From a virus, in the IMG/VR virus record IMGVR_UViG_3300047318_000296, positions 1 to 57,721 of that record: a stretch of DNA of 57,721 bases. The stretch is one strand, 5' to 3'. Position numbers and translations under genes: made by a program. Shown piece after piece: positions 1 to 57,721 of the stretch. Under the pieces are notes generated by a model. It ran no database searches, was not told where the DNA came from, and worked only from the letters and a program-made list of their open reading frames with translations. The stretch's first letter is position 1, and every line of letters starts with the position of its first letter.

Positions 1-482
1 TACCAAACACAATCATCCTTACCCGACATAGTTGTATCAGGTATCCACTTCAATCTCCCGATGTTGACGATTTCGACGCAATATTTGAGATAGGGTCTGG
101 CCTGACGTGTAAAGGCCCATCCCGCATCAAATAACAGCCATGTTGGACGGAGGGTGGCAAATCTTTCGATCATTGGATGGAGTAAATTTCTGTTCCAAGG
201 TGGATTTGTTACGATTAGGTCTGCATCTATGACATGCTTTTCTTCAATTGTCAAGGCATTCAATTTAAGCACTGAATGATTTTCTGGTTCAATGTCATAT
301 TCTCCGACACAAACGAGACCCATAACCTCAACTAATTGCTTTGTCAAGGTACTATCCCCGGCACAAGGCTCTACAAATGACTTTCCCGGCTCGATATAAT
401 TCTTTAACGATTGAATTGCTTTAGGATCAAATGTTTTATAATAATCTCGCTCGACACGAACGAAGTCTGATCGTTTACCCAA
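1..482 (-). CDS. SAM-dependent (N6-adenine type) methyltransferase, partial
   Basis: The C-terminus lies beyond the left window edge. The visible part reads as a class I methyltransferase. It has a SAM-binding motif I (FVEPCAGDSTL), an acidic strand end (GEYDIEPE), and a catalytic motif IV (TNPPWNR) of the NPP(Y/W) type used by enzymes that methylate exocyclic amino groups, as in adenine N6. A role in protecting phage DNA or blocking host restriction is inference. No ATG opens the frame. TTG at 482 is my best start; it lies 14 nt past the stop of the upstream gene, and the Shine-Dalgarno (SD) sequence is weak. Confidence 0.75.
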   Translation of the reverse strand, partial: MGKRSDFVRVERDYYKTFDPKAIQSLKNYIEPGKSFVEPCAGDSTLTKQLVEVMGLVCVGEYDIEPENHSVLKLNALTIEEKHVIDADLIVTNPPWNRNLLHPMIERFATLRPTWLLFDAGWAFTRQARPYLKYCVEIVNIGRLKWIPDTTMSGKDDCVW

Positions 483-496
483 AATATTTCTTTCTT

Positions 497-847
497 TTAT
501 TTTTCTTGCCTATTAAACGCGGCCCAGCCCTCGTGCTTGTTCCATGTCACGGTTGAAGGAATACAATAGACATCTTCAGCGATGCAACGGGCGCATGACG
601 CAGGCACAGCGGTACAATCGCCACAATGAGAGGTGGACAAAAAATCCTTGTACATCAGATTATGGAGGAGATTTGCGACATGTTTTTCTGTCTCGCCATA
701 ATCTCGTTTTGGCTCTCCGTATTTGTGGGCCAACTCATTATAGGCGTAAATTTCGCCATAGTAATAATCGTCTAACCAAGCCCGAAACGCGGCGATCAAA
801 TCATCCCGTTCCGTTGATTGGTAAGGCGGTGGGTCAAGGTCAATCAT
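497..847 (-). CDS. Hypothetical protein, possible zinc-binding
   Basis: 116 aa, family not recognised. The C-terminal third has a cluster of cysteines (HCGDC, then SCARC, then VYC), arranged like a small metal-binding knuckle, after a helical acidic N-terminal half. The ATG at 847 shares an ATGA overlap with the stop of the preceding gene at 844, so the two are translationally coupled. Confidence 0.7.
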   Translation of the reverse strand: MIDLDPPPYQSTERDDLIAAFRAWLDDYYYGEIYAYNELAHKYGEPKRDYGETEKHVANLLHNLMYKDFLSTSHCGDCTAVPASCARCIAEDVYCIPSTVTWNKHEGWAAFNRQEK

Positions 848-1053
848 TTAGCTATACTTTCAACGTTGTACAAAGAAAATAATTCTTCTTCAGTCATTTG
901 CTTGGTTTGGTCCTCAATATTAATCCAATAAGTGATAATTTCCTCACCATCTTTAACATACGAATAACTAGACCAAATAAAACATCCAATTTTAATAGGA
1001 GTCTTTGGGATTAAGGTATAATATTTGTCACTCGGTAATAGTGGTTTCTTCAT
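844..1053 (-). CDS. Hypothetical protein
   Basis: 69 aa, unknown. The frame extends to a TTG at 1077, but ATG at 1053 is preferred because GGAAG lies about 10 nt upstream. The C-terminal segment (TKQMTEEELFSLYNV) is likely helical. It overlaps the preceding gene's end by 26 nt. Confidence 0.6.
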   Translation of the reverse strand: MKKPLLPSDKYYTLIPKTPIKIGCFIWSSYSYVKDGEEIITYWINIEDQTKQMTEEELFSLYNVESIAK

Positions 1054-1414
1054 ATTTAGGCTTCCACAATTTCGCAAACTTTAACACGTTAGGATTATCT
1101 TCATCGGGGACCGGTAATAGGATGGCGCAACTCTTGCGGCCATCTAATGTCGTATTTTCGTGGCCTAGATAGACGTGGTGCTTAATAATTGAAATCCCTA
1201 GTGGCGATTTAAGGTTAGTGTGATCCAATGCGGCGATCTTTTCGAATTCTCGCTCATTAACCCTAACAGTACATTTTTTGAATGATAGATGTAGCCAAGC
1301 TTGATACCGAGGATTTTTCTCGAACGCCAGATGAGCGCCTAAAACACTATGGGCAACGAGAGTCGGAACCATGAAGTCATTCACGGCATCTAATACAGCG
1401 ATGTACATTTTCAT
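1028..1414 (-). CDS. Peptidyl-tRNA hydrolase 2 (PTH2)-like protein
   Basis: 128 aa, close to the length of the PTH2 fold. The order of elements fits that family: an N-terminal strand (MYIAVLDAVNDFMVP), the helix AHSVLGAHLAF where PTH2 has A-Q-x-x-H-A-A-L, a strand with conserved-looking lysines (LSFKKCTVRVNE), and a late strand (KSCAILLPV). PTH2 enzymes release peptides from stalled peptidyl-tRNA. The canonical glutamine/histidine positions are only partly kept, so catalysis is uncertain. The call rests on motif pattern alone. Confidence 0.5.
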   Translation of the reverse strand: MKMYIAVLDAVNDFMVPTLVAHSVLGAHLAFEKNPRYQAWLHLSFKKCTVRVNEREFEKIAALDHTNLKSPLGISIIKHHVYLGHENTTLDGRKSCAILLPVPDEDNPNVLKFAKLWKPKYEETTITE

Positions 1415-1617
1415 ATTACGCTCCCAAATTCCGCTACAAAGGCCGTAGCAAATTCATCTGAAACGTGACGAATCGCGCCATTACTAGCCATAATCTCTGT
1501 CACGAGACAATAACTGTTTTCACTTTTATCGTAACATAATTCAATAGTTTGCCACCGAGAAGAATGATCTGGTTTATAACAAATCACTTCTTCAAGATTA
1601 TCGCGCCAGTGACTCAT
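1411..1617 (-). CDS. Hypothetical protein
   Basis: 68 aa, unknown, with a hydrophobic C-terminus (EFATAFVAEFGSVI). ATG at 1617. The stop shares an ATGA-type overlap with the PTH2-like gene at 1414. The N-terminal codons overlap the end of the short gene at 1598. Confidence 0.65.
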   Translation of the reverse strand: MSHWRDNLEEVICYKPDHSSRWQTIELCYDKSENSYCLVTEIMASNGAIRHVSDEFATAFVAEFGSVI

Positions 1618-1768
1618 ATTTCAAACTTTCTAAAATTTTGGTGGATTCTATGAGAGACCAAGACGCGGCTTCTCTTTGATCCTCGTCCCAAATCCACGTC
1701 TTACACTGCAACGCACCTTCTAACCACCAAACCGCTGATTCCAAAACTCTAATATCTTCTTCAGTCAT
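1598..1768 (-). CDS. Small hypothetical protein (56 aa)
   Basis: A 56-aa frame starting MTEEDIRVLESAVWWLEGAL. It fills an otherwise empty stretch between two genes, overlaps both by a few bases, and is rich in Trp and Glu. Composition and tight packing support coding. Function is unknown. Confidence 0.6.
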   Translation of the reverse strand: MTEEDIRVLESAVWWLEGALQCKTWIWDEDQREAASWSLIESTKILESLKYESLAR

Positions 1769-1916
1769 TTTTAATACTTCTATCTCTGACTAAACACCAT
1801 GGACTTACATAATCTTTATCGAATTTTCCTTCCGACAAAGATTTCATAAACCACTTATAGAAAGCAGACTCATTCCATGGTCCAATATCTCTGACACCAT
1901 AATTATTTGAATACAT
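1761..1916 (-). CDS. Small hypothetical protein (51 aa)
   Basis: Starts MYSNNYGVRDIGPWNESAFY. ATG at 1916 is chosen over upstream in-frame codons because it overlaps the phosphatase stop (TGATG-type) and has GGGAGA at proper distance. Aromatic-rich. Function is unknown. Confidence 0.6.
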   Translation of the reverse strand: MYSNNYGVRDIGPWNESAFYKWFMKSLSEGKFDKDYVSPWCLVRDRSIKND

Positions 1917-2353
1917 CAAAAATCTCCCGGCGCGACTTGGAAGCAAGGAATACCTCGACTACGCCATGCAACCACAACTTGATCTCGATCGTCTAGGGCA
2001 AACGAAGGATTGTATCCTTCGGCCAAGATTTGATCTAGCAATTCCATCTTAACAATGTCGTCGCGCCTATAATCCCCAGCCGCTCTCATATAGAGGCGGT
2101 GATAATTGACGCCGTGGCGACTGAGCCACGACTCAGTATCACGACGCGATTGTTCCCCACGTCCAGAGCAAAGAATAATGGTCCATCCCGCTTTATAAAG
2201 GGTATTGACTAGATCAATGACGTGCTGGTGCGGAGCGTCGTGAGGAATCCCGGCCTCAAAGGCTTGCCAATTGGAAGGTTTGGTATTCACGTAATGCTGG
2301 CGGTGAGAGCAGTCTGCAACCGTACCGTCTAGGTCTACAATAATATCACGCAC
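1916..2353 (-). CDS. Polynucleotide 3'-phosphatase (PNKP phosphatase domain, HAD)
   Basis: 145 aa, collinear with the C-terminal phosphatase domain of T4 polynucleotide kinase (PseT). It has the HAD nucleophile motif D7-x-D9-G-T, then CSGRGEQSRRDTESWL, LYMRAAGDYRRDDIVK, FALDDRDQVVVAWR and the terminal QVAPGDF. The enzyme removes 3'-phosphate or 2',3'-cyclic phosphate from nucleic-acid ends so that they can be ligated. The N-terminal kinase domain is absent, so this is a stand-alone end-healing phosphatase. It probably works with the DNA ligase encoded in the same operon at 5692. Confidence 0.92.
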   Translation of the reverse strand: MRDIIVDLDGTVADCSHRQHYVNTKPSNWQAFEAGIPHDAPHQHVIDLVNTLYKAGWTIILCSGRGEQSRRDTESWLSRHGVNYHRLYMRAAGDYRRDDIVKMELLDQILAEGYNPSFALDDRDQVVVAWRSRGIPCFQVAPGDF

Positions 2354-2591
2354 TTAATAATAATCCTTTAAACACAGCAAGAGATTCGTAATTTTCGAAA
2401 CCCCAAACAACTTGATTTTTACCCGGCAAGGGAACTCTAATAAAATCCAATCCCAGCCCTTCAACTTGGCCTATTTTGATAATTCCATTCTTAGTCGTAT
2501 ATCGATATGGATATTGTTCCTGTTTTGTCTCAAGATAAGATTTGTTCCTCATCAGCAATTCTCTGTTAGAGGTACGAAGCGTTCCGCCCAT
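2346..2591 (-). CDS. Hypothetical protein
   Basis: 81 aa, unknown, with alternating beta-like and glycine-rich segments (GIIKIGQVEGLGLDFIRV). ATG at 2591 sits in a TAATG overlap with the preceding stop and behind GGGAGAAG, a strong SD. Confidence 0.65.
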   Translation of the reverse strand: MGGTLRTSNRELLMRNKSYLETKQEQYPYRYTTKNGIIKIGQVEGLGLDFIRVPLPGKNQVVWGFENYESLAVFKGLLLSA

Positions 2592-2830
2592 TAAACTTCT
2601 CCCAGTCTTTTCAACAAAAACCCTACCGAATCACCGACACTAGGCCCATTCCGTTTCATGAACGTTTCTGCGCCAGCAATTTCCCTGACAACGCCATCGA
2701 CTAAAATTTTTCTTCCGCGCCACGCCGTTCTATCAGGATCGTCAAAGGGGCAAGGCCCACAATAAAGCTCGCCCCTTCCACTGATCTGAAATTTCTCGAC
2801 ATAGTGAAACGTCACAATACCATCAGACAT
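2591..2830 (-). CDS. Hypothetical protein
   Basis: 79 aa. The middle has a CGPCPFDDPD segment and the end is a basic GFLLKRLGEV. It looks like a small beta-rich domain. The start overlaps the end of the recombinase gene by 8 nt. Family not recognised. Confidence 0.65.
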   Translation of the reverse strand: MSDGIVTFHYVEKFQISGRGELYCGPCPFDDPDRTAWRGRKILVDGVVREIAGAETFMKRNGPSVGDSVGFLLKRLGEV

Positions 2831-3398
2831 GGTTCACCATGGCACGAGATGCCTCACTAGGCTCGATATACCGTTCCGTGGTGGAAAGATTGGCATGCCC
2901 AGCTAGTAGCTGTGCATCCCTTAGAGAGCCGCCGTGGAGGTTTGCGATTCGGGCCAGACCTGTGATAAAGGTACGTCGTCCGCTATGGCTGGAGCAGCCT
3001 TCCAGACCGGCTTGCTTGTAGAGCCGGTGAAACCAGACCGTCAGCGCGTTAGCACTGATCGTTGGCTTGTAATCCCCATATCGGATATAATCATCGCCGG
3101 GACGATCTTTTCGAAGTTTTACAAGCATGGCACGAAGCTCATCATTGAGGGGGACTTGCCTAGCTCTTCCGCCCTTGGCGATATGACTACCGACATTGAT
3201 AATGTCGCCAACCTGACCGTTAGCCCGTGTCACGTCTTGCCAGCGAAGACCAGCTATCTCAGCGGCGCGGAGACCGGCCTTAGTGGATAGAAGGACTGTT
3301 ACCTTATCTCTTAGAGCCTCGTTATGCTCCGTGTCGATAGTCTTAAAAAGCCGCTTCAAATCCTCCGGTTCAATGATTTTCGCTCGTTTTACTGCCAT
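2823..3398 (-). CDS. Tyrosine recombinase, catalytic domain only
   Basis: 191 aa. All catalytic positions of the phage integrase/XerCD family are visible: R44 (AGLRAAEIAGLRW), K75 (IAKGGRARQVP), H138-x-x-R141 (SHSGRR), H168 (LAGHANLSTTERY) and nucleophile Y177. The N-terminal SAM-like core-binding domain (about 100 aa) is missing, so this is a minimal recombinase. In an otherwise lytic gene set it could resolve genome multimers, invert or exchange segments, or be a remnant. No att site or inverted pair was identified beside it. Confidence 0.9.
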   Translation of the reverse strand: MAVKRAKIIEPEDLKRLFKTIDTEHNEALRDKVTVLLSTKAGLRAAEIAGLRWQDVTRANGQVGDIINVGSHIAKGGRARQVPLNDELRAMLVKLRKDRPGDDYIRYGDYKPTISANALTVWFHRLYKQAGLEGCSSHSGRRTFITGLARIANLHGGSLRDAQLLAGHANLSTTERYIEPSEASRAMVNHV

Positions 3399-3631
3399 CT
3401 CTGCGTAACTCCTTTCATTCCAACTGCGGTACTAATTTCTACAAACTCTGACAATTCCTTGGACGAAGCTAGAAAAATGATATCGGTCAAAAAATCAATC
3501 TCGTTTAAGCTTGCCAGAGTCGTGACATGAAAGAACTCGTGTACACCTTCTTTATGTCTTAATTGTGATACTAATTCAAAATCCTCGCTTGTCAAGCAGA
3601 TTACAGCCGTTTTCCTGATTAATGAACCCAC
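3389..3631 (-). CDS. Hypothetical protein
   Basis: 80 aa. The alternating strand/helix pattern (KTAVICLTSEDF, then DIIFLASSKELSEFVEIS) suggests a small alpha/beta nucleotide-binding-like fold. GTG start at 3631, preceded by GGGGAAAG. The start is 12 nt inside the end of the preceding gene. Function unknown. Confidence 0.65.
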   Translation of the reverse strand: MGSLIRKTAVICLTSEDFELVSQLRHKEGVHEFFHVTTLASLNEIDFLTDIIFLASSKELSEFVEISTAVGMKGVTQRWQ

Positions 3632-3954
3632 AACGCTTTCCCCACTCCTTGAACCTTATCACTTAGCCTACAGTACCAATATTCTAAATCAACATAGGTG
3701 GACAGCGCAACCTTATTTTTCTCCAAGTCAAATAACGCAGTAATTAGGCTGCGTTGAATCACGGCTAGGTGCTGATACGCTCCGCATTCCTTCACATCTC
3801 CTCGACCTAATACAGCGGCGTAGTCGAAATAATCAAATAAATCTAGTACGTCTGCCGTCTCTTCGCCAAAATATTCAACGACATTTTGCCAATTTCCGGC
3901 GCAGTAATTATATTTGACTTGTAACAAAGTGTTATTGATAAGCTCTTGATCCAA
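3619..3954 (-). CDS. Hypothetical protein
   Basis: 111 aa, mostly helical, with many Tyr, Asp and Val residues (EYFGEETADVLDLFDYFDY). Starts at TTG 3954, about 11 nt after GGAGAG and inside the end of the upstream gene. Family not recognised. Confidence 0.6.
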   Translation of the reverse strand: MDQELINNTLLQVKYNYCAGNWQNVVEYFGEETADVLDLFDYFDYAAVLGRGDVKECGAYQHLAVIQRSLITALFDLEKNKVALSTYVDLEYWYCRLSDKVQGVGKALWVH

Positions 3955-4255
3955 TTTTAAAAATCTCTCCGTTTACGCGAAGTTCTCGCAAAGTTTGTAG
4001 GTTTATCGATTTCCACTTACGGTCCTGATTCCCATCCATTTCAACCACAGTGATGACAGAACCACGCTTGACCCGCAAACGACTATCATTTTTTGTGTTG
4101 TCAGGATTGTTTTTTACCTGAGACGCGACGTTGCGACGAAATGTCATGTCACGGATCGAACCATCTTCCTTAACGAAGCGGGCCGACATGATTTTACCCC
4201 CAGCCGTAATAATCTTACGAAGCGCGGCGCGGTAGCTAATTTCTTGATCATACAT
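3932..4255 (-). CDS. WYL_2/DUF2693-like small beta-barrel protein
   Basis: 107 aa. The central and C-terminal pattern (SARFVKEDGSIRDMTF, SVITVVEMD, KSINLQTLRELRVNGEIF) matches the SH3/Sm-like barrel family found as small accessory proteins in many phages (WYL_2, formerly DUF2693). The biochemical role of that family is not known to me; nucleic-acid binding is a guess. AAGGAGAT precedes the ATG. It has its own promoter at 4288-4316. Confidence 0.6.
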   Translation of the reverse strand: MYDQEISYRAALRKIITAGGKIMSARFVKEDGSIRDMTFRRNVASQVKNNPDNTKNDSRLRVKRGSVITVVEMDGNQDRKWKSINLQTLRELRVNGEIFKIGSRAYQ

Positions 4256-4287
4256 GACTTATCTCCTTTTTGAGCAACTTGTAAGAA

Positions 4288-4316
4288 AAGATAGAACGAT
4301 TAAAGGAATCTGTCAA
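4288..4316 (-). promoter_or_regulatory. Sigma70-like promoter for the 3932 gene
   Basis: On the minus strand TTGACA (4316-4311) is followed after 17 bp by TATCTT (4293-4288). Transcription should begin near 4281, just upstream of the SD at about 4264-4257. The -35 lies inside the end of the 4300 gene. Confidence 0.7.
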
Positions 4317-4788
4317 GCGGGAATTTAGTCTTTTTTAAGTTAATTATCTCGATACCATAATGGGCCGCGATTCTGAGTGCTTGTCCCGTACCTCCACTGG
4401 CTTCACCATCGGGGGTCCAACAGACCACAAATTCTGAGGGCGTTTTAAGATCGCGACCCAAAACTTGAGGAACATTCCTCGTGTGAAGCTTCTTGCCGCC
4501 AGCAGTTAGATTGTCCCAATATGGATGAAACTGCATCGCAATCTTACGAGCCGCGAAACTGTTTCCCATAACGATACCATCATGCCTGTTATTAAATCCG
4601 TCCCATGGAAGGTAGATTTCTTTAACGTCACCAGCGCCAAGTTCAAACGCTGTGTCGGCCCGATCCGCGCCACCAGAGCGCAGGGTATAACCACATTCAT
4701 GAAGAATTTGCGCTATCATTGTCATTTCTTCGCAAATTTCTATCGGAGTCTGCCTCGACCCGATCCCGGTAAAAAATTTCTCACTCAC
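4300..4788 (-). CDS. SLOG/DprA-like Rossmann-fold nucleotide-binding protein
   Basis: 162 aa. The start of the domain, FFTGIGSRQTP, followed by LRSGGADRADTAFELGA, matches the glycine-rich nucleotide-sensing loops of the SLOG superfamily (DprA, LOG, TIR-like sensors). Later come FVVCWTPDGEASGGTGQALRIA and EIINL, as in phage members. GTG at 4788 is chosen because GTGAGTGA overlaps the upstream stop; an ORF extension to 4908 runs through the neighbour. The ligand is unknown, possibly an ADP-ribose or nucleotide signal. Confidence 0.75.
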   Translation of the reverse strand: MSEKFFTGIGSRQTPIEICEEMTMIAQILHECGYTLRSGGADRADTAFELGAGDVKEIYLPWDGFNNRHDGIVMGNSFAARKIAMQFHPYWDNLTAGGKKLHTRNVPQVLGRDLKTPSEFVVCWTPDGEASGGTGQALRIAAHYGIEIINLKKTKFPLDRFL

Positions 4789-5116
4789 TCGGTTTTCCGT
4801 TTTCGATTTCTGTGTACTTAACCAAAAAATCTTTGAGATATTTAGCCATTTGCGCCTCATCAAAACTAATTGAATAGCCGCATCCTGATCCAGCGGGTTG
4901 ATCCACATCAGCTTCAGTCATGAGGTCGTTAATATCTCCTATCATTCCTTGGATCAAATCTTCCTGATCCACGGCATATTGCCAGTGGCGTAGCGAGTAG
5001 GTGTAATACTCCCAATTCACTACTCCACCATCTTCTAAAGCTTTTAGCTTGGCTAAGCGGCGATTGATAGCATCCATCTGGTATTGTTTTAGTTTAATTT
5101 CGGGTTCGCGATACAT
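4781..5116 (-). CDS. Hypothetical protein with NWE motif
   Basis: 111 aa. The N-terminal helix ends in KALEDGGVVNWEYYTYSL, a small motif also seen in the proteins at 24001 and 18810. It continues with an acidic helical segment. ATG at 5116 is preferred over the upstream TTG at 5161, which would lie inside the neighbour. Function unknown. Confidence 0.6.
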   Translation of the reverse strand: MYREPEIKLKQYQMDAINRRLAKLKALEDGGVVNWEYYTYSLRHWQYAVDQEDLIQGMIGDINDLMTEADVDQPAGSGCGYSISFDEAQMAKYLKDFLVKYTEIENGKPSE

Positions 5117-5126
5117 AATAAACTCT

Positions 5127-5375
5127 TTATGGGTATGAAATAGGAGGGTTTCTGGCTTCAAACTCGGAACGGCGATCCTCTCGCCGCTTTTGTGCCAATT
5201 CTTCCGCGATCAGGCTGTCAATATAGCTTTTACAATCCTCTTCGCTAAAGAAACTTAAAGCTTCCAGCCCGCCGTTCCAAGGATTCTCTACGTAACGCCA
5301 CGTAATGCCGTCATAGGAATATTTCATCAAATAGTAATTTGAGGATTTAGGAATAATTTGGTATTGTTTAATCAT
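5127..5375 (-). CDS. Hypothetical protein
   Basis: 82 aa. A compact beta N-terminus (YYLMKYSYDGITWRYVENP) is followed by a charged helix (AEELAQKRREDRRSEFEAR). ATG at 5375 overlaps the preceding stop as ATGA. Unknown. Confidence 0.65.
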   Translation of the reverse strand: MIKQYQIIPKSSNYYLMKYSYDGITWRYVENPWNGGLEALSFFSEEDCKSYIDSLIAEELAQKRREDRRSEFEARNPPISYP

Positions 5376-5692
5376 AAATCAAACGCTCCATAAAAAGATG
5401 GTGGAGCATCAATATTCCTTACCAGAGAATGTTTCTTTCTTTCCCGGTAATCTTTAACAAGATATTCAAATTCTTCTCTAGATACGTCATAGAACTTGAC
5501 ATAACCTCTTCCTTGAAACACTCCCGTCAAAACTACGGTGCATTGGCCGCGAAAACCTACATCAATATCGAGGCTCTTAAGTTTATCAAATTCATCTATT
5601 TTATGGGATAAAAATCTTTGATTTTCTTGAACCTGCGTCAGGGTGGTAAGAATGGTGTCAAGACCTAGAAATTTTTTGATTTTATTTAACAT
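5372..5692 (-). CDS. Hypothetical protein
   Basis: 106 aa. A hydrophobic N-terminal helix and coiled-coil-like stretch (TLTQVQENQRFLSHKIDEF) precede a beta domain (CTVVLTGVFQGRGYVKFYDV). TGATG overlap with the ligase stop fixes the ATG at 5692. Unknown. Confidence 0.65.
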   Translation of the reverse strand: MLNKIKKFLGLDTILTTLTQVQENQRFLSHKIDEFDKLKSLDIDVGFRGQCTVVLTGVFQGRGYVKFYDVSREEFEYLVKDYRERKKHSLVRNIDAPPSFYGAFDL

Positions 5693-6828
5693 CAATAATC
5701 CCTCTTACCGATATGGAACGCTTTCGCAACGCCGTGGCGAAGCTTGCCATCCTTGGTCCAGCCCTTATGCTTGATCGTTGCATCGCCGCCTAGATATTCT
5801 TTGGCTCTAGCGAGACGTTCAACATTGACTTCATATGGTCCCGCCACACCAGCTTCTGATGTACCGCTAGGGACTTCAACTTCTACCGACTTCAGCGCAC
5901 CGGCCCAATTGCCTGTGCCTTCAATGAAAGAGACAATAGTAAATTCTGCTTCGTCAAAATCTTTAAACTTTACCAATCCCTTGGAACGCTTGTGCTCGTA
6001 TTCGGAATCGGCATCTCTAAGCATTAAACCTTCATAACCAAGTGCAAACCACTTGTCATGCATTTCCACCACTTCTTCATAAGTGAGATCGTCATGGAGC
6101 GTGGCTGGTACGAGCTTAAGAGTAATGGCGTCAGAAAAATCTTCCTTAAAAATTTGTTCAAGAAAAGCGAGCCGATCCTCGTACCGGCGCTCTGGATCGT
6201 CCCAAAAAATAACGTCATAGATGTGAAATTGAACCTTGGCCGCAATTTCACTTAAATCGTCTTCCGTCAGACTGGAAAGTTTCTGTTTCTTTACCAATGA
6301 AACAATTTTTTCAAAGTCGTGTTTGTAGTCGTGGTTGTAAAGTTCGCCGTCAAACGTGACATTGTATTTCGCTGCGGCGTCTCTCAATTCGTCAACGATG
6401 TGTGCCACGGTATGGAAGGGCTTACCGGCTCGTGACGTACCGCCATTTTCGTCCATGACACAGCGAAGCCCGTCGAGCTTTGGTTGTAGATACCATTTCT
6501 TCTTAGCTTTCAACGTCTTCTTTTCATCTAAGGTGGCGGCAAGCATAGGTTGGAGGAAGTTGGAACGCTGCGCCGTTTCAGGCGTGAGGCTGTACTTGCG
6601 ATCCAACTTCTTCTGATAAATCGCTTCAACTTCTAAATCGGCTTGTTCTTCCGGCGTGGTGGCATTGGTCTTACCAACATTCTTCTCAACAGCCTGTTTC
6701 CATTCGCTGGTTACGATCTTACCGCCTTGAATACCGGAATGGGTGCAGTATCGTGACCCGTCGCGCTCCATAAACCATGTTCGGATATTGTTGTTATTGT
6801 CTAGATGATAAAGGGTCTTGTAAATCAT
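5692..6828 (-). CDS. ATP-dependent DNA ligase with N-terminal WGR-like domain
   Basis: 378 aa. Residues 1-75 look like a WGR nucleic-acid binding domain (KTLYHLDNNNNIRTWFMERD, and SGIQGGK). Residues from about 92 form the nucleotidyltransferase domain: adenylated lysine K117 in PKLDGLR (motif I), FDGELY (motif III), EGLMLRD (motif IV) and GLVKFKDFDEAEF (motif V). An OB-fold follows. The enzyme seals nicks, with AMP carried on K117. It resembles phage and bacterial ligases that fuse a WGR domain to the catalytic core. It probably acts with the 3'-phosphatase at 1916. Confidence 0.93.
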   Translation of the reverse strand: MIYKTLYHLDNNNNIRTWFMERDGSRYCTHSGIQGGKIVTSEWKQAVEKNVGKTNATTPEEQADLEVEAIYQKKLDRKYSLTPETAQRSNFLQPMLAATLDEKKTLKAKKKWYLQPKLDGLRCVMDENGGTSRAGKPFHTVAHIVDELRDAAAKYNVTFDGELYNHDYKHDFEKIVSLVKKQKLSSLTEDDLSEIAAKVQFHIYDVIFWDDPERRYEDRLAFLEQIFKEDFSDAITLKLVPATLHDDLTYEEVVEMHDKWFALGYEGLMLRDADSEYEHKRSKGLVKFKDFDEAEFTIVSFIEGTGNWAGALKSVEVEVPSGTSEAGVAGPYEVNVERLARAKEYLGGDATIKHKGWTKDGKLRHGVAKAFHIGKRDY

Positions 6829-6988
6829 TAATAAGTTCTTTTAATTTTCTTGAGTAATATTTTGCCGAATGTTCCGTGATGGGATGACGAGGGTACATTG
6901 TTGGTCCTCCCCAAGTCCTAGCTTCTTCACATTGCTCTACATAATCTTCTAGAATAAATTGTAACTCAGAAAGAATATCTATTGGCAT
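6794..6988 (-). CDS. Small hypothetical protein (64 aa)
   Basis: Helical and acidic, with a Pro/His-rich centre (PTMYPRHPITEHSAKYY). GAGGTAAAATG gives a very good ribosome site at 6988. Its end overlaps the ligase start by 35 nt. Unknown. Confidence 0.65.
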   Translation of the reverse strand: MPIDILSELQFILEDYVEQCEEARTWGGPTMYPRHPITEHSAKYYSRKLKELINDLQDPLSSRQ

Positions 6989-7326
6989 TTTACCTCAATG
7001 ATGTTTCTGTACCAAGAAAAGAAGGGGATGCGGATTCCGTAAACCTTCATTTCGCACGTCGCGCCTTTGACAAGACTCTTATTCACATCAGAACTGTTCC
7101 ACTTAAAGAACATCCATTCATCAGTGTTTTCATAAGTCTCTTTCTCGCCAAACGCGATGTATCGGCACTTTTGAGCATCGTCAGAGTTACAGACACGTTC
7201 ACTATCCCTAACAAACGTGTCTGTTACTGTTTCGGTCGTTACAGCGACATAGGCGTAACGAAGGCCAGAACTGACAAGGAGGACGGCTAATGCCGCCCCA
7301 ATTGTATAACGTCCCCAATTTTTCAT
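6979..7326 (-). CDS. Single-pass membrane/periplasmic protein
   Basis: 115 aa. An N-terminal hydrophobic segment (about 7-28, IGAALAVLLVSSGLRYAYVAV) is a signal anchor. Then comes a periplasmic beta-rich domain with a Cys pair (VCNSDDAQKC) and the ending GIRIPFFSWYRNIIEVKC. I recognise this end motif (IPFxSWYRNI) from small membrane proteins of many large phages, function unknown. ATG at 7326 overlaps the acyl carrier protein stop. Confidence 0.7.
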   Translation of the reverse strand: MKNWGRYTIGAALAVLLVSSGLRYAYVAVTTETVTDTFVRDSERVCNSDDAQKCRYIAFGEKETYENTDEWMFFKWNSSDVNKSLVKGATCEMKVYGIRIPFFSWYRNIIEVKCQ

Positions 7327-7565
7327 TTCGATACCTTTTTGATAACATCGATCATGTCTTGAATTGTTGAAACTTTTGTCATGTCTCGCTCATTCACTTC
7401 AATGTTGTATTTTTCTTCCACAATCATTATAAGCTCGATTAAATCGAAAGAATCTAGCTCAAAGTCAGAGACGAGATCGGCGTCAGGCGTGACAGTTGTA
7501 GGATCAACACCAATATAAGTGACTAAACAGTTTTTGACAAAATCAAAAATTTCGGAATCAGCCAT
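7323..7565 (-). CDS. Acyl carrier protein
   Basis: 80 aa, the usual length of bacterial ACP. The four-helix pattern and acidic composition fit, and the phosphopantetheine attachment serine S39 sits in FELDSFDLIELIMIVEEKY, equivalent to the DSL motif with Phe in place of Leu. Holo-ACP carries growing acyl chains on a 4'-phosphopantetheine arm. Here it lies between rIIB and a membrane protein, so a membrane or takeover role is possible. ATG at 7565 overlaps the rIIB end by 8 nt. A longer reading to 7652 runs inside rIIB and is rejected. Phage-encoded ACPs are uncommon. Confidence 0.9.
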   Translation of the reverse strand: MADSEIFDFVKNCLVTYIGVDPTTVTPDADLVSDFELDSFDLIELIMIVEEKYNIEVNERDMTKVSTIQDMIDVIKKVSK

Positions 7566-8595
7566 TCGTAGCTTCCTTAGCCTTCTTGTACCAATCACCA
7601 AAGGTTGACTTAGCAATACCAAGGGCTCGACCCGCGCCACGAACTGAGCCAATTTCCTTGACCTTAGCTACAATTTCTGCTGCGGTGTAGATGTCACCGA
7701 ACAGAAGCTCACTGTCATCGTTGGCTGTTCTAGCCTTAATCAGTTCCTCATTTGAAATAGCGCCAATGTCGTGAGCAAATTGTAGCTCATCAATAACCGG
7801 TTCTAATTCAGACTCAACGATTTCAGGCGCGTCCCAGCTGTCATCCACGGCCTTATCGAAACGCTTGTCTCGGTCCCCAACACCGGGATTTGGGATTTCA
7901 TCCACAACTTCGTAGGTCCAAGCGCGGCCCTTAGCATTATCATAGTCCGAAGGAATGGCTACAACGTCGGCTGGATTAATCTTGACAATAACGACGCGAT
8001 GGTCGGTGGAACCACCAAAATGAGTTAAGTAACTATGAGCACAAAAATGAAGACCACGGCTGCAATGACGGTCACGGTCGGGATCAACTTCTTCACGTGG
8101 CATAGATGGACGAGAGCCAACACTGTTGTCTGTCTTACCGTCGTGAATTGAGGTGTAATCATTGCGTACCTTTTTAAATGCGAGAAAATGTCCATCTGGT
8201 GTTAGTGGCATCTGCGCCTTTTCAAGGAAAAGATACAGTTCGTTAATCGCCACCTGAGACGGGTTTTTCATCAAATTATTAAGGAAGTTGGCCCAAATAC
8301 TGATGTCCCAGCCTTCTTTCATCAGCTGAATCATTTTTGTGGTCAAAATGTTGTGGACCGGCTTGTTGCGGTAGTAAATCTCACCGTCTGTAACGGTAAC
8401 GTCGCCGTAGAGCTTACCCTTAATCGCTTCAGGAACGTCAGAAAGTTCAAGAATCTTGGCAATATCAGGATCGCCGGTCTTCAATTCTTTTACAATCTCT
8501 TCATAATAAAGGTGGCTCTGATCCACCGGAACTGGCTTTGCTCCAAAAAATAGAGTTACGCCCTTACCTGTTTGAATAAATCCAAAATTACTCAT
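7558..8595 (-). CDS. rIIB: RIIB-like protein
   Basis: 345 aa. The central region matches T4 rIIB: LFLEKAQMPLTPDGHFLAFK, DNSVGSRPSMPREEVDPD, CSRGLHFCAHSYL, VVIVKINPADVVAIPSDY and a following YEVV. The C-terminus adds a helix-turn-helix-like segment (SVRGAGRALGIAKSTFGDWY). In T4, rIIA and rIIB are membrane-associated and let the phage grow on lambda rex lysogens; the molecular mechanism is unresolved. It lies directly downstream of rIIA with a 4-nt overlap, as in T4. Confidence 0.93.
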   Translation of the reverse strand: MSNFGFIQTGKGVTLFFGAKPVPVDQSHLYYEEIVKELKTGDPDIAKILELSDVPEAIKGKLYGDVTVTDGEIYYRNKPVHNILTTKMIQLMKEGWDISIWANFLNNLMKNPSQVAINELYLFLEKAQMPLTPDGHFLAFKKVRNDYTSIHDGKTDNSVGSRPSMPREEVDPDRDRHCSRGLHFCAHSYLTHFGGSTDHRVVIVKINPADVVAIPSDYDNAKGRAWTYEVVDEIPNPGVGDRDKRFDKAVDDSWDAPEIVESELEPVIDELQFAHDIGAISNEELIKARTANDDSELLFGDIYTAAEIVAKVKEIGSVRGAGRALGIAKSTFGDWYKKAKEATNG

Positions 8596-10718
8596 GCCAT
8601 TTTCTCTTTCTTATAATGATCCATTATAGTAATATAATCGTGTAATTCGTCAGCCTTGGCTTGATCGAATTTGTAATACGTTGCAAGAATGTATTTCGTG
8701 AGGGGATAGTCGTTTTGAATTTGTGCGATCCAATGACTTAATTTATCTTCTTCGGGGATTGTACCTATGTCTTGCTTCACCGCGTCTTGATATGTCGCGA
8801 CAGGAACCAGTGCTTTCCAAGACCATACCTTAGCATCAATTTCAGCATAGTTAGGCTTTTTACCATATTTTTCTAAAAAGTCAAGCACTTTCTTGTACGA
8901 AGTGTCTTCTGTATATACCTTATTGGTAAAAAATCCACTGAAACCACTGAAATTGTCGTCGTTAATGACTTCTAGTGTAACACCTTCCTTAAATTTTTCA
9001 AAATCTATTTCTGCAAATAATTTATCACGTGCCTCGATCAGGGCATTGGTAAACCCAAATGTTTTGAACTTATGAGCGTTTTGACGCCGAACGATGATTA
9101 ATTTATCTAAATCAGTGACAAATCGCGACAAGTCATAGAAAGATGCTGTCGTTTCCTTATCGTCGGGATCAATCAGGAACCAATCACTATAGGCAACGAT
9201 ATAGCGAGTATCTTTGTCAAGGTCCTCCAAATTAACCACGTCTTCTGAGGTGTAACTGCTTCCGGGACTCTTGAAACGCTCAATCCTGCACTCAGTTTTT
9301 TTAATGCGGGGACTGATATCGTTCGGATCAGGCTTCCTACGTTCTGGTAGTTTGAGATCAGCTATGTCATGAATTAGGGGATAGCCCAAAAGCTTCTTCA
9401 GTTTACGAAGCTGTCTAGGCGTGGCATCGATATTCTTGATCCACACAACATTCGTTTTGCCGTTAAGATTATTGCGAATTCTTGCATTAATGTGCTGAAG
9501 CTTTTTGCCAGGATGTTCAATGATGAACATGGTGTCAGAATTTACGGACCAATCGCAATGATAATTGCTAACTTTAAATTTCAAAGTTTTGGATGATTGG
9601 TTCACATCATATTCACTATGATGCATGATGGTGCAGCCATAATTATGCTTCAACCTATCACGAGGAACCTGTTTATAGGGGTTAACCCTTCTACCATTAT
9701 GAACGAGATTATTGAGGTAGCTCTGAACGCTTTTAAGGACTTGATGGCCATTGTCGCCTTGAAAACATTGAGCCTCGTAATACGTTCTGACCTTGGCAAA
9801 GCGTTCGCTATATTCAGCCACGATCTCTGCATCGATTAACGCGGCTCTGTCCATGATGTTTTTGATAGTTACATCATCATAGCTGAGTGTTTCGCGACTT
9901 GGTGTCACATCCAAGTCGCCTATTGGAAAATCAATTAGAATATTTGTATTGAAAATATTCTCATGCGCCACGTTCCAAGGCTTGGGTAGGTTAGTGGTGT
10001 TAATCGGATAAATGACGCATCCTTGACGGACTCTCGGAACGCCGTGACCCTTGAAAATCTTAAAGCAAGAACCGGTATAAATAGGTTCCACTTCAGACAC
10101 GTCGATTTGATTGCCTCGAACATTGGGCTTAACGTCAAAACCACGAACAACTCGCTCAGTTTCAACCCTAAACTGTTCACAGTCTTTTGAGTTGACAGGA
10201 AATGAGACCATTAATCCGTCAAGCTCATTGGTATCTTCCGACGCCATGAGTGAAATTTGCGGAATGCCATTGACATTGATATAAGCTCCATATACACGTT
10301 TTGTGCCGCGCATGAAGGCTGTTACAGTAAAACTATCGGTGTAAGCAAATGGTGTTTTTGAGCCTAGACCAAATTTGCCCACGGCGTTATTTGTGTCTTC
10401 CTTGGTGCTTTGAAACACTGTGGTATACAGGCCCATAATGTCGTCGTGAGACAGTGACGTGCCATAATCTCGAACACTAAATGTTGGGTCTAGGAGATTT
10501 GGAAGCTGGAGATCGAAAGGCTTATCGCCCCGAGATGCTGCGATTTGAGCATCAAACGCATTACTTGAAAGTTCGCGAACAATGGCTTGAATTTTATTTG
10601 AATAAAGGCCGTCGATTAGGATTTTAAAAGCTTTACCATTTGCGGCGATGGAAAAATTTCCTGATTGTTGGGCACCGTGTACCACAACATCTGTCATTGC
10701 TAAATTATTTGATTTCAT
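8592..10718 (-). CDS. rIIA: RIIA-like protein (GHKL ATPase fold)
   Basis: 708 aa, near T4 rIIA length. The N-terminal GHKL ATP-binding motifs are clear: IVRELSSNAFDA (N box), VRDYGTSLS (G1), and GKFGLGSKTPFAYTDSF (lid and G2), as in T4 rIIA and Hsp90/MutL relatives. The rest is a long, poorly conserved region. It pairs with rIIB. ATG at 10718, two bases beyond the stop of the first gene of the operon. Confidence 0.94.
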   Translation of the reverse strand: MKSNNLAMTDVVVHGAQQSGNFSIAANGKAFKILIDGLYSNKIQAIVRELSSNAFDAQIAASRGDKPFDLQLPNLLDPTFSVRDYGTSLSHDDIMGLYTTVFQSTKEDTNNAVGKFGLGSKTPFAYTDSFTVTAFMRGTKRVYGAYINVNGIPQISLMASEDTNELDGLMVSFPVNSKDCEQFRVETERVVRGFDVKPNVRGNQIDVSEVEPIYTGSCFKIFKGHGVPRVRQGCVIYPINTTNLPKPWNVAHENIFNTNILIDFPIGDLDVTPSRETLSYDDVTIKNIMDRAALIDAEIVAEYSERFAKVRTYYEAQCFQGDNGHQVLKSVQSYLNNLVHNGRRVNPYKQVPRDRLKHNYGCTIMHHSEYDVNQSSKTLKFKVSNYHCDWSVNSDTMFIIEHPGKKLQHINARIRNNLNGKTNVVWIKNIDATPRQLRKLKKLLGYPLIHDIADLKLPERRKPDPNDISPRIKKTECRIERFKSPGSSYTSEDVVNLEDLDKDTRYIVAYSDWFLIDPDDKETTASFYDLSRFVTDLDKLIIVRRQNAHKFKTFGFTNALIEARDKLFAEIDFEKFKEGVTLEVINDDNFSGFSGFFTNKVYTEDTSYKKVLDFLEKYGKKPNYAEIDAKVWSWKALVPVATYQDAVKQDIGTIPEEDKLSHWIAQIQNDYPLTKYILATYYKFDQAKADELHDYITIMDHYKKEKMA

Positions 10719-10720
10719 GC

Positions 10721-10927
10721 TTAATAAAGGTCCTGTTCAATAAGGTCGATACATCTATCATAATCATTTTGGGATGTCAATAGGTCATCGTCATAAAATT
10801 CAATGTCGTGAATAATTGGGTTTCGATTCACAGGATCAGGCATTGCCATAACTAGGCCAGAAATTTGTTCACCGTCGAAAATGATGTCAAATTTGATCCA
10901 CTCGTAAAATTCGTATATTTCAATCAT
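10721..10927 (-). CDS. Small hypothetical protein, first gene of the leftward operon
   Basis: 68 aa, acidic, with a beta-like start (KFDIIFDGEQISGLVMAM) and an Asp-rich tail. It directly follows the leftward half of the bidirectional promoter, with a leader of only about 20 nt. Unknown. Confidence 0.65.
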   Translation of the reverse strand: MIEIYEFYEWIKFDIIFDGEQISGLVMAMPDPVNRNPIIHDIEFYDDDLLTSQNDYDRCIDLIEQDLY

Positions 10928-10934
10928 TTAATTA

Positions 10935-10982
10935 TTGACTTTCATTTATTTTCGTGATATCATGCTTTTATCGTAATGTCAA
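10935..10982. promoter_or_regulatory. Interlocked bidirectional promoter
   Basis: Plus strand: TTGACT (10935-10940), 17 bp, TATCAT (10958-10963). Minus strand: TTGACA (10982-10977), 17 bp, TATCAC (10959-10954). The two -10 boxes overlap on the 8-bp palindrome TGATATCA, and the -35 boxes are symmetric about 10958.5. It drives the 10 kb leftward operon (rIIA, rIIB and the rest) and the rightward NAD block. The two initiation complexes cannot bind at once. Confidence 0.8.
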
Positions 10983-11032
10983 GTGCGCTTTCTCAAATTT
11001 ATTTGAGGAAGTACGTTAAAGAGAAAAACAAA

Positions 11033-11206
11033 ATGACTGAAGAAAAAATTTGTAGCTGTAATCCTAGTCAAAGTGAAATTAAAGCAGATGAAGCTATTGA
11101 CTTTATCCGAAATAACAATCAGATTTATGCACGGTATCACAAAGATTGTGCCGTGCATGGATTTAAACGCCTAACAGAAAGTGGAGAAAAGAGTGATCAC
11201 ATCTAA
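11033..11206 (+). CDS. Small hypothetical protein (57 aa)
   Basis: Starts MTEEKICSCNPSQSEIKADE. A Cys-x-Cys near the N-terminus and HKDCAVHGF later could bind a metal. The earlier in-frame ATG at 10976 lies almost at the promoter's transcription start; AAAGAGA upstream of 11033 favours the shorter form. Confidence 0.6.
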   Translation: MTEEKICSCNPSQSEIKADEAIDFIRNNNQIYARYHKDCAVHGFKRLTESGEKSDHI

Positions 11207-11321
11207 CATGAAGCGGCAGCTGTTTGAACTAGCATTGAGGCAAGTCATTATGTCTCACTCTGACGTACCGAAAGAGAAAGCTAAATTGATGGCTAAGGAG
11301 GCCGCGATCCAATGCCAGTGA
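11193..11321 (+). CDS. Small hypothetical protein (42 aa)
   Basis: GTG at 11193 with GGAG seven bases upstream, reading MITSNMKRQLFELALRQVIM and on to 11321. Basic and helical. It overlaps both neighbours by about 10 nt, which fits coupled translation. Unknown. Confidence 0.55.
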   Translation: MITSNMKRQLFELALRQVIMSHSDVPKEKAKLMAKEAAIQCQ

Positions 11322-11710
11322 TTTTCCAGAAATGGATCAGTAGAGAAGACCTAGTAAATAATCGCGACGTTCTCTATCTCTTTGGCGACAATTTGGAGCG
11401 CAAAGGTATGGGAGGTCAGGCCAAAGAAATGCGTGGCGAACCTAACGCAGTAGGGATCGCGACAAAGAAAAAGCCTTCTCTATTCGAAGATAGTTTTTTC
11501 AGCGATGCAGACATGGAGCTTTTTCTAACTCATTATGACGAAGACATGGAAAGGGTTGACGAACATTTGGATCAAGGAGGTGTAGTCGTCGTTCCCAGCG
11601 ATGGGTTAGGGACCGGCCTATCAGAACTACCGACACGAGCCCCAAAAATTAATCAGTACATCGTGGGTGGTATTCAATCAATGAGGAAAATTTATGGACA
11701 GTACATCTGA
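11312..11710 (+). CDS. Conserved phage protein of the FGDN/GGQA/MRGEPN type
   Basis: 132 aa. The run LYLFGDNLERKGMGGQAKEM, then RGEPNAVGIATKKKPS, DSFFSDADMELF and VVVPSDGLGTGLSELP, is a conserved pattern I know from phage and plasmid proteins of unknown function. The glycine-rich loops (GMGGQA, DGLGTGLSELP) look like phosphate or ADP-ribose binding loops, which would suit its place ahead of NAD salvage genes, but that is inference. GGAGG lies 11 nt before the ATG. Confidence 0.7.
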   Translation: MPVIFQKWISREDLVNNRDVLYLFGDNLERKGMGGQAKEMRGEPNAVGIATKKKPSLFEDSFFSDADMELFLTHYDEDMERVDEHLDQGGVVVVPSDGLGTGLSELPTRAPKINQYIVGGIQSMRKIYGQYI

Positions 11711-11837
11711 CGAACTGCTGGCTCAATATGAAAGCATAGCAGAATTCTTGTTGCATATGCATTTCAAAACAGGTGACGAGAAATATTGGAAGGAGATTAA
11801 GAAAATTGGAACGATCAACTCAAATGACTCCAAATAA
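11694..11837 (+). CDS. Small hypothetical protein (47 aa)
   Basis: ATG at 11694 has GAGG seven to eight bases upstream, inside the end of the previous gene. Product starts MDSTSDELLAQYESIAEFLL and is acidic then basic. Unknown. Confidence 0.6.
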   Translation: MDSTSDELLAQYESIAEFLLHMHFKTGDEKYWKEIKKIGTINSNDSK

Positions 11838-11967
11838 AATCGCTACTAAAAAAGACGTAGACATTCTGGCAGATTATGCCGATATTTACGCCGAACTTAA
11901 CGAGGTAGATGATGAAGAGTATCGTAGTTATGTACACGATCTAGGTTTGAGTGACGAGGACTATTAG
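11824..11967 (+). CDS. Small hypothetical acidic protein (47 aa)
   Basis: MTPNKIATKKDVDILADYAD and on, very acidic at the end (EVDDEEYRSYVHDLGLSDEDY). ATG at 11824 is used; a TTG at 11806 with GGAG upstream is an alternative start. It is the last gene before a terminator. Confidence 0.6.
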   Translation: MTPNKIATKKDVDILADYADIYAELNEVDDEEYRSYVHDLGLSDEDY

Positions 11968-12001
11968 AGTTGTTGGAGTTAAAGTTGATGAGTTAAGGGA
12001 T

Positions 12002-12030
12002 GGCCCGCGTCAGCGGGCCTCTTTATTTTA
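12002..12030 (+). terminator. Intrinsic terminator
   Basis: GGCCCGC-GTCA-GCGGGCC hairpin followed by TCTTTATTTT. It ends the first rightward transcript upstream of the NAD genes. Confidence 0.85.
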
Positions 12031-12049
12031 TGGATCATTCAAAAAGTTC

Positions 12050-12078
12050 TTGACATAATCATTTTATTATGTTAAGGT
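12050..12078 (+). promoter_or_regulatory. Probable promoter for the NAD salvage operon
   Basis: Consensus TTGACA at 12050-12055. At 17 bp spacing the -10 is a weak TAAGGT (12073-12078), although AT-rich TATTATG lies inside the spacer. Placement directly after a terminator and 70 bp before nadM supports it. Confidence 0.5.
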
Positions 12079-12145
12079 GCCTTTACATCATGCGAAGAAG
12101 TATGGTGGACTACCTAACCGAACTACCACAGGAGAATGTGTGAAA

Positions 12146-13168
12146 ATGTACGATACACTCGTATTGAATGGAAGATTCCAACTCTTTAGTCGCGCCCACA
12201 AGCGCTTGTTGGACGAAGCTCTGGATCGAGCACCGCATGTCATCACCATTTTAGGTTCGGCTGACATCGCTAGAAACCCACGAAATCCCTTTACCGCTTC
12301 AGAACGCGCAAAAATGATTCAGTCATGTTATGGTGAATCAACGAATAAGCGTATTCACTTTTTGGGTCAACGGGACTACCCTTACAACAACGATAAATAC
12401 GTGACTAGTGTTCGTAGTGCGGTAGATGCTACAACAACGTCGATTTATGGGTTTACTGACAAGCCTAAAAAAATAGGTATTATCGGTCACGTGAAAGATA
12501 AGCACGGAGCTTATATCCGCAATTTTCATGAATGGGACACGATTGAAATTGAGAACCACTTGAAAATTAATGCTACTGATCTTCGTGCTAAGTTTTTTGA
12601 AGGAGAATTGATTTCAGAAGAATTAGTTCATCCTAATGTTTTAAATGAGTTGTACAAATTTAGCAACACCGAGGATTATAAAAATCTTGTAGACGAATAT
12701 CAACACTATAAAGATTATAAACTTAAGTGGGCTTCGTCGCCATTTCCTCCAACTTTTAACACAGTAGATGCGGTCGTAGTAAAAAACGGTTGTATCCTAA
12801 TGATTCAGAGGAAAATGCTTCCGGGGAAAAATCTATGGGCTTTGCCGGGAGGCTTTATTGAGCAGGACCAAACTATTCTTGAGGCTTTGATAGCGGAACT
12901 TACTCAAGAAACTACAATTAAATTAAAAGAAGAAGAAATCCTTAGTTCAATTTCTTGGTCCCGTAGATTCGATCATCCTTTCAGAAGTCTTAGGGGAAGA
13001 GTTATTACCGATGCTTTCTTGATTAAGTTGCGAGGAGGTGGCCCACTACCAAAAGTTAAAGGTGGGGACGATGCTAAGAAAGCTAAGTGGATTAAAATTG
13101 AGGATATTCGTCGTGATGAATTATTTGACGATCACGGAGATATTATAGAGACGATGCTCGGAATCTAA
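12146..13168 (+). CDS. nadM: Bifunctional NMN adenylyltransferase / Nudix hydrolase
   Basis: 340 aa. The N-terminal half is a nucleotidylyltransferase: NGRFQLFSRAHKRLL holds the substrate loop and histidine motif (the usual HxGH is divergent, with only the second His kept), and NPFTASERAKMIQ is a conserved helix. The C-terminal half is a Nudix domain, LPGGFIEQDQTILEALIAEL, with TQET in place of the usual REE. It joins NMN and ATP to make NAD, and the Nudix part may hydrolyse ADP-ribose. The same fusion exists in phage KVP40. ATG at 12146 follows GGAG. It is co-transcribed with nadV, 31 bp downstream. Confidence 0.88.
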   Translation: MYDTLVLNGRFQLFSRAHKRLLDEALDRAPHVITILGSADIARNPRNPFTASERAKMIQSCYGESTNKRIHFLGQRDYPYNNDKYVTSVRSAVDATTTSIYGFTDKPKKIGIIGHVKDKHGAYIRNFHEWDTIEIENHLKINATDLRAKFFEGELISEELVHPNVLNELYKFSNTEDYKNLVDEYQHYKDYKLKWASSPFPPTFNTVDAVVVKNGCILMIQRKMLPGKNLWALPGGFIEQDQTILEALIAELTQETTIKLKEEEILSSISWSRRFDHPFRSLRGRVITDAFLIKLRGGGPLPKVKGGDDAKKAKWIKIEDIRRDELFDDHGDIIETMLGI

Positions 13169-13199
13169 ATTTAATTCAATAACTTAGGAGAAAATTTTA

Positions 13200-14621
13200 A
13201 TGTTACTTACTAGAAATATTATTACATCAAATGATGCTTACAAATTCAGCCATCTTTTTGTGGTTCGAGAAGATATCACATCAGCTGTATCTTACATCGA
13301 AGCTCGGTCCGGTTGGACCGATGAAATTGTATTCTTCGGGCTTCAGGCTTACATCAGGGAATATCTGATGAAACGAGTCACAATTCAGGATATCGATAAG
13401 GCAGAACGTTACGCTAAGTCAGCCATGATTCCTTTCAGCCGCAAGACGTGGGAGAGAGTTGTTAACGAATTCGATGGATATGTACCGGTAAAAATTGAAG
13501 CTCTTGCTGAAGGTACTGTAGTTCCTCATGGCGTGCCGGTGGTTCAAATCTCCTCAGACGTAATGCCTGAGATCGTGGCGGAAATTGAGACGAGTCTGTT
13601 GCGGGCTATATGGTATCCGTCAACGGTCGCCACGCTTTCTCGCGCAATCAAGAAAAATATTGCGGAATTTTACAAGAAAACTTCCGATCTGGATATCCAT
13701 AATCCGATGACTCTTGCTTGTGCGCTGAATGACTTCGCCGGTCGCGGCGTGTCATCTGGTGAAACCGCGTCTCTAGGTGGTATGGCTCATGCCTTGTCCT
13801 TCTTAGGATCGGATACTCTTGAGGCCATCGAAGCCGCCGTGGTTTACTACGATCATGATCTAGAAAAAGATGGTCCAGTAATTATTTCCGTACCCGCTAC
13901 GGAACATAGTGTAACGACTATGAATGGAGAAGATGGAGAATCTGCTTTCATTGGTAAGGTGATTGATACTTTTACTGATATGGGATATCCAATCATCTCG
14001 ATTGTTGCAGACAGCTATGATCTTGATCGCTTCGTTACAGAGTACATCGGCACGGTTTATAAGGAAAAGATTGAAGCTCGTGATGGCTGGATCGTGGTCA
14101 GACCGGATAGTGGTGAGCCTACGGAAGTTGTTCCGCGTGTTCTAAGAATGCTTGACGAAAAATTTGGATCAACGATTAATTCCAAAGAATTTAAAGTTCT
14201 TAATCCAAAGGTTCGAGTTATTCAGGGAGACGGTGTAAACCGTAAATCAATCAACGACATTCTTTTTGCCGTCGCTTCTGCTGGATTCTCTGCCGAGAAC
14301 GTAGTTTTTGGTATGGGAGGGCAACTTCTTCAGGCTCCGATGCGTGACGATTTCTCGTGGGCCATGAAGACTAACGAAGTCACTATTAACGGCGTCAGAA
14401 CCGATGTCCAGAAGAGACCAAAGACGGATATGTCCAAAGCTAGTAAAGCAGGTAGGCAGGCAGTCGTTTTTAATGGAGACAAACTAGTTTCCATTAAGAA
14501 AGCTGATCTGGATAATGCAAGCCACGGAACTAAGAACTTCCTTGAGCCGGTTTGGGAGGGTGGTAAATATCTGCGACCACCAATTAAATTCTCCGAGGTT
14601 CGAGCTAACTCTAAAATTTAA
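13200..14621 (+). CDS. nadV: Nicotinamide phosphoribosyltransferase
   Basis: 473 aa, normal length for NAMPT/NadV. Recognisable blocks are SNDAYKFSHLFV, VKIEALAEGTVVPHGVPVVQ, LNDFAGRGVSSGETASLGG, SVPATEHSV, SIVADSYDLDRF, WIVVRPDSGEP, VIQGDGVNRKSI and the final KTDMSKASKAGRQAV. It condenses nicotinamide with PRPP to NMN, which the upstream gene converts to NAD. TAGGAGAAAATTTTAATG gives a strong start. Such pairs restore NAD after host depletion (the NARP2-type pathway). Confidence 0.95.
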   Translation: MLLTRNIITSNDAYKFSHLFVVREDITSAVSYIEARSGWTDEIVFFGLQAYIREYLMKRVTIQDIDKAERYAKSAMIPFSRKTWERVVNEFDGYVPVKIEALAEGTVVPHGVPVVQISSDVMPEIVAEIETSLLRAIWYPSTVATLSRAIKKNIAEFYKKTSDLDIHNPMTLACALNDFAGRGVSSGETASLGGMAHALSFLGSDTLEAIEAAVVYYDHDLEKDGPVIISVPATEHSVTTMNGEDGESAFIGKVIDTFTDMGYPIISIVADSYDLDRFVTEYIGTVYKEKIEARDGWIVVRPDSGEPTEVVPRVLRMLDEKFGSTINSKEFKVLNPKVRVIQGDGVNRKSINDILFAVASAGFSAENVVFGMGGQLLQAPMRDDFSWAMKTNEVTINGVRTDVQKRPKTDMSKASKAGRQAVVFNGDKLVSIKKADLDNASHGTKNFLEPVWEGGKYLRPPIKFSEVRANSKI

Positions 14622-14625
14622 AACT

Positions 14626-14655
14626 AAAAAGCCCTCTTAAGAGGGCTTTATTTTA
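14626..14655. terminator. Shared bidirectional terminator
   Basis: AAAGCCCTC-TTAA-GAGGGCTTT with T-rich tails on both sides. It ends nadV rightward. The last codons and stop of the convergent HNH gene lie inside the hairpin. Confidence 0.85.
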
Positions 14656-15608
14656 TCTGGATAATTATATAACCTTATATTCTCCAGCCATTTAATCCAA
14701 TCACTGAAATCTAATTTATGTTTTGCGTAATTACAAATTTTACAGCAGGGCACACAATTGTATCCGGCATAGCCTATTGAATTATCGATTCTATCAACTC
14801 CATTCAATAGAAATGATTTCAATTTCTTAAACTTATTTTTTCTCGGAGATTTTTTCGTGGAGGGCGGTGAATTACAATATGAACAATTATTTTGAATTAA
14901 AACAGAGAAATCGTCGTAAGGAAGAGAAAATTCGTAACCTCTTTTCTTGGCATCATTCCTGTAGCCTCTATAAAGCTTTAATGTAATAGCTCCAAGACCA
15001 TCTTCTTCAGTGGAACGAATATTAAAGTCAAGGGTATTTTTATTTTCGGAATATTTGTAAGTAATTACACGCCTTATCCAAGAAATCCACTCTTCAACAG
15101 TTAATGGACCCTTAGCATAGTTACAAGTTTTACAACATGGGACAACATTATTTGCATGATACCCCTTACTGTTATCTAATCTATCTATTCCATTCACGTA
15201 CAAATCTTCGACGTTTGCTTCCTTAACCGCTCTGGACTTTTTAGGTGTGCTAGGCGGTGATCCGCAATAATGGCAGCTCCTAAATATTAACACTTCAAAC
15301 TCCGAAAGAGAAAGATCAAATTCATAATTTCTTGTAGTAGCACCTAATTTGTAATCTCTAAACATTTTGTTTATGATAGGCGTTACTCTTTGTTTTCGAG
15401 GCAAATTTTTAATATTAAACTCGCTAGCTTTACAGCCGCATGATTTAGCTCTACCGTTCCTTAAATTTGTACTAACAACATATGTTATTTTTCCACATAC
15501 ACACTCGCACTTATATTTGTAAGCTTTTTGCCTTCCACCGTATTCTATTACGGTTAAATAATTGAATTGATCACCTTCTTTAAGGCGTGGATATACATGT
15601 TTACTCAT
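14637..15608 (-). CDS. HNH endonuclease with two tandem nuclease motifs
   Basis: 323 aa. The N-terminal zinc-type module (YKYKCECVCGKITYVV, then AKSCGC) is followed by two similar halves. Half one has CHYCGSPPSTP, NGIDRLDNSKGYHANNVVPC and CKTCNYAKGPLTVEEWI. Half two has CSYCNSPPSTK, NGVDRIDNSIGYAGYNCVPC and CKICNYAKHKLDFSDWI. Both are HNH-like with CxxC pairs, pointing to internal duplication. Free-standing HNH proteins in phages are typically homing endonucleases. It is AT-rich compared with its neighbours and sits alone between terminators, as expected of a mobile intruder. Confidence 0.85.
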   Translation of the reverse strand: MSKHVYPRLKEGDQFNYLTVIEYGGRQKAYKYKCECVCGKITYVVSTNLRNGRAKSCGCKASEFNIKNLPRKQRVTPIINKMFRDYKLGATTRNYEFDLSLSEFEVLIFRSCHYCGSPPSTPKKSRAVKEANVEDLYVNGIDRLDNSKGYHANNVVPCCKTCNYAKGPLTVEEWISWIRRVITYKYSENKNTLDFNIRSTEEDGLGAITLKLYRGYRNDAKKRGYEFSLPYDDFSVLIQNNCSYCNSPPSTKKSPRKNKFKKLKSFLLNGVDRIDNSIGYAGYNCVPCCKICNYAKHKLDFSDWIKWLENIRLYNYPDKIKPS

Positions 15609-15647
15609 AATTATTAACTGAATTAAGCAATTTCTAGTTCAAATGTT

Positions 15648-15767
15648 TTAATGGAAAGCCGCGACACATAATTGCCGACCACTGACAGGAGAACTATTAA
15701 CCCCAGCGTTCCGGTCGAAGCGGCAATTACCGACCCCGCTCGCTCCTCGATGGAACGAACCAGCCAT
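15648..15767 (-). pseudogene. Relic of a tail-fibre C-terminus
   Basis: This 120-bp stretch matches the last 39 codons of the fibre gene ending at 17738. It reads AGSFHRGASG, a divergent middle, then VNSSPVSGRQLCVAAF and a stop. The middle is shifted by one base and shifted back, so the frame is lost over about 10 codons. No SD or upstream coding region remains. It is a leftover from duplication or exchange of fibre tips. The rest of the 15609-15838 gap holds only the terminator below. Confidence 0.8.
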
Positions 15768-15794
15768 CAAGGGCATATGCTACCCCTAAAAGAT

Positions 15795-15826
15795 TAAAGC
15801 CCCGCCATTGGCGGGCTTTATTTTTA
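15795..15826 (-). terminator. Intrinsic terminator
   Basis: AAAGCCCGCC-AAT-GGCGGGGCTTT in the minus direction, followed by AATCTTTT. It ends the esterase cassette at 15839. On the plus strand the same stem is followed by ATTTTT, so it may work both ways. Confidence 0.75.
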
Positions 15827-15838
15827 TGGATAAACTGA

Positions 15839-17422
15839 TTAGGTCGATAATGGCTCGATAGTTCGAAGAAATTCTTTTAGCATCAGACGACCGCCAGTTG
15901 CAGGCTCCGGGTGAAGAAGGTCTGCGTTAAACAGGGGTATGATACCAGCGCTCCCGTATTCAGTCGCATTCCCGCCATCACCAAACGCGGTCTGAAGATC
16001 GAGAAAAGTGTATCTATTCTTAATAGCCCTAGCAACGGCTTCAACTTGGTAGCTCAAGATAGAAATACGGTTATCGGTTCTCTGATTTTCCGGGGGCGTT
16101 ACGACAAGAATATCACTTCCGGGTAGGGCGACTCTAACCCTTGTCATAATCGTTTCAACATACGCGCCCCATGTCGCGGGAGTAACGGTTGAGGACTGAC
16201 TGTTAGGTCCATCCATGTATATAAAAACGTCACCGCCGAGCGCGGCAATGCCGGTTTGCCAATTAGTTGCATCTCTGCTGTACCAGCTATTCGCCTGAGA
16301 CCCGCTCGCCGCAATCTTGTTGACGACCACGCCATTAGCGGTAGATTTTAGGTTTACCCCTGATACGATTGACGTTCCTGAGACCCATTCTACAATTACA
16401 GCACCCGCTCCGCTAGTCATTCCAGTTTTTATGTCTGCAATCTGTGTCGCGCCTACAGTTCCTTGAAGGTTGATGTTTGTGTTGCTTCCCCATGAGTAGC
16501 TAGCGGGATCATCCACAGCCCCGGATACGTAAGTGCCGTGTCTATATTTTACCACTCCATCTGTCGTACCTTCGAAGAACAAATCTATTCCGTTATGTAC
16601 TGGCAAAGCTGGAAATGCCTGAAATGCATATTGGCCCGTAGCTGCTAACGTCAATGCACTGATATCAGGCATATTTTTCGAAGCATAAGAGGCGATTGGA
16701 GTTGCGAAGATTAATGTAGGGTAAGTAGCCGCTCTAACATTTCCGTTGAGAGACGAAGGCTGATTTCCTACTCCGTAAGGAGGTGTGCCAGCCGACGAGT
16801 AGCTGAAACCACACCATCCGCCGCCGCCATCACCATATTTTGCGACCATATATTCCGCGAAATACTTGGTCCAACGACTTGCGTTGTGGGTGTAACTATC
16901 TCCGGCGCAGTTAAAAATGACACGGGCCGATTCCGGCGACGGTAGCAGACGCTTCATGAGAAGGTGCTTCGATTTCCTCATAAATCCAATGTTCAACGGA
17001 TTTGTCGGAACATTCGCTGGTCTATTTCCATACGGTGTCCAAACTGCCGATTCTCCGTCAATGATTACATAGAAACTGGACCATGCAGTTCTTGGAATCG
17101 AAAGGCGGACATAAGAGGCCCCGGAAGGAGGAGTGAAAGTATTGCCGGGGGACAGAACGCCGGATAGCCAAACAAGATTCCTATCAAAATATCCAATAGG
17201 TCCACTATTGGAACTTTTTCGATACGTGACTCCGGGTTTAACCGGAATATACCCGGAAAGATGATACTTCGTGGCTCCAGCGTTTGAAAGATAAGCAATT
17301 CCGTCTGTGGACTCAATGTAATAATTCAGCATCACATTCGAGTCAAATGGATTAAAACGGTTTGATCCAACTATTCCATGAGGGATGCCGGATTCATAAA
17401 GTACATCTACAAATTCGCTCAT
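15839..17422 (-). CDS. SGNH-hydrolase receptor-binding protein
   Basis: 527 aa. Residues 1-165 are a beta-rich N-terminal part (YHLSGYIPVKPGVTYRKS; SYVRLSIPRTAWSSFYVII). An SGNH/GDSL esterase domain follows, with the nucleophile in NCAGDSYTHNASRW (about 172) and the catalytic Asp/His in FNADLLHPEP near the C-terminus. A beta insertion lies between them. Such domains on tail fibres or spikes deacetylate surface polysaccharide. The ATG overlaps the stop of the small YPFGKK-type protein by 4 nt, so the two form one cassette. Confidence 0.8.
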   Translation of the reverse strand: MSEFVDVLYESGIPHGIVGSNRFNPFDSNVMLNYYIESTDGIAYLSNAGATKYHLSGYIPVKPGVTYRKSSNSGPIGYFDRNLVWLSGVLSPGNTFTPPSGASYVRLSIPRTAWSSFYVIIDGESAVWTPYGNRPANVPTNPLNIGFMRKSKHLLMKRLLPSPESARVIFNCAGDSYTHNASRWTKYFAEYMVAKYGDGGGGWCGFSYSSAGTPPYGVGNQPSSLNGNVRAATYPTLIFATPIASYASKNMPDISALTLAATGQYAFQAFPALPVHNGIDLFFEGTTDGVVKYRHGTYVSGAVDDPASYSWGSNTNINLQGTVGATQIADIKTGMTSGAGAVIVEWVSGTSIVSGVNLKSTANGVVVNKIAASGSQANSWYSRDATNWQTGIAALGGDVFIYMDGPNSQSSTVTPATWGAYVETIMTRVRVALPGSDILVVTPPENQRTDNRISILSYQVEAVARAIKNRYTFLDLQTAFGDGGNATEYGSAGIIPLFNADLLHPEPATGGRLMLKEFLRTIEPLST

Positions 17423-17628
17423 GCTGATCTCACATAAAAATTGGTTCCGTCATCAAAGACCGGCTTGCCGTTATAAGTAACTGGAACACCATTATTAAAC
17501 GTCTGTGTATATCCGGCAGGCACCATCCCTCCATCAGAAGGCGCGGCTCTGTTCTTAATTTTATTCTTTTTCTGGCTCGGATTTGGGTATGTCTTTTTCC
17601 CAAAAGGGAATGTAATAATTGTAGGCAA
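17419..17628 (-). CDS. Small fibre-cassette protein with FPFGKK N-terminus
   Basis: 69 aa: MPTIITFPFGKKTYPNPSQ, a basic linker, then PVTYNGKPVFDDGTNFYVR. The N-terminus is shared with the proteins at 17738, 48532 and 55086, each at the head of a receptor-binding cassette. A role in attaching the tip to a common tail scaffold is inferred. Starts at TTG, nine bases after AAAGGA. Confidence 0.75.
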   Translation of the reverse strand: MPTIITFPFGKKTYPNPSQKKNKIKNRAAPSDGGMVPAGYTQTFNNGVPVTYNGKPVFDDGTNFYVRSA

Positions 17629-17665
17629 AATAAAAATCCTTTAAATAAAAAATTATAAAGACTGC

Positions 17666-17714
17666 ATTATAACATACAAATGGAGAAAGTCAATTTATAC
17701 TGACTTTCTCCAGA
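17666..17714 (-). promoter_or_regulatory. Fibre promoter with overlapping hairpin
   Basis: Minus strand TTGACT (17693-17688), 16 bp, TATAAT (17671-17666). The -35 box forms the 3' arm start of an 11-bp inverted repeat, GGAGAAAGTCA...TGACTTTCTCC, that also lies just downstream of the 17738 gene. It may stop read-through while the promoter restarts transcription. The arrangement recurs in every fibre cassette. Confidence 0.75.
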
Positions 17715-17737
17715 AAAAAAATTAAATTAAAGCTTAG

Positions 17738-18724
17738 TTAACGGAAAGCCGCGACACACAATTGCCGTCCACTGACAGGCGAGCTATTAACTCCAAGCGT
17801 ACCAGTTGTGGCAGCAATTGACGACCCACTCGCTCCACGATGGAACGAACCAGCCGTCACGTCATAATCCTCAGTGACAGCGGTGAAGGTAACATCCGTC
17901 GTTCCAAACGTCGCTTGTACCGCTAGGACCACATCGCCTGTTGTGACACTCAGATTCGCAGGGCCATTACCGCTAGTCGCAATGATTGCCGTCGATGTTG
18001 CTGTGGCGCTGGTGATATTCATCACTCTATATACAGAAATCGAAGTACGGTTGGCGCTGGAGGTAAAGGAGATCGTACCAGAAGTTCCAGTCGGTACATC
18101 AGCGATCCAAATTTCCGAGCCGGATAAAGATGCATCGGCTTGTGAACGAATCACTCGTGTCGCGGCTATTCCTCCCACAGTAACGGAAGTGATCGTGCGT
18201 GCCGATGACAGGTCTTCGTAAGCGATGCAAACTACGACATAACGTTTTTCGCCCGCTGGTGCGATTTCCCCGAAGCTAACAGCTGTATGAGTCGTCGTTC
18301 CCGCTGTCACAGCGGTACGGCCTTCAATGAAACTCTTAGACGGTGACATGGCGGAAACTGCTGCTGTCTCAGCACTAGTGCCGCCGCCCATATTGATGGC
18401 GGTCACAGTGCATGTGATGGTTGTTCCACCATCTGCGGCGACAAGGACATAGGTGATTGCCGTTGCTCCAACAATAACTGCGCCGTTCCGCTTCCATTGA
18501 TAAGTGTAAGCCGAGATAGTTGAGCCTGCGTCGTCCCACTCTCCATTGGTGGTGCTTAGCGTTTGACCTATCCATCTGTTACCAGTAATGGCGGGAGGCG
18601 TGACGTTAATAGGCGGAACCCATCCCCTGAAACAGATTTTCTTCTTATTAAGAAGACCGTACTTTAGCGTGTTCGGGCCGGAAAAACTTTTCTTTCCAAA
18701 CGGGTATGAAACGGCTGTAGGCAT
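17738..18724 (-). CDS. Tail fibre/adhesin with Ig-like domain
   Basis: 328 aa. N-terminal MPTAVSYPFGKKSFSGPN (shared cassette motif), then an Ig-like repeat (ITGNRWIGQTLSTTNGEW ... YTYQWKRNGAVIVGAT ... GTTITCTVTAINMGG). A Thr/Ser/Ala-rich beta C-terminal domain ends GRQLCVAAFR. There is no enzymatic motif. It is likely a fibre or decoration protein exposed at the tail. Its C-terminal 39 residues are duplicated as a relic at 15648. Confidence 0.75.
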   Translation of the reverse strand: MPTAVSYPFGKKSFSGPNTLKYGLLNKKKICFRGWVPPINVTPPAITGNRWIGQTLSTTNGEWDDAGSTISAYTYQWKRNGAVIVGATAITYVLVAADGGTTITCTVTAINMGGGTSAETAAVSAMSPSKSFIEGRTAVTAGTTTHTAVSFGEIAPAGEKRYVVVCIAYEDLSSARTITSVTVGGIAATRVIRSQADASLSGSEIWIADVPTGTSGTISFTSSANRTSISVYRVMNITSATATSTAIIATSGNGPANLSVTTGDVVLAVQATFGTTDVTFTAVTEDYDVTAGSFHRGASGSSIAATTGTLGVNSSPVSGRQLCVAAFR

Positions 18725-18753
18725 AATAAGACTTTCAAAGAGATAAAAGCACT

Positions 18754-18803
18754 ATCATAACACAAAAATGGAGAAAGTCAATTTATAACGACTTTCTCCA
18801 TTT
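18754..18803 (-). promoter_or_regulatory. Terminator-promoter unit for the adhesin gene
   Basis: Minus strand TTGACT (18781-18776), 16 bp, TATGAT (18759-18754). The same bases belong to a 12-bp inverted repeat ATGGAGAAAGTC...GACTTTCTCCAT followed by TTTTTG, a good terminator for the 18810 gene. The promoter's -35 is therefore inside the upstream terminator stem. Confidence 0.75.
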
Positions 18804-18809
18804 TTATAT

Positions 18810-18992
18810 TTATCGATAATATAAAATACTATGCTGCCTAACCAAAGCTTCTGATAATCTTTTCCTAAAAGCTTCCCAATTTGTGTATTCTCCATTCCTC
18901 TCAGCGATGGAATTCATGCTGCGACACAAAGAGTTGGCTTCTTCGAAAGCTTCAATAAGTTCTTCCATATAATCTTTTAGATCAGAACTCAT
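18810..18992 (-). CDS. Small helical hypothetical protein (60 aa)
   Basis: MSSDLKDYMEELIEAFEEAN at the start, then GEYTNWEAFRKRLSEAL. It shares a loose NWE motif with the proteins at 4781 and 24001. It is the last gene of the primase operon. Unknown. Confidence 0.65.
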   Translation of the reverse strand: MSSDLKDYMEELIEAFEEANSLCRSMNSIAERNGEYTNWEAFRKRLSEALVRQHSILYYR

Positions 18993-19240
18993 AGCTCAAT
19001 ATCTACTTCTTCGCCAAACACTGACTTAATATCATCAATCAATGTGGTTTTAACGTTGCCCCATCCTTCTGTGGAGGCTAGTGGCTCGCCGTCTGCGGTG
19101 AGGAAGAAGTACGCCTTATACCCCTCATCCCGATCTCTCTCAACAGTGACGTAGAACTCGTCAATTTCATAACCTTCCAACGCTTCTTCCATGTCGTCTA
19201 GGTTCTGGATAATCTTTTCTTGAAATAGGTTGTAGTCCAT
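18989..19240 (-). CDS. Hypothetical protein
   Basis: 83 aa, acidic, alpha-beta pattern (DEFYVTVERDRDEGYKAYFF). ATG at 19240 lies eight bases beyond the primase stop. A longer form would run into the primase gene. Unknown. Confidence 0.65.
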   Translation of the reverse strand: MDYNLFQEKIIQNLDDMEEALEGYEIDEFYVTVERDRDEGYKAYFFLTADGEPLASTEGWGNVKTTLIDDIKSVFGEEVDIEL

Positions 19241-19247
19241 GTTACTT

Positions 19248-22200
19248 TTACTCGCTTTCAAATTCAATCATGTCTAGTTTGATTTTTAGGTTGTTTTCAA
19301 TGTGAGGAATGACTTCGGCTAGAGGGGGAATTTTGAGATAAACTTCTTTTCTAGCTCCTAATGTGACTTTGACGTTTTTTACACCGGGGAAGTATTTCTT
19401 CAAAAATTCCCTAAATGCCTCCGGTGTTTGGTAATATTTTGAACTGCTAGTTCTTAGACTGTTGTAATAATAATATCTTAAGTCATCCGGTCTCACCAAT
19501 GTTGATTCATCATATTCTAACTCAATCGGTTCAATGTCACTCGTGGCTTCACTGACACCCATATTCTCGACCAAGCTGATGAAGAAGCGTTCCCAAGCGT
19601 GAGTGGAACGGCTGATCTGCTTCGCCAGAGCCTTAGTCTTTGGTGGCCGTCTCAAAATCTTCCAACCTTCTTCGAAGGGAGGCTCAAAATTGAGAAGATC
19701 GTACATCATCGCTTCGTACCCACCATTTTCCATTTGCTCCGTAATTGCTTCGAAGTACTGTAAATTGTCTTTGTGGGTATCGAGGGCTTCAGTGACATAA
19801 TAACGACGCTCATCCGGCGTGGCGTTAATGACCCATTCTTCGTTCGAAATAATGATTAGGCGAACGAAATTTTCCATGTCGAAGGCGTCAATGCCTTTCG
19901 GTTCCATGGTGAGAGTCTTGCCCGTAATCAGTTCCTTCAGAACTGAATCGTCCTTGGCGCTACCGGCGAACAAACCTTCTTCCGCGATGAGCAAAAGCTT
20001 ATCTCTGAAGTGCCAGTTGAAGTTACCAGTGATATGAGAGGAGTTAGCCGAACTCATGGCGTATTTATCGAGTAGGTCTTTCAAGAAACCGAACGCGATA
20101 GATTTACCGGCACCTTTTGTGCCACGAACCACGATGGCTGAGCCCATTTTTTCCCATGGGCGCTGAAAAATGTGAGCCATCCACGTCAAGAGCCACATGA
20201 ATTCGTGCTCATTGCTATGACAGAGTACGGTGAAAATGTGATTTTTTAATAGGTCCCAATTTCCCTTACGCGGAACTTTAACGAAGCCATTAAAAAGATT
20301 CATTTTTGTTTTATCAGGAGCCGGTCTTGGATCGAATGATACGCCTTCATAGGTTCGACGCTGACTCCACTCGCACCAAACCTTAGCCACCGATTCCATC
20401 TTCGATTCGTTTTGACTTACACTTACTAGAATTTTCTCATTCGCTTTCAACGCTTTCCAGTCATCTCGATTCATGAAAGACATATCTTTCTTGTTGAAAT
20501 CCATGATAACGACTTTAGAGCCAGTGTCAACCATTGCGTAGCGATCATTGTAGGCCATTAAAACTTTTTCAGCTTCGTCAAGAATTTTAGATGACTCTTC
20601 CGCCGACTTTTTGAATTTTGTCGGGACGAATTTTGCCAGTTCGCGTTTCTTGACCTTAGTCTTTCTGCCAATTTTACCAATGATCGCGTCGTATTCTTCT
20701 TTGTCTAAATCAGCCAGTCTACCGATTTTTCTAAGAACATCGATTGCATCATCTTTGGTAGATTCTTTATCAAGTGTGTCAATCAGTCCGTCAATGTCTA
20801 ATTCTTCTTCGTCCTCATCGCGTTCTATCGTGGAATCTTCATCCTTAACGATGCTGGGGCAATATGTCTCATCTTGAAGCGCAGCTACAGGAAACCATTC
20901 CAGTTCCACCATCTTCTTTATGTAATCGAGTTTTTGTCTACCATGGCAAGAATCGTGGGTACAATGAATATGAAACCCCTTGTCATTATCGCTGCCATTA
21001 ATCGCAAATGTGCCTAAGCCGCCAGCCTTTGAATGCTCATCTTCAAAAGGGCACTCGATGTGGAAGCCGGGACCATTCGTTCTAGGGGATTTAATAGCGT
21101 CGGGGTAATATTCTTCGATCAGGCTAACAATGTCACAATCATGCGTCGCGATCCAACGCTTGAGATTGTAACCTTCGACAAACATCCCATCACTGTTGGC
21201 GCCTAGAGCCCCAGCTGCACTGGTGAAGGCGTTAACTGATTGAGTGTTTGTATCGCGAGACATGACGACACGATCATAACAGCGAAGATCGACATAGTCT
21301 CCGTCTACAAATTTTGTCTCAAATGGTTGATTTTTGGCATGTCGCGGGAGATAGAAAAGACGTGCCGGATCGAGGCAGGACTTATCATACACGAAACCAA
21401 GTGTAGTACCAAAGCCGTGATAATGTTCTTTCCAAGCCTTAATTTCTTCAGTTTGATTCGCTTTTCCTTGAAAAACGAAAGGCTCGGACAAGAAGAAGAT
21501 AATTCTATGCTTTGGCATAGGGGCGTGGCGAACAATGGTCAAAGTACCTTCTTCAGAAACTTTGTTGTCTTCCAAGATTTCAAATGTCTCTAACACGCGG
21601 GGGATAATACCCTTCACTTCTTGAAGGTATTTCTTTAGCTGGCGAGGATCGACGTTCTTAGTCGCATCCATGCCGCACCACTTGAAAAAGCTGTCGCGCT
21701 TAGCCTCAGACGTGTCTTTCAAGTGGGAGTGAGTGGTATAGCGAATATAAGCTAGACCTGTCTCAGCAAGCCGTGTGTCGATTTCTTCAGCTGTTTCACC
21801 TGTATCGAGATCGAGTCCAATGAAGTAGTTCTTGATCAGCGCTTTTGCTGATCTGCCACTGCCCGCAATTTCGCCTTGAAGGAAACAAGCTCCATCCTTT
21901 TTACCCTCGACGTGGGCCAGAAGCATTTCGATAAATTGACCAACATTGCCGGTTTGATTTTCCCATTGATCTTTACCGCTACGAGCCGTACTGGCCATGG
22001 CAAACGTTACAGATTTAGAAGTATCAATTTTGGAAATAGGAGCTTGACCCACTTCTTCGATTTCATCGAAATCGAATTCGGTGTAGAAGTTGTCAGATAT
22101 TTCATAATTAAATAAAGGAATCTCAACAATGCCGTTATAGTGAGGCAGGAGATCATTATCAATGGCCGTTTCGAAGAACCAAAGATTTAGTCCTTTCCCA

Positions 22201-22439
22201 ACCGCCGAAGGTTCGGGGTAATGTGATGGAGTGTCAGTAACGGCTAGACCAAAACCAACCAGTTCGGCAGCTTCAGTTTCTAGGCTTAAGTGGGTCGGAT
22301 CAAAATCAATTACTTCATCAATGTCTCTTGTCTTTAATTCTTTGTCGTCTTTATCAAAAAATACAATATTGCCTTCGGTTAAACCATTACCAAATAGTCC
22401 ACCGATAAGCCTTTCAAGCTCTGTCTCAGTAATAAGCAT
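19248..22439 (-). CDS. Primase-helicase (AEP-like primase plus SF3-type helicase)
   Basis: 1063 aa. The N-terminal half has GLDLDTG near residue 210, the D-x-D metal-binding motif of archaeo-eukaryotic-type primases, and a conserved His near the end of that domain. A zinc-ribbon-like region follows (ECPFEDEHS; CTHDSCHG near 496). Around 773 lies a Walker A GTKGAGKS with LLLIAEEGLF and LIIISNEEW downstream, as in SF3/D5-type helicases (DUF5906-like). It likely primes and unwinds DNA at the phage replication fork. It has its own promoter at 22466. Confidence 0.85.
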   Translation of the reverse strand: MLITETELERLIGGLFGNGLTEGNIVFFDKDDKELKTRDIDEVIDFDPTHLSLETEAAELVGFGLAVTDTPSHYPEPSAVGKGLNLWFFETAIDNDLLPHYNGIVEIPLFNYEISDNFYTEFDFDEIEEVGQAPISKIDTSKSVTFAMASTARSGKDQWENQTGNVGQFIEMLLAHVEGKKDGACFLQGEIAGSGRSAKALIKNYFIGLDLDTGETAEEIDTRLAETGLAYIRYTTHSHLKDTSEAKRDSFFKWCGMDATKNVDPRQLKKYLQEVKGIIPRVLETFEILEDNKVSEEGTLTIVRHAPMPKHRIIFFLSEPFVFQGKANQTEEIKAWKEHYHGFGTTLGFVYDKSCLDPARLFYLPRHAKNQPFETKFVDGDYVDLRCYDRVVMSRDTNTQSVNAFTSAAGALGANSDGMFVEGYNLKRWIATHDCDIVSLIEEYYPDAIKSPRTNGPGFHIECPFEDEHSKAGGLGTFAINGSDNDKGFHIHCTHDSCHGRQKLDYIKKMVELEWFPVAALQDETYCPSIVKDEDSTIERDEDEEELDIDGLIDTLDKESTKDDAIDVLRKIGRLADLDKEEYDAIIGKIGRKTKVKKRELAKFVPTKFKKSAEESSKILDEAEKVLMAYNDRYAMVDTGSKVVIMDFNKKDMSFMNRDDWKALKANEKILVSVSQNESKMESVAKVWCEWSQRRTYEGVSFDPRPAPDKTKMNLFNGFVKVPRKGNWDLLKNHIFTVLCHSNEHEFMWLLTWMAHIFQRPWEKMGSAIVVRGTKGAGKSIAFGFLKDLLDKYAMSSANSSHITGNFNWHFRDKLLLIAEEGLFAGSAKDDSVLKELITGKTLTMEPKGIDAFDMENFVRLIIISNEEWVINATPDERRYYVTEALDTHKDNLQYFEAITEQMENGGYEAMMYDLLNFEPPFEEGWKILRRPPKTKALAKQISRSTHAWERFFISLVENMGVSEATSDIEPIELEYDESTLVRPDDLRYYYYNSLRTSSSKYYQTPEAFREFLKKYFPGVKNVKVTLGARKEVYLKIPPLAEVIPHIENNLKIKLDMIEFESE

Positions 22440-22465
22440 TAATGCGCCTTTTTATTGTGTGAGTG

Positions 22466-22494
22466 TTTATGGCACAATTAGACAAAAAAGTCAA
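22466..22494 (-). promoter_or_regulatory. Promoter for the primase-helicase
   Basis: Minus strand TTGACT (22494-22489), 17 bp, CATAAA (22471-22466). The leader is about 25 nt. Confidence 0.65.
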
Positions 22495-22518
22495 TGGATT
22501 AAATGAAAATTTAAAAAA

Positions 22519-22555
22519 TAAAAAGCTCTGCCAATCTCTTGACAGAGCTTTTTAT
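22519..22555 (-). terminator. Intrinsic terminator
   Basis: AAAAGCTCTG...CAGAGCTTTT hairpin with A/T-rich flanks on both sides. It ends the transcript of the prohibitin region upstream of the primase promoter. Confidence 0.8.
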
Positions 22556-22571
22556 TAGGAATTTCAATCAC

Positions 22572-22712
22572 TTACTTCTTGAGTAGGAGTCGCTTGACAA
22601 AAGCATTAAAATATTCATCAAGAGGAGAAATTGAGTTGCCACGGTCGGTATAAGTCTTGTAAGCCTGATAACCGGCATAGACAATGACGGCGGCGAGGAT
22701 AAGATTAATCAT
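22572..22712 (-). CDS. Small membrane protein (46 aa)
   Basis: MINLILAAVIVYAGYQAYKT is one transmembrane segment, and a basic tail ends FVKRLLLKK. It follows the prohibitin-like gene and precedes a terminator, so it may act with that protein at the inner membrane (inference). Confidence 0.65.
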   Translation of the reverse strand: MINLILAAVIVYAGYQAYKTYTDRGNSISPLDEYFNAFVKRLLLKK

Positions 22713-22749
22713 TTTCGGGTTCCTTTTTCTAGGGTTAGTGTAATATCTA

Positions 22750-23592
22750 CTATTCTTTCAGTAGTTCAGAGTCTTCGATCAGAATTTGGGAACCACCACC
22801 CGTAACCTTCGGCGTCGATCCATTCCACTTTTCAATCATTTTATATTTTACCAAATCACTAGTCAAGCTTTCGGCTAGAATTTTATTAGCTTTAGCTTCT
22901 GCTTCGGAGCGTAGCCTAATAGATTCAGCATCTCCCTTTGCATCTTCAATTCTCTTGGCCGCTTCCGCTTTCTGCTGATCAACTTCGAAGAGTTTCTGCT
23001 GAGTCTTCTGTTGTGCATCAATTGTGGCATTGATCCGTTCAACGATCTGAGGAGGAAGTTCAAGCTCACCGATCAAGAAAATACGCTCAACATTGATTCC
23101 GATAGGCTGGACCTGTTCCCGGACTCTCTTTTCAACAGCTGCGATAAGTGCGGCCTTACCACCGCCATACACCGATTCGATAGGACGAGTCGAGGCTTCA
23201 GTGTTAAAAGCGTCACGAATCATGTTACGCAATACCATGCTAGTGATTTCGTCAACACCTTTCCGATACTTCTGGAAAATATCAGAGACCTTATCAGGAT
23301 TGATGGAGTAAGAAACGCCAACACCAGTCTTTACCGTCATACCATCCTTGGTCTGGAAAATCATTCTCTCACCTTCTTCGGTGAAGGAATAATTCTGAGT
23401 AAAGGTGGGGAATAGGAACAAGTCTTCATTCATTCCGATCCAATAACGCCCCGGCCCTAGAATTTCTTTATCAACACCCTTCTCCTGACCAAGCAGATAA
23501 ACCTTAACGCCCACATTACCAGCCGGAACCTTGGAACATGCTACAACTGAAACGCTGATCAGGAGGAGAGCGGCGATCTTCTTAAGAAACAT
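22750..23592 (-). CDS. Prohibitin/Band 7 (SPFH) lipoprotein
   Basis: 280 aa. A signal peptide (1-18) ends in the lipobox SVVAC, C19. The SPFH domain follows: GNVGVKVYLLGQEKGVDKE, GPGRYW, DGMTVKTGVGVSYSI and RDAFNTEASTRPIESVYG. A coiled coil with repeated KAEAAKRIEDAKGDAES comes next. SPFH proteins form oligomeric rings in membranes, and T4-like phages such as KVP40 carry homologues. Lipid anchoring at the N-terminus suggests a periplasmic location. A role in membrane protection or superinfection control is inferred. Confidence 0.88.
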   Translation of the reverse strand: MFLKKIAALLLISVSVVACSKVPAGNVGVKVYLLGQEKGVDKEILGPGRYWIGMNEDLFLFPTFTQNYSFTEEGERMIFQTKDGMTVKTGVGVSYSINPDKVSDIFQKYRKGVDEITSMVLRNMIRDAFNTEASTRPIESVYGGGKAALIAAVEKRVREQVQPIGINVERIFLIGELELPPQIVERINATIDAQQKTQQKLFEVDQQKAEAAKRIEDAKGDAESIRLRSEAEAKANKILAESLTSDLVKYKMIEKWNGSTPKVTGGGSQILIEDSELLKE

Positions 23593-23770
23593 ATTTTGTA
23601 ATCTCCTTTTTAAAAATTGAAAACATTACGACGGGAGCGGATAGACATACCAGCACACCAATTAGGACTTCAACATTATCGGTTGAGCTAATGTAGGCCG
23701 GGGCGACGTAACCATACGCCCCAATACCTATAAACGCTGCGGCGATAGCCTTGAGATATAGTTTAATCAC
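23582..23770 (-). CDS. Small membrane protein (two TM)
   Basis: 62 aa with hydrophobic stretches at 7-26 and 34-52 (VLIGVLVCLSAPVVMFSIF). GTG at 23770 overlaps the previous stop. It sits between the 23767 gene and the prohibitin gene. Confidence 0.65.
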   Translation of the reverse strand: MIKLYLKAIAAAFIGIGAYGYVAPAYISSTDNVEVLIGVLVCLSAPVVMFSIFKKEITKYVS

Positions 23771-23910
23771 TTATTTCCCTTTGCCATGCGACGGTTCATT
23801 TCGTATTCCGCTGCGGCTGAGCTAAGGCTTCCGCTTTCGATAATTGCCTTAAGTTCTTCCATGCTCTTGACCCGCATCTTTTCGGTACGGCTCTCATTAA
23901 TTTTAGACAT
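23767..23910 (-). CDS. Small hypothetical protein (47 aa)
   Basis: MSKINESRTEKMRVKSMEEL start, then GSLSSAAAEYEMNRRMAKG. It is first in its transcript, behind AAAAGGA and the promoter at 23948. Helical and basic. Unknown. Confidence 0.65.
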   Translation of the reverse strand: MSKINESRTEKMRVKSMEELKAIIESGSLSSAAAEYEMNRRMAKGNK

Positions 23911-23947
23911 GCTATTCCTTTTATGCTTTTACTGGTTCAACAATCAT

Positions 23948-23976
23948 TACATAACAAACTATAACGTGTTTGTCAA
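23948..23976 (-). promoter_or_regulatory. Promoter for the prohibitin transcript
   Basis: Minus strand TTGACA (23976-23971), 17 bp, TATGTA (23953-23948). Confidence 0.6.
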
Positions 23977-24000
23977 GGGCTTAAGTGATTTAGAATTAAA

Positions 24001-24240
24001 TTAATCGTCCTGATCCGCCAAAGCTTCTTCATAACCTTCCCAATTATCTACGCCAGCTGCTTCTAGGGCGTAGAACTTTGACGCCGCGTCTCGCATGTCC
24101 TTGTAACGATTTGTGCCTGAAAATGGGACGATATCGTGCTTCATGCAGAGTTCTCCGATCAGTTTGAGTTCCGCCGCCTTTTCCGGTTCGTCGGGATAGA
24201 TCGAATCGAAGATGTTATCGTATTCTAATTGCTCAGTCAT
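24001..24240 (-). CDS. Hypothetical protein with NWE motif
   Basis: 79 aa, acidic, ending YALEAAGVDNWEGYEEALAD. That ending is strikingly like KALEDGGVVNWEYYTYSL in the 4781 gene, so a shared small domain is likely. ATG at 24240 follows AAAGGA. Unknown function. Confidence 0.7.
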   Translation of the reverse strand: MTEQLEYDNIFDSIYPDEPEKAAELKLIGELCMKHDIVPFSGTNRYKDMRDAASKFYALEAAGVDNWEGYEEALADQDD

Positions 24241-24285
24241 TTCATTTCCTTTCGTCAAAACTTTCACAACGTTTAATCTCACCAA

Positions 24286-24313
24286 AATATAACAGATTTT
24301 GAAAATAAGTCAA
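24286..24313 (-). promoter_or_regulatory. Promoter for the 24001 gene
   Basis: Minus strand TTGACT (24313-24308), 16 bp, TATATT (24291-24286), in the gap between two genes. Confidence 0.7.
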
Positions 24314-24335
24314 GTGGGACGTAACAATTAGACAA

Positions 24336-24629
24336 TTAGCCGGGGATTTCAATGTACTGAATCACTGTAACTTCCTTCGGCTCAACTTCTTTACAAGAAA
24401 TTTCGTCATCATCGTATTCAAAAGGACGTTCATCCTGTTGTTCCGTAGCACCAACTGAATAGTGAGTCAAGTAGAATTTTCCTGACTTAACGTCTTGGAA
24501 AACCATCTCGTGATGAATGCTCCAACGACCATTGTCAGTGATTTCATCTTCAATAAGTTTAAGGTCGTGAATCTCTTCTTCCCAAATCAAGTCTTGAAGA
24601 TATTCTTTTGGGTATTTATTCGTAGGCAT
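24336..24629 (-). CDS. Hypothetical protein
   Basis: 97 aa. ATG at 24629 (MPTNKYPKEYLQDLIWEEEI) with AGAGGA upstream, inside the neighbour's end. Beta-rich and acidic (FQDVKSGKFYLTHYSVGATE). Unknown. Confidence 0.65.
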   Translation of the reverse strand: MPTNKYPKEYLQDLIWEEEIHDLKLIEDEITDNGRWSIHHEMVFQDVKSGKFYLTHYSVGATEQQDERPFEYDDDEISCKEVEPKEVTVIQYIEIPG

Positions 24630-25011
24630 AGCGGAAGTCCTCTGGAACAATTTCTGGATTAAAATCAATCAACTCGTAGGTTGAGTAATGAGTCTTGGCA
24701 AAGGTTCGGCCATCCTTGACATAAATCTTTTTCAATTTACTCGTATAAACCAAGTCTCGGTAGTTAAATCTACCCCTAGCGTCAATAATGACTCGGCCAG
24801 ACAGATTCGGATAACGATTGTCCCACTCCGTTTTCTGAGTGAAAGCCACGCTTTCTAGCACGCCGGTAATACCTTCGGCGTTAAGCTTTTCTACCTCAGC
24901 CGCACGTTCCGCGTTCCATTTTTCGATGCGAATGCGGTTGGCTTCATGCCATTCTTCGCTAAACATTTCTAACGCATCAAATTCTTCGTCTTCGATCTCT
25001 AATTCAACCAT
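24616..25011 (-). CDS. Hypothetical protein
   Basis: 131 aa. A helical, acidic N-terminal third (LEMFSEEWHEANRIRIEKW) is followed by a beta part (GRVIIDARGRFNYRDLVYTS). ATG at 25011 overlaps the upstream stop by 8 nt. Unknown. Confidence 0.65.
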   Translation of the reverse strand: MVELEIEDEEFDALEMFSEEWHEANRIRIEKWNAERAAEVEKLNAEGITGVLESVAFTQKTEWDNRYPNLSGRVIIDARGRFNYRDLVYTSKLKKIYVKDGRTFAKTHYSTYELIDFNPEIVPEDFRYAYE

Positions 25012-25231
25012 CTTCAAATTTCACTTCTTCTAAAGTTTCAGGGAGATAACCTTCGCCGTCGAGCCAATCCAGATCAGCGTACTTTTCATCATAAGTCATA
25101 TCGAGACGTGGCAGGCGTTCACAAATTGCTTCACCCAATTCTCTTGCCGTAACGTTATGGCCCTGACACACCAACACTCCGTTGATGTAGAGCCCTCTCC
25201 AAGTATCACCATTCACAATTACAATTTTCAT
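25004..25231 (-). CDS. Hypothetical protein
   Basis: 75 aa. MKIVIVNGDTWRGLYINGVL start, a helix, then LDWLDGEGYLPETLEEVKFE. The ending resembles short, widely spread phage proteins of unknown function. AAGGAAGT lies before the ATG. Confidence 0.7.
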   Translation of the reverse strand: MKIVIVNGDTWRGLYINGVLVCQGHNVTARELGEAICERLPRLDMTYDEKYADLDWLDGEGYLPETLEEVKFEDG

Positions 25232-25246
25232 TTACACTTCCTTAAA

Positions 25247-25477
25247 TTAATACCAACTATAAAAATCTCTCATCGCCTGCCGACAAACCTCATCACTATG
25301 TTCAGAGCAAACATCACAAAGCCAAGCTTTACGACTCGAAGCAAAAGTAATTTCATGAAATGAAGTCATATGAAATTCATTACAATATTCACAGCGACTG
25401 AATCGAGGGAGCCACTTTCGCCAAAGCTTTGGATAACACCAAACTCTTTTAAATTCCAAGTACCAAATAGATTCCAT
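25247..25477 (-). CDS. Zinc-ribbon-like protein
   Basis: 76 aa from ATG 25477. Two CxxC pairs (RCEYCNEFH and LCDVCSEH) suit a zinc-binding site, after a basic aromatic stretch (KRVWCYPKLWRKWLPRF). The frame is open to 25582, which would add a membrane segment but overlap the next gene by 134 nt. The start is uncertain and no SD is convincing. Confidence 0.55.
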   Translation of the reverse strand: MESIWYLEFKRVWCYPKLWRKWLPRFSRCEYCNEFHMTSFHEITFASSRKAWLCDVCSEHSDEVCRQAMRDFYSWY

Positions 25478-25652
25478 AACAAAGCCAAGAAAGAGGGATG
25501 ACCCATAACAAGGTCCGAACCGTAGAAATGTAAAAGACCATATGCCGAAATTGACCATAACGATCCACGACATGAAACGCACTAATCACCATGACAAGAT
25601 AAATGGCCCAAATAGTTATGCCGTAGATGATCCAATTTATAAACAACGACAT
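25449..25652 (-). CDS. Small membrane protein
   Basis: 67 aa with hydrophobic stretches at about 5-26 and 44-66 (INWIIYGITIWAIYLVMVIS and LLWVIPLSWLCYGIYLVLG). Unknown. Confidence 0.6.
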   Translation of the reverse strand: MSLFINWIIYGITIWAIYLVMVISAFHVVDRYGQFRHMVFYISTVRTLLWVIPLSWLCYGIYLVLGI

Positions 25653-25653
25653 G

Positions 25654-25884
25654 TCACTTCCTATCGTAGCAATCCATGGCTACTCCTTGAAATGTAGTCA
25701 CCACGACACAAATCTTGTTTCCATGTTTAGGCGTAAATTCTCTGATGGTGTAATACGAAGTATCTTTAAATTCGTAAGTTTCATCGATAGGAGGAAGGGT
25801 ATCACCGGGGATAGAAAACACATCTTGGGCCGTGGCGCTTGAAGCCATAAGAGTGATGAAGCCTCCAATCATTAAATATCTCAT
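25654..25884 (-). CDS. Secreted (periplasmic) small protein
   Basis: 76 aa. The signal peptide MRYLMIGGFITLMASSATAQ has a predicted cut after ATA or AQ. The mature part contains two Cys (KICVVV; MDCYDR) that could form a disulphide. ATG at 25884 in a TGATG overlap, with GGAGG upstream. Confidence 0.7.
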   Translation of the reverse strand: MRYLMIGGFITLMASSATAQDVFSIPGDTLPPIDETYEFKDTSYYTIREFTPKHGNKICVVVTTFQGVAMDCYDRK

Positions 25885-26102
25885 CACCTAGCCTCCCTCA
25901 CAAATTCGTTATAGTCGCGGCAAGTCCAATCCACTACATCGACTTCTCGTTTGTTCAACTGAATCCGATTCAACTTATTGTAATTTTCACAAGGGATTAC
26001 GTAAACCACGTTCCCCGATTCTTTGACAACTTCACCGACTTGAACCTGACCATTTAGGATAAAGATGACATTGGTGGTTAAGGCACCGATTAGAGCTAAC
26101 AT
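25884..26102 (-). CDS. Signal-anchored small protein
   Basis: 72 aa from ATG 26102, behind GGGAGG. The N-terminus MLALIGALTTNVIFILNG is hydrophobic, followed by a beta-rich region with two Cys (IPCENYN; DWTCRDYN). A GTG at 26132 is in frame but has the ATG's SD inside it. Unknown. Confidence 0.65.
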   Translation of the reverse strand: MLALIGALTTNVIFILNGQVQVGEVVKESGNVVYVIPCENYNKLNRIQLNKREVDVVDWTCRDYNEFVREAR

Positions 26103-26135
26103 TTCAAACCTCCCGTAAAATTGATAAGCCACAGG

Positions 26136-26164
26136 AGGTTACAGCATTGTGAGCCGTTTGTCAA
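26136..26164 (-). promoter_or_regulatory. Possible promoter
   Basis: Minus strand TTGACA (26164-26159), 17 bp, TAACCT (26141-26136). The -35 is perfect and the -10 is weak. It would drive the genes from 26102 leftward. Confidence 0.45.
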
Positions 26165-26213
26165 TCCACAAACAATCCTTTTTTTGTTCTAAGCTCTTCT
26201 AATTTAGCCATAA

Positions 26214-26411
26214 TTATTTATTTACAATCAAAAGAGCTAGAAGGGCGACAAGGATCACGAAACCCCAAATACCAAACGCGATCCAGAGCGGGGACAAGAC
26301 CCAAAGCCAAGACCACGAAATAAAGCCGGTTAGCTTTAAGCCAATGAACAAGATTGTGAGAAGACCGACGAAACCAATGCCGTTATTATTATTATTAATC
26401 TGAGTACCCAT
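26214..26411 (-). CDS. Small integral membrane protein
   Basis: 65 aa: an Asn-rich start, then LTILFIGLKLTGFISWSWLW and SPLWIAFGIWGFVILVALLA. The motif LTILFIGLKLxGxIxWSW is shared by small membrane proteins found across phages and bacteria; function unknown. Confidence 0.75.
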   Translation of the reverse strand: MGTQINNNNNGIGFVGLLTILFIGLKLTGFISWSWLWVLSPLWIAFGIWGFVILVALLALLIVNK

Positions 26412-26533
26412 TAAAATAATCCATTCCTTGTACCATTAATTTTGTTGTTAATAATAATCATGATCCACTTCACGGTATAGTATACCGCCGCAATAGCGAC
26501 AATACTTACCAAAGGGTCGGGCCAAGTTTCCAT
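26411..26533 (-). CDS. Small membrane protein (40 aa)
   Basis: METWPDPLVSIVAIAAVYYT and on: one hydrophobic segment, then a polar tail. The stop overlaps the next ATG by one base. Too short to classify. Confidence 0.5.
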   Translation of the reverse strand: METWPDPLVSIVAIAAVYYTVKWIMIIINNKINGTRNGLF

Positions 26534-26535
26534 AA

Positions 26536-26685
26536 CTAATCTCTCAAGCTTTCTATAGCCATAGTGACGGCTTCATATGCGTCACCTTCGGAAATACTAA
26601 ATTGTTCGGCCAGCGGCGTAACAACTTCATTGTCGCGCCAATGATGTACCAGATCAGGAAGAACATTGTTACAGACATGTTTCAA
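26536..26685 (-). CDS. Small hypothetical protein (49 aa)
   Basis: Starts at TTG 26685 with AAAAGG upstream, inside the end of the HD gene. The sequence LVHHWRDNEVVTPLAEQFSI ending in AIESLRD is coherent. A competing frame in the same place gives a 41-aa hydrophobic peptide and is less likely. Confidence 0.45.
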   Translation of the reverse strand: MKHVCNNVLPDLVHHWRDNEVVTPLAEQFSISEGDAYEAVTMAIESLRD

Positions 26686-27145
26686 TAGCCTTTTCTAATT
26701 TCTCCCTAACCCCGACATATCTCTTGGTCAGGTACGATCTAAATTTCTCATCCAATCCGCCTAAGCGATCAGGATTATCATTATCTAGGTTATCGGCTAG
26801 TTTGCCAAGCAATGCGGTTAGATTACCGCTGGCGCATAACGCGTCGATATAATCATTGTAATCGTTACCTTCATCATGTGTCAGAAGTTTTACCGCGTCA
26901 ATCGTCTTATTGTTGTAACCAAAGATATGGAGATCGTCTTCAGTAATATCACTATCTTCAATAACATCATGAAGCAATGCGACATGGATGTAATCCGAGA
27001 CCGCGTTAAGTTTATATCTACGAATCAGAGAAACCATATTGTCCGCGACACGGAGACAATGATCGTATTTTGAAACGCCTTGCTTATCCTTCTGTCCCGA
27101 AAGCGCGGCTTTGACCAGAATTTTAGTTTTTGTAATTGTTGGCAT
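26669..27145 (-). CDS. HD-domain phosphohydrolase, SpoT/MESH1-like
   Basis: 158 aa, a single HD domain. Motifs: H29 in GVSKYDHCLRVA, then H59-D60 in ALLHDVIEDSDIT (with E63-D64), and GKLADNLDN near the end. This is the arrangement of (p)ppGpp hydrolases of the RelA/SpoT/MESH1 group, with no synthetase domain. It may degrade alarmones raised during infection. Hydrolysis of another nucleotide is possible; the motif set alone does not fix the substrate. Confidence 0.85.
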   Translation of the reverse strand: MPTITKTKILVKAALSGQKDKQGVSKYDHCLRVADNMVSLIRRYKLNAVSDYIHVALLHDVIEDSDITEDDLHIFGYNNKTIDAVKLLTHDEGNDYNDYIDALCASGNLTALLGKLADNLDNDNPDRLGGLDEKFRSYLTKRYVGVREKLEKAIETCL

Positions 27146-27411
27146 TATAAAATTTCAAACCTTCCATCATCCATTTCAGCGGCACGTCTAGCATATGTTT
27201 CGCCTGTTTCAATATCTCGATACACAAAAACTCTATCATAATCAACTAAAGGAATTTCAGTTTGAACCGTTGCGTTCGTAATAACTTCATATATCGTGCC
27301 GCGAACCTTGTGTTTCACCTTGAAATGACTGTTATTCCTAGACGCGTAATAAACCAATGCACCAGAAATAGCGCCGGAAATAATGGCAGTAATTGTAATT
27401 GTTAAAAACAT
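27145..27411 (-). CDS. Membrane-anchored small protein with DUF1653-like domain
   Basis: 88 aa from ATG 27411. One TM segment (MFLTITITAIISGAISGALV), then FKVKHKVRGTIYEVI ... RVFVYRDIETGETYARRA ... DGRFE. The latter looks like the small DUF1653-type beta domain seen alone in other phages. The frame extends to 27531 but would overlap the next gene by 119 nt. Confidence 0.6.
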   Translation of the reverse strand: MFLTITITAIISGAISGALVYYASRNNSHFKVKHKVRGTIYEVITNATVQTEIPLVDYDRVFVYRDIETGETYARRAAEMDDGRFEIL

Positions 27412-27412
27412 A

Positions 27413-27586
27413 TTATTCAACCGTTTCGTAAGGGATGCATTCGATATCAGAGTCAGAAATTCCGACCCAACCATCTTCGTAATGGCGGACAATGCCTTTC
27501 TTAGCCGCGACACATTCTGCCACGGTATCAAATTTTTGTACCGTCAATGTCTGACCATTGTTATAAGCACTGAGCCAAATAATCAT
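27413..27586 (-). CDS. Small hypothetical protein (57 aa)
   Basis: ATG at 27586 is preferred (AAGGG 6-7 nt upstream) over 27604. MIIWLSAYNNGQTLTVQKFD then TVAECVAAKKGIVRHYEDGW. The paired Cys and the pattern suggest a short secreted or membrane-edge protein. Unknown. Confidence 0.6.
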   Translation of the reverse strand: MIIWLSAYNNGQTLTVQKFDTVAECVAAKKGIVRHYEDGWVGISDSDIECIPYETVE

Positions 27587-27600
27587 AAGTCCCTTAACAA

Positions 27601-27822
27601 TCATGGTAGTACAACCTTAACGTCTTTGTCAATGCGTTTAAATTGATCAAATCCAGTTTTAATCACTTCTTCAAACGAAGTGATGTTCCAGCTATCCCAT
27701 TTCTTACCAAATCGGGTGTGGCGCTTGAAATCGCGCCGATACACCTTACCTTCACGTGACAAAGCAAATTGAAACGATTGATTATCATCTTCGGCTTGAT
27801 AAACAGCTACGGCTCTCGTCAT
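27601..27822 (-). CDS. Hypothetical protein
   Basis: 73 aa, beta-rich and basic in the middle (GKVYRRDFKRHTRFGKKWDS). ATG 27822 overlaps the previous stop (ATGA). Unknown. Confidence 0.65.
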   Translation of the reverse strand: MTRAVAVYQAEDDNQSFQFALSREGKVYRRDFKRHTRFGKKWDSWNITSFEEVIKTGFDQFKRIDKDVKVVLP

Positions 27823-28139
27823 TGAGTCATAATCCTTTTATAAAATATTTCATGAAGGAGACAATCATCATTAATAACCATTCCATCCTCATAATAATTT
27901 TCACCTTCTTCGATATGAAAATCCTTGTCGTCGTGATGTGGTCTAAGGACAAGGTCAAAACATGGGAGGTGGGACGAACCGTCTAGAAGGCTTAGGAAGG
28001 AATGGAACGCGCCAGAGATTTTTTCCTCAGTGGTGTAGCCATTATCAACATTGGCCCAATACTTAGGAAGACTTCTTATTGCTTGTAAAAAATTTTCTCT
28101 GACTTCTTCTTTGGTGTAAGCTCTCGGTGCTTCGCTCAT
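27819..28139 (-). CDS. Hypothetical protein
   Basis: 106 aa. Helical N-terminus (YTKEEVRENFLQAIRSLPKY), His/Asp-rich middle (RPHHDDKDFHIEEGENYYED). The start overlaps the 28136 gene stop. Unknown. Confidence 0.65.
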   Translation of the reverse strand: MSEAPRAYTKEEVRENFLQAIRSLPKYWANVDNGYTTEEKISGAFHSFLSLLDGSSHLPCFDLVLRPHHDDKDFHIEEGENYYEDGMVINDDCLLHEIFYKRIMTQ

Positions 28140-28354
28140 CTGTGCTTCTCCACCTTATATTGATCGCAAATAGCTTTAAAGGCTTCGTCTTCAGAATCTG
28201 CATAACCATCATAAATAGCATGAGGAGTTAAAGCTTCTTTCTTATTATAAAATTTGGCGTTCCAATACCACTGATTCCAGAAAAAGAACCATGTAACTTT
28301 TTCGACATACGCGGTGCATAATTCGTCATCGACGTAAAAATAAGGTTCAGCCAT
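28136..28354 (-). CDS. Hypothetical protein
   Basis: 72 aa with many aromatics (TWFFFWNQWYWNAKFYNKKE) and an acidic helical end. Beta-sheet core likely. It overlaps the end of the third motor-region gene by 8 nt. Unknown. Confidence 0.65.
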   Translation of the reverse strand: MAEPYFYVDDELCTAYVEKVTWFFFWNQWYWNAKFYNKKEALTPHAIYDGYADSEDEAFKAICDQYKVEKHR

Positions 28355-28814
28355 CTTTCCTAATAATCTCCTGTTCCTTCATAGGTACTGATTCAATATC
28401 GCCGTGGGCGTTGAGCGTTGCATTACCGCCCTCTCCCTGTTTATCACTCTTCTTGCCACCTTTACGAAGCACGGCTGCACCGTTTTTCGCCGTCTTCTGC
28501 AATTGCTCGAAAGCCTTTTTATTCTGTTCCGTATTAGGGATACTGATTAGACGCGGTTCCGTTTTATCTTTTTCCATGATTAGAATGGAAATCGTTTTCT
28601 CATTCATTGTCCCGCCAAGAAATCTGGCTTGATCCAATTCAGTGAAATTAAGTGGAACGGCATATCCAAAATACTTTGGGACTTCTGTAACGGCTTGATA
28701 GTATCCTAAGTAAGTCAGCGGAATAAGTGCGGCAACTGCCATTTTCCAATTATACTTAGCAAGAATAATAAGCGTGAGTAGGACAAGGCCGAATATAGCG
28801 ATACTAAAAATCAT
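28347..28814 (-). CDS. Membrane protein linked to the MotA/MotB-like pair
   Basis: 155 aa. Two hydrophobic segments (about 2-18 and 28-43, AVAALIPLTYLGYY), then a soluble domain and a charged, glycine-rich tail (RKGGKKSDKQGEGGN). The ATG overlaps the stop of the MotB-like gene as ATGA, so the three genes 29842-28347 are coupled. It may be an assembly factor or a stator-associated partner; no family recognised. Confidence 0.65.
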   Translation of the reverse strand: MIFSIAIFGLVLLTLIILAKYNWKMAVAALIPLTYLGYYQAVTEVPKYFGYAVPLNFTELDQARFLGGTMNEKTISILIMEKDKTEPRLISIPNTEQNKKAFEQLQKTAKNGAAVLRKGGKKSDKQGEGGNATLNAHGDIESVPMKEQEIIRKDG

Positions 28815-29398
28815 GTCTTTAACCTTGCGAAAAGAGAAACCTTGTCAGTTTCATTCTTTGAAATGAAATTACCTTTTTCATCCACAGTAAATTGGGTTAT
28901 AGTTTCTTCCGTACCATCATCCAGTAGATCAACGCTGCGTTCCGTGATTTCCTTATAAGGATTAAGCTTACGAACCACGACCTTTACTTTTTCCGTCTCA
29001 TGCGTTCTATTGGCATACATCATGACATTGACGGTGTAAGTTCCCGGCACAATACCTCTAATACTAATGACTTCACGCCTGCCGGGAGCACTTTTCATTT
29101 CACCCAATTCATTTTTGATACGGTTATTGATACCCATATTGTCAGTATCAAGAGTCATACCGCCTATTTCACGATCTCGGAAGAAAACGATCTCACCCTT
29201 TTCATTAGACACCCAAAGATCGACATCGTTAACTGAATCGTCGTCCCACGTCAATTCTATGAGGTACTGAGACGGATCGATGTGATTCCCTTTTTCTTCG
29301 GCTTTCTTAGCCTCAGATAAGAGAAACATTGTTACGAAGATGACAAACAAAGTGGTCAGGACATCGATGTACGCCGTAGCTGTTGATTTCGGCATCAT
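28811..29398 (-). CDS. MotB/ExbD/ZorB-like stator protein with YfaP-like domain
   Basis: 195 aa. The single N-terminal TM reads ATAYIDVLTTLFVIFVTMFL, with an Asp (D12) at its start followed by an L-T-T-L pattern. That is the signature of MotB/ExbD/TolR proton-binding helices. In place of an OmpA-like peptidoglycan domain, residues 43-160 look like a DUF2135/YfaP-type beta domain (DVDLWVSNEKGEIVFF; VPGTYTVNVMMYAN). It would sit in the periplasm. Its partner is the MotA-like gene just upstream. Confidence 0.72.
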   Translation of the reverse strand: MMPKSTATAYIDVLTTLFVIFVTMFLLSEAKKAEEKGNHIDPSQYLIELTWDDDSVNDVDLWVSNEKGEIVFFRDREIGGMTLDTDNMGINNRIKNELGEMKSAPGRREVISIRGIVPGTYTVNVMMYANRTHETEKVKVVVRKLNPYKEITERSVDLLDDGTEETITQFTVDEKGNFISKNETDKVSLFARLKT

Positions 29399-29428
29399 TG
29401 GCCTAAATCCCTTGAAACTTAGAGGTAT

Positions 29429-29842
29429 TTATTCTTTCTCGTACTGAGAAAAGCAAGAGCCGATTTGCATATCCATGAGATAGCTGGAACCAATGCCGAA
29501 AAGCGCGGTTAGGAACACCGGAGCTAGTTCTGGCATAATATTGGCGCGGAACGCTTCCAAGTCTTTTGCTCCATCCATCATCATATAGATCGCGGTCAAT
29601 GTGCCAATAAGCCCTAATGCGGGAAGGCGGGAGCAGTAATACGACACGGCTTTGAAATTAGCTTTGTCGCCCATGCATCCTAGATAACCAGAACATAGGA
29701 AGTAGATCGCTGTAATGCCAAGGGTGACATGTGTTTTATCCATGATCCAGACGAGATTAAAAACGTCGTAGAACTGAATTAAAAAAGCCATGATAAACAG
29801 CGTGACACAGTTGAATGTGAGCCACTTATAATTAATAGTCAT
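29429..29842 (-). CDS. MotA/TolQ/ExbB-like proton-channel protein
   Basis: 137 aa with four hydrophobic segments (about 10-31, 40-57, 70-90, 105-122). The third carries LPALGLIGTLTAIYMM and the fourth PVFLTALFGIGSSYLMD, both matching the P-x-LGLxGT and L-x-T-x-x-G signatures of the ExbB/TolQ/MotA family. It is shorter than typical members and lacks a long cytoplasmic loop. With the 28811 protein it could form a proton-driven rotary stator. AAGGATTTAAATAATG start. Confidence 0.72.
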   Translation of the reverse strand: MTINYKWLTFNCVTLFIMAFLIQFYDVFNLVWIMDKTHVTLGITAIYFLCSGYLGCMGDKANFKAVSYYCSRLPALGLIGTLTAIYMMMDGAKDLEAFRANIMPELAPVFLTALFGIGSSYLMDMQIGSCFSQYEKE

Positions 29843-29853
29843 TATTTAAATCC

Positions 29854-30429
29854 TTATTTTCCATGGTTGGGACCAAAACCCATTTCTGTAGCAGCATGTT
29901 TTCTTGCATTGATAGCGTCTTGTTCGTTTAAAAAATGGCCTAAATAGTAACGTACACCATTTTGATTAATATATGCTACCCATCTCTGCTTATCTTCCCG
30001 CCAAAAAATTCCTGTAGTCCCACTTTTATTCTTAATACTTCGCGCCACGTTCTGCATGTTTATTAATTGTGTGGCGTCTCGGAGGTTATGAAGCCTATTG
30101 TCAGACCTAATCCCATTAATATGTTCCACCACCGGTGGCAAATAACCATAATTCCACAACCAAATTATTCTATTTGCCCGAAATTCCTTACCTAAAAAAT
30201 GGTTTCTAGACAATACTCCGACAAAATAGCCTTGAGCGTTAAGCTTAGTAAAAGCTTCTTTTTCGGCTCTATTAGCATTCCACACATTACAGATGGCTTG
30301 AGCCGAAAATCTTGGGCCATCCTCGAACCAAGATAGGTCCCGCCTCTTCCAGTAAAGCTTGCCGGATTCTGGGTTGTACTCTAACAGTTCTTTCAATACG
30401 GTTTGACTTATTAATTCATCTTTATTCAA
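29854..30429 (-). CDS. HNH endonuclease with AP2-like DNA-binding domain
   Basis: 191 aa. HNH_3-type core: FRANRIIWLWNYG, PPVVEHINGIRSDNRLHNLR and DATQLINMQN. A C-terminal AP2/ERF-like module follows (GTTGIFWREDKQRWVAYI, then YYLGHFLNEQDAINARKHA). This fusion is typical of free-standing homing endonucleases in large phages. Starts at TTG 30429. It sits between the motor pair and the 30460 gene. Confidence 0.9.
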   Translation of the reverse strand: MNKDELISQTVLKELLEYNPESGKLYWKRRDLSWFEDGPRFSAQAICNVWNANRAEKEAFTKLNAQGYFVGVLSRNHFLGKEFRANRIIWLWNYGYLPPVVEHINGIRSDNRLHNLRDATQLINMQNVARSIKNKSGTTGIFWREDKQRWVAYINQNGVRYYLGHFLNEQDAINARKHAATEMGFGPNHGK

Positions 30430-30459
30430 CGGTTTACTTCGTTTTTACATCAATCGACA

Positions 30460-30747
30460 TTATTCTTCATCCTCATATTCTTCAGGGAGATAGTCTAGCG
30501 GATTATATCCACTGATATTTGGACCATCCAGTTCCTTAACCAAGAGGGCTACAACATCTTCAGGAACTTCTAGTTTTGTCAAATCATAGGCATCTAATTT
30601 ACCATAAATTTCTGAATGTTTGCCGAGAATTTCACCGAAGTAAATCTCTTTACCAATGGCGCTATCAATGTCTTCTTGGTTCGCGGCGAAAAGACCTTCA
30701 ACATCGCCCATACGTCCGCAGTCCCAATAAAATTTATAAAGATTCAT
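30460..30747 (-). CDS. Conserved phage protein
   Basis: 95 aa. MNLYKFYWDCGRMGDVEGLF, then GKEIYFGEILGKHSEIYG and an acidic tail. The pattern (YxFYWDCGRMG, GEILGKHSEIYG) recurs in unrelated phages; function unknown. Confidence 0.75.
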   Translation of the reverse strand: MNLYKFYWDCGRMGDVEGLFAANQEDIDSAIGKEIYFGEILGKHSEIYGKLDAYDLTKLEVPEDVVALLVKELDGPNISGYNPLDYLPEEYEDEE

Positions 30748-30760
30748 TTAGCTATCCTGT

Positions 30761-30946
30761 TTAGAATTTATAACGACGTGTCGCGCTATACGCGGCGAAC
30801 GAAATGATCCATATCGCTATGGTGAGAAATAAATCAGACGGCTGAAGCAAGAACGCCGCGCCGAAGATGGCGAGGAAGATTATGAAGGAGAAAAACAGAT
30901 CAACGGCGAACGTCTGTAACCAGAAAATGACATGGTTCCAATTCAT
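30761..30946 (-). CDS. Small membrane protein
   Basis: 61 aa. Two hydrophobic segments (LFFSFIIFLAIFGAAFLL and LFLTIAIWIISFAAYS), basic end RRYKF. The ATG overlaps the 30943 gene stop. Unknown. Confidence 0.65.
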   Translation of the reverse strand: MNWNHVIFWLQTFAVDLFFSFIIFLAIFGAAFLLQPSDLFLTIAIWIISFAAYSATRRYKF

Positions 30947-31311
30947 TGTGAACGTTTCCCTTGTTCAAACGCACGCCTTGCATGTCGTGTCACGATGTCA
31001 CGGAACTCAGAGTTGTGTCCATATTCTTGAGGATAATACTTGTTCCACCATGGATCGAATTCATCAAAAGCTGGTGGCTCTACGCTGAGAGAATCAACTT
31101 TTTTAAATCTGCTAAAATGATGGCCGTCTGGTTTGCCTCTATCATCTTCGATCACGCCAACGTAGTCATCGTAATACTTGTAATACTTGCCGCCGACGAC
31201 GTAATGTGTTCCTACGGTGAAGAATTCTTTACTAAAATATTCATCGCCTCCACCAATATATTCGACTATATCGCCAACAACTGCATCTTCACTACTTGTA
31301 AGGTTAGTCAT
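30943..31311 (-). CDS. Hypothetical protein
   Basis: 122 aa. N-terminal beta module (VGDIVEYIGGGDEYFSKEFF ... GTHYVVGGKYYKYYDDYVGV) resembling small SH3-like phage proteins such as the one at 51146. The C-terminal helix is basic. ATG at 31311 is nearer the ribosome site than the in-frame 31338. Confidence 0.65.
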   Translation of the reverse strand: MTNLTSSEDAVVGDIVEYIGGGDEYFSKEFFTVGTHYVVGGKYYKYYDDYVGVIEDDRGKPDGHHFSRFKKVDSLSVEPPAFDEFDPWWNKYYPQEYGHNSEFRDIVTRHARRAFEQGKRSQ

Positions 31312-31355
31312 GTCTTTAGTCTCTTTCAAACTCTTCAATTTTTATATTGTCAGTC

Positions 31356-31384
31356 ATTACAACATAGAAATCTCATTTTGTCAA
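31356..31384 (-). promoter_or_regulatory. Promoter for the 30943 transcript
   Basis: Minus strand TTGACA (31384-31379), 17 bp, TGTAAT (31361-31356). Confidence 0.7.
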
Positions 31385-31407
31385 GCTAAATTTTTCGTAA
31401 AGTTCTT

Positions 31408-31503
31408 CTACGCTTTTGTTTTAAATATTTCGGAGTACCTAATAATTGAAAGCAAATCTGTGTCTCTAATGTTAGAAGCGCTTTCTGGCCACTTCTTAAT
31501 CAA
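31408..31503 (-). CDS. Possible small protein (31 aa)
   Basis: TTG at 31503 with GGGG about 9 nt upstream, reading IKKWPESASNIRDTDLLSII and on. It follows the 31507 gene directly and ends before the next promoter. Short, so uncertain. Confidence 0.35.
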   Translation of the reverse strand: MIKKWPESASNIRDTDLLSIIRYSEIFKTKA

Positions 31504-31506
31504 AAA

Positions 31507-31719
31507 TCAAACCCCTTCTACGGCCCATCGAGCCATAACTTCCGCCACGCCTTCTTCCGTCGTCATCCGATTATTGATGAACCAAACCACTGTACCGACA
31601 AAGGTAATTCCGACGCCGATAGTATCTTCGCCTTTATTAATTTCGTAATATTGATCCGGCTCCGAAAGAGCAAGATTCATCAATTTATTAGTAGTCATTG
31701 AATTGTTATATCGGGCCAT
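31507..31719 (-). CDS. Hypothetical protein
   Basis: 70 aa from ATG 31719, behind AAGGAGATTGAA. A hydrophobic centre (TIGVGITFVGTVVWFINNRM) may be membrane-active. Unknown. Confidence 0.65.
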   Translation of the reverse strand: MARYNNSMTTNKLMNLALSEPDQYYEINKGEDTIGVGITFVGTVVWFINNRMTTEEGVAEVMARWAVEGV

Positions 31720-31736
31720 TTCAATCTCCTTTTCTG

Positions 31737-31937
31737 TTAACGACAAGAAACTACGAACGGGGCATCTTTATCGAACACTCTGTTATACATGAATTTTGGC
31801 CAAAGGAGAACAATCGCTGAGGCACCGGGATAGTTATTACTGTAGCAGATTCGGTTAAAGCGATCATCATATTCTTTTTGAAACGCCAGACCAATGAGTA
31901 GATAGACTACGACAAGTGATACGAGTGTTTTATTCAT
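31737..31937 (-). CDS. Signal-anchored small protein
   Basis: 66 aa. MNKTLVSLVVVYLLIGLAFQ is a TM or signal segment. The remainder has two Cys (RICYSNNYPG; VVSCR) that may pair in the periplasm. Unknown. Confidence 0.65.
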   Translation of the reverse strand: MNKTLVSLVVVYLLIGLAFQKEYDDRFNRICYSNNYPGASAIVLLWPKFMYNRVFDKDAPFVVSCR

Positions 31938-31971
31938 TAGAATTTGTTCTCACCTCCAATACTTAATCACT

Positions 31972-32004
31972 TAAAAACAGCAGTAGCCCATTTAAGGGCT
32001 ACTG
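31972..32004 (-). terminator. Intrinsic terminator
   Basis: CAGTAGCCC-TTAAAT-GGGCTACTG in the minus direction, followed by CTGTTTTT. It lies directly behind the 20-codon gene at 32009. Confidence 0.8.
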
Positions 32005-32008
32005 TCAA

Positions 32009-32071
32009 TCACTTTGTGTTACACGAAACGCTTTTCTTTGTCTGTAACAGAGACTTCAGATTCTTGATCAT
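32009..32071 (-). CDS. Micro-protein (20 aa)
   Basis: MIKNLKSLLQTKKSVSCNTK. ATG at 32071 has GGGAGATTTAAA upstream, one of the best SD sites in the region, and a terminator follows at once. Basic and helical. It could be a small regulator or toxin-like peptide, but nothing proves it. Confidence 0.45.
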   Translation of the reverse strand: MIKNLKSLLQTKKSVSCNTK

Positions 32072-32072
32072 T

Positions 32073-32282
32073 TTAAATCTCCCTCTTTTTGACTTTAACA
32101 AGTGCTGTTTCTCTGATGGCTTTGAGCTTGATTTGAGCATCCATGTAACTCGTGGCGACAATTTCTAGTTCAAGCTCTACCCCGTCTAGCTGATATCTAC
32201 AGCCAAACACAAATTCTTTTGGTTTGGGTGTGACGACGTTCTTATGTGTCTTAAATTGCTTAATGTCAACCACGTTTGTCAT
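32073..32282 (-). CDS. Hypothetical protein
   Basis: 69 aa. A basic N-terminus then a beta-alpha module (FGCRYQLDGVELELEIVATS; DAQIKLKAIRETALVKVKKR). GGAG before ATG 32282. A weak divergent promoter (TTGACA at 32345-32340, TAACGA) may serve it. Unknown. Confidence 0.65.
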   Translation of the reverse strand: MTNVVDIKQFKTHKNVVTPKPKEFVFGCRYQLDGVELELEIVATSYMDAQIKLKAIRETALVKVKKREI

Positions 32283-32371
32283 CTCAAAGCTCCATAGTTA
32301 GTAACCACGACTAAAGTCGTTAATTTAATTAATAGCTCTTGTCAAGTAGAGGACAAAACAAATAATTAAAC

Positions 32372-32400
32372 TTGACTTTTAAAATTTAATATGCTATAAT
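32372..32400 (+). promoter_or_regulatory. Consensus promoter for the GIY-YIG gene
   Basis: TTGACT (32372-32377), 17 bp, perfect TATAAT (32395-32400), start near 32407. It gives the mobile nuclease its own transcription unit. Confidence 0.85.
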
Positions 32401-32427
32401 AATTAATTTAATCGGACAGTTGAATTA

Positions 32428-33546
32428 ATGCAAAAAATTTATTACACAGTATACGAGACAACTAATTTAGTCAATGGAAAAATTTACATAGGAATCCATA
32501 GAACTAAAAATATTCACGACACGTATTTAGGTTCTGGTAATATTATTAAACAAGCTATCAAGAAATATGGTAGAGAACACTTTAATAAAAGAATTCTATT
32601 TATTTTTGATACTCTTAAAGAAGCTTCTGACAAAGAAGAAGAATTGGTTACACTAGATTTTATAAAATTGTCTAGCAATTATAATCAAATCCCCGGCGGG
32701 GTTGGTAATAAATCTGGAACACACGCAAAATGTGAGAAGGTCTTGGACGATCACTTAGATGAAAACATTTTAATAGAAGAAGAAATTTTAAAAATCCTGT
32801 CAGAAAAATATGATAAAAAGAAGAGCAAATTAATTATCCAAATTGAAAGAACAAAACAAACCTGTAGAGAAAGATATGGCGTAGACTTTTGGGCACAACT
32901 ACCTGAAAGTAAAGAAAAGGTGAAAAATACCATATTAAAAAATTACGGAGTAGATCATATTACCAAAATACCAGAAATCAGAGATTCTATAATAGAAAAA
33001 ATGCATGAAACTATGAATGAAAAATATGGAATGATTTATTCAAAAACAATTGAAGGTAGGGAGAAAAATAGAGCTGATACTTTACAAAGATATGAGAATG
33101 GTTGGGTGCATCCGAAGCTAAATAAAATTACTATTACTGACGGATATAGTAATTTAACTGTGGAAAAAGATTTTATAATTCCAGATAATTGGTATAGAGG
33201 TATGACTAAAAAAGATACTTCTGGTTTCAATAACTCTAATTTTGGCACTATTTGGATAAATAATGGAAAAGAGAACATTAGACATGAAGCTATTGATCCT
33301 ATACCGGAAGGTTTTAAATTAGGGGTTTTGAGACGTAAACAAATTTGGATAACAAATGGAAGGATCAATAGAAAAATATATGAAACCAGCCCAATACCTG
33401 TTAATTTTTACTTAGGCAAAACAAAAATTCTTAAAAATAGAGATTTTTCCACATGTTTGATAAATAATGGAATTACCTGTAAAAAACATCCTAGACAAGA
33501 AGAAATTCCTTCAGGTTGGGTGTACGGTAGATTACCTAAATCATAA
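32428..33546 (+). CDS. GIY-YIG homing endonuclease (Seg-like)
   Basis: 372 aa. The N-terminal GIY-YIG nuclease is YYTVYETTNLVNGKIYIGIH, with a conserved Arg/His (HRTKNIHDTYLGSG) and a catalytic Glu region near KEEELV. The long Lys/Asn-rich remainder contains repeated DNA-binding modules, IWINNGKENIRHEAIDPIPE, IWITNGRINRKIYETSPIPV and LINNGITCKKHPRQEEIPSG. Very AT-rich and on the opposite strand to the surrounding genes, as for T4 seg genes. It overlaps the convergent metallophosphoesterase gene by 6 nt. Confidence 0.9.
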   Translation: MQKIYYTVYETTNLVNGKIYIGIHRTKNIHDTYLGSGNIIKQAIKKYGREHFNKRILFIFDTLKEASDKEEELVTLDFIKLSSNYNQIPGGVGNKSGTHAKCEKVLDDHLDENILIEEEILKILSEKYDKKKSKLIIQIERTKQTCRERYGVDFWAQLPESKEKVKNTILKNYGVDHITKIPEIRDSIIEKMHETMNEKYGMIYSKTIEGREKNRADTLQRYENGWVHPKLNKITITDGYSNLTVEKDFIIPDNWYRGMTKKDTSGFNNSNFGTIWINNGKENIRHEAIDPIPEGFKLGVLRRKQIWITNGRINRKIYETSPIPVNFYLGKTKILKNRDFSTCLINNGITCKKHPRQEEIPSGWVYGRLPKS

Positions 33547-34173
33547 CTCAATATCTATATAGTGTAGCTCATTTAGGCATACAAATCTAGTGCCTAGGAT
33601 GACTCTATCAAAATTAACGTGCCAATGCCCAAAATACCATTCGTCCGGCTTGTGTCCAGAGCTTTCAAACATGGACTGGAAACACTGCCTAGTTCTACTC
33701 GATATTTCATACTTGGTACGACTCACCGAAGCCATGACTTGATCCGCGATAAACTCAGGCGTTTCGTGAGTGATCATGACACGAGGTTTGGTCATCACGT
33801 ATTTGTCATAAATGTTGTAAAGCTCCTCCATGGAAAGCTCTTCATCTTCCCACCACGACACGCCGGGAGTTCTATATTCTTTATCGATGGAAACTGCGCC
33901 GCCCACGAACATGATGGATTCTTTTTCCCAAAACGTCCCGTCAGGGATGTAATTAGGCTCGTCACGGCATCCCATTGGGGAATCATGGTTGCCACGAATA
34001 AACCAGTGGTTGTGTACGTCATAAAGTTCTACAGGGTTAGGTTGAAATCCTATTCCGAAATCCCCTACCTGAATCGAGCGCTCAATGCCTTTAATCTTGG
34101 CGTGGTCCAAGATGGCGAGGTATTGGCCCATTTTTCCATGCACGTCGCCAATAATCCTATATTTTTCACCCAC
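33541..34173 (-). CDS. Calcineurin-like metallophosphoesterase
   Basis: 210 aa. All five metal-site motifs are present: GDVHG, VGDFGIGF, RGNHDSP, ITHETPEF and FGHWH. Such phage enzymes act on phosphodiesters or as protein/nucleotide phosphatases; the substrate here is unknown. GTG at 34173 overlaps the upstream stop by 8 nt. Confidence 0.88.
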   Translation of the reverse strand: MGEKYRIIGDVHGKMGQYLAILDHAKIKGIERSIQVGDFGIGFQPNPVELYDVHNHWFIRGNHDSPMGCRDEPNYIPDGTFWEKESIMFVGGAVSIDKEYRTPGVSWWEDEELSMEELYNIYDKYVMTKPRVMITHETPEFIADQVMASVSRTKYEISSRTRQCFQSMFESSGHKPDEWYFGHWHVNFDRVILGTRFVCLNELHYIDIEL

Positions 34174-34552
34174 GCCAAGTCACCTCGACCGTATCGACAA
34201 GCTCACAGGGCTCATTGGTATCAATGTCATAAGGCTCAGCTTTAAACGCCGTTACAGCCTCTTCCCGGCTCTTGAAAGGCTCGCTATGATCAAAAGACGT
34301 TGTTCCATCGGCCCAGCGAATCACGTTGATCCAGATCGAAGGGATGGTAGGATCAACTTCTTGGACAAAGGTCCAATGTAAAAGGAAATCTTCGTCAGTG
34401 CCTTGCCAAAACCATGAATCTCCGACAGAAGTAGGCTCAACGTCATACGTGCCCCTTGTCATGGTCAATTTGATCGTACCAAAAGAATCTTGGACCGCCG
34501 TGGCAAACAGTGTGCCATGGTAAAGCCATTCCGAATTTGCTCTAATTGTCAT
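34166..34552 (-). CDS. Hypothetical protein (paralogue of 39479)
   Basis: 128 aa. N-terminal beta sheet, then IWINVIRWADGTTSFDHSEP, FKSREEAVTAFKA and LVDTVEVTW. The same layout (LWFNIFVNMSDP..., ASKAQAQNYAA, LVDTIEITY) recurs in the 39479 product, so they look like paralogues. GAGGAATATATTTTATG start. Confidence 0.65.
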   Translation of the reverse strand: MTIRANSEWLYHGTLFATAVQDSFGTIKLTMTRGTYDVEPTSVGDSWFWQGTDEDFLLHWTFVQEVDPTIPSIWINVIRWADGTTSFDHSEPFKSREEAVTAFKAEPYDIDTNEPCELVDTVEVTWRG

Positions 34553-34851
34553 AAAATATATTCCTCTTGTGTTTGATCATCGGGCCACTCCCAATCTGAG
34601 TGTCCCCAATATAGGTTTTCTAGTTCCTGCCATGCTTCTTTTTCAGTAGGGAAAAGTTTTGGGCCTTTCTCGCCCCCGGCGCAGGGGCGAAATTGGTATT
34701 CTTCCTGAATCACGATCCAGTTCAAAGCTTCGGGAGGGAAGCGTTGAGCCTCTATGTCATGGTAGACAAATAGCTCGTCTTCCTTTTGGCTGTTGGGACA
34801 GCCAAGCCCGTAGGAGAGTTGAACCACTCTTGCTCCGCAGCGACATTTCAT
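34549..34851 (-). CDS. Hypothetical protein with CxCG...GCP start
   Basis: 100 aa from ATG 34851 (GGGAGAT upstream). MKCRCGARVVQLSYGLGCPN may bind zinc. The second part, RPCAGGEKGPKLFPTEKEAW, is a short aromatic domain like its neighbours. Unknown. Confidence 0.65.
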   Translation of the reverse strand: MKCRCGARVVQLSYGLGCPNSQKEDELFVYHDIEAQRFPPEALNWIVIQEEYQFRPCAGGEKGPKLFPTEKEAWQELENLYWGHSDWEWPDDQTQEEYIL

Positions 34852-34884
34852 TGGATTATCTCCCAATTATTCCTTTTAAAAATT

Positions 34885-34922
34885 TTTAAAATAAATCCCT
34901 CCCTGTCTCGCTCAGGGAGGGA
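34885..34922 (-). terminator. Intrinsic terminator
   Basis: TCCCTCCCTG-AGCGAGA-CAGGGAGGGA followed by TTTATTTT in the minus direction. It closes the transcript from 35460. Confidence 0.85.
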
Positions 34923-34933
34923 TCATGATATTT

Positions 34934-35167
34934 TTAGTGAAACGCTTGGCTGGATGTCATCTCTAGGTCGTTTTGGGACAAGAGATGGGCCATGCTCAAA
35001 ATCTTACCGTTGTTGTTGATATACTTTATGTTGATGTCTATGACGCAGAACCAATCGAAACTATTAATAATGTTTTCTAGTTGGTCCGTGTCATCAAAGC
35101 CAAAAACTTTCGTTTTCTCCGTGTCATCTGTAGGCTTGTACCGAACCGTAGCATTCCAGCGACTCAT
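34934..35167 (-). CDS. Hypothetical protein
   Basis: 77 aa from ATG 35167, with GGAGAAG upstream. The core alternates strand and helix (KVFGFDDTDQLENIINSFDW, then FCVIDINIKYINNNGK). Unknown. Confidence 0.65.
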   Translation of the reverse strand: MSRWNATVRYKPTDDTEKTKVFGFDDTDQLENIINSFDWFCVIDINIKYINNNGKILSMAHLLSQNDLEMTSSQAFH

Positions 35168-35460
35168 TTCTTCTCCATTCCCCAATAAATTTGTGACAAA
35201 TAGGCGTATATCGGCTCTACCCCGTTTCGGTCAACTAGTTCTGTATCACTATTGACGTTCCAATCAAAACGTGATTGGGCCAGAGCTTCAGCATAACTTA
35301 GGGCATCGCGCTTTTGTTTGAAAGGCTGTATTATCCACATACACAATTTACCAGTCTGTATGTGGTAAACCCGCCACAGGCCATCCGAGTCATCCTTGAC
35401 CAAAGCAAATGGGCCTTCTTGATAGGCGGGTTTATTTTGAAACGTAATTTTATTTGCCAA
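35164..35460 (-). CDS. Hypothetical protein with TTG start behind a hairpin
   Basis: 98 aa. PFALVKDDSDGLWRVYHIQT, then KQKRDALSYAEALAQSRFDW: the same kind of small domain as 34166 and 34549. It starts at TTG 35460, eight bases after GGGGAG. That SD is part of the 3' arm of the hairpin at 35462-35497, which makes regulated translation likely. Confidence 0.65.
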   Translation of the reverse strand: MANKITFQNKPAYQEGPFALVKDDSDGLWRVYHIQTGKLCMWIIQPFKQKRDALSYAEALAQSRFDWNVNSDTELVDRNGVEPIYAYLSQIYWGMEKK

Positions 35461-35461
35461 A

Positions 35462-35521
35462 AAATACTCCCCTCAAAATCAATTGAAGGGAGTATTTAGC
35501 AGAACTTAGTGATTTTGTCAA
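35462..35521 (-). promoter_or_regulatory. Promoter overlapping an SD-hiding hairpin
   Basis: Minus strand TTGACA (35521-35516), 17 bp, TAAATA (35498-35493). A 10-bp inverted repeat (AAATACTCCC / GGGAGTATTT, 35462-35497) starts within the -10 and ends over the SD, with a T-run at 35462-35457. RNA started here (about 35486) lacks the 5' arm, whereas read-through RNA would fold and stop or hide the SD. Confidence 0.6.
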
Positions 35522-35557
35522 GCCCCATGTACCACTTTTGGTGGAGCCGGCTTAGGT

Positions 35558-35977
35558 CTATGGGCGAAGCGTTAAGACCATTTCACCATTCATCAGCGCC
35601 TGAATCGTGGAGCGGTGCTTGTTGGCAAAGACTAGAACGTCATCGCTTTCGACTTCGATTCGGCTCGTATTGTCTTTCGTGGTAACAGGCGTGGTGACGA
35701 CCTCGTTAGACGTTTCGGTATTTTCCTGCCGAGCCTGCATCCTCAGTTCACGTTCCTTTGATCTGTCACTAGCGTTTCGCAATTTTGCATCAGCAATCTT
35801 ATTACTGATTTCCTGAAGCGATCCACGGCCAAGGCGGTTGACGGAGAGGAATTCTTCAGGCTTGATCCGGTCCAGATCAGCCAGCGTCTTGTTGGTCAGG
35901 CCCCCATTCTTAAGAGCCGTTCTGGTGCGTCCGCTCCAAGTGATGTCGCTGACTTTGATTTCGTTCAATGCGGTCAT
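35558..35977 (-). CDS. RNA polymerase alpha C-terminal domain (alpha-CTD)-like protein
   Basis: 139 aa. Residues 4-65 match alpha-CTD: LNEIKVSDITWSGRTRTALK, then a middle helix, and VNRLGRGSLQEISNKIADAK (the NLGKKSLxEI signature). R17 aligns with E. coli alpha R265, which contacts UP elements. N268 is replaced by Thr and K298 by Gly, while S299 is kept (S53). The rest is a low-complexity Thr/Glu linker and a short C-terminal domain. It may alter host promoter choice. AGGAGACACGTCATG start. Confidence 0.82.
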   Translation of the reverse strand: MTALNEIKVSDITWSGRTRTALKNGGLTNKTLADLDRIKPEEFLSVNRLGRGSLQEISNKIADAKLRNASDRSKERELRMQARQENTETSNEVVTTPVTTKDNTSRIEVESDDVLVFANKHRSTIQALMNGEMVLTLRP

Positions 35978-36123
35978 GACGTGTCTCCTATGTTTGTTGC
36001 TTCTCTCTAAGTGCCCCGGATTTTTCTGTTTCGGTGCTGCCTAGATAATGCATCAAATCAAACAAGGTTCCAAACTTTTTTGTCGCGATAGCACTTTTTT
36101 CACAAATGATTGTTTCTAAACGA

Positions 36124-36378
36124 TTATTTTTCGTATTCAAGAAATTCTGACATGCTTACGACGCTTCCGACATAGTGAGGAACGAGGTTTTCACTCATAA
36201 AAGAGAGGAAAACGATTCCAGTTTTGGCGACCTCAGCCAGTTCTTCTGGCGTCAATTGCCAAGCCGTTACGATACACCTGTCTGTTTTCATGGCAGGAAT
36301 ACCTACAACCTCATTTTCCATGCCTTCTGGTGGGCCATAAAAGCGGTTTGTTCCGCTAAAATTTACGCCTGTCGCCAT
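36124..36378 (-). CDS. Hypothetical protein
   Basis: 84 aa, with LTPEELAEVAKTGIVFLSFM and VVSMSEFLEYEK. ATG at 36378 shares one base with the neighbour's stop. The 146-bp gap to the alpha-CTD gene (35978-36123) holds a possible promoter (TTGGAA, 17 bp, CATTAT) and nothing else I can support. Confidence 0.65.
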   Translation of the reverse strand: MATGVNFSGTNRFYGPPEGMENEVVGIPAMKTDRCIVTAWQLTPEELAEVAKTGIVFLSFMSENLVPHYVGSVVSMSEFLEYEK

Positions 36379-37184
36379 TACTCATTCTCCCATTGCGCTT
36401 CACGTTCTAACTTCTCAGCCGAGACTTTCTTAATCGTGTCGGCCAAAACCTCATAAATCTCTCTGTTGTCTTGTTGACCGCCGTAATTGGAGGGTCTATA
36501 ATGTTTCCACATAGTACCCATGTTTTGCTCAAAAATGAATTGTCGATAGAGAGCATCGGCTAGGCCAGATTCAATGGCACGGTCCAAGAAATCGAAAGAC
36601 TGATCCTCTTGGACCTGATGAAGTATCTTCCAACCAATCTTACTGATCTTCCAGCCAAAAGCTCTGGTATTTTCTAGGTACAGCGGGAACATGGAGAACT
36701 TGTAAGGTTTTTCCGGTTCTCTTGAGGCGGCTAGTTCCTTCGCATCTTCAAAAGCTTTGATGAAATACTCTGGCCCTTGCTCCAAAATTTCTTTGCGATA
36801 CCCAAAAATATCTGGATCGATGATTTCTTTGGAAAAAGTGTCATGCACGGTCTTATGTACGAGAAAAAAAGTATCTGCTAGTCGATATTTAGCGCCGTCT
36901 TCCTCTTCATCCTCCATCTTTTCATCACTATTTTGTGCCTGCCCCGCATCGAATCCAAGCAGTAAATTCAACGGAGAAGGTTTAAAGTCCTCAGCGATAT
37001 AGCCATAATCATAATACGTTGTGAGTTGTGGGAAAGAAATGGGTTGCCACTCCTGATCCACGTGAAAAATATTTGCGCCGTTGCGGTACACGAACCTCTG
37101 TTTCTCAAGGCCCGTGACGTAGCAAGGCTCATCGCCCCGGATCGTCATGCCAGAAATTCCACATACCTTATCAAAGCTTCCCAT
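36378..37184 (-). CDS. Hypothetical protein linked to ATP-grasp gene
   Basis: 268 aa. It opens MGSFDKVCGISGMTIRGDEP, a Cys-x-x-Ser-Gly start I have seen in phage proteins of unknown function. It continues with an acidic insert (KMEDEEEDGAKY) and helical regions. It overlaps the ATP-grasp gene end by 14 nt and may be its substrate or partner. Unknown. Confidence 0.65.
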   Translation of the reverse strand: MGSFDKVCGISGMTIRGDEPCYVTGLEKQRFVYRNGANIFHVDQEWQPISFPQLTTYYDYGYIAEDFKPSPLNLLLGFDAGQAQNSDEKMEDEEEDGAKYRLADTFFLVHKTVHDTFSKEIIDPDIFGYRKEILEQGPEYFIKAFEDAKELAASREPEKPYKFSMFPLYLENTRAFGWKISKIGWKILHQVQEDQSFDFLDRAIESGLADALYRQFIFEQNMGTMWKHYRPSNYGGQQDNREIYEVLADTIKKVSAEKLEREAQWENE

Positions 37185-38004
37185 TAAATTCTCTTTCTGC
37201 TATATCTGTTACAGCGCTAATTACTTTTTTCTGATCACAGGCGTACCATCCCGCGCTGGCAAAACTGTTTAGTTCTACAATTTTTGGATCACCATTTTCC
37301 ATCAACGCAACGTCACAGGTATAGACCGTATCGAGTTGCCATGGTAATTTAGCGACACGCCTAGCCATGTCAGAACATTCTTCGGGATAATCGCGGCGCA
37401 CATCAAGCTTACCGTCCCAACGATACTCAGAGCCCGCTATGACTTGACCATCTCCAATGATGAAGCGAAACTCACCCATGATCTGTTTGCGCTTCGACGG
37501 TGCGATCATGATGATCGATTCATCGGTTACAGAGGTTAGTTGCTGAGACGTGTTGATTTCGTATGCGAAATCATAGCGATGAATGGTTTGACCTGTAAAA
37601 CTCTTATCGCCACTTACCGGCCTGATGAAAATCTCATCCGTATCCATGAGATTATAAATCCATGTCCCACGCGCCTTCAAATCACCCCAAGTGAGCATGA
37701 CATAGTCAGAATTGAGGAACCAATTGTAAGGGATGTTTGACATATAGACGTTACATTGACGATTTGGCGTGAAGCCAAAAGCGCCGGGATAGAATTGCTT
37801 CGGGCATTTCTTGATATAACCAATAGTGCCATAGAGAACAACGTTATCGCCGTTGTCATAACCACCATAATCTTGAATCTCGGCAAAAGGTACATACTTG
37901 GCTATGTGGTACGTAATTCCTAATTCTTTAAAAACATCGGGTATGGTTCGATACAACGGATTATTATCAAATAAATACTCATCGATACACCACTTTGCCG
38001 TCAT
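37171..38004 (-). CDS. ATP-grasp ligase (R2K/DUF4343-like)
   Basis: 277 aa. ATP-grasp signatures: FIRPVSGDKSFTG (nucleotide-binding lysine loop), QIMGEFRFIIGDGQVIAGSE, and metal-binding VYTCDVALMENGDPKIVELN. The order matches the phage R2K clade of ATP-grasp enzymes, which are predicted to form amide bonds on proteins or peptides. The substrate is unknown; the tightly linked 36378 gene is a candidate. Confidence 0.85.
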   Translation of the reverse strand: MTAKWCIDEYLFDNNPLYRTIPDVFKELGITYHIAKYVPFAEIQDYGGYDNGDNVVLYGTIGYIKKCPKQFYPGAFGFTPNRQCNVYMSNIPYNWFLNSDYVMLTWGDLKARGTWIYNLMDTDEIFIRPVSGDKSFTGQTIHRYDFAYEINTSQQLTSVTDESIIMIAPSKRKQIMGEFRFIIGDGQVIAGSEYRWDGKLDVRRDYPEECSDMARRVAKLPWQLDTVYTCDVALMENGDPKIVELNSFASAGWYACDQKKVISAVTDIAEREFNGKL

Positions 38005-38444
38005 TACGCGTCTTTCTCACATCCATAATATTGCTCCGGCAGCAATCTTCCGTGTTTCGTGGCAAATTCGATGTCGTGGGAGATATTTTCCGCAGTGAAC
38101 ATAGAAGTCAAAATATTAATTTGATTTTTTAATTCAAAAACCTCTGAGGATTGAGTCGCTAAATCTTTGATATTAGTCTTTCCTAATGCGGAAATCTTTG
38201 ATAGAAGCACCTCGTACCTCTCTATCTTGGCTTGCGCCAGCGTGAGAGGATCAATCTTTGCTCTAACATCAAATAGGTCTTGTATCTTACTCAATTCACG
38301 TTCCAGTTCCCCCGGATCAGCACCGGGAACAACATCAACATGAAGACCGGTAAGCGTTCTGGTAGGGCCGAAGGAATTAGTCAATCGTTCCTTGTAACGC
38401 TGAATCACAGCCTTAGTCTCTTCGCAACGTTTATCGTCATCCAT
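38004..38444 (-). CDS. Hypothetical protein
   Basis: 146 aa from ATG 38444, with AAGGAG seven bases upstream. Strongly helical and coiled-coil-like (TLAQAKIERYEVLLSKISAL; SSEVFELKNQINILTS). The frame stays open to a GTG at 38573 (overlapping the next stop), giving 43 more plausible residues, so a longer form cannot be excluded. Confidence 0.65.
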   Translation of the reverse strand: MDDDKRCEETKAVIQRYKERLTNSFGPTRTLTGLHVDVVPGADPGELERELSKIQDLFDVRAKIDPLTLAQAKIERYEVLLSKISALGKTNIKDLATQSSEVFELKNQINILTSMFTAENISHDIEFATKHGRLLPEQYYGCEKDA

Positions 38445-38569
38445 TATAACTCTCCTTGTATATTCACTGTCATGATAAGGCTCGATCCCTTGACTATGGG
38501 GACCCAAAATTGCTTTTCTAGAATTAAAAATATTAGGCATGACAGCTACAATTGTGCCGCTACTCTCAT

Positions 38570-38866
38570 TCACGACTTTTGCGCCTTTTCAAACGCGATC
38601 CAATATTCAGCATCAGTGATCCAGAATTCATTTTTATCTGGCTGATACCCATCGAGAGTCAGGACCAAGGCGAAACCCTCTGGCGCAGTTTCGCCTTCGG
38701 TATAGGTGATACAGGTTTCTTCTTCATCGTCCCACATATATTCCGCCGTGACATATTGAAGATCGTAGCTCTCATACCCAAAACTACTAGTTTGAGCGAG
38801 ATAAAGAATTTCTTCGCCATGCTTAGGCATTTTTTCTTTAAACGAATAAAAATTTAAGGTTAACAT
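38570..38866 (-). CDS. Hypothetical protein
   Basis: 98 aa. FYSFKEKMPKHGEEILYLAQ then EYMWDDEEETCITYTEG and FWITDAEYWIAFEKAQ: a beta-rich phage-type small domain. TGATG overlap fixes ATG 38866. Unknown. Confidence 0.65.
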   Translation of the reverse strand: MLTLNFYSFKEKMPKHGEEILYLAQTSSFGYESYDLQYVTAEYMWDDEEETCITYTEGETAPEGFALVLTLDGYQPDKNEFWITDAEYWIAFEKAQKS

Positions 38867-39072
38867 CAAATATGACTCTTCAATTCATCTAGCACGCTCT
38901 GTCGCAGCACTGGATCGCTAATACTATCAATTTGTTTCCGGGTCTCAGCCGCGTATGACTCAGCTTGTTCAATAATGGTATTCATCGCTGGTTTGTGTCT
39001 CGCCACGACAAGCTCAATCTTAGTTCTAAGATGAGGGTCTTCGGCACAACAATTCATGTCAGAGACTTTCAT
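38866..39072 (-). CDS. Hypothetical protein
   Basis: 68 aa, helical (MNTIIEQAESYAAETRKQID), N-terminal CC pair. The ATG shares its A with the HNH gene's stop at 39072. Unknown. Confidence 0.6.
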   Translation of the reverse strand: MKVSDMNCCAEDPHLRTKIELVVARHKPAMNTIIEQAESYAAETRKQIDSISDPVLRQSVLDELKSHI

Positions 39073-39449
39073 TATTTACACCGTGCCATAACGTTCCGCT
39101 CCAAACGATTCAGAGCAAGATTGAGCCGACGCCTGACCCAACACATCGTGAAACGAAGTTCATGACCAAAGGGTTGAGTCTTAATCAGTTTTTTAAATTG
39201 ATTCACAGACATATGGCCCTTGGCCTTGTTGCAAGGTTCACATGCAGCGACAAGATTTTCCTTGCGGTCAAGGCCGTTATCCATGCGAGACACGACATGA
39301 TCCGCAGTTGCGGTACGATATGTCAGAGGTTCGTAGCAATAATCACACTGACTATGCTGCACCACTCTAGCTTCTTCACGATATACTCTAAAAAATGCTA
39401 GGTCTAATTTATCGGGTCGGCGTTTCTTATTTTTCATATTTTTAGTCAC
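39072..39449 (-). CDS. HNH endonuclease
   Basis: 125 aa. CDYCYEPLTYRTATADHVVS, then MDNGLDRKENLVAACEPC and CNKAKGHMS: a classic HNH with two CxxC pairs and the D-H general-base motif. The C-terminus is basic. Free-standing homing endonuclease. GTG at 39449, with GGAGG about 12 nt upstream. Confidence 0.88.
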   Translation of the reverse strand: MTKNMKNKKRRPDKLDLAFFRVYREEARVVQHSQCDYCYEPLTYRTATADHVVSRMDNGLDRKENLVAACEPCNKAKGHMSVNQFKKLIKTQPFGHELRFTMCWVRRRLNLALNRLERNVMARCK

Positions 39450-39478
39450 TTAAACGACGAGCCTCCAAAATTAAATCA

Positions 39479-39850
39479 TTATGTGTCAAGTTTCTCGGTG
39501 TACGTGATTTCAATGGTATCTACCAAAATGGTTCCAGACATGCATCTCGCGGCATAGTTCTGAGCCTGTGCCTTCGATGCAAAAGGGGTTGCGGATACCC
39601 AAATTCTATCCGGGTCGCTCATATTTACAAAGATATTAAACCAGAGAGACTCAATCGAGCGAGGCTCCCTAATCTCGATATAACATCCGGCGTCTGCGTG
39701 TTGATTTGGGCGACATACTTCATCTTTGCAGGTCTTGTCCGAATAATTATAGGTCATTGTCCCGAACGTTTGTTTTTCTCCTACGTAAATAGGTTCAAAC
39801 AAATTATTGGTTCCTGTTTGTCTATATCTCTTACCTACTTCAAATGACAT
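39479..39850 (-). CDS. Hypothetical protein (paralogue of 34166)
   Basis: 123 aa. Beta N-terminus (FEVGKRYRQTGTNNLFEPIY), Cys-rich middle (CKDEVC...AGC), then LWFNIFVNMSDPDRIWVSAT and LVDTIEITY. The C-terminal half follows the layout of the 34166 product. Unknown. Confidence 0.65.
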   Translation of the reverse strand: MSFEVGKRYRQTGTNNLFEPIYVGEKQTFGTMTYNYSDKTCKDEVCRPNQHADAGCYIEIREPRSIESLWFNIFVNMSDPDRIWVSATPFASKAQAQNYAARCMSGTILVDTIEITYTEKLDT

Positions 39851-40005
39851 TACGCACCTTCTGTCTTACTGTCACGTACCGCGTCATAACCGCGACGGAC
39901 TCTCTCCGTGTACCGCGCCTTAGCCGTATTACTCATCCCGATCCAGTCATAGCCATCAAATTTAGCATCGCTCGCGGCATGGGTTTCGATATCTTTTTCA
40001 GTCAT
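39850..40005 (-). CDS. Small hypothetical protein (51 aa)
   Basis: MTEKDIETHAASDAKFDGYD, then WIGMSNTAKARYTERVRRGY. TAATG overlap with the 39850 start, and a start-side ribosome site (AAGGAGCACACGA). Basic C-terminus. Unknown. Confidence 0.65.
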   Translation of the reverse strand: MTEKDIETHAASDAKFDGYDWIGMSNTAKARYTERVRRGYDAVRDSKTEGA

Positions 40006-40016
40006 TCGTGTGCTCC

Positions 40017-40232
40017 TTATATAAACAAGCTAGCCGTATATTTGGCCACTATAATTCCCATAAGTAACGGAAATATCAAAGTAGTAATGATTCCAACAAA
40101 GGCATTCCCTAATGCACCTTCAAAGGATGCTACCCAATTGTCTTCGATCCATTTGTGTAGACCATAACCCATCAGCACCATGAAAAATGTAGTGGCCACA
40201 CCAAAAATAAGGCCGATTATAGTCGTGATCAT
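40017..40232 (-). CDS. Small membrane protein
   Basis: 71 aa. Two TM segments (ITTIIGLIFGVATTFFMVLM; AFVGIITTLIFPLLMGIIVA). Unknown. Confidence 0.65.
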   Translation of the reverse strand: MITTIIGLIFGVATTFFMVLMGYGLHKWIEDNWVASFEGALGNAFVGIITTLIFPLLMGIIVAKYTASLFI

Positions 40233-40244
40233 TACCGGTTCTCC

Positions 40245-40466
40245 TTATTCCACGTTAAATCCATGACCGATCAATTCTTGCACCTCAGTTTTATGCAACA
40301 AATTATTTCGTTCTAAAATCTCACACAATTTTGCAAAAATTTGTACCAGCAACTCAAGTTCCGAGACCACGTCAGGCTCATTCCTATATTCGCGCATATC
40401 CTCAATTCTTAGTTCAATTGCATCAGAAAGGGAATACTCACGGCCCAAAGAATCGGTAATTTTCAT
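40245..40466 (-). CDS. Hypothetical protein
   Basis: 73 aa, helical and acidic (ELRIEDMREYRNEPDVVSEL), ending HKTEVQELIGHGFNVE. It follows the DHH gene with a one-base overlap. Unknown. Confidence 0.65.
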   Translation of the reverse strand: MKITDSLGREYSLSDAIELRIEDMREYRNEPDVVSELELLVQIFAKLCEILERNNLLHKTEVQELIGHGFNVE

Positions 40467-41365
40467 TATTGTCGTTCCACCGTGAACCCGGAAGCGTTCC
40501 TGTGACCCCCGCCTCCATGACGTGACGCAATGATTGAGACATCAGCCCTACCCTCTTCCGATCTGAGCGAATAGCGTGTTTCACCCTCAGCAGTGATGTA
40601 CCAAACCGCAGCAAATTGAGCCTCGGGATAAGCCTTGATCAGAGCGTTACCGACTTCAGATTGAAGCACAGAAGTGTTACAGAAAATGGCTACGTGCCCA
40701 TCACGATTACCATTTTCTCGCACGTACCATAACGTATCCCAATAAGCGTTACCGACGATTTGCCGAACAAGTTTATCTTCATATTCAACAACGGCAGCGC
40801 CACGACGGACCAGATCGTGGGTATCATTATTGCTAATGACATTGTCACGCCATGTTTCAAAGATAAAAGGAATAGAAGCCGTGGCTAGGCCAAATTCCTT
40901 TGATCCACTCAATTCCCACTTCCATAGGTCGCGGTCCTCAATATAAAGCAACGCTTGTGGTATTTCTTCGAGCGGGTTAGCGAATCGCCATGCCAGCACG
41001 GCTCCGCTGTGAAGCATGTCAAAGTGAGCCACGACATTGTTATGCTCGTAACTCAAAATATCTTCTAGATCGATTAACTCTCCGTTGAACGTGCCAAAAT
41101 CTTTTAGTTCACTTTCGGCGCTTTTGTGATGGTCCAAAATGATGACGGACTTAGCGAGTTGAGCCATGGCCCAAATTTTATCCTTCTTCAAGGAAAAATC
41201 TACGAATAAGACATTTTTTCCACGAATTGTTCCGCTGTTAATAGGCTCGCCATGATTGATGGGAATAAATTCAATATCGGGCCAGCGATGCCAAATAGCA
41301 TATGCCGCGCCGAATCCATCTGAACAAGGAGAGTGATAAAAGCAAATATCTGGTTTATAAATCAT
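40466..41365 (-). CDS. DHH-family phosphoesterase
   Basis: 299 aa. Motifs of the DHH/DHHA1 family: YHSPCSDGFGAAYA (metal Asp), FVDFSL, VIILDHHKSAE (DHH), HSGAVLAWRF, and C-terminal GGGGHRNASGF (DHHA1 substrate loop). Members degrade short RNA oligomers or cyclic dinucleotides (NrnA, GdpP). In a phage, clearing cyclic dinucleotide alarm signals or recycling nanoRNA is plausible; the substrate is not resolved here. Confidence 0.87.
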   Translation of the reverse strand: MIYKPDICFYHSPCSDGFGAAYAIWHRWPDIEFIPINHGEPINSGTIRGKNVLFVDFSLKKDKIWAMAQLAKSVIILDHHKSAESELKDFGTFNGELIDLEDILSYEHNNVVAHFDMLHSGAVLAWRFANPLEEIPQALLYIEDRDLWKWELSGSKEFGLATASIPFIFETWRDNVISNNDTHDLVRRGAAVVEYEDKLVRQIVGNAYWDTLWYVRENGNRDGHVAIFCNTSVLQSEVGNALIKAYPEAQFAAVWYITAEGETRYSLRSEEGRADVSIIASRHGGGGHRNASGFTVERQ

Positions 41366-41372
41366 TTATTAA

Positions 41373-41486
41373 TTAAGCTCCAAACAGAATAAGAATACCG
41401 ATCCAAACAAGCTGATAATTGTAAGCCAAAATACCCAACACTATCAACGCAATGGCATAACTGAAATAATTAATTACTTTCATCAT
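41373..41486 (-). CDS. Small membrane peptide (37 aa)
   Basis: MMKVINYFSYAIALIVLGIL, then AYNYQLVWIGILILFGA: two hydrophobic stretches. ATGA overlap with the 41483 stop. Unknown. Confidence 0.6.
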   Translation of the reverse strand: MMKVINYFSYAIALIVLGILAYNYQLVWIGILILFGA

Positions 41487-41659
41487 TCAACCTTTTCACA
41501 CCTGTAGCCAATAATTTCATAATTTTCGGGGATAGCAGCCATTAGTTCGGGCTGCTTCGTGATACATTCTTGAACCGAAGTCAAGTCTTCATAGATGAAA
41601 CTCATGGTTAGATCATTGGGCTGATTCAAGGACGCGGCGATGATGACAAACTTAAACAT
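41483..41659 (-). CDS. Small hypothetical protein (58 aa)
   Basis: MFKFVIIAASLNQPNDLTMS, then SVQECITKQPELMAA and IIGYRCEKVE. A short hydrophobic start and two Cys suggest a secreted or periplasmic peptide. TGATG overlap with the upstream stop. Confidence 0.6.
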   Translation of the reverse strand: MFKFVIIAASLNQPNDLTMSFIYEDLTSVQECITKQPELMAAIPENYEIIGYRCEKVE

Positions 41660-41865
41660 CACTCCGTGTCCTCATAAATATCATAAGCGCCAAACGTATC
41701 CTCAAATTCAAATTCTCGAATCATCAGACCGTCCCTAAGCAACATTTCTTCAGACTCAAATCCGTATGTTTCGCAATAGCGTCGAATCGCTCCAACCTTC
41801 GGAACGTTAAGGTAACATTTTATCTGGCCAAGACAGCCGATAGACGTAATTTTATTGCGTTCCAT
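41659..41865 (-). CDS. Small hypothetical protein (68 aa)
   Basis: ATG 41865 with GGAGGAG upstream. MERNKITSIGCLGQIKCYLN then an acidic Asp/Glu-rich end (EFEFEDTFGAYDIYEDTE). Unknown. Confidence 0.6.
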   Translation of the reverse strand: MERNKITSIGCLGQIKCYLNVPKVGAIRRYCETYGFESEEMLLRDGLMIREFEFEDTFGAYDIYEDTE

Positions 41866-42025
41866 TACCAAGCTCCTCCAATTCTGTCTCACTTAATTTG
41901 TAATGCAATTTAGCCCACATAAGGCATTTGTCAACATCTTTGTTATAATAAGCCACTAGACTGTTATTAATTACGACTTCAAATGCATCGTTAATCACGG
42001 CAGAACGTCTAACAGATACCCTCAT
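41852..42025 (-). CDS. Small hypothetical protein (57 aa)
   Basis: MRVSVRRSAVINDAFEVVIN then CLMWAKLHYKLSETELEELG. Basic N-terminus, helical end. ATGA overlap with the 42022 stop. Unknown. Confidence 0.6.
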   Translation of the reverse strand: MRVSVRRSAVINDAFEVVINNSLVAYYNKDVDKCLMWAKLHYKLSETELEELGNGTQ

Positions 42026-42192
42026 GTCGCATCACTCGGCAGCATCATCAATAGTTTCCAAAGCTCATCGATAGAACCACCGGAGGAAATGATAACGGCG
42101 GCACGAATCTTGACGTGATCAATTTTGGCATAAATATCGTCGGGGACGTAACGTTCGCCCATGTCGTAAATCGCTACGTGTCGGTGTTTCAT
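42022..42192 (-). CDS. Small hypothetical protein (56 aa)
   Basis: MKHRHVAIYDMGERYVPDDI then IRAAVIISSGGSIDELWKLL. It may be a small alpha/beta unit. ATGA overlap with the preceding gene. Unknown. Confidence 0.6.
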   Translation of the reverse strand: MKHRHVAIYDMGERYVPDDIYAKIDHVKIRAAVIISSGGSIDELWKLLMMLPSDAT

Positions 42193-42356
42193 CGCACTCC
42201 CCTCTCTTCAATAAGTTTAGACAATGCTTCTGCGGCTAGCACCATAACAGCATTAGCTCCTGCTATGTCACGGACAACGTCGCTGCCATCATTTCCCGGC
42301 CAACGTTCTTCACGAAATTGGACGCCTTGGCGAAGTTTTTCAATCAGTTCTCTCAA
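42189..42356 (-). CDS. Small hypothetical protein, first leftward gene
   Basis: 55 aa from TTG 42356, nine bases after GGAG. LRELIEKLRQGVQFREERWP then VVRDIAGANAVMVLAAEAL. The TTG mirrors the TTG of the rightward gene at 42506, equidistant from the shared promoter. Unknown. Confidence 0.6.
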   Translation of the reverse strand: MRELIEKLRQGVQFREERWPGNDGSDVVRDIAGANAVMVLAAEALSKLIEERGVR

Positions 42357-42379
42357 AAAAAAATTTCTCCTTAAAAATC

Positions 42380-42481
42380 TTCCGCCATAAACGGCAGAAG
42401 ATCACTTGACAAAATCATTTAAACCCGTTATAGACCGTTTCAATCACTTTGTCAAGCATGTTTCTGCCGTTTATGGCGGAA
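42380..42481. repeat. 20-bp perfect inverted repeat around a bidirectional promoter
   Basis: TTCCGCCATAAACGGCAGAA at 42380-42399 and its exact reverse complement at 42462-42481, symmetric about 42430.5. In each transcript the arm folds into a short hairpin (UUCUGCC...GGCGGAA) upstream of AAGGAGAAA. Confidence 0.9.
42406..42455. promoter_or_regulatory. Palindromic bidirectional promoter
   Basis: Plus: TTGACA (42406-42411), 17 bp, TATAGA (42429-42434). Minus: TTGACA (42455-42450), 17 bp, TATAAC (42432-42427). The -10 boxes overlap on TATA. It drives the rightward nuclease genes and the leftward operon beginning at 42356. Confidence 0.88.
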
Positions 42482-42505
42482 AGATAAACGTTTAAGGAGA
42501 AAACT

Positions 42506-42799
42506 TTGAAAGCTTATTATGAAGCGTTGTGGCGCGGCTTCAAGCAGAAAATTAACAACGAGCCCTTTGCCATAGATGATTATAAAGATCATTTCACCGG
42601 AGGTTATTATGAAAATGGGCGATTTTTAGCCGTCCATTTAATGCATATCGGATATGACATAACAACTGTCAACATTGATAATATCGAACGAATTTTTAGC
42701 AAATATAGGAAAGAACTTTGGCCGGAAGCATACACGAGAAAGAGATGCGCCTTTGCGTTATCGACAAACTTAGAGCATTTAGACCCGAATCACGAATAA
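42506..42799 (+). CDS. Hypothetical protein
   Basis: 97 aa from TTG 42506, with AAGGAGAAAACT upstream. Helical and aromatic (YYEALWRGFKQKINNEPFAI; NIDNIERIFSKYRKELWPEA). It overlaps the nuclease gene. Unknown; a partner of that nuclease is possible. Confidence 0.65.
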   Translation: MKAYYEALWRGFKQKINNEPFAIDDYKDHFTGGYYENGRFLAVHLMHIGYDITTVNIDNIERIFSKYRKELWPEAYTRKRCAFALSTNLEHLDPNHE

Positions 42800-43383
42800 T
42801 TCACGAATTGAATACGGCGGGCACGGGTAGTCCTCGCGCCGATCTTGCTTGTGTCGGGCGTGCTGAAATTCTGTTGTTTGAGATTAAATCAGAGAAAGAT
42901 GTTTTGAAACGTTTGGCCAAACAATGGGAGGCGTTTAGTGCTTGCAGCCATCAAACATATCTAGTCCTCGATAAAAAGTTTTTCACCATAAGCAATCATA
43001 CCAATAGGGTGAGACCTTTTATCGTAGAGCCGGAAGAATTTAAATCTTTAAAAGGTTATGGTACTAATAAAAATCTCTGGTATTACCCCGAACCAAAGAA
43101 AACTGATTTCAGTCTTGATCACACATGGAAAATCGTCCCACGCGGTTCAAAGCAAGACAGTTTTCCAACGCCTGAATTAAGGGCAGTGCTTCAACTCTTG
43201 TGGCGCGAAGAACTGCTTGAGGTGTGCCGCGATACGGCTTTACCTTATCAGTCTAAAGATAATATGATGAAGCTGGTGGAACGAATGATTCTCGGACTAA
43301 CGGGGCGTCAAATCATTACGCAGACGTGTCGTATGTTGAGGAAAAGACCATTTGCCGTTGCGGATCAAGCTATTATTGATTAA
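42745..43383 (+). CDS. PD-(D/E)XK nuclease-like protein (sce7726-like)
   Basis: 212 aa from ATG 42745. The nuclease core reads SRIIHELNTAGTGSPRADLA (metal Asp in ADLA), then LLFEIKSEKDVLKRLAKQWE, where E-x-K is the catalytic pair. The layout is like the sce7726/restriction-endonuclease-like group. The C-terminal half is helical and basic. A role in host DNA degradation or phage DNA processing is inferred. A TTG at 42718 is an alternative start. Confidence 0.72.
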   Translation: MRLCVIDKLRAFRPESRIIHELNTAGTGSPRADLACVGRAEILLFEIKSEKDVLKRLAKQWEAFSACSHQTYLVLDKKFFTISNHTNRVRPFIVEPEEFKSLKGYGTNKNLWYYPEPKKTDFSLDHTWKIVPRGSKQDSFPTPELRAVLQLLWREELLEVCRDTALPYQSKDNMMKLVERMILGLTGRQIITQTCRMLRKRPFAVADQAIID

Positions 43384-43410
43384 AAAATAACCCGCCACAG
43401 GCGGGTTATT
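43381..43410. terminator. Bidirectional terminator
   Basis: AATAACCCGCC-ACA-GGCGGGTTATT between convergent genes. The minus direction has TTTTTTA after the stem, a good terminator for the tailspike at 43465; rightward it is weaker. Confidence 0.8.
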
Positions 43411-43464
43411 AAAATTTTCAAGTCTTTTATTAATGAATTGTCAGGCTAGTTTAAAGATGGATAG

Positions 43465-45144
43465 TTACCCTCTTGAAACATCAGCTTGCCAGTGGAAGCC
43501 AAGATTGCTTGATGGTGCAGCGTTTGTGTGAATCGTGAATTGGGTTGCTGTGATGGTGTCGATCCAGAAATCAGTGACGCCAACGGAGCCGATATTGAAT
43601 TTTGGTGTGGCAATAATATCTCCATCTGTAGGAGTTCTGCCTAATCCATGATTTACTACCGTGCTTGTAGTAGTGGTTAGCACATTGACTAGGCCCGAGT
43701 TATGTGTCTTATACCCAATATTTCCCTTGACGATGCTATTTGCGCCAATGATGGTCATGCCACCGTCGCCGTTAATACCTTGAATATTACTATAATTAGT
43801 GGTCCCGGTTTCTGCCAAAACAAGGGTAGCAGGTGAGCCTGTGTTTTTAATCATCGGACCTCCCCGAACAGACATATTCTGGCTGTTGTTTAATATTATG
43901 GGTACGGCTCCGACTAGAGATTTGTCGTAATCATTGATATTTCTGAAATCAAACATCAATCTAGAACAATCATTTGCTACAAATGCTGTGTCCACGAGGC
44001 TGATAAGGTCAGCTTGAAAGGTTGAGTCTATTAGCCCATTTATACGGATAGCATCGCCTTGGCCCGCTCCGGCTGTTGCATTGCCCATCCAGAGACTGGA
44101 GAAATGTAATTGCTCAGCTATCGTAGATGAGCCCTTATTGATAATGAGCAAATCTCCTGATGTGTCGAACATCAATCCAACAGCAGAAAACCATTTTAGG
44201 TCTTTCCCTGATGGGCTATCGCCTAAGTACATTGCCGTACTACCGCACGCCAGCATTTCCAGTCCGCTAATAAGAGACCCACAAACACTCTCGCCTCGGA
44301 AGCCATACCGCTCCACCCCTGAGATGACGCCTCCGTTGAGTTTGATACAATTTTCCACAACGGAGCCGGGACCGTCGAGCATTTGGATACCATCCATGCA
44401 AGACAAGCTCCCAACGGTTGGTCCGCCATCGATCATCGGACGAATAACTTGGGTTTGCCAGTTGTTCTTAAACCTCATAGCGGCATGACAAGAATATACA
44501 CGCACGTTCTCGATGCTGCCGTGATTAACGGCGAAGAAGTCAATACCGAATGCACTCGTGTTTGCCCTACCGGGACCGATTATGGTAAAGTCCTTCAATT
44601 TAAGACGAAACAAGTCATTCACACCTGTAACGTTTGTAGTCTTGAGGCAAGTATTATTATTGATGTTACGAATAGTGGTAGCACCATCACTTAGACCGGT
44701 AATGGTTACGTTTTTAGCAAGAGTTAGGTCAAGGTTGGATATACGACCGACCCCACGAGGTAAACGTAGTACAGCGGAATTTTGGCCTTCATATTGGTTT
44801 AAGCCACCAAGTGTTTGGAAATAGGCGATGGCTGCTGCCATTGCTGGGGTATCGTCAGTACTATCATCCCATGCCGCACCCCCAGCAAATTGAGACATGC
44901 GGATATCAAACTCAATGACTCGAACAGCTACTTCGGCAGGCACAGAATTTAAATTTGCGTTGTAAGCTTGGACACTGGTTCCAATATCACTTGGTTGAAT
45001 CGCTGTATCTGCCTTAGTTCCTTGGACAGCCGTGGCAAGCTCGGACACAGGTTTGGACGCAAGTTTCCCATCCGGCTTCGTTCCAAGGAGAGAGGTGGCT
45101 CCAGTGGCCGTGACTTGGTTTACATTTTTCTGAATCGTTGCCAT
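43465..45144 (-). CDS. Tailspike with pectate-lyase-like beta-helix
   Basis: 559 aa. N-terminal attachment part (KPVSELATAVQGTKADTAIQ; DIGTSVQAYNANLNSVPAEV). Next is WDDSTDDTPAMAAAIAYFQT, the usual entry into a right-handed beta-helix of the pectate_lyase_3 kind, and repeated N/G-rich turns (VTITGLSDGATTIRNINNNT; FGIDFFAVNHGSIENVRVYS). The C-terminal cap is beta-rich. A receptor-binding or depolymerase role is expected. It follows the 45178 esterase in the same transcript. Confidence 0.85.
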   Translation of the reverse strand: MATIQKNVNQVTATGATSLLGTKPDGKLASKPVSELATAVQGTKADTAIQPSDIGTSVQAYNANLNSVPAEVAVRVIEFDIRMSQFAGGAAWDDSTDDTPAMAAAIAYFQTLGGLNQYEGQNSAVLRLPRGVGRISNLDLTLAKNVTITGLSDGATTIRNINNNTCLKTTNVTGVNDLFRLKLKDFTIIGPGRANTSAFGIDFFAVNHGSIENVRVYSCHAAMRFKNNWQTQVIRPMIDGGPTVGSLSCMDGIQMLDGPGSVVENCIKLNGGVISGVERYGFRGESVCGSLISGLEMLACGSTAMYLGDSPSGKDLKWFSAVGLMFDTSGDLLIINKGSSTIAEQLHFSSLWMGNATAGAGQGDAIRINGLIDSTFQADLISLVDTAFVANDCSRLMFDFRNINDYDKSLVGAVPIILNNSQNMSVRGGPMIKNTGSPATLVLAETGTTNYSNIQGINGDGGMTIIGANSIVKGNIGYKTHNSGLVNVLTTTTSTVVNHGLGRTPTDGDIIATPKFNIGSVGVTDFWIDTITATQFTIHTNAAPSSNLGFHWQADVSRG

Positions 45145-45177
45145 TATAAAATACTTTTCTTATTTAGTTCCATAAAA

Positions 45178-46896
45178 TTACAACCACGTAAGCAATTTAG
45201 TAGTGGCCGCTTCTTCTAACACGGCTTGTCCACCTTTGCCGCCAGATGCGACTCGTGGGTGAGTTCCATCGTCAGACAGGGAACAAGTTCCCGGTATGAT
45301 GTATAACGTATCACCTACTGTTGGAATATTGGCAAATGCGCTACTTGAGGTGTAATCACCAGCAGTGTTGCCATTTGCGGTTCTATAGCCACCAATATTG
45401 GCTCCTGTAATGAATTGCGCCCCACCATTCGCGGTAGTGCTTGTGCCAACGGTATAGTTGGTCTGGAAACGAGTGTTAGTCAGCGGTGTTCCGGTTACAA
45501 CGGCACAGGTCTGGACATCATTAACCAGCGGTGTTTCACCACCAACGATGAAACGACCACTGTCACGAGCCGGTTCAAAAGCATCGGCCCATTCCATGTA
45601 GTCATCGAGACCACCCGCTCTGACCCAAGCGTTAAAAATGGCACGGTCTGAGCCACTACCAAAAGTAAATTTACTAGAAAACGCGGTTTGAAACTCAATC
45701 GTGTTTACATATTTCTGAGACGTTAAGGTAATAGTTCCAGTGGCTGGGGTTGTACCTGATCCGGGGAATAGGAAAGTCAATGTGTTTGTTTGCGTATCGA
45801 TGGTACGGCAAACCATGACTTGGTTATATTCGGTTTGAGTAGCCCCAGCGGTGAGATACGATTTACCTACCACGAACTTCGTCGCATCTGGAACAACTAC
45901 TGTCATTATGTTCCCGGCTGAAGTGACTGACGTGGCCGTGATATTTGCCAGTTTTGTGACTCTCGGAATCATAGTTGTTTGAGTAAATAAAATCTTTGAC
46001 GCATTAGCTAAAGTTTTCATTGCTACGAGGTAGGTTTTTAAATTATCTACTGTAGTCATTGCACCAAAATCATTGGTGCCAAAATTGGAGACGAAGCGTG
46101 TAATCCCCATCGCGGCGGCGAGTGCGACTTGGCGTGTAAAATTAGCCGCGCCGGATGCTCCATAAGTTTGCGCCGTGGTTCCACTGATGCTGATTTGGTA
46201 GCAAGGGCAACGGCCCGATGTGACGGTGTATAACGCGCCGCCGTTGTTCGTCATAATACTATCACCGATGGCAAAAATGGCTTCTTTTTTCAGTAGTGAT
46301 TTATGCGCCGTGGTCAATAGTCCGGCAAAACCTAGATTAGCGATGTACTTAAGGCCATTTGGTATGGTTGAGAATAGATTTACTTTAAAACTTGCACCGG
46401 CTGGGATAGTAGTTGCTGGCACAACTCTATCTGTTTTGATATGAGAGCCATCTGGTACAGTAACAGTAGATAGGCCATCAATGGTGATTGCAGTTGTGGT
46501 GCCACCAACTGGATATTCGACGTTACCAGTAACATCGAAAGTATTTCCCGCCGCATTTGTTCCAGTGGTTGAAATAGACCATCCTTGTAGCACGACTGAC
46601 ATCAATGTTATTGCAGCGCCACTTTCATTTACAAATGTAGCGCTATACGTCTTTTGTGTCCCATCACCAGTTAGTGGAGCAGTACCCGTGCTATGCGCCG
46701 GTCCTAGGACGCGAGTGGCTAAACGATCCACAATACCTGTATCGATTGGGCCTCTTTCTCGGCTTCGTGGAATGGTTAAGGCTTTTTGAGTCTTGGACAT
46801 TCCTACCGTAGTGGATAAGGATGACGTATTGGCGTAACCGGGGACAACCAAAAGGCCAGTATTTGGGTTATGGTGAATATTTTTAGGTCTAGCCAT
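45178..46896 (-). CDS. SGNH-hydrolase tail fibre/receptor-binding protein
   Basis: 572 aa. Residues 1-205 are a beta-type stem (MARPKNIHHNPNTGLLVVPG; FVNESGAAITLMSVVLQGWS). The SGNH esterase has nucleophile block FAIGDSIMTNNGG (about 210), SNFGTNDFG (oxyanion Asn/Asp block) and SDDGTHPRV (catalytic Asp-His). A beta insertion lies in between. Probably deacetylates the host surface sugar. It has its own promoter at 46934. Confidence 0.83.
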   Translation of the reverse strand: MARPKNIHHNPNTGLLVVPGYANTSSLSTTVGMSKTQKALTIPRSRERGPIDTGIVDRLATRVLGPAHSTGTAPLTGDGTQKTYSATFVNESGAAITLMSVVLQGWSISTTGTNAAGNTFDVTGNVEYPVGGTTTAITIDGLSTVTVPDGSHIKTDRVVPATTIPAGASFKVNLFSTIPNGLKYIANLGFAGLLTTAHKSLLKKEAIFAIGDSIMTNNGGALYTVTSGRCPCYQISISGTTAQTYGASGAANFTRQVALAAAMGITRFVSNFGTNDFGAMTTVDNLKTYLVAMKTLANASKILFTQTTMIPRVTKLANITATSVTSAGNIMTVVVPDATKFVVGKSYLTAGATQTEYNQVMVCRTIDTQTNTLTFLFPGSGTTPATGTITLTSQKYVNTIEFQTAFSSKFTFGSGSDRAIFNAWVRAGGLDDYMEWADAFEPARDSGRFIVGGETPLVNDVQTCAVVTGTPLTNTRFQTNYTVGTSTTANGGAQFITGANIGGYRTANGNTAGDYTSSSAFANIPTVGDTLYIIPGTCSLSDDGTHPRVASGGKGGQAVLEEAATTKLLTWL

Positions 46897-46933
46897 GACG
46901 AAGTCTCAATTTAGGTATGTATTATTTCTGTAT

Positions 46934-46961
46934 ATTATAACATTAAAATTTAAAAAGTCAA
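46934..46961 (-). promoter_or_regulatory. Fibre promoter
   Basis: Minus strand TTGACT (46961-46956), 16 bp, perfect TATAAT (46939-46934). The inverted repeat AAAGTCA...TGACTTT (to about 46975) overlaps the -35, with a T-run after it. Confidence 0.85.
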
Positions 46962-46999
46962 GCTATAATGACTTTGTACATTTTGTTAAATCACTAGAC

Positions 47000-47029
47000 T
47001 CAAAAAAGAAACCCACCGAAGGGTGGGTC
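47000..47029 (-). terminator. Terminator of the 47091 cassette
   Basis: ACCCACC-CTTC-GGTGGGT with TTCTTTTTT after it (minus). Part of a 63-bp module repeated at 48827-48890. Confidence 0.88.
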
Positions 47030-47064
47030 CTTGATTGAGACACGGCTCAGATGATCAGAGGGTG
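47002..47064. repeat. Direct repeat of fibre-cassette end, copy 1
   Basis: About 60 bp, nearly identical to 48827-48890 (one clear mismatch, CCC versus CCT). It covers the terminator and the sequence between it and the gene end (TTGATTGAGACACGGCTCAG is shared). It marks the ends of two neighbouring exchangeable cassettes. Confidence 0.9.
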
Positions 47065-47090
47065 GGAGGGGAGCAGCATAAGGTGGTGGG

Positions 47091-48539
47091 TCAGAACACC
47101 ACAGTCGGATCGGGAATAGGACGAACGCCAAGGAAGAGTGCATCGACTTGCCCCGTCCCGGATGCGCCGCCCCAGTAGCTGATTGGAATGTTGAGGCTGA
47201 AAGCATCCCCGATGACTTGGAAAGGCGGAGACCAGATAGTGCCACACATGTTCTTATTCGGCAGCGAGCGTTGTCCAGTCACGTGCCCCGATGAGCCTGG
47301 GTCATAAGCCGCCAATCCGGTCGAAGTGAAATTTGTGACGCTCCCTGCGTTCGTTATATCCTTGACCTGAAACGGCACGCCCTTAAAGAAATCGGGCGCA
47401 CCTTTGATATCGACATACGCCATTCCTTCGACCCACGTGCCAACTGACAAGCCGTGAAGAAATGTTCCAAAGCGCAATTGCATCGTGGTGTCTGTCGATA
47501 CTGGCGTAAGAACGATGCGAGCCGCGTCCTCAAGGGTATCACTGCCGTCTGACGTGTTCCCATCTGACGCAGTGAGTTTCGAGCCAACGGCAGTGCCATC
47601 CCCAGCCAAGCGGTCGAAGGTGGTATTGGTCGGCTTGAAGCCAGATGTGCCAGTCGCTGCCGCAGCGGCTGAACCCGAAAGGCGGAAATTTGAACTCGCC
47701 GCTGTGGCGTTGGTCATCCACCCGTAAGGGTTCAGAGTGGCGTGGTAAACATCATCGCTGGAAGGCAGGATGCTCGCACGAACGGGCAATAGCTTGCTCA
47801 GTACCCGGTTCCACAAGGCGTATGCTTCGGCTACAGCGCCAGCCATCGTGCTATGTGTCGCGTCAGATACGACGTAGTTTGTATACTGCGCCCCAGCGAG
47901 GGCAAGCGCTGGCTTGGAACGAACTTGGTTCACGTCCCAATAAATCGCCCCCGGAATTTGTGCGATGCCGAGCCGCATAAGCTCGTTAATTCTCGCCGCT
48001 CGTAACTTGTTGTTCGTCTGTGTGTTGACCACGGTGGGCCACGCCGATCGAACCGGTATGCTGCGATAGATGACCATGGAACCGCCCTTGGCGTAGTTGC
48101 CGAGTTCGTCCAAGGCAGCGTTTGTCAGGTCTACCACATCGCCAGCGGTATCAACGTCATTCGTCATACCGTCGAGCATGACGATGTCAGCATTGAGAAG
48201 GCGTGCTGCTGTGCCGCGAGTGATGATGCTGGCAATCTGCGTTCCAGAAACACCGAAATTGTAGCCGCTGAAATTGCGCGAATATGGATCAGCCGCATCA
48301 TACCAGACAGAGCAGCGGAGAAGGCCCTTTGAGAAGAACTCAAGCCAGCCGACAATTTCACGCGCTGACGATTGCACACTTCCCGCTGCTGCCGAGTGGG
48401 CTTGGTTGAACAAACTATCGCCGATGACAAGCAGCGTAAGATGGCGGCGAATAGGCAACGCCCGCGCAACCGCCTTTAATTCGACCGATGTAGGCTCACG
48501 GTTGCCTGTGCCGTCGAGATCGATATAGCCGTTACTCAT
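47091..48539 (-). CDS. SGNH-hydrolase receptor-binding protein (GC-rich)
   Basis: 482 aa. The SGNH domain is N-terminal: LLVIGDSLFNQAHS (about 36), MLDGMTNDVDTAG, and VVSDATHST (Asp-His). The C-terminal half is a beta-rich binding domain (TMQLRFGTFLHGLSVGTWVE; WGGASGTGQVDALFLGVRPI). Codon third positions are clearly more G/C than in the early genes, which suggests recent transfer. The start overlaps the small YPFGR protein by 8 nt. Confidence 0.82.
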   Translation of the reverse strand: MSNGYIDLDGTGNREPTSVELKAVARALPIRRHLTLLVIGDSLFNQAHSAAAGSVQSSAREIVGWLEFFSKGLLRCSVWYDAADPYSRNFSGYNFGVSGTQIASIITRGTAARLLNADIVMLDGMTNDVDTAGDVVDLTNAALDELGNYAKGGSMVIYRSIPVRSAWPTVVNTQTNNKLRAARINELMRLGIAQIPGAIYWDVNQVRSKPALALAGAQYTNYVVSDATHSTMAGAVAEAYALWNRVLSKLLPVRASILPSSDDVYHATLNPYGWMTNATAASSNFRLSGSAAAAATGTSGFKPTNTTFDRLAGDGTAVGSKLTASDGNTSDGSDTLEDAARIVLTPVSTDTTMQLRFGTFLHGLSVGTWVEGMAYVDIKGAPDFFKGVPFQVKDITNAGSVTNFTSTGLAAYDPGSSGHVTGQRSLPNKNMCGTIWSPPFQVIGDAFSLNIPISYWGGASGTGQVDALFLGVRPIPDPTVVF

Positions 48540-48717
48540 TGGGGTTCTCCACTACGAGTGCTTTGGATGTGATACGCAACGTCTGTCCGTTGACGCGAAA
48601 CGCTAGACCGAATGAGCGCCACGGCTCCACCTTGTTGTTGGTTGATCTTTTTCGTGCCGGATTATTGGGAGAAACGGGAGAAAAATATAATCTCCCGAAA
48701 GGATAGGTAATAGCCAT
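48532..48717 (-). CDS. Small fibre-cassette protein with YPFGR N-terminus
   Basis: 61 aa: MAITYPFGRLYFSPVSPNN, a basic linker, then FRVNGQTLRITSKALVVENP. Same N-terminal motif as the 17419, 17738 and 55086 products. ATG 48717 with AAGAG upstream. Likely links the 47091 esterase to a common tail part (inference). Confidence 0.75.
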   Translation of the reverse strand: MAITYPFGRLYFSPVSPNNPARKRSTNNKVEPWRSFGLAFRVNGQTLRITSKALVVENPNE

Positions 48718-48752
48718 AGTGAAATAACTCTTTAAATTAAAATTTAACTGCA

Positions 48753-48780
48753 ATTATAGCAGGAAATTTTAAAAAGTCAA
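48753..48780 (-). promoter_or_regulatory. Fibre promoter
   Basis: Minus strand TTGACT (48780-48775), 16 bp, TATAAT (48758-48753), with the same AAAGTCA...TGACTTT inverted repeat around the -35. Confidence 0.83.
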
Positions 48781-48825
48781 GCAATAATGACTTTGACCAC
48801 TTTGTCCACTTTGTTAAATTATAAC

Positions 48826-48855
48826 TAAAAAAAGAAACCTACCGAAGGGTGGGTC
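48826..48855 (-). terminator. Terminator of the 48898 cassette
   Basis: ACCCACC-CTTC-GGTAGGT followed by TTCTTTTTTT (minus). The second copy of the repeated terminator module. Confidence 0.85.
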
Positions 48856-48890
48856 CTTGATTGAGACACGGCTCAGATGATCAGAGGGTG
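48827..48890. repeat. Direct repeat of fibre-cassette end, copy 2
   Basis: Partner of the repeat at 47002-47064. The preceding bases (TTTGTTAAAT) are shared too, so the whole intergenic module was duplicated with the cassette. Confidence 0.9.
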
Positions 48891-48897
48891 ATGGGGG

Positions 48898-49944
48898 TTA
48901 GAGCGTAAGGTCCAAAGCGTCATAAGCTGCGTTGAACGTTGTCGCGAGGGAAGCATGTCCGGCATCACTCGGATGAACACGAGAGCCAGGCGTGTCGGTG
49001 CTGGCATAATTGCTCGATACGGTACGATCGAAAGCCGATCCAAGGTCGATGAACTTCAGCTTGGCGCTCGCCACCCCGGAAACATAGGTTGACGCGGCGG
49101 TACGAAGTCCGACTGCCCGAGTTTCACTGGTGTTATTCTCCAGTGGGCTTACCCCGCAGATAATGGCTTTTGCCGATGGGAAACGCATGGAAGCCCAATC
49201 CCAGAATGCGGTGATATTCGTGGTGTATGTGCCGTCCGATACCGCCGCGCCAGCATCGTTGATGCCGACGTTGTAAAGGATGAGATCGGCCTTTGGGATA
49301 TCCAGATAACCGGCTGCTCGGTAGCCTTCCATGTCCGTTGTCTTCACGCTTGATACGCTCTTGAGCAGAATGCGAGCGCGGACACCTTCATCACGGAGAT
49401 GCTTCTTAAACAGAAATGCCCAAGCAAGAGCCGTCTTTGTCGGTCCTGTCCCGTTGAGGGTGCTGTCGCTGATGATAAGCACGGTCTTTGGGGCGCTGAA
49501 GTCGAGATCATCGCTGATCCGCCAACCGCTTGCGGAGATCGCGCCGAAGTAATCAACACCGCCCGCTGTCAGGTTATTGCGCACGGCGAGCGTGATGTTC
49601 ATGTTGTTGCCGTGGGTGAAGCCACGGACAATCTGACGAACGGGAATAGTTACCGGCGTCGTCCCGACGATGACCTGCTTGAGAAAGCCGGCGAACAGCC
49701 CGTCTGAGGAAGCGGGCATCTGGACTTGGGCAATCCCCGGCGCACTGAGGCTGACCGTGATCTCTTCAACCCATACTGCCTTACAGACAGTATTCGAGCC
49801 TTGAGCCGTGGCAATCGTCGTGTTTATCGCTCCTGTAACAGTCGCAACGGCTGCTGAGTTAAAGGTGGTCCATGACACGGGATCAGCTTCGCGCATCATG
49901 CGATCATAGAAATCGGCAGGCGTGAATGTTGCTGTTGTAGCCAT
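48898..49944 (-). CDS. SGNH-hydrolase receptor-binding protein (GC-rich)
   Basis: 348 aa. N-terminal beta domain (WTTFNSAAVATVTGAINTTI; VQMPASSDGLFAGFLKQVIV). The esterase domain has the nucleophile block VLIISDSTLNGTG (SDS in place of GDS), YNVGINDAG, and SRVHPSDAGH with the catalytic Asp-x-x-His type pair. GC-rich like 47091. Its ATG shares a base with the stop of the 49944 small gene. Likely a sugar deacetylase on the tail. Confidence 0.8.
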   Translation of the reverse strand: MATTATFTPADFYDRMMREADPVSWTTFNSAAVATVTGAINTTIATAQGSNTVCKAVWVEEITVSLSAPGIAQVQMPASSDGLFAGFLKQVIVGTTPVTIPVRQIVRGFTHGNNMNITLAVRNNLTAGGVDYFGAISASGWRISDDLDFSAPKTVLIISDSTLNGTGPTKTALAWAFLFKKHLRDEGVRARILLKSVSSVKTTDMEGYRAAGYLDIPKADLILYNVGINDAGAAVSDGTYTTNITAFWDWASMRFPSAKAIICGVSPLENNTSETRAVGLRTAASTYVSGVASAKLKFIDLGSAFDRTVSSNYASTDTPGSRVHPSDAGHASLATTFNAAYDALDLTL

Positions 49945-50177
49945 CAGAAAATCTCCACTTCGTCAGAGCGAACCATCCAGTATTCGCCGTTCTCGTTGAG
50001 TAAGGGGTTGCCGTCTTCAGATCGGAGCAGCACGAAACCGGGAGGCGGATGCACCCCACCACCCTTGGGGAAGGTGATGGGATGTCCTGAATCACTGATC
50101 GAAATTAGCGATTCAGAATCACTAAAAAACGTTCGGTTTAGGGAATTATTTATTGAAGGATTGCCAATTTGAATCAA
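49944..50177 (-). CDS. Small fibre-cassette protein
   Basis: 77 aa from TTG 50177 (TTGA overlap, AAGG upstream). ITFPKGGGVHPPPGFVLLRS, then NPLLNENGEYWMVRSDEVE. FPKGGG is a faint echo of the FPFGKK motif of the other cassettes. The frame is open further to 50219 but lies inside the previous gene. Confidence 0.65.
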   Translation of the reverse strand: MIQIGNPSINNSLNRTFFSDSESLISISDSGHPITFPKGGGVHPPPGFVLLRSEDGNPLLNENGEYWMVRSDEVEIF

Positions 50178-50443
50178 AGCGTGAGTACCTTCACCGTAAT
50201 GGCCACAGGTGCGGCACATCTGATGTAAACCACATCTGTACCTGACACGAGAGAACTAGCGCTAAAGTTATCATCTGATTCAATTGTGATGTAATCTTGA
50301 GTAGTGTTTGACGGCGCTACTGATCCAATATAAAGATCAACATCATATTGCTTATTAGCTAATATAAACACTTCACTGGCGTTTTGAGCCACGAGAGACC
50401 ATGCCGTGCTATTGATGGTGTATGCCTTAGTCAATGCAGCCAT
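50174..50443 (-). CDS. Small beta-rich virion-type protein
   Basis: 89 aa from ATG 50443. MAALTKAYTINSTAWSLVAQ, then EVFILANKQYDVDLYIGSVA and VVYIRCAAPVAITVKVLTL: all beta, like tail or head decoration proteins seen next to fibre genes. First gene of the 50479 promoter. Confidence 0.65.
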   Translation of the reverse strand: MAALTKAYTINSTAWSLVAQNASEVFILANKQYDVDLYIGSVAPSNTTQDYITIESDDNFSASSLVSGTDVVYIRCAAPVAITVKVLTL

Positions 50444-50478
50444 TAGAAACAAACCTTAATTATAATTATTTAACGTCC

Positions 50479-50507
50479 ATAATAACATAACTTTTTTAAA
50501 AAGTCAA
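50479..50507 (-). promoter_or_regulatory. Fibre promoter
   Basis: Minus strand TTGACT (50507-50502), 17 bp, TATTAT (50484-50479), with TTTTT after the -35 as in the other cassettes. Confidence 0.78.
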
Positions 50508-50549
50508 GCAATAACAACTTGGTACAAAAACCTACTTATCAGAAAGCGT

Positions 50550-50578
50550 TTGACAAAGTGATTTGGTCTTGGTATAAC
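50550..50578 (+). promoter_or_regulatory. Promoter for the rightward block
   Basis: TTGACA (50550-50555), 17 bp, TATAAC (50573-50578). Back-to-back with the fibre promoter. The spacer start AAGTGATT is the same as in the minus promoter at 42455. Confidence 0.83.
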
Positions 50579-50606
50579 CGCAGAAATTTGAAAGGAGATG
50601 TGCCAA

Positions 50607-51143
50607 TTGACACCGGAACAGCTTGAACAGATCAAGATATATAAAGCTATTATTCCAACAATCCCTGAAGCTAAGATCCGCAGGAAACATCATAAAAAGA
50701 TTCGTCTTTTCATAGAGCAAGATGGAATCTGCTGCCTCTGCGACAAAGCCATGATTTTGAGACATGGCGGGAGTAATGGGCCATATGCAACATTTGAACA
50801 TGTGAAGGTGAAGAGTAGCGACGGGACGAACGATGCTGCCAATACGCCACTCAGCCATGGGACGTGTAACAGTCGTCGCGGTACAAAGGATTTTGCTCAG
50901 TTCAGAGCCGAAATAGCTGGTAATGGTGGGACGCCTCCCAAGGCGCGGCGAACCAGCAAATACCTTAGTAATGCGGTACGTGCGGCTCAAGGCGATGAAT
51001 TTGCGTTGGAACATATTATTGCTAAGCGTCTTAATCTGGCTCTTTACGTGTTTCGAGTTGAACAAGGTTGGGCCGAGCCAGCAATTCCATTGGCTCACCT
51101 GTATCAAAAATTAGATAAACCATTAGAACTAAGAGGAATTTAA
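50607..51143 (+). CDS. HNH-type nuclease
   Basis: 178 aa. CCLCDKAMILRHGGSNGPYA, then TFEHVKVKSSDGTNDAANTP and HGTCNSRRGTKDF: an HNH-like site with CxxC, a central E-H and a late Cys-N pair. TTG 50607 is chosen because AGGAG is about 10 nt upstream; the in-frame ATG at 50598 would touch the SD. It may be a homing-type or packaging-type nuclease. Confidence 0.75.
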   Translation: MTPEQLEQIKIYKAIIPTIPEAKIRRKHHKKIRLFIEQDGICCLCDKAMILRHGGSNGPYATFEHVKVKSSDGTNDAANTPLSHGTCNSRRGTKDFAQFRAEIAGNGGTPPKARRTSKYLSNAVRAAQGDEFALEHIIAKRLNLALYVFRVEQGWAEPAIPLAHLYQKLDKPLELRGI

Positions 51144-51145
51144 GC

Positions 51146-51439
51146 GTGTATTTGGATTGGGCCGTTGGTGATTTTGTAATATGTATTAAAGATTTAAAGT
51201 GGTACGCTAATAAAGGTGAAACGGTTCCCGAACTTGGTAAGGTATACACTATCAGAGCTTTTGAGGCAGATACTATGGTTTGCATCTTTTTGGTCGAAAT
51301 TATTAATGAGCCGAGAACGTATCGCCAAGGTTTCGGTGAGTGCCGCTTCGTCGCGACGGCGTTTCGCAAACTTCAGCGTAAGAGGATCGAAGTTTTTACC
51401 GATATGTTAACTAAGATTAAGGAGTCGGTACGTGGTTGA
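51146..51439 (+). CDS. Conserved small phage protein (SH3-like)
   Basis: 97 aa from GTG 51146, SD AAGAGGA. WAVGDFVICIKDLKWYANKG, PELGKVYTIRAFEADTMVCI, GFGECRFVATAFRKL. This VGDxV...GKVYTIR layout is common in phages; unknown function. A similar layout occurs in the 30943 product. Confidence 0.7.
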   Translation: MYLDWAVGDFVICIKDLKWYANKGETVPELGKVYTIRAFEADTMVCIFLVEIINEPRTYRQGFGECRFVATAFRKLQRKRIEVFTDMLTKIKESVRG

Positions 51440-51791
51440 ATTTACTCTTATTCCTATTGAAGAAGATGAAGAATACGAATGCCCAAATCCTTCTGAGCGT
51501 TCGACTATCCTGTTTGAGGTAATAGAATATGTGGATGGTAAGGATTGGGGAATCTATGAGTGTTGCTACGAAGGCGGCGCGGCAGAATATGAGAATGAAT
51601 TTGGTGTTGGTGTAGTTGAGATTGTTAAGAATTTCATTGATGTGTCTCAAATTAAAGCAGGGGAGTGGTACGTCATCGAAGGTTTTACGTCTCACTATTT
51701 TCAAGATTATTACGGCGAAACGGATTGTCATCACGAGTTTGATAAATTTCGTGTCGCTACGATTTATGACCGCCTCTATCATGGAGTTTGA
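51432..51791 (+). CDS. Hypothetical protein
   Basis: 119 aa, very acidic and aromatic (IPIEEDEEYECPNPSERSTI; EGFTSHYFQDYYGETDCHHE). GTG 51432 overlaps the previous gene by 8 nt. An acidic protein could mimic DNA, but that is speculation. Confidence 0.65.
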   Translation: MVEFTLIPIEEDEEYECPNPSERSTILFEVIEYVDGKDWGIYECCYEGGAAEYENEFGVGVVEIVKNFIDVSQIKAGEWYVIEGFTSHYFQDYYGETDCHHEFDKFRVATIYDRLYHGV

Positions 51792-51793
51792 CA

Positions 51794-51964
51794 GTGATAA
51801 TTTTTGGCTCAATTCTTAGTTATATTTTTGGCTATGGCTTTACTTATGGTTACATTAGTAATAAGTGCGACGACGGCGAACTTGCGTTTTTTATCAGTTT
51901 TATTTGGCCCGTGTTTTGGGCCTTGTATCTGCCTTACATCGCTGGCAAATGGCTGGTGACGTGA
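51794..51964 (+). CDS. Small membrane protein (56 aa)
   Basis: GTG start. IIFGSILSYIFGYGFTYGYI, then LAFFISFIWPVFWALYLPYI: two TM segments. The last bases overlap the next start (GTGA). Unknown. Confidence 0.6.
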   Translation: MIIFGSILSYIFGYGFTYGYISNKCDDGELAFFISFIWPVFWALYLPYIAGKWLVT

Positions 51965-52236
51965 GACTTTTGACCGAGCCGTATGGTTTCGGGAACGGCG
52001 ATCATATCCGATTGAGTTCTAATGGTCCAGTTGATGCCGTTAGTCTTGAAGCTACGCTTCTTGGTTACAGTTGCTACAAACCCGCCATACCTAAAATTAA
52101 AAATTGTTTGCAGTATTCAAATCTGTATGAATGCGTGGTTCAATCCGGTTGGTTTAGAAGGCAAGAAGAAAATCTGCGTCAAGATTTACAAGAAATTGGA
52201 GTTACGTTAACTATTTTAGGTCGAGGAAGATTTTAA
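51961..52236 (+). CDS. Hypothetical protein
   Basis: 91 aa from GTG 51961, or 95 aa from ATG 51949. LSSNGPVDAVSLEATLLGYS, then VVQSGWFRRQEENLRQDLQE and VTLTILGRGRF. An alpha/beta arrangement. Unknown. Confidence 0.6.
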   Translation: MRLLTEPYGFGNGDHIRLSSNGPVDAVSLEATLLGYSCYKPAIPKIKNCLQYSNLYECVVQSGWFRRQEENLRQDLQEIGVTLTILGRGRF

Positions 52237-52649
52237 TGCGTATCATCAGCGAAGAAGAATTTAAAACCCGTATCATTGAAGTTCTGAAGGAGGTTGATCG
52301 GGATGGTGGTATCGGTTGTGTCACTGGTCCCGGCAGGAGCGGAGCCGTTGCGGCGGTTTATGCCAGCCATTTACTACGAATCCCTTTTGTACCGTTTGGT
52401 ACATATAAAGTACCAACGCATTTAGGTAAGATTTTAGTGATTGACACGGCCCGTGAAAGTGGTAAAACACTAAGACAAGCAGTGAGGCGCTACGAAAAAA
52501 TTGAAGGCGCTGAAGTGATTGAAGCAGTATGTTTCGAAGAGCCTCCCCGTGTCGCGTTTTGGTACGAGGCTGAAAAACCTCAATTCTATCGCCACGAAAG
52601 GAAGAAATTAGATGAGCAACGAACTAAAAGTCTTGAAGTCTCGCTTTGA
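52236..52649 (+). CDS. Phosphoribosyltransferase-like protein
   Basis: 137 aa. The PRTase fold signature is LGKILVIDTARESGKTLRQA: a strand ending in acidic and small residues followed by the PRPP loop. Earlier come TGPGRSGAVAAVYASHLLRI and PFVPFG. Type I PRTases transfer a ribose phosphate to a base. The acidic pair is partly altered (IDTARESGKT instead of DDxxxTG), so the enzyme may be specialised or regulatory. It may connect to nucleotide or NAD salvage, but it lies far from nadV. Confidence 0.75.
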   Translation: MRIISEEEFKTRIIEVLKEVDRDGGIGCVTGPGRSGAVAAVYASHLLRIPFVPFGTYKVPTHLGKILVIDTARESGKTLRQAVRRYEKIEGAEVIEAVCFEEPPRVAFWYEAEKPQFYRHERKKLDEQRTKSLEVSL

Positions 52650-52803
52650 TGAATTTGCAGAGGCTGAACTGTTTTACCTTGAGGTGGCTAGGACATGGTC
52701 CTGTCCCGAAAGTCTTAAAAAGTCGTTAAAGGATAAATTCGAGTCTACTAGGACAGACCTACTCATTACGTTAAAGAATTATTTTACCAAGGTCGAGGCA
52801 TGA
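52612..52803 (+). CDS. Small helical protein (63 aa)
   Basis: MSNELKVLKSRFDEFAEAEL, then RTDLLITLKNYFTKVEA. AGGAAGAAATT before ATG 52612, inside the PRTase end. Unknown. Confidence 0.65.
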   Translation: MSNELKVLKSRFDEFAEAELFYLEVARTWSCPESLKKSLKDKFESTRTDLLITLKNYFTKVEA

Positions 52804-52985
52804 TCGAAACGGTTACTCAAATCAGGCATGAAGATTGGCACGGCGAGGTGGGTAACTGTCTCGCCACGCCAAGATTTAGTCATAAGATTGGCACTCTTTT
52901 TGGTCGTGACGTGGTGAAAGCGATCCGAGTCGAATATTTACACGGCGTGAAAGTATTTACAGTGTATTGGAAGAAATTTTTGTAA
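52800..52985 (+). CDS. Hypothetical protein (61 aa)
   Basis: MIETVTQIRHEDWHGEVGNC, then FGRDVVKAIRVEYLHGVKVF. Beta-rich. It ends at 52985, two bases before the convergent tailspike. No terminator hairpin is visible between the two. Confidence 0.6.
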   Translation: MIETVTQIRHEDWHGEVGNCLATPRFSHKIGTLFGRDVVKAIRVEYLHGVKVFTVYWKKFL

Positions 52986-52987
52986 CT

Positions 52988-55084
52988 TTAAGCCAGCAGT
53001 GACCAATCCGTAGCACCTGTTCCCACATCCTTGGCGATATAGTACGTGGTGTTATCGGTGCGCTTAATAATTTCTCCGACATACATCGCGTTAACCGTAG
53101 GCGCTCCCGACACTGTACGTCTCAGATCGATGTTGTTCGGCATTCTAATGATGTTCGGCTGGAATATGTATATCGTGTGCTTGGACGAGTCAAAGCTCAC
53201 CAGCCCAAGGTTGCCTGTGCCTTGAAATAGGTTATCGGTCATCACCATTCGGGCAATTGTCGATGACGAATAGGTGAATTCCATGATGGCGTAAGTAATG
53301 CCATTGACATTATTACCGTTAACCACTAGCGAGCCAATATTTCCGGTAAGGATGAACTCAATGAAGCGGGAGCAGTCGTGGACGATATTGTTACTAACTG
53401 TAACAGATGCGCCGCCGCCGATACGAACGGCACGATAAGCGTTTTTAATCGTATTATTGCTGATATTTATAGCTTTACAGGTAGAAGCGCCGCGTTGACG
53501 TACCCCGTAATAATTGAGAGCGTTGTCAGCCGTGTTAAGGCAGTCCCATACGTTTCCGGTAATATTAATGTTGTCGAGTTGCTGACCATCTAGGTTGGCG
53601 TCGAACAGTACCATGGCGCGGGTCGATCCTGCTATGACGGAGCGTCCATCATAAATACGCGTGCCTTGTACCGTGATCTCGCCGCCGACAATGGAAGGCG
53701 TACCAAAGCGTTGTAAATGGATCGCCCCTTCGCCAAGGAAGTTACGAATCGTGCCGCCAATGACAGAAATCTTGTGAATCTGTGCCGCGTTGTAATTACC
53801 ATCGTTGAGTAGCAGGATAGGCGCTTCAATCGTACCTTCGATCACATTGTCTTGGATCAGGATATTGCCATTTGATCTGATGCCGCGTAAAAAATTATTG
53901 CGTTTTTCAGTGTTTGTGTTGTAAGCCGCGCCAGAATTAAACGCTTGTCCACATGTAATTCGGTTCCCCCGAACAATCGCGACATGCTCACCGTCCATTG
54001 TGATTGGCGCAACACCATCACCCTCAAATGAAAATACGACAATACCGTCAGGCTTCATCCAGCCCACGTTTGCCGAACTCTGTGTCACATCGTTGTCAGT
54101 GATCCGTACCGAACCCCATTCAAACCAGATCGAGCCGGGATTGAACACTTCGCCGTTATAAGAAGGAGCGCCTTCGATTCGCTGAAAACCACAATTAATG
54201 ACGCGGTTGTTACTAATGGTGGTATCGAAAGCGCCACGAACGAAAATACCTTCAACCTGATCCTCCTCCATCCGATTGCCGACGATCTGCACCCCGTAAC
54301 TAAAACGTGGCACGCCTCCGGTATCAATGGTCGGGATGTTCTCGGTAACGGCAGTAAAACTGTTATCGTATTCTCGGATTTGGATCGTGGCACGATCACC
54401 GGTTTGACGCGTCACGTCATAGACGGATGACACACCATTTCGATAGCCCTGATTACTCTTGAAATCAAGGCCGTCAAGCATGCCACAACCAGCCAAACCG
54501 CTCCATGTATTATCAGAAAATTTGTTGCGTTCTACCTTGGCGTAACCAGTTTGCCACAGCACAAGCCCATTCATATAACCGTTGATGAATTTACAGCGAT
54601 GGACGTGAATGTTTTGGGACGGATTGAGATTGTCTGGCGAGGGCACGAACTCTAACAGTCCGTTGTGGCGGAACGGGCGCGATCCGCGTCCAAATGTGTT
54701 AACCGTTGCTGGATATGACTGGTTGTCACGGTTGCCGTCGAAAGTGATTCCTTCTACCTCGAACCAATCGCAGCCCTGCACCTGAAGTATGGACTTATAG
54801 TTGTGATAATTCGCATCAGTGTTAACAATGGCGTTCGGAGCCAGCTTGAACACCGCCACGCCCCGGCAGAACAATCTAACAGATGCCGTAGTCGTTATTT
54901 GTGAAGGAAAAATATAGGTGCCCTCGGGGACAGCGAGAGCGCCACCATTCGCGTCTTGCAACGCCTGAAGGAAATCAGCTGGATTAATCACTCCCGGCTT
55001 ACAGTAAGCATTGAGTGATAAGGGTAAGCCAAGCGCGGCTTGAACTCCTACTACGTGACTCCTAACCGTAAGCTCATAGCTCAT
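52988..55084 (-). CDS. Tailspike, right-handed beta-helix
   Basis: 698 aa. ATG 55084 is placed one base past the stop of the YPFGKK protein, after AAGGGGTGG. The start of the helix shows PADFLQALQDANGGALAVPE. Many N-rich turns follow, repeating every about 22-25 residues (VEGITFDGNRDNQ; IQDNVIEGTIEAPILLL; INISNNTIKNAYRAVRIG). The C-terminus (GEIIKRTDNTTYYIAKDVG) is a short beta cap. Tailspikes of this kind bind and often cleave surface polysaccharide; no lyase residues can be assigned from the sequence alone. Confidence 0.85.
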   Translation of the reverse strand: MSYELTVRSHVVGVQAALGLPLSLNAYCKPGVINPADFLQALQDANGGALAVPEGTYIFPSQITTTASVRLFCRGVAVFKLAPNAIVNTDANYHNYKSILQVQGCDWFEVEGITFDGNRDNQSYPATVNTFGRGSRPFRHNGLLEFVPSPDNLNPSQNIHVHRCKFINGYMNGLVLWQTGYAKVERNKFSDNTWSGLAGCGMLDGLDFKSNQGYRNGVSSVYDVTRQTGDRATIQIREYDNSFTAVTENIPTIDTGGVPRFSYGVQIVGNRMEEDQVEGIFVRGAFDTTISNNRVINCGFQRIEGAPSYNGEVFNPGSIWFEWGSVRITDNDVTQSSANVGWMKPDGIVVFSFEGDGVAPITMDGEHVAIVRGNRITCGQAFNSGAAYNTNTEKRNNFLRGIRSNGNILIQDNVIEGTIEAPILLLNDGNYNAAQIHKISVIGGTIRNFLGEGAIHLQRFGTPSIVGGEITVQGTRIYDGRSVIAGSTRAMVLFDANLDGQQLDNINITGNVWDCLNTADNALNYYGVRQRGASTCKAINISNNTIKNAYRAVRIGGGASVTVSNNIVHDCSRFIEFILTGNIGSLVVNGNNVNGITYAIMEFTYSSSTIARMVMTDNLFQGTGNLGLVSFDSSKHTIYIFQPNIIRMPNNIDLRRTVSGAPTVNAMYVGEIIKRTDNTTYYIAKDVGTGATDWSLLA

Positions 55085-55085
55085 A

Positions 55086-55262
55086 TCATTCCACCCCTTG
55101 CGTGATAGGTTGTGAATTAAGGGTGATGATGCGGCCATTTAATTTAAGCACGTTGAGTGGAATACGTAACGGCTTCTTTTTTGTTTTATTGAAAATAGGT
55201 CCCAACTTGCGGGTAATCTTTTTTCCAAAAGGGTAACTCATAGGCATTGGGGAATTATCCAT
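55086..55262 (-). CDS. Small fibre-cassette protein with YPFGKK N-terminus
   Basis: 58 aa: MDNSPMPMSYPFGKKITRKL, basic linker, then VLKLNGRIITLNSQPITQG. It shares YPFGKK with the other cassette heads and NGRIITLNS with NGQTLRITS of 48532. The start could also be ATG 55247 or 55241; no clear SD. Confidence 0.7.
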   Translation of the reverse strand: MDNSPMPMSYPFGKKITRKLGPIFNKTKKKPLRIPLNVLKLNGRIITLNSQPITQGVE

Positions 55263-55284
55263 ATTTGTAATTCTAAACTTACTT

Positions 55285-55313
55285 ATAATATCACGGAAAA
55301 TTGAAAAAGTCAA
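55285..55313 (-). promoter_or_regulatory. Fibre promoter
   Basis: Minus strand TTGACT (55313-55308), 17 bp, TATTAT (55290-55285). Confidence 0.78.
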
Positions 55314-55338
55314 GGAAAAACAACTTTATCCAAATCGC

Positions 55339-55367
55339 TTGACACATTGAATTTGTGGTGATATGGC
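55339..55367 (+). promoter_or_regulatory. Promoter reading into the deaminase remnant
   Basis: TTGACA (55339-55344), 17 bp, TATGGC (55362-55367). It points at the truncated deaminase fragment at 55409 and the tnpB right end, where no complete gene remains. Confidence 0.55.
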
Positions 55368-55408
55368 ATGGGTTAAAGTTATTTAGGCGTGAGGAAATTT
55401 AGTGAATA

Positions 55409-55451
55409 ATGCTTAAATATCAAAACAGATAAGCACAAAATCTACCTCCAT
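55409..55451 (+). pseudogene. Remnant of a dCMP deaminase gene
   Basis: 43 bp about 80% identical to 56772-56813 of the intact deaminase gene. The first 16 bases are identical (ATGCTTAAATATCAAA). After a one-base insertion, GAT AAG CAC AAA ATC TAC CTC CAT reads DKHKIYLH against DEHKIHLH. Homology stops at the CAT just before the Ala-Glu of the zinc motif HAE, where the tnpB right end begins. Confidence 0.75.
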
Positions 55452-55580
55452 AACGTCTTATCATCCATCATTACTGACAGACAAAGATTCCCGCAACCGG
55501 AGGCTGACGATCCAGCCCAAGTTTGAGAATATTCCGTGCCGCGTTTACGTCTCTGTCATGAGGCGTGTCACAGCCGGAAC
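55447..55580 (-). ncRNA. Candidate omega RNA of tnpB copy 1
   Basis: In TnpB loci the guide RNA scaffold overlaps the 3' end of the gene and ends at the element's right end. Here the last part of tnpB and about 20 bp beyond its stop (GATAAGACGTTAT) are conserved with copy 2, then identity ends. The guide would be the flanking GGAGGTAGATTTTGTG, i.e. the deaminase remnant. The 5' limit is approximate. Confidence 0.4.
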
Positions 55581-56565
55581 AAGTCCAAACTCTCATTCCA
55601 AGATTCTTCCTCCCTTTCGGTCTCTGTGGCGGTTTCTCACCACATACGGAACAAACTTGGGTCGTATAAGCTTCGTTGGTAACGACGCATGTTCCCCGCC
55701 TACGGGCAGATTTATACAGGAGCATGTGTTTGAACGTTCCATGACTGGTGTCAGTTACGGATTTCCCGAATCCGTTCCGTGACATCCACCCACTATTCAG
55801 GTCGCCAACTACTATGTAGTCGTGGTCTTTTGTTAAGGTATTTGAAAGGGTGTGAAGAAAGTGCTTACGTTTGTTACGAGCTTTCTTATGAAGGGCTTTC
55901 GACCTCTTCTTATTTCGGGCTCGTTGAGCCGTACCAATCTTACTTTCTAAGTTACGAAATTCCCTTTCGTGTTCGTACTTAGTCCCGTCACTAAGAGTGG
56001 CAAATGTGGCGTAGCCAAGGTCGACCCCTACTTGGGAGACTTTGGGAGATTCCTTATCGTTTAAGACTTTGTATACGAAACAGACGTACCACTTACCATC
56101 TGCCTCTTGTACGAAACATCCGGTCTTGAATTCTCCTTCAAACTCACGCTCTTTCCAGAAACGGAATTTTCGTTTACAATAAATAAGATAGTCACCTCCC
56201 AATTTAACTCTGTTTAAAAAGGGTATCCAGCCAAGAGAACGCTTTGGTCCAAAGGAATGCCTTTTACGTGGGGTCTTTTTCTTAAAATTACGGGATTGGA
56301 TAAACGTCTTACAAATTTCAGAAACGGTGTCTGTGGACACTATTAGTAATTCTTTCGTCCCTCTTGACCAATTATTAAAGTCAAAATGACTTGGCCACTT
56401 ACAATCGTTACGTCCCGCTTTCCAATTACTAACAACCTTCTCTTGATAACGGACGAGTTCGTTCCACACAAAGTTAACCTCCCTAGAAAGCTGTTCTAGG
56501 GAATTAATGTGATTTGAGTCCTTGACTCGCTGTTTGTATGTGATATAAGAAAAATCTGAAGTCAT
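55471..56565 (-). CDS. tnpB: TnpB RNA-guided nuclease (IS200/IS605 OrfB), copy 1
   Basis: 364 aa. RuvC-like motif I GVDLGYATFATL (D182). The motif II position reads YIVVGDLNSGW, with G254 where canonical TnpB has the catalytic Glu. The zinc finger CSVCG...CSGC is preceded by TNEAYTTQ, whose E298 may substitute for it. Motif III is HDRDVNAA (D337/D339). This fits TnpB lineages with rearranged catalytic residues. No tnpA is present. ATG 56565 is almost leaderless behind the promoter at 56576. Confidence 0.92.
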   Translation of the reverse strand: MTSDFSYITYKQRVKDSNHINSLEQLSREVNFVWNELVRYQEKVVSNWKAGRNDCKWPSHFDFNNWSRGTKELLIVSTDTVSEICKTFIQSRNFKKKTPRKRHSFGPKRSLGWIPFLNRVKLGGDYLIYCKRKFRFWKEREFEGEFKTGCFVQEADGKWYVCFVYKVLNDKESPKVSQVGVDLGYATFATLSDGTKYEHEREFRNLESKIGTAQRARNKKRSKALHKKARNKRKHFLHTLSNTLTKDHDYIVVGDLNSGWMSRNGFGKSVTDTSHGTFKHMLLYKSARRRGTCVVTNEAYTTQVCSVCGEKPPQRPKGRKNLGMRVWTCSGCDTPHDRDVNAARNILKLGLDRQPPVAGIFVCQ

Positions 56566-56575
56566 TATGATTGAG

Positions 56576-56604
56576 AGACTAACATAAAAATTTAAATTTG
56601 TCAA
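56576..56604 (-). promoter_or_regulatory. Promoter for tnpB copy 1
   Basis: Minus strand TTGACA (56604-56599), 17 bp, TAGTCT (56581-56576). The expected start lies about 4 nt before the ATG, so the mRNA would be leaderless or nearly so. Confidence 0.55.
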
Positions 56605-56612
56605 GAGGTTAA

Positions 56613-56990
56613 ATGTATTTTAATTCAATAATTAAAAATGAGAATATTTTCAATCTTCTTCTTACTCAAGCTAAAACTTCGGACTTCACCTCACACAGAC
56701 ATTCCGCCGCGATTGTTTACAAGAAAAAGGTTTTGAGTATTGGCTGTAATCAAATAAAGACACATCCCCTGATGCTTAAATATCAAACCGATGAACATAA
56801 GATACACCTCCATGCCGAAATTGATGCAATCATTAAGGCAATTAACCTGCACGGCTCAGAAATCTTGAAGCGGTGTGAATTGTACGTACTTCGTCTAACT
56901 GGCGGTGGGAATGTTGGTCATAGCAAGCCGTGTCGCGGGTGTCAAAAAGCGATTGATGCGTTTGGTTTTAAAGGAGTTTATTGGACGTGA
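56613..56990 (+). CDS. dCMP/cytidine deaminase-like protein
   Basis: 125 aa. The zinc-dependent deaminase site is complete: LHAEIDAIIKA (HAE) and SKPCRGCQKAI (PCxxC), after HSAAIVYKKKVLSIGCNQIK. It converts dCMP or a related cytosine nucleotide to the uracil form, feeding dTMP synthesis. It follows tnpB directly and is transcribed away from it. Its codons across the tnpB insertion point differ from the remnant at 55409 at several bases. SD AAGAGG, ATG 56613. Confidence 0.85.
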   Translation: MYFNSIIKNENIFNLLLTQAKTSDFTSHRHSAAIVYKKKVLSIGCNQIKTHPLMLKYQTDEHKIHLHAEIDAIIKAINLHGSEILKRCELYVLRLTGGGNVGHSKPCRGCQKAIDAFGFKGVYWT

Positions 56991-57205
56991 CCGAATATAA
57001 TTGGATCGTTGATGATTTAGATAATGTGGTGATGCTTGAACGTGTCGATCCAATTACTAACTCATTGAGTTACGCCGTTGTAAGTGATAAGAAAGCGCTT
57101 GACAATTTTTTCCGAGTCACAGATACTGGTGATCTAGTCGGAATCGTCCCTGATCGATATGTCAAGGAATATAAGAATTATGTTAAACGAAACATTGGTC
57201 CTTAA
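56981..57205 (+). CDS. Hypothetical protein
   Basis: 74 aa. Acidic start (TEYNWIVDDLDNVVMLERVD), then VVSDKKALDNFFRVTDTGD. TTG 56981 (AAGGAG five bases before) or GTG 56987 (GTGA overlap). Unknown. Confidence 0.65.
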   Translation: MDVTEYNWIVDDLDNVVMLERVDPITNSLSYAVVSDKKALDNFFRVTDTGDLVGIVPDRYVKEYKNYVKRNIGP

Positions 57206-57219
57206 AGGAGTGCTTAAAT

Positions 57220-57483
57220 ATGCTAGCTTATGCAGATATGCTGATTCCAGCGGCGAAAGAAGCCGGGATGAAGGTTCCCTACGATCCAGATAGTTATGAC
57301 AAGGAAGAATATCCTCATTTCTTTGTCTATGCCGCGATTCAGCTTGGTCAAGCCTTGCCATATCCTTCGGCGCATTGGGATAATGCTCATGTCATTGCTG
57401 CTATTCCGGTAGAAAAATTGAAGCTCATGACGATGCAGGATTTCTATGACGCAGGTTTTGAGGCAGGGTTTCCGATTCCATAA
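57220..57483 (+). CDS. Hypothetical protein, 3' end likely cut by tnpB copy 2
   Basis: 87 aa: MLAYADMLIPAAKEAGMKVP, then FFVYAAIQLGQALPYPSAHW and FYDAGFEAGFPIP. AAAGGAGTGCTTAAAT before the ATG. The stop TAA lies in the first bases of the tnpB right end (CCATAACG), so the reading frame appears truncated or capped by the insertion. Unknown family. Confidence 0.65.
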   Translation: MLAYADMLIPAAKEAGMKVPYDPDSYDKEEYPHFFVYAAIQLGQALPYPSAHWDNAHVIAAIPVEKLKLMTMQDFYDAGFEAGFPIP

Positions 57484-57610
57484 CGTCTTATCGTCCGTCA
57501 TTGACAGACAAAGATTCCCGCAACCGGAGGCTGACGATCCAGCCCAAGTTTGAGAATATTCCGTGCCGCGTTCACATCTCTGTCATGAGGCGCATCACAG
57601 CCGGAACAAG
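57477..57610 (-). ncRNA. Candidate omega RNA of tnpB copy 2
   Basis: Same conserved 3' region as copy 1, lacking three bases (ACT) near the stop. Its guide would be the flank GGAATCGGAAACCCTG, inside the 57220 gene. The 5' limit is approximate. Confidence 0.4.
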
Positions 57611-57721
57611 TCCAAACTCTCATTCCAAGATTCTTCCTCCCTTTCGGTCTCTGTGGCGGTTTCTCACCACATACGGAACAAACTTGGGTCGTATAAGCTT
57701 CGTTGGTAACGACGCATGTTC
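57498..57721 (-). CDS. tnpB: TnpB RNA-guided nuclease, copy 2 (5' part beyond window)
   Basis: The last about 74 codons of a second tnpB, differing from copy 1 at only a handful of bases (for example TTCACATC against TTTACGTC) and ending in TGA rather than TAA. The zinc finger and HDRDVNAA-equivalent region are intact (here HDRDVNAA is encoded with a different preceding codon). The gene runs off the right edge in the same orientation as copy 1. Confidence 0.9.
   Translation of the reverse strand, partial: TCVVTNEAYTTQVCSVCGEKPPQRPKGRKNLGMRVWTCSGCDAPHDRDVNAARNILKLGLDRQPPVAGIFVCQ

Follow-up and report, generated by a model that had tools for sequence, protein, structure and literature searches.

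A phage tnpB element whose presumed guide matches another allele of the adjoining dCMP deaminase gene

Introduction

A TnpB guide is generally regarded as a record of the site where its element inserted. The closest described systems are the IS200/IS605 TnpB elements, including ISDra2 (PMC8612924) and a plasmid TnpB gene drive (PMC11870625). The element described here belongs to the same family and shares with them a right-end RNA with a flank guide, insertion beside a short motif, and predicted cutting of element-free copies. ISDra2 TnpB uses about 16 nt of the flank as its guide and cuts 15–21 bp from the TAM (PMC8612924), and TAM-proximal double mismatches in positions 1–12 abolish its cutting (PMC10097598).

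The locus lies in a 57.7-kb IMG/VR virus record (hereafter the window, the whole stretch of 57,721 nucleotides that was analysed). Here, the presumed guide corresponds to another allele of the adjoining gene, and a nuclease of self-maintenance could become allele-excluding. In the accessible text of the open-access literature, we found no description of a phage TnpB holding a guide to another allele of the adjoining gene. The locus allows us to ask whether a phage TnpB acts like the free-standing homing endonucleases of T4, and whether TnpB shapes the spread of metabolic alleles.

Results

The element, its TnpB and the gene that it adjoins are as follows.

55450–56612, minus strand: element copy 1, 1163 bp, left end after ACAT, right end GACGTTAT; ends placed from related elements
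55450–55495, minus strand: right end with stem-loop; the stem has G-C in copy 2 where copy 1 has G-T
55471–56565 including stop codon, minus strand: tnpB, 364 aa, RNA-guided endonuclease family, with D182, E298 and D339 kept
56604–56608, plus strand: AGAGG in the left end, a likely ribosome-binding site now serving D2
56613–56990, plus strand: D2, intact dCMP deaminase gene with HAE and PCxxC motifs

The protein matched the TnpB family model NF040570 with 179.9 bits (cut-off 100), and Pfam PF07282 and PF01385 above cut-off. The RuvC residues D182, E298 and D339 are invariant in the TnpB alignment; E298 represents the relocated glutamate described in TnpB (PMC10711439) and lies six residues ahead of the zinc finger. 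Judged from sequence, this TnpB looks catalytically intact and is probably active. Copy 1 has no tnpA.

Single-sequence search of IMG/VR and genome contigs gave no close TnpB relative, and an alignment query yielded 80 tnpB loci, with relatives up to 49% identical. Element ends were read where similar elements occupy different sites (n = 10 related IS200/IS605 elements). The right end of these elements was mostly GACGTTAN, and the left end lay directly after (T/C)CAT (ten cases). Several of the closest relatives appear to have a divergent tnpA upstream of tnpB. IS607-type GG targeting, suggested by guides that start with GG in both copies in the window, was dropped in view of the NCAT sites and GACGTTAN ends of the related elements. 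Both copies share the right end GACGTTAT, which has one subterminal stem-loop, clearest in copy 2; the left end has no clear one. A search of IMG/VR with the right-end pattern gave two matches, both unrelated to tnpB. Of 86 tnpB loci surveyed, the window locus was the single one whose right-end flank clearly corresponds to an adjacent gene, the remaining self-matches being mainly repeats or short weak matches.

The following left ends were examined.

L106, L109, L111, L114, L119, L120, L122, L134, L159 and L172, together with 56604–56612 of the window: left ends

Read on the other strand, the (T/C)CAT site puts an ATG directly after the related elements. GGAG, GAGG or AGGA stood at the right distance in 7 of the 10 left ends, against 0.9 expected from shuffles, although the elements are related, so that the cases are not independent. 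On landing, the element may provide the adjoining gene with a ribosome-binding site. Of the ten ATGs, seven open frames of at least 78 codons (chance would give about a third), and some lie within genes; a preference for start codons over background is weakly supported. The best-ranked TnpB relative in an annotated phage collection (L011, Acinetobacter phage HFM1, 1975–4126) stands between a cytidine-deaminase-like gene and a MazG-like gene. It was dropped as a parallel case, since by eye it looks like an ordinary intergenic insertion. A stretch of about 21–27 nt just after tnpB occurs as several repeats, in both orientations, in L139, L140, L147 (contig 3300050119_000104) and L143; these are perhaps small non-autonomous derivatives.

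Outside the right end of tnpB lies a piece of a second deaminase.

55405–55449, plus strand: D1, fragment of a divergent deaminase allele, codons IMLKYQTDKHKIYL plus one extra A

An earlier note on this DNA had described this flank as about 80% identical to codons of the intact deaminase. We obtained 81.4% identity over 43 nt between 55409–55451 and 56772–56813, and the D1/D2 alignment score was reached in 0 of 500 dinucleotide shuffles. The homology starts at 55405, with no signal above shuffles further left, and its unambiguous end is 55449; the next two bases, 55450–55451 (AT), can be assigned to the deaminase or to the element end. The break is at the HAE motif, as the note had said, and falls inside the histidine codon. 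Without the extra A, which is one of 55422–55425, the frame reads ATA ATG CTT AAA TAT CAA ACA GAT AAG CAC AAA ATC TAC CTC C, encoding 14 codons (IMLKYQTDKHKIYL) and the first base of the next. With about 25 nt separating it from the element, the extra A falls beyond a guide of 16–20 nt.

In two syntenic relatives of the window, L003 and L025, a single intact deaminase stands in a series of small genes, with a homologue of 56981–57205 next. D1 differs from the L003 deaminase by six synonymous codons and one non-synonymous codon, from that of L025 by five and two, and from D2 by four and three. From these counts we infer that coding selection acted on D1 until recently and that D1 is an allele in its own right, not a degraded form of D2. 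Its capture appears to be recent, since apart from the extra A the fragment is intact and its differences from L003 are mostly synonymous.

On the tnpB strand the break site in D1 is GCAT, CAT being the HAE histidine codon in deaminases of this group. NCAT being the target motif of the related elements, this fits an earlier insertion into D1 at a regular site, which is well supported by sequence. To this extent tnpB did enter a deaminase gene, as first proposed, but the present locus is not a split gene. The remainder of D1 is missing on both flanks, with 45 nt surviving and no 3' half beyond the left end, and the left end of copy 1 abuts the ATG of D2, where ACAT is the NCAT site read backwards. 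The empty site would therefore not be simply a deaminase.

The intact, diverged deaminase reported behind the element is D2. Neither L003 nor L025 carries tnpB on its contig or a second deaminase fragment, and the 43-bp remnant, whose presence in tnpB-less relatives the earlier note had set as a refutation, was sought in both and is not present. Gene-wide, the deaminases of D2, L003 and L025 are about 68–73% identical. At the target, D2 differs from L003 and from L025 at 6 of 21 bases, compared with 5–6 of 21 between other alleles (5 of 21 for L003 versus L025), with no sign of recoding in D2 beyond ordinary allele divergence. Upstream in the window, a tail protein gene (52988–55313) is 68% identical to the NosD-like tail protein of Sinorhizobium phage phiM12, and the genes flanking it are near neighbours in L003 and L025, with small genes between them there.

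The guide and its counterpart in D2 were placed as follows.

55434–55449, minus strand: presumed omega RNA guide, 16 nt, GGAGGTAGATTTTGTG; length borrowed from ISDra2
56799–56814, minus strand: guide-equivalent site in D2, after GCAT, GGAGGTGTATCTTATG; coordinates uncertain by one or two bases

The omega RNA guide would begin GGAGGTAG, from 55449, and a target deaminase of D1 type would contain CACAAAATCTACCTCCATGC. The presumed guide matches coding sequence just before the HAE zinc motif, in agreement with the earlier view that it corresponds to codons at the catalytic site; the roughly six differences from the intact copy counted then over 20 bases were also recovered (6 of 20, or 4 of 16 over 16 bases). 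D2 mismatches the guide at positions 7, 8, 11 and 14, three of them within positions 1–12, and keeps the TAM. Because of the mismatches at 7, 8 and 11, D2 is predicted to be resistant to cutting, if the rules of ISDra2 are applied to this distant TnpB. By the same analysis the deaminases of L003 and L025 are probably resistant as well, that of L003 being mismatched at 5 and 8 within positions 1–12. As to whether deaminases of tnpB-less relatives match the guide, a check suggested in the earlier note, no deaminase among the IMG/VR hits agrees with it, the best having 5 of 20 mismatches, and an exact search of IMG/VR with the 16-mer gave four matches, none in deaminases. Self-cutting is not expected, because the right-end junction reads GTTAT, not NCAT, before the guide.

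A second copy of the element lies at the contig end.

57220–57483, plus strand: small conserved phage gene, phrog_28963, with its stop codon at the right end of copy 2
57480–57721, minus strand: element copy 2, truncated by the contig end to its right end and the final 73 codons of tnpB

Copies 1 and 2 are 98% identical over 220 nt and differ at 5 of 219 coding bases in the 73 common codons; in the protein one residue is changed, T to A. Copy 2 has its right end exactly at the stop codon of the gene at 57220–57483 (region 57477–57502), which is full length by comparison with phage phiM12; copy 2 may supply part of this stop.

Discussion

We lean slightly towards a TnpB-only element that holds a D1 guide and was joined to D2 by phage recombination, with local exclusion or homing bias as a possible outcome. 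Copy 1, a TnpB-only element of IS200/IS605 type, would have entered an NCAT site in D1, and the guide would thereby record D1 codons just 5' of the HAE zinc motif. Recombination between related phages would then join the right-end side and its 45 nt of D1 to D2, an intact and differently diverged deaminase, whose start codon would come to adjoin the left end. TnpB would cut D1-type deaminases of co-infecting phages and spare D2, and local exclusion or homing bias would result, as with the free-standing homing endonucleases of T-even phages, possibly as a mere by-product.

At least two joins are required, one of D1 to unrelated sequence at 55404/55405 and one of the left end to D2. Recombination of related phages at the deaminase locus would be their simplest source, and is favoured because an element is unlikely to land by chance beside a homologue of the very gene it came from. 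In this scheme we infer the activity of TnpB, the boundary of the guide in the RNA, the order of the recombination events and any advantage to the phage. Several points speak against it: searches found no virus with a D1-matching target, the left end lacks a clear stem-loop, D1 survives over 45 nt only, and the cutting rules are taken from ISDra2 for a distant TnpB. Allele exclusion as a by-product of an intact TnpB is plausible on sequence grounds. We are doubtful of a full RNA-guided marker-exclusion unit, with a guide against rival alleles of the adjoining metabolic gene and a linked resistant working allele that it would spread by cutting co-infecting relatives.

The locus could instead be a fossil, which we consider a real possibility without being persuaded of it: a routine IS insertion would have broken a deaminase, recombination with an intact allele would later have repaired the damage, and the locus, its guide left with no target, would only maintain the element. 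Searches found no matching target, the target divergence of D2 is ordinary (6 of 21 against 5–6 of 21 between other alleles), and D1 has one frame-shifting A. However, the TnpB residues and the right-end stem-loop are kept, and the otherwise intact fragment, mostly synonymous to L003, indicates a recent event. An old insertion followed by acquisition of a second deaminase, which the earlier note gave as its alternative, comes nearer to the evidence than its first proposal, except that the captured piece looks recent, not old.

Alternatively, the element could have used a false right end within D1, moved together with 45 nt of D1 and landed immediately ahead of D2; the sequence left of 55405 would then be the old leader of D2. 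The tnpB strand at 55406 reads TAAGCATTAT, near the true end TAAGACGTTAT, and GAGGA stands 9 nt ahead of the would-be junction with the D2 ATG. We judge this unlikely: about 1.2% of all positions score equally well, the spacing of the stem-loop would be wrong, and landing by chance beside a homologue of the gene of origin is itself improbable.

That first proposal was a natural cleave-and-rescue drive, in which selection keeps the guide against D1 genomes and D2 is recoded as the linked rescue. The layout fits, with a nuclease, a guide to the catalytic site and an adjoining working copy that by published TnpB rules is too diverged for efficient cutting. Nevertheless we hold selection for such a drive to be quite improbable, as D2 carries no recoding signal and its divergence is ordinary, no target virus was found, this is a single case in 86 tnpB loci, a deaminase need not be essential, and nothing in the locus shows selection for drive or rescue. 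An assembly artefact merging two copies of a repeat is scarcely credible: the contig does end in a second near-identical copy, so the repeat did break the assembly, but D2 sits between the two copies, so that on a linear genome, barring a third copy, the left end beside it can only be that of copy 1. Moreover, 5 of the 219 coding bases compared distinguish the two copies, and a misjoin would not account for D1 ending after 45 nt.

Compared with known systems, the preferred reading, in which a D1 guide was joined to D2, departs from IS200/IS605 TnpB elements in that the flank comes from another allele than the gene at the left end, and the guide mismatches the current site. The arrangement is like that of SegF and SegG of T4 in marker exclusion (PMC2988022): here, as there, a nuclease gene lies beside a conserved gene, its own allele would be resistant, and the rival allele is predicted to be cut and replaced. 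As in homing-type elements, tnpB adjoins D2 and its own allele has three mismatches in guide positions 1–12; a sensitive allele in a related phage was not present among the IMG/VR matches (best, 5 of 20 mismatches). Unlike in SegF and SegG, the target in the window is set by RNA, not protein, and cutting and co-conversion are predictions here. The intron endonuclease of phage PhiPA3 (PMC11620839) likewise belongs to a mobile element and may damage a conserved gene of a co-infecting relative; it is protein-guided, intronic and tested, whereas the window TnpB is RNA-guided, intergenic and read from sequence. TldR proteins, phage-borne derivatives of TnpB (PMC13418256), are likewise phage TnpB homologues with a guide to a specific gene. 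We considered and rejected identity with TldR, as the window TnpB has kept its catalytic residues. TldR proteins regulate flagellin genes of the host, whereas the guide in the window matches a deaminase of phage type.
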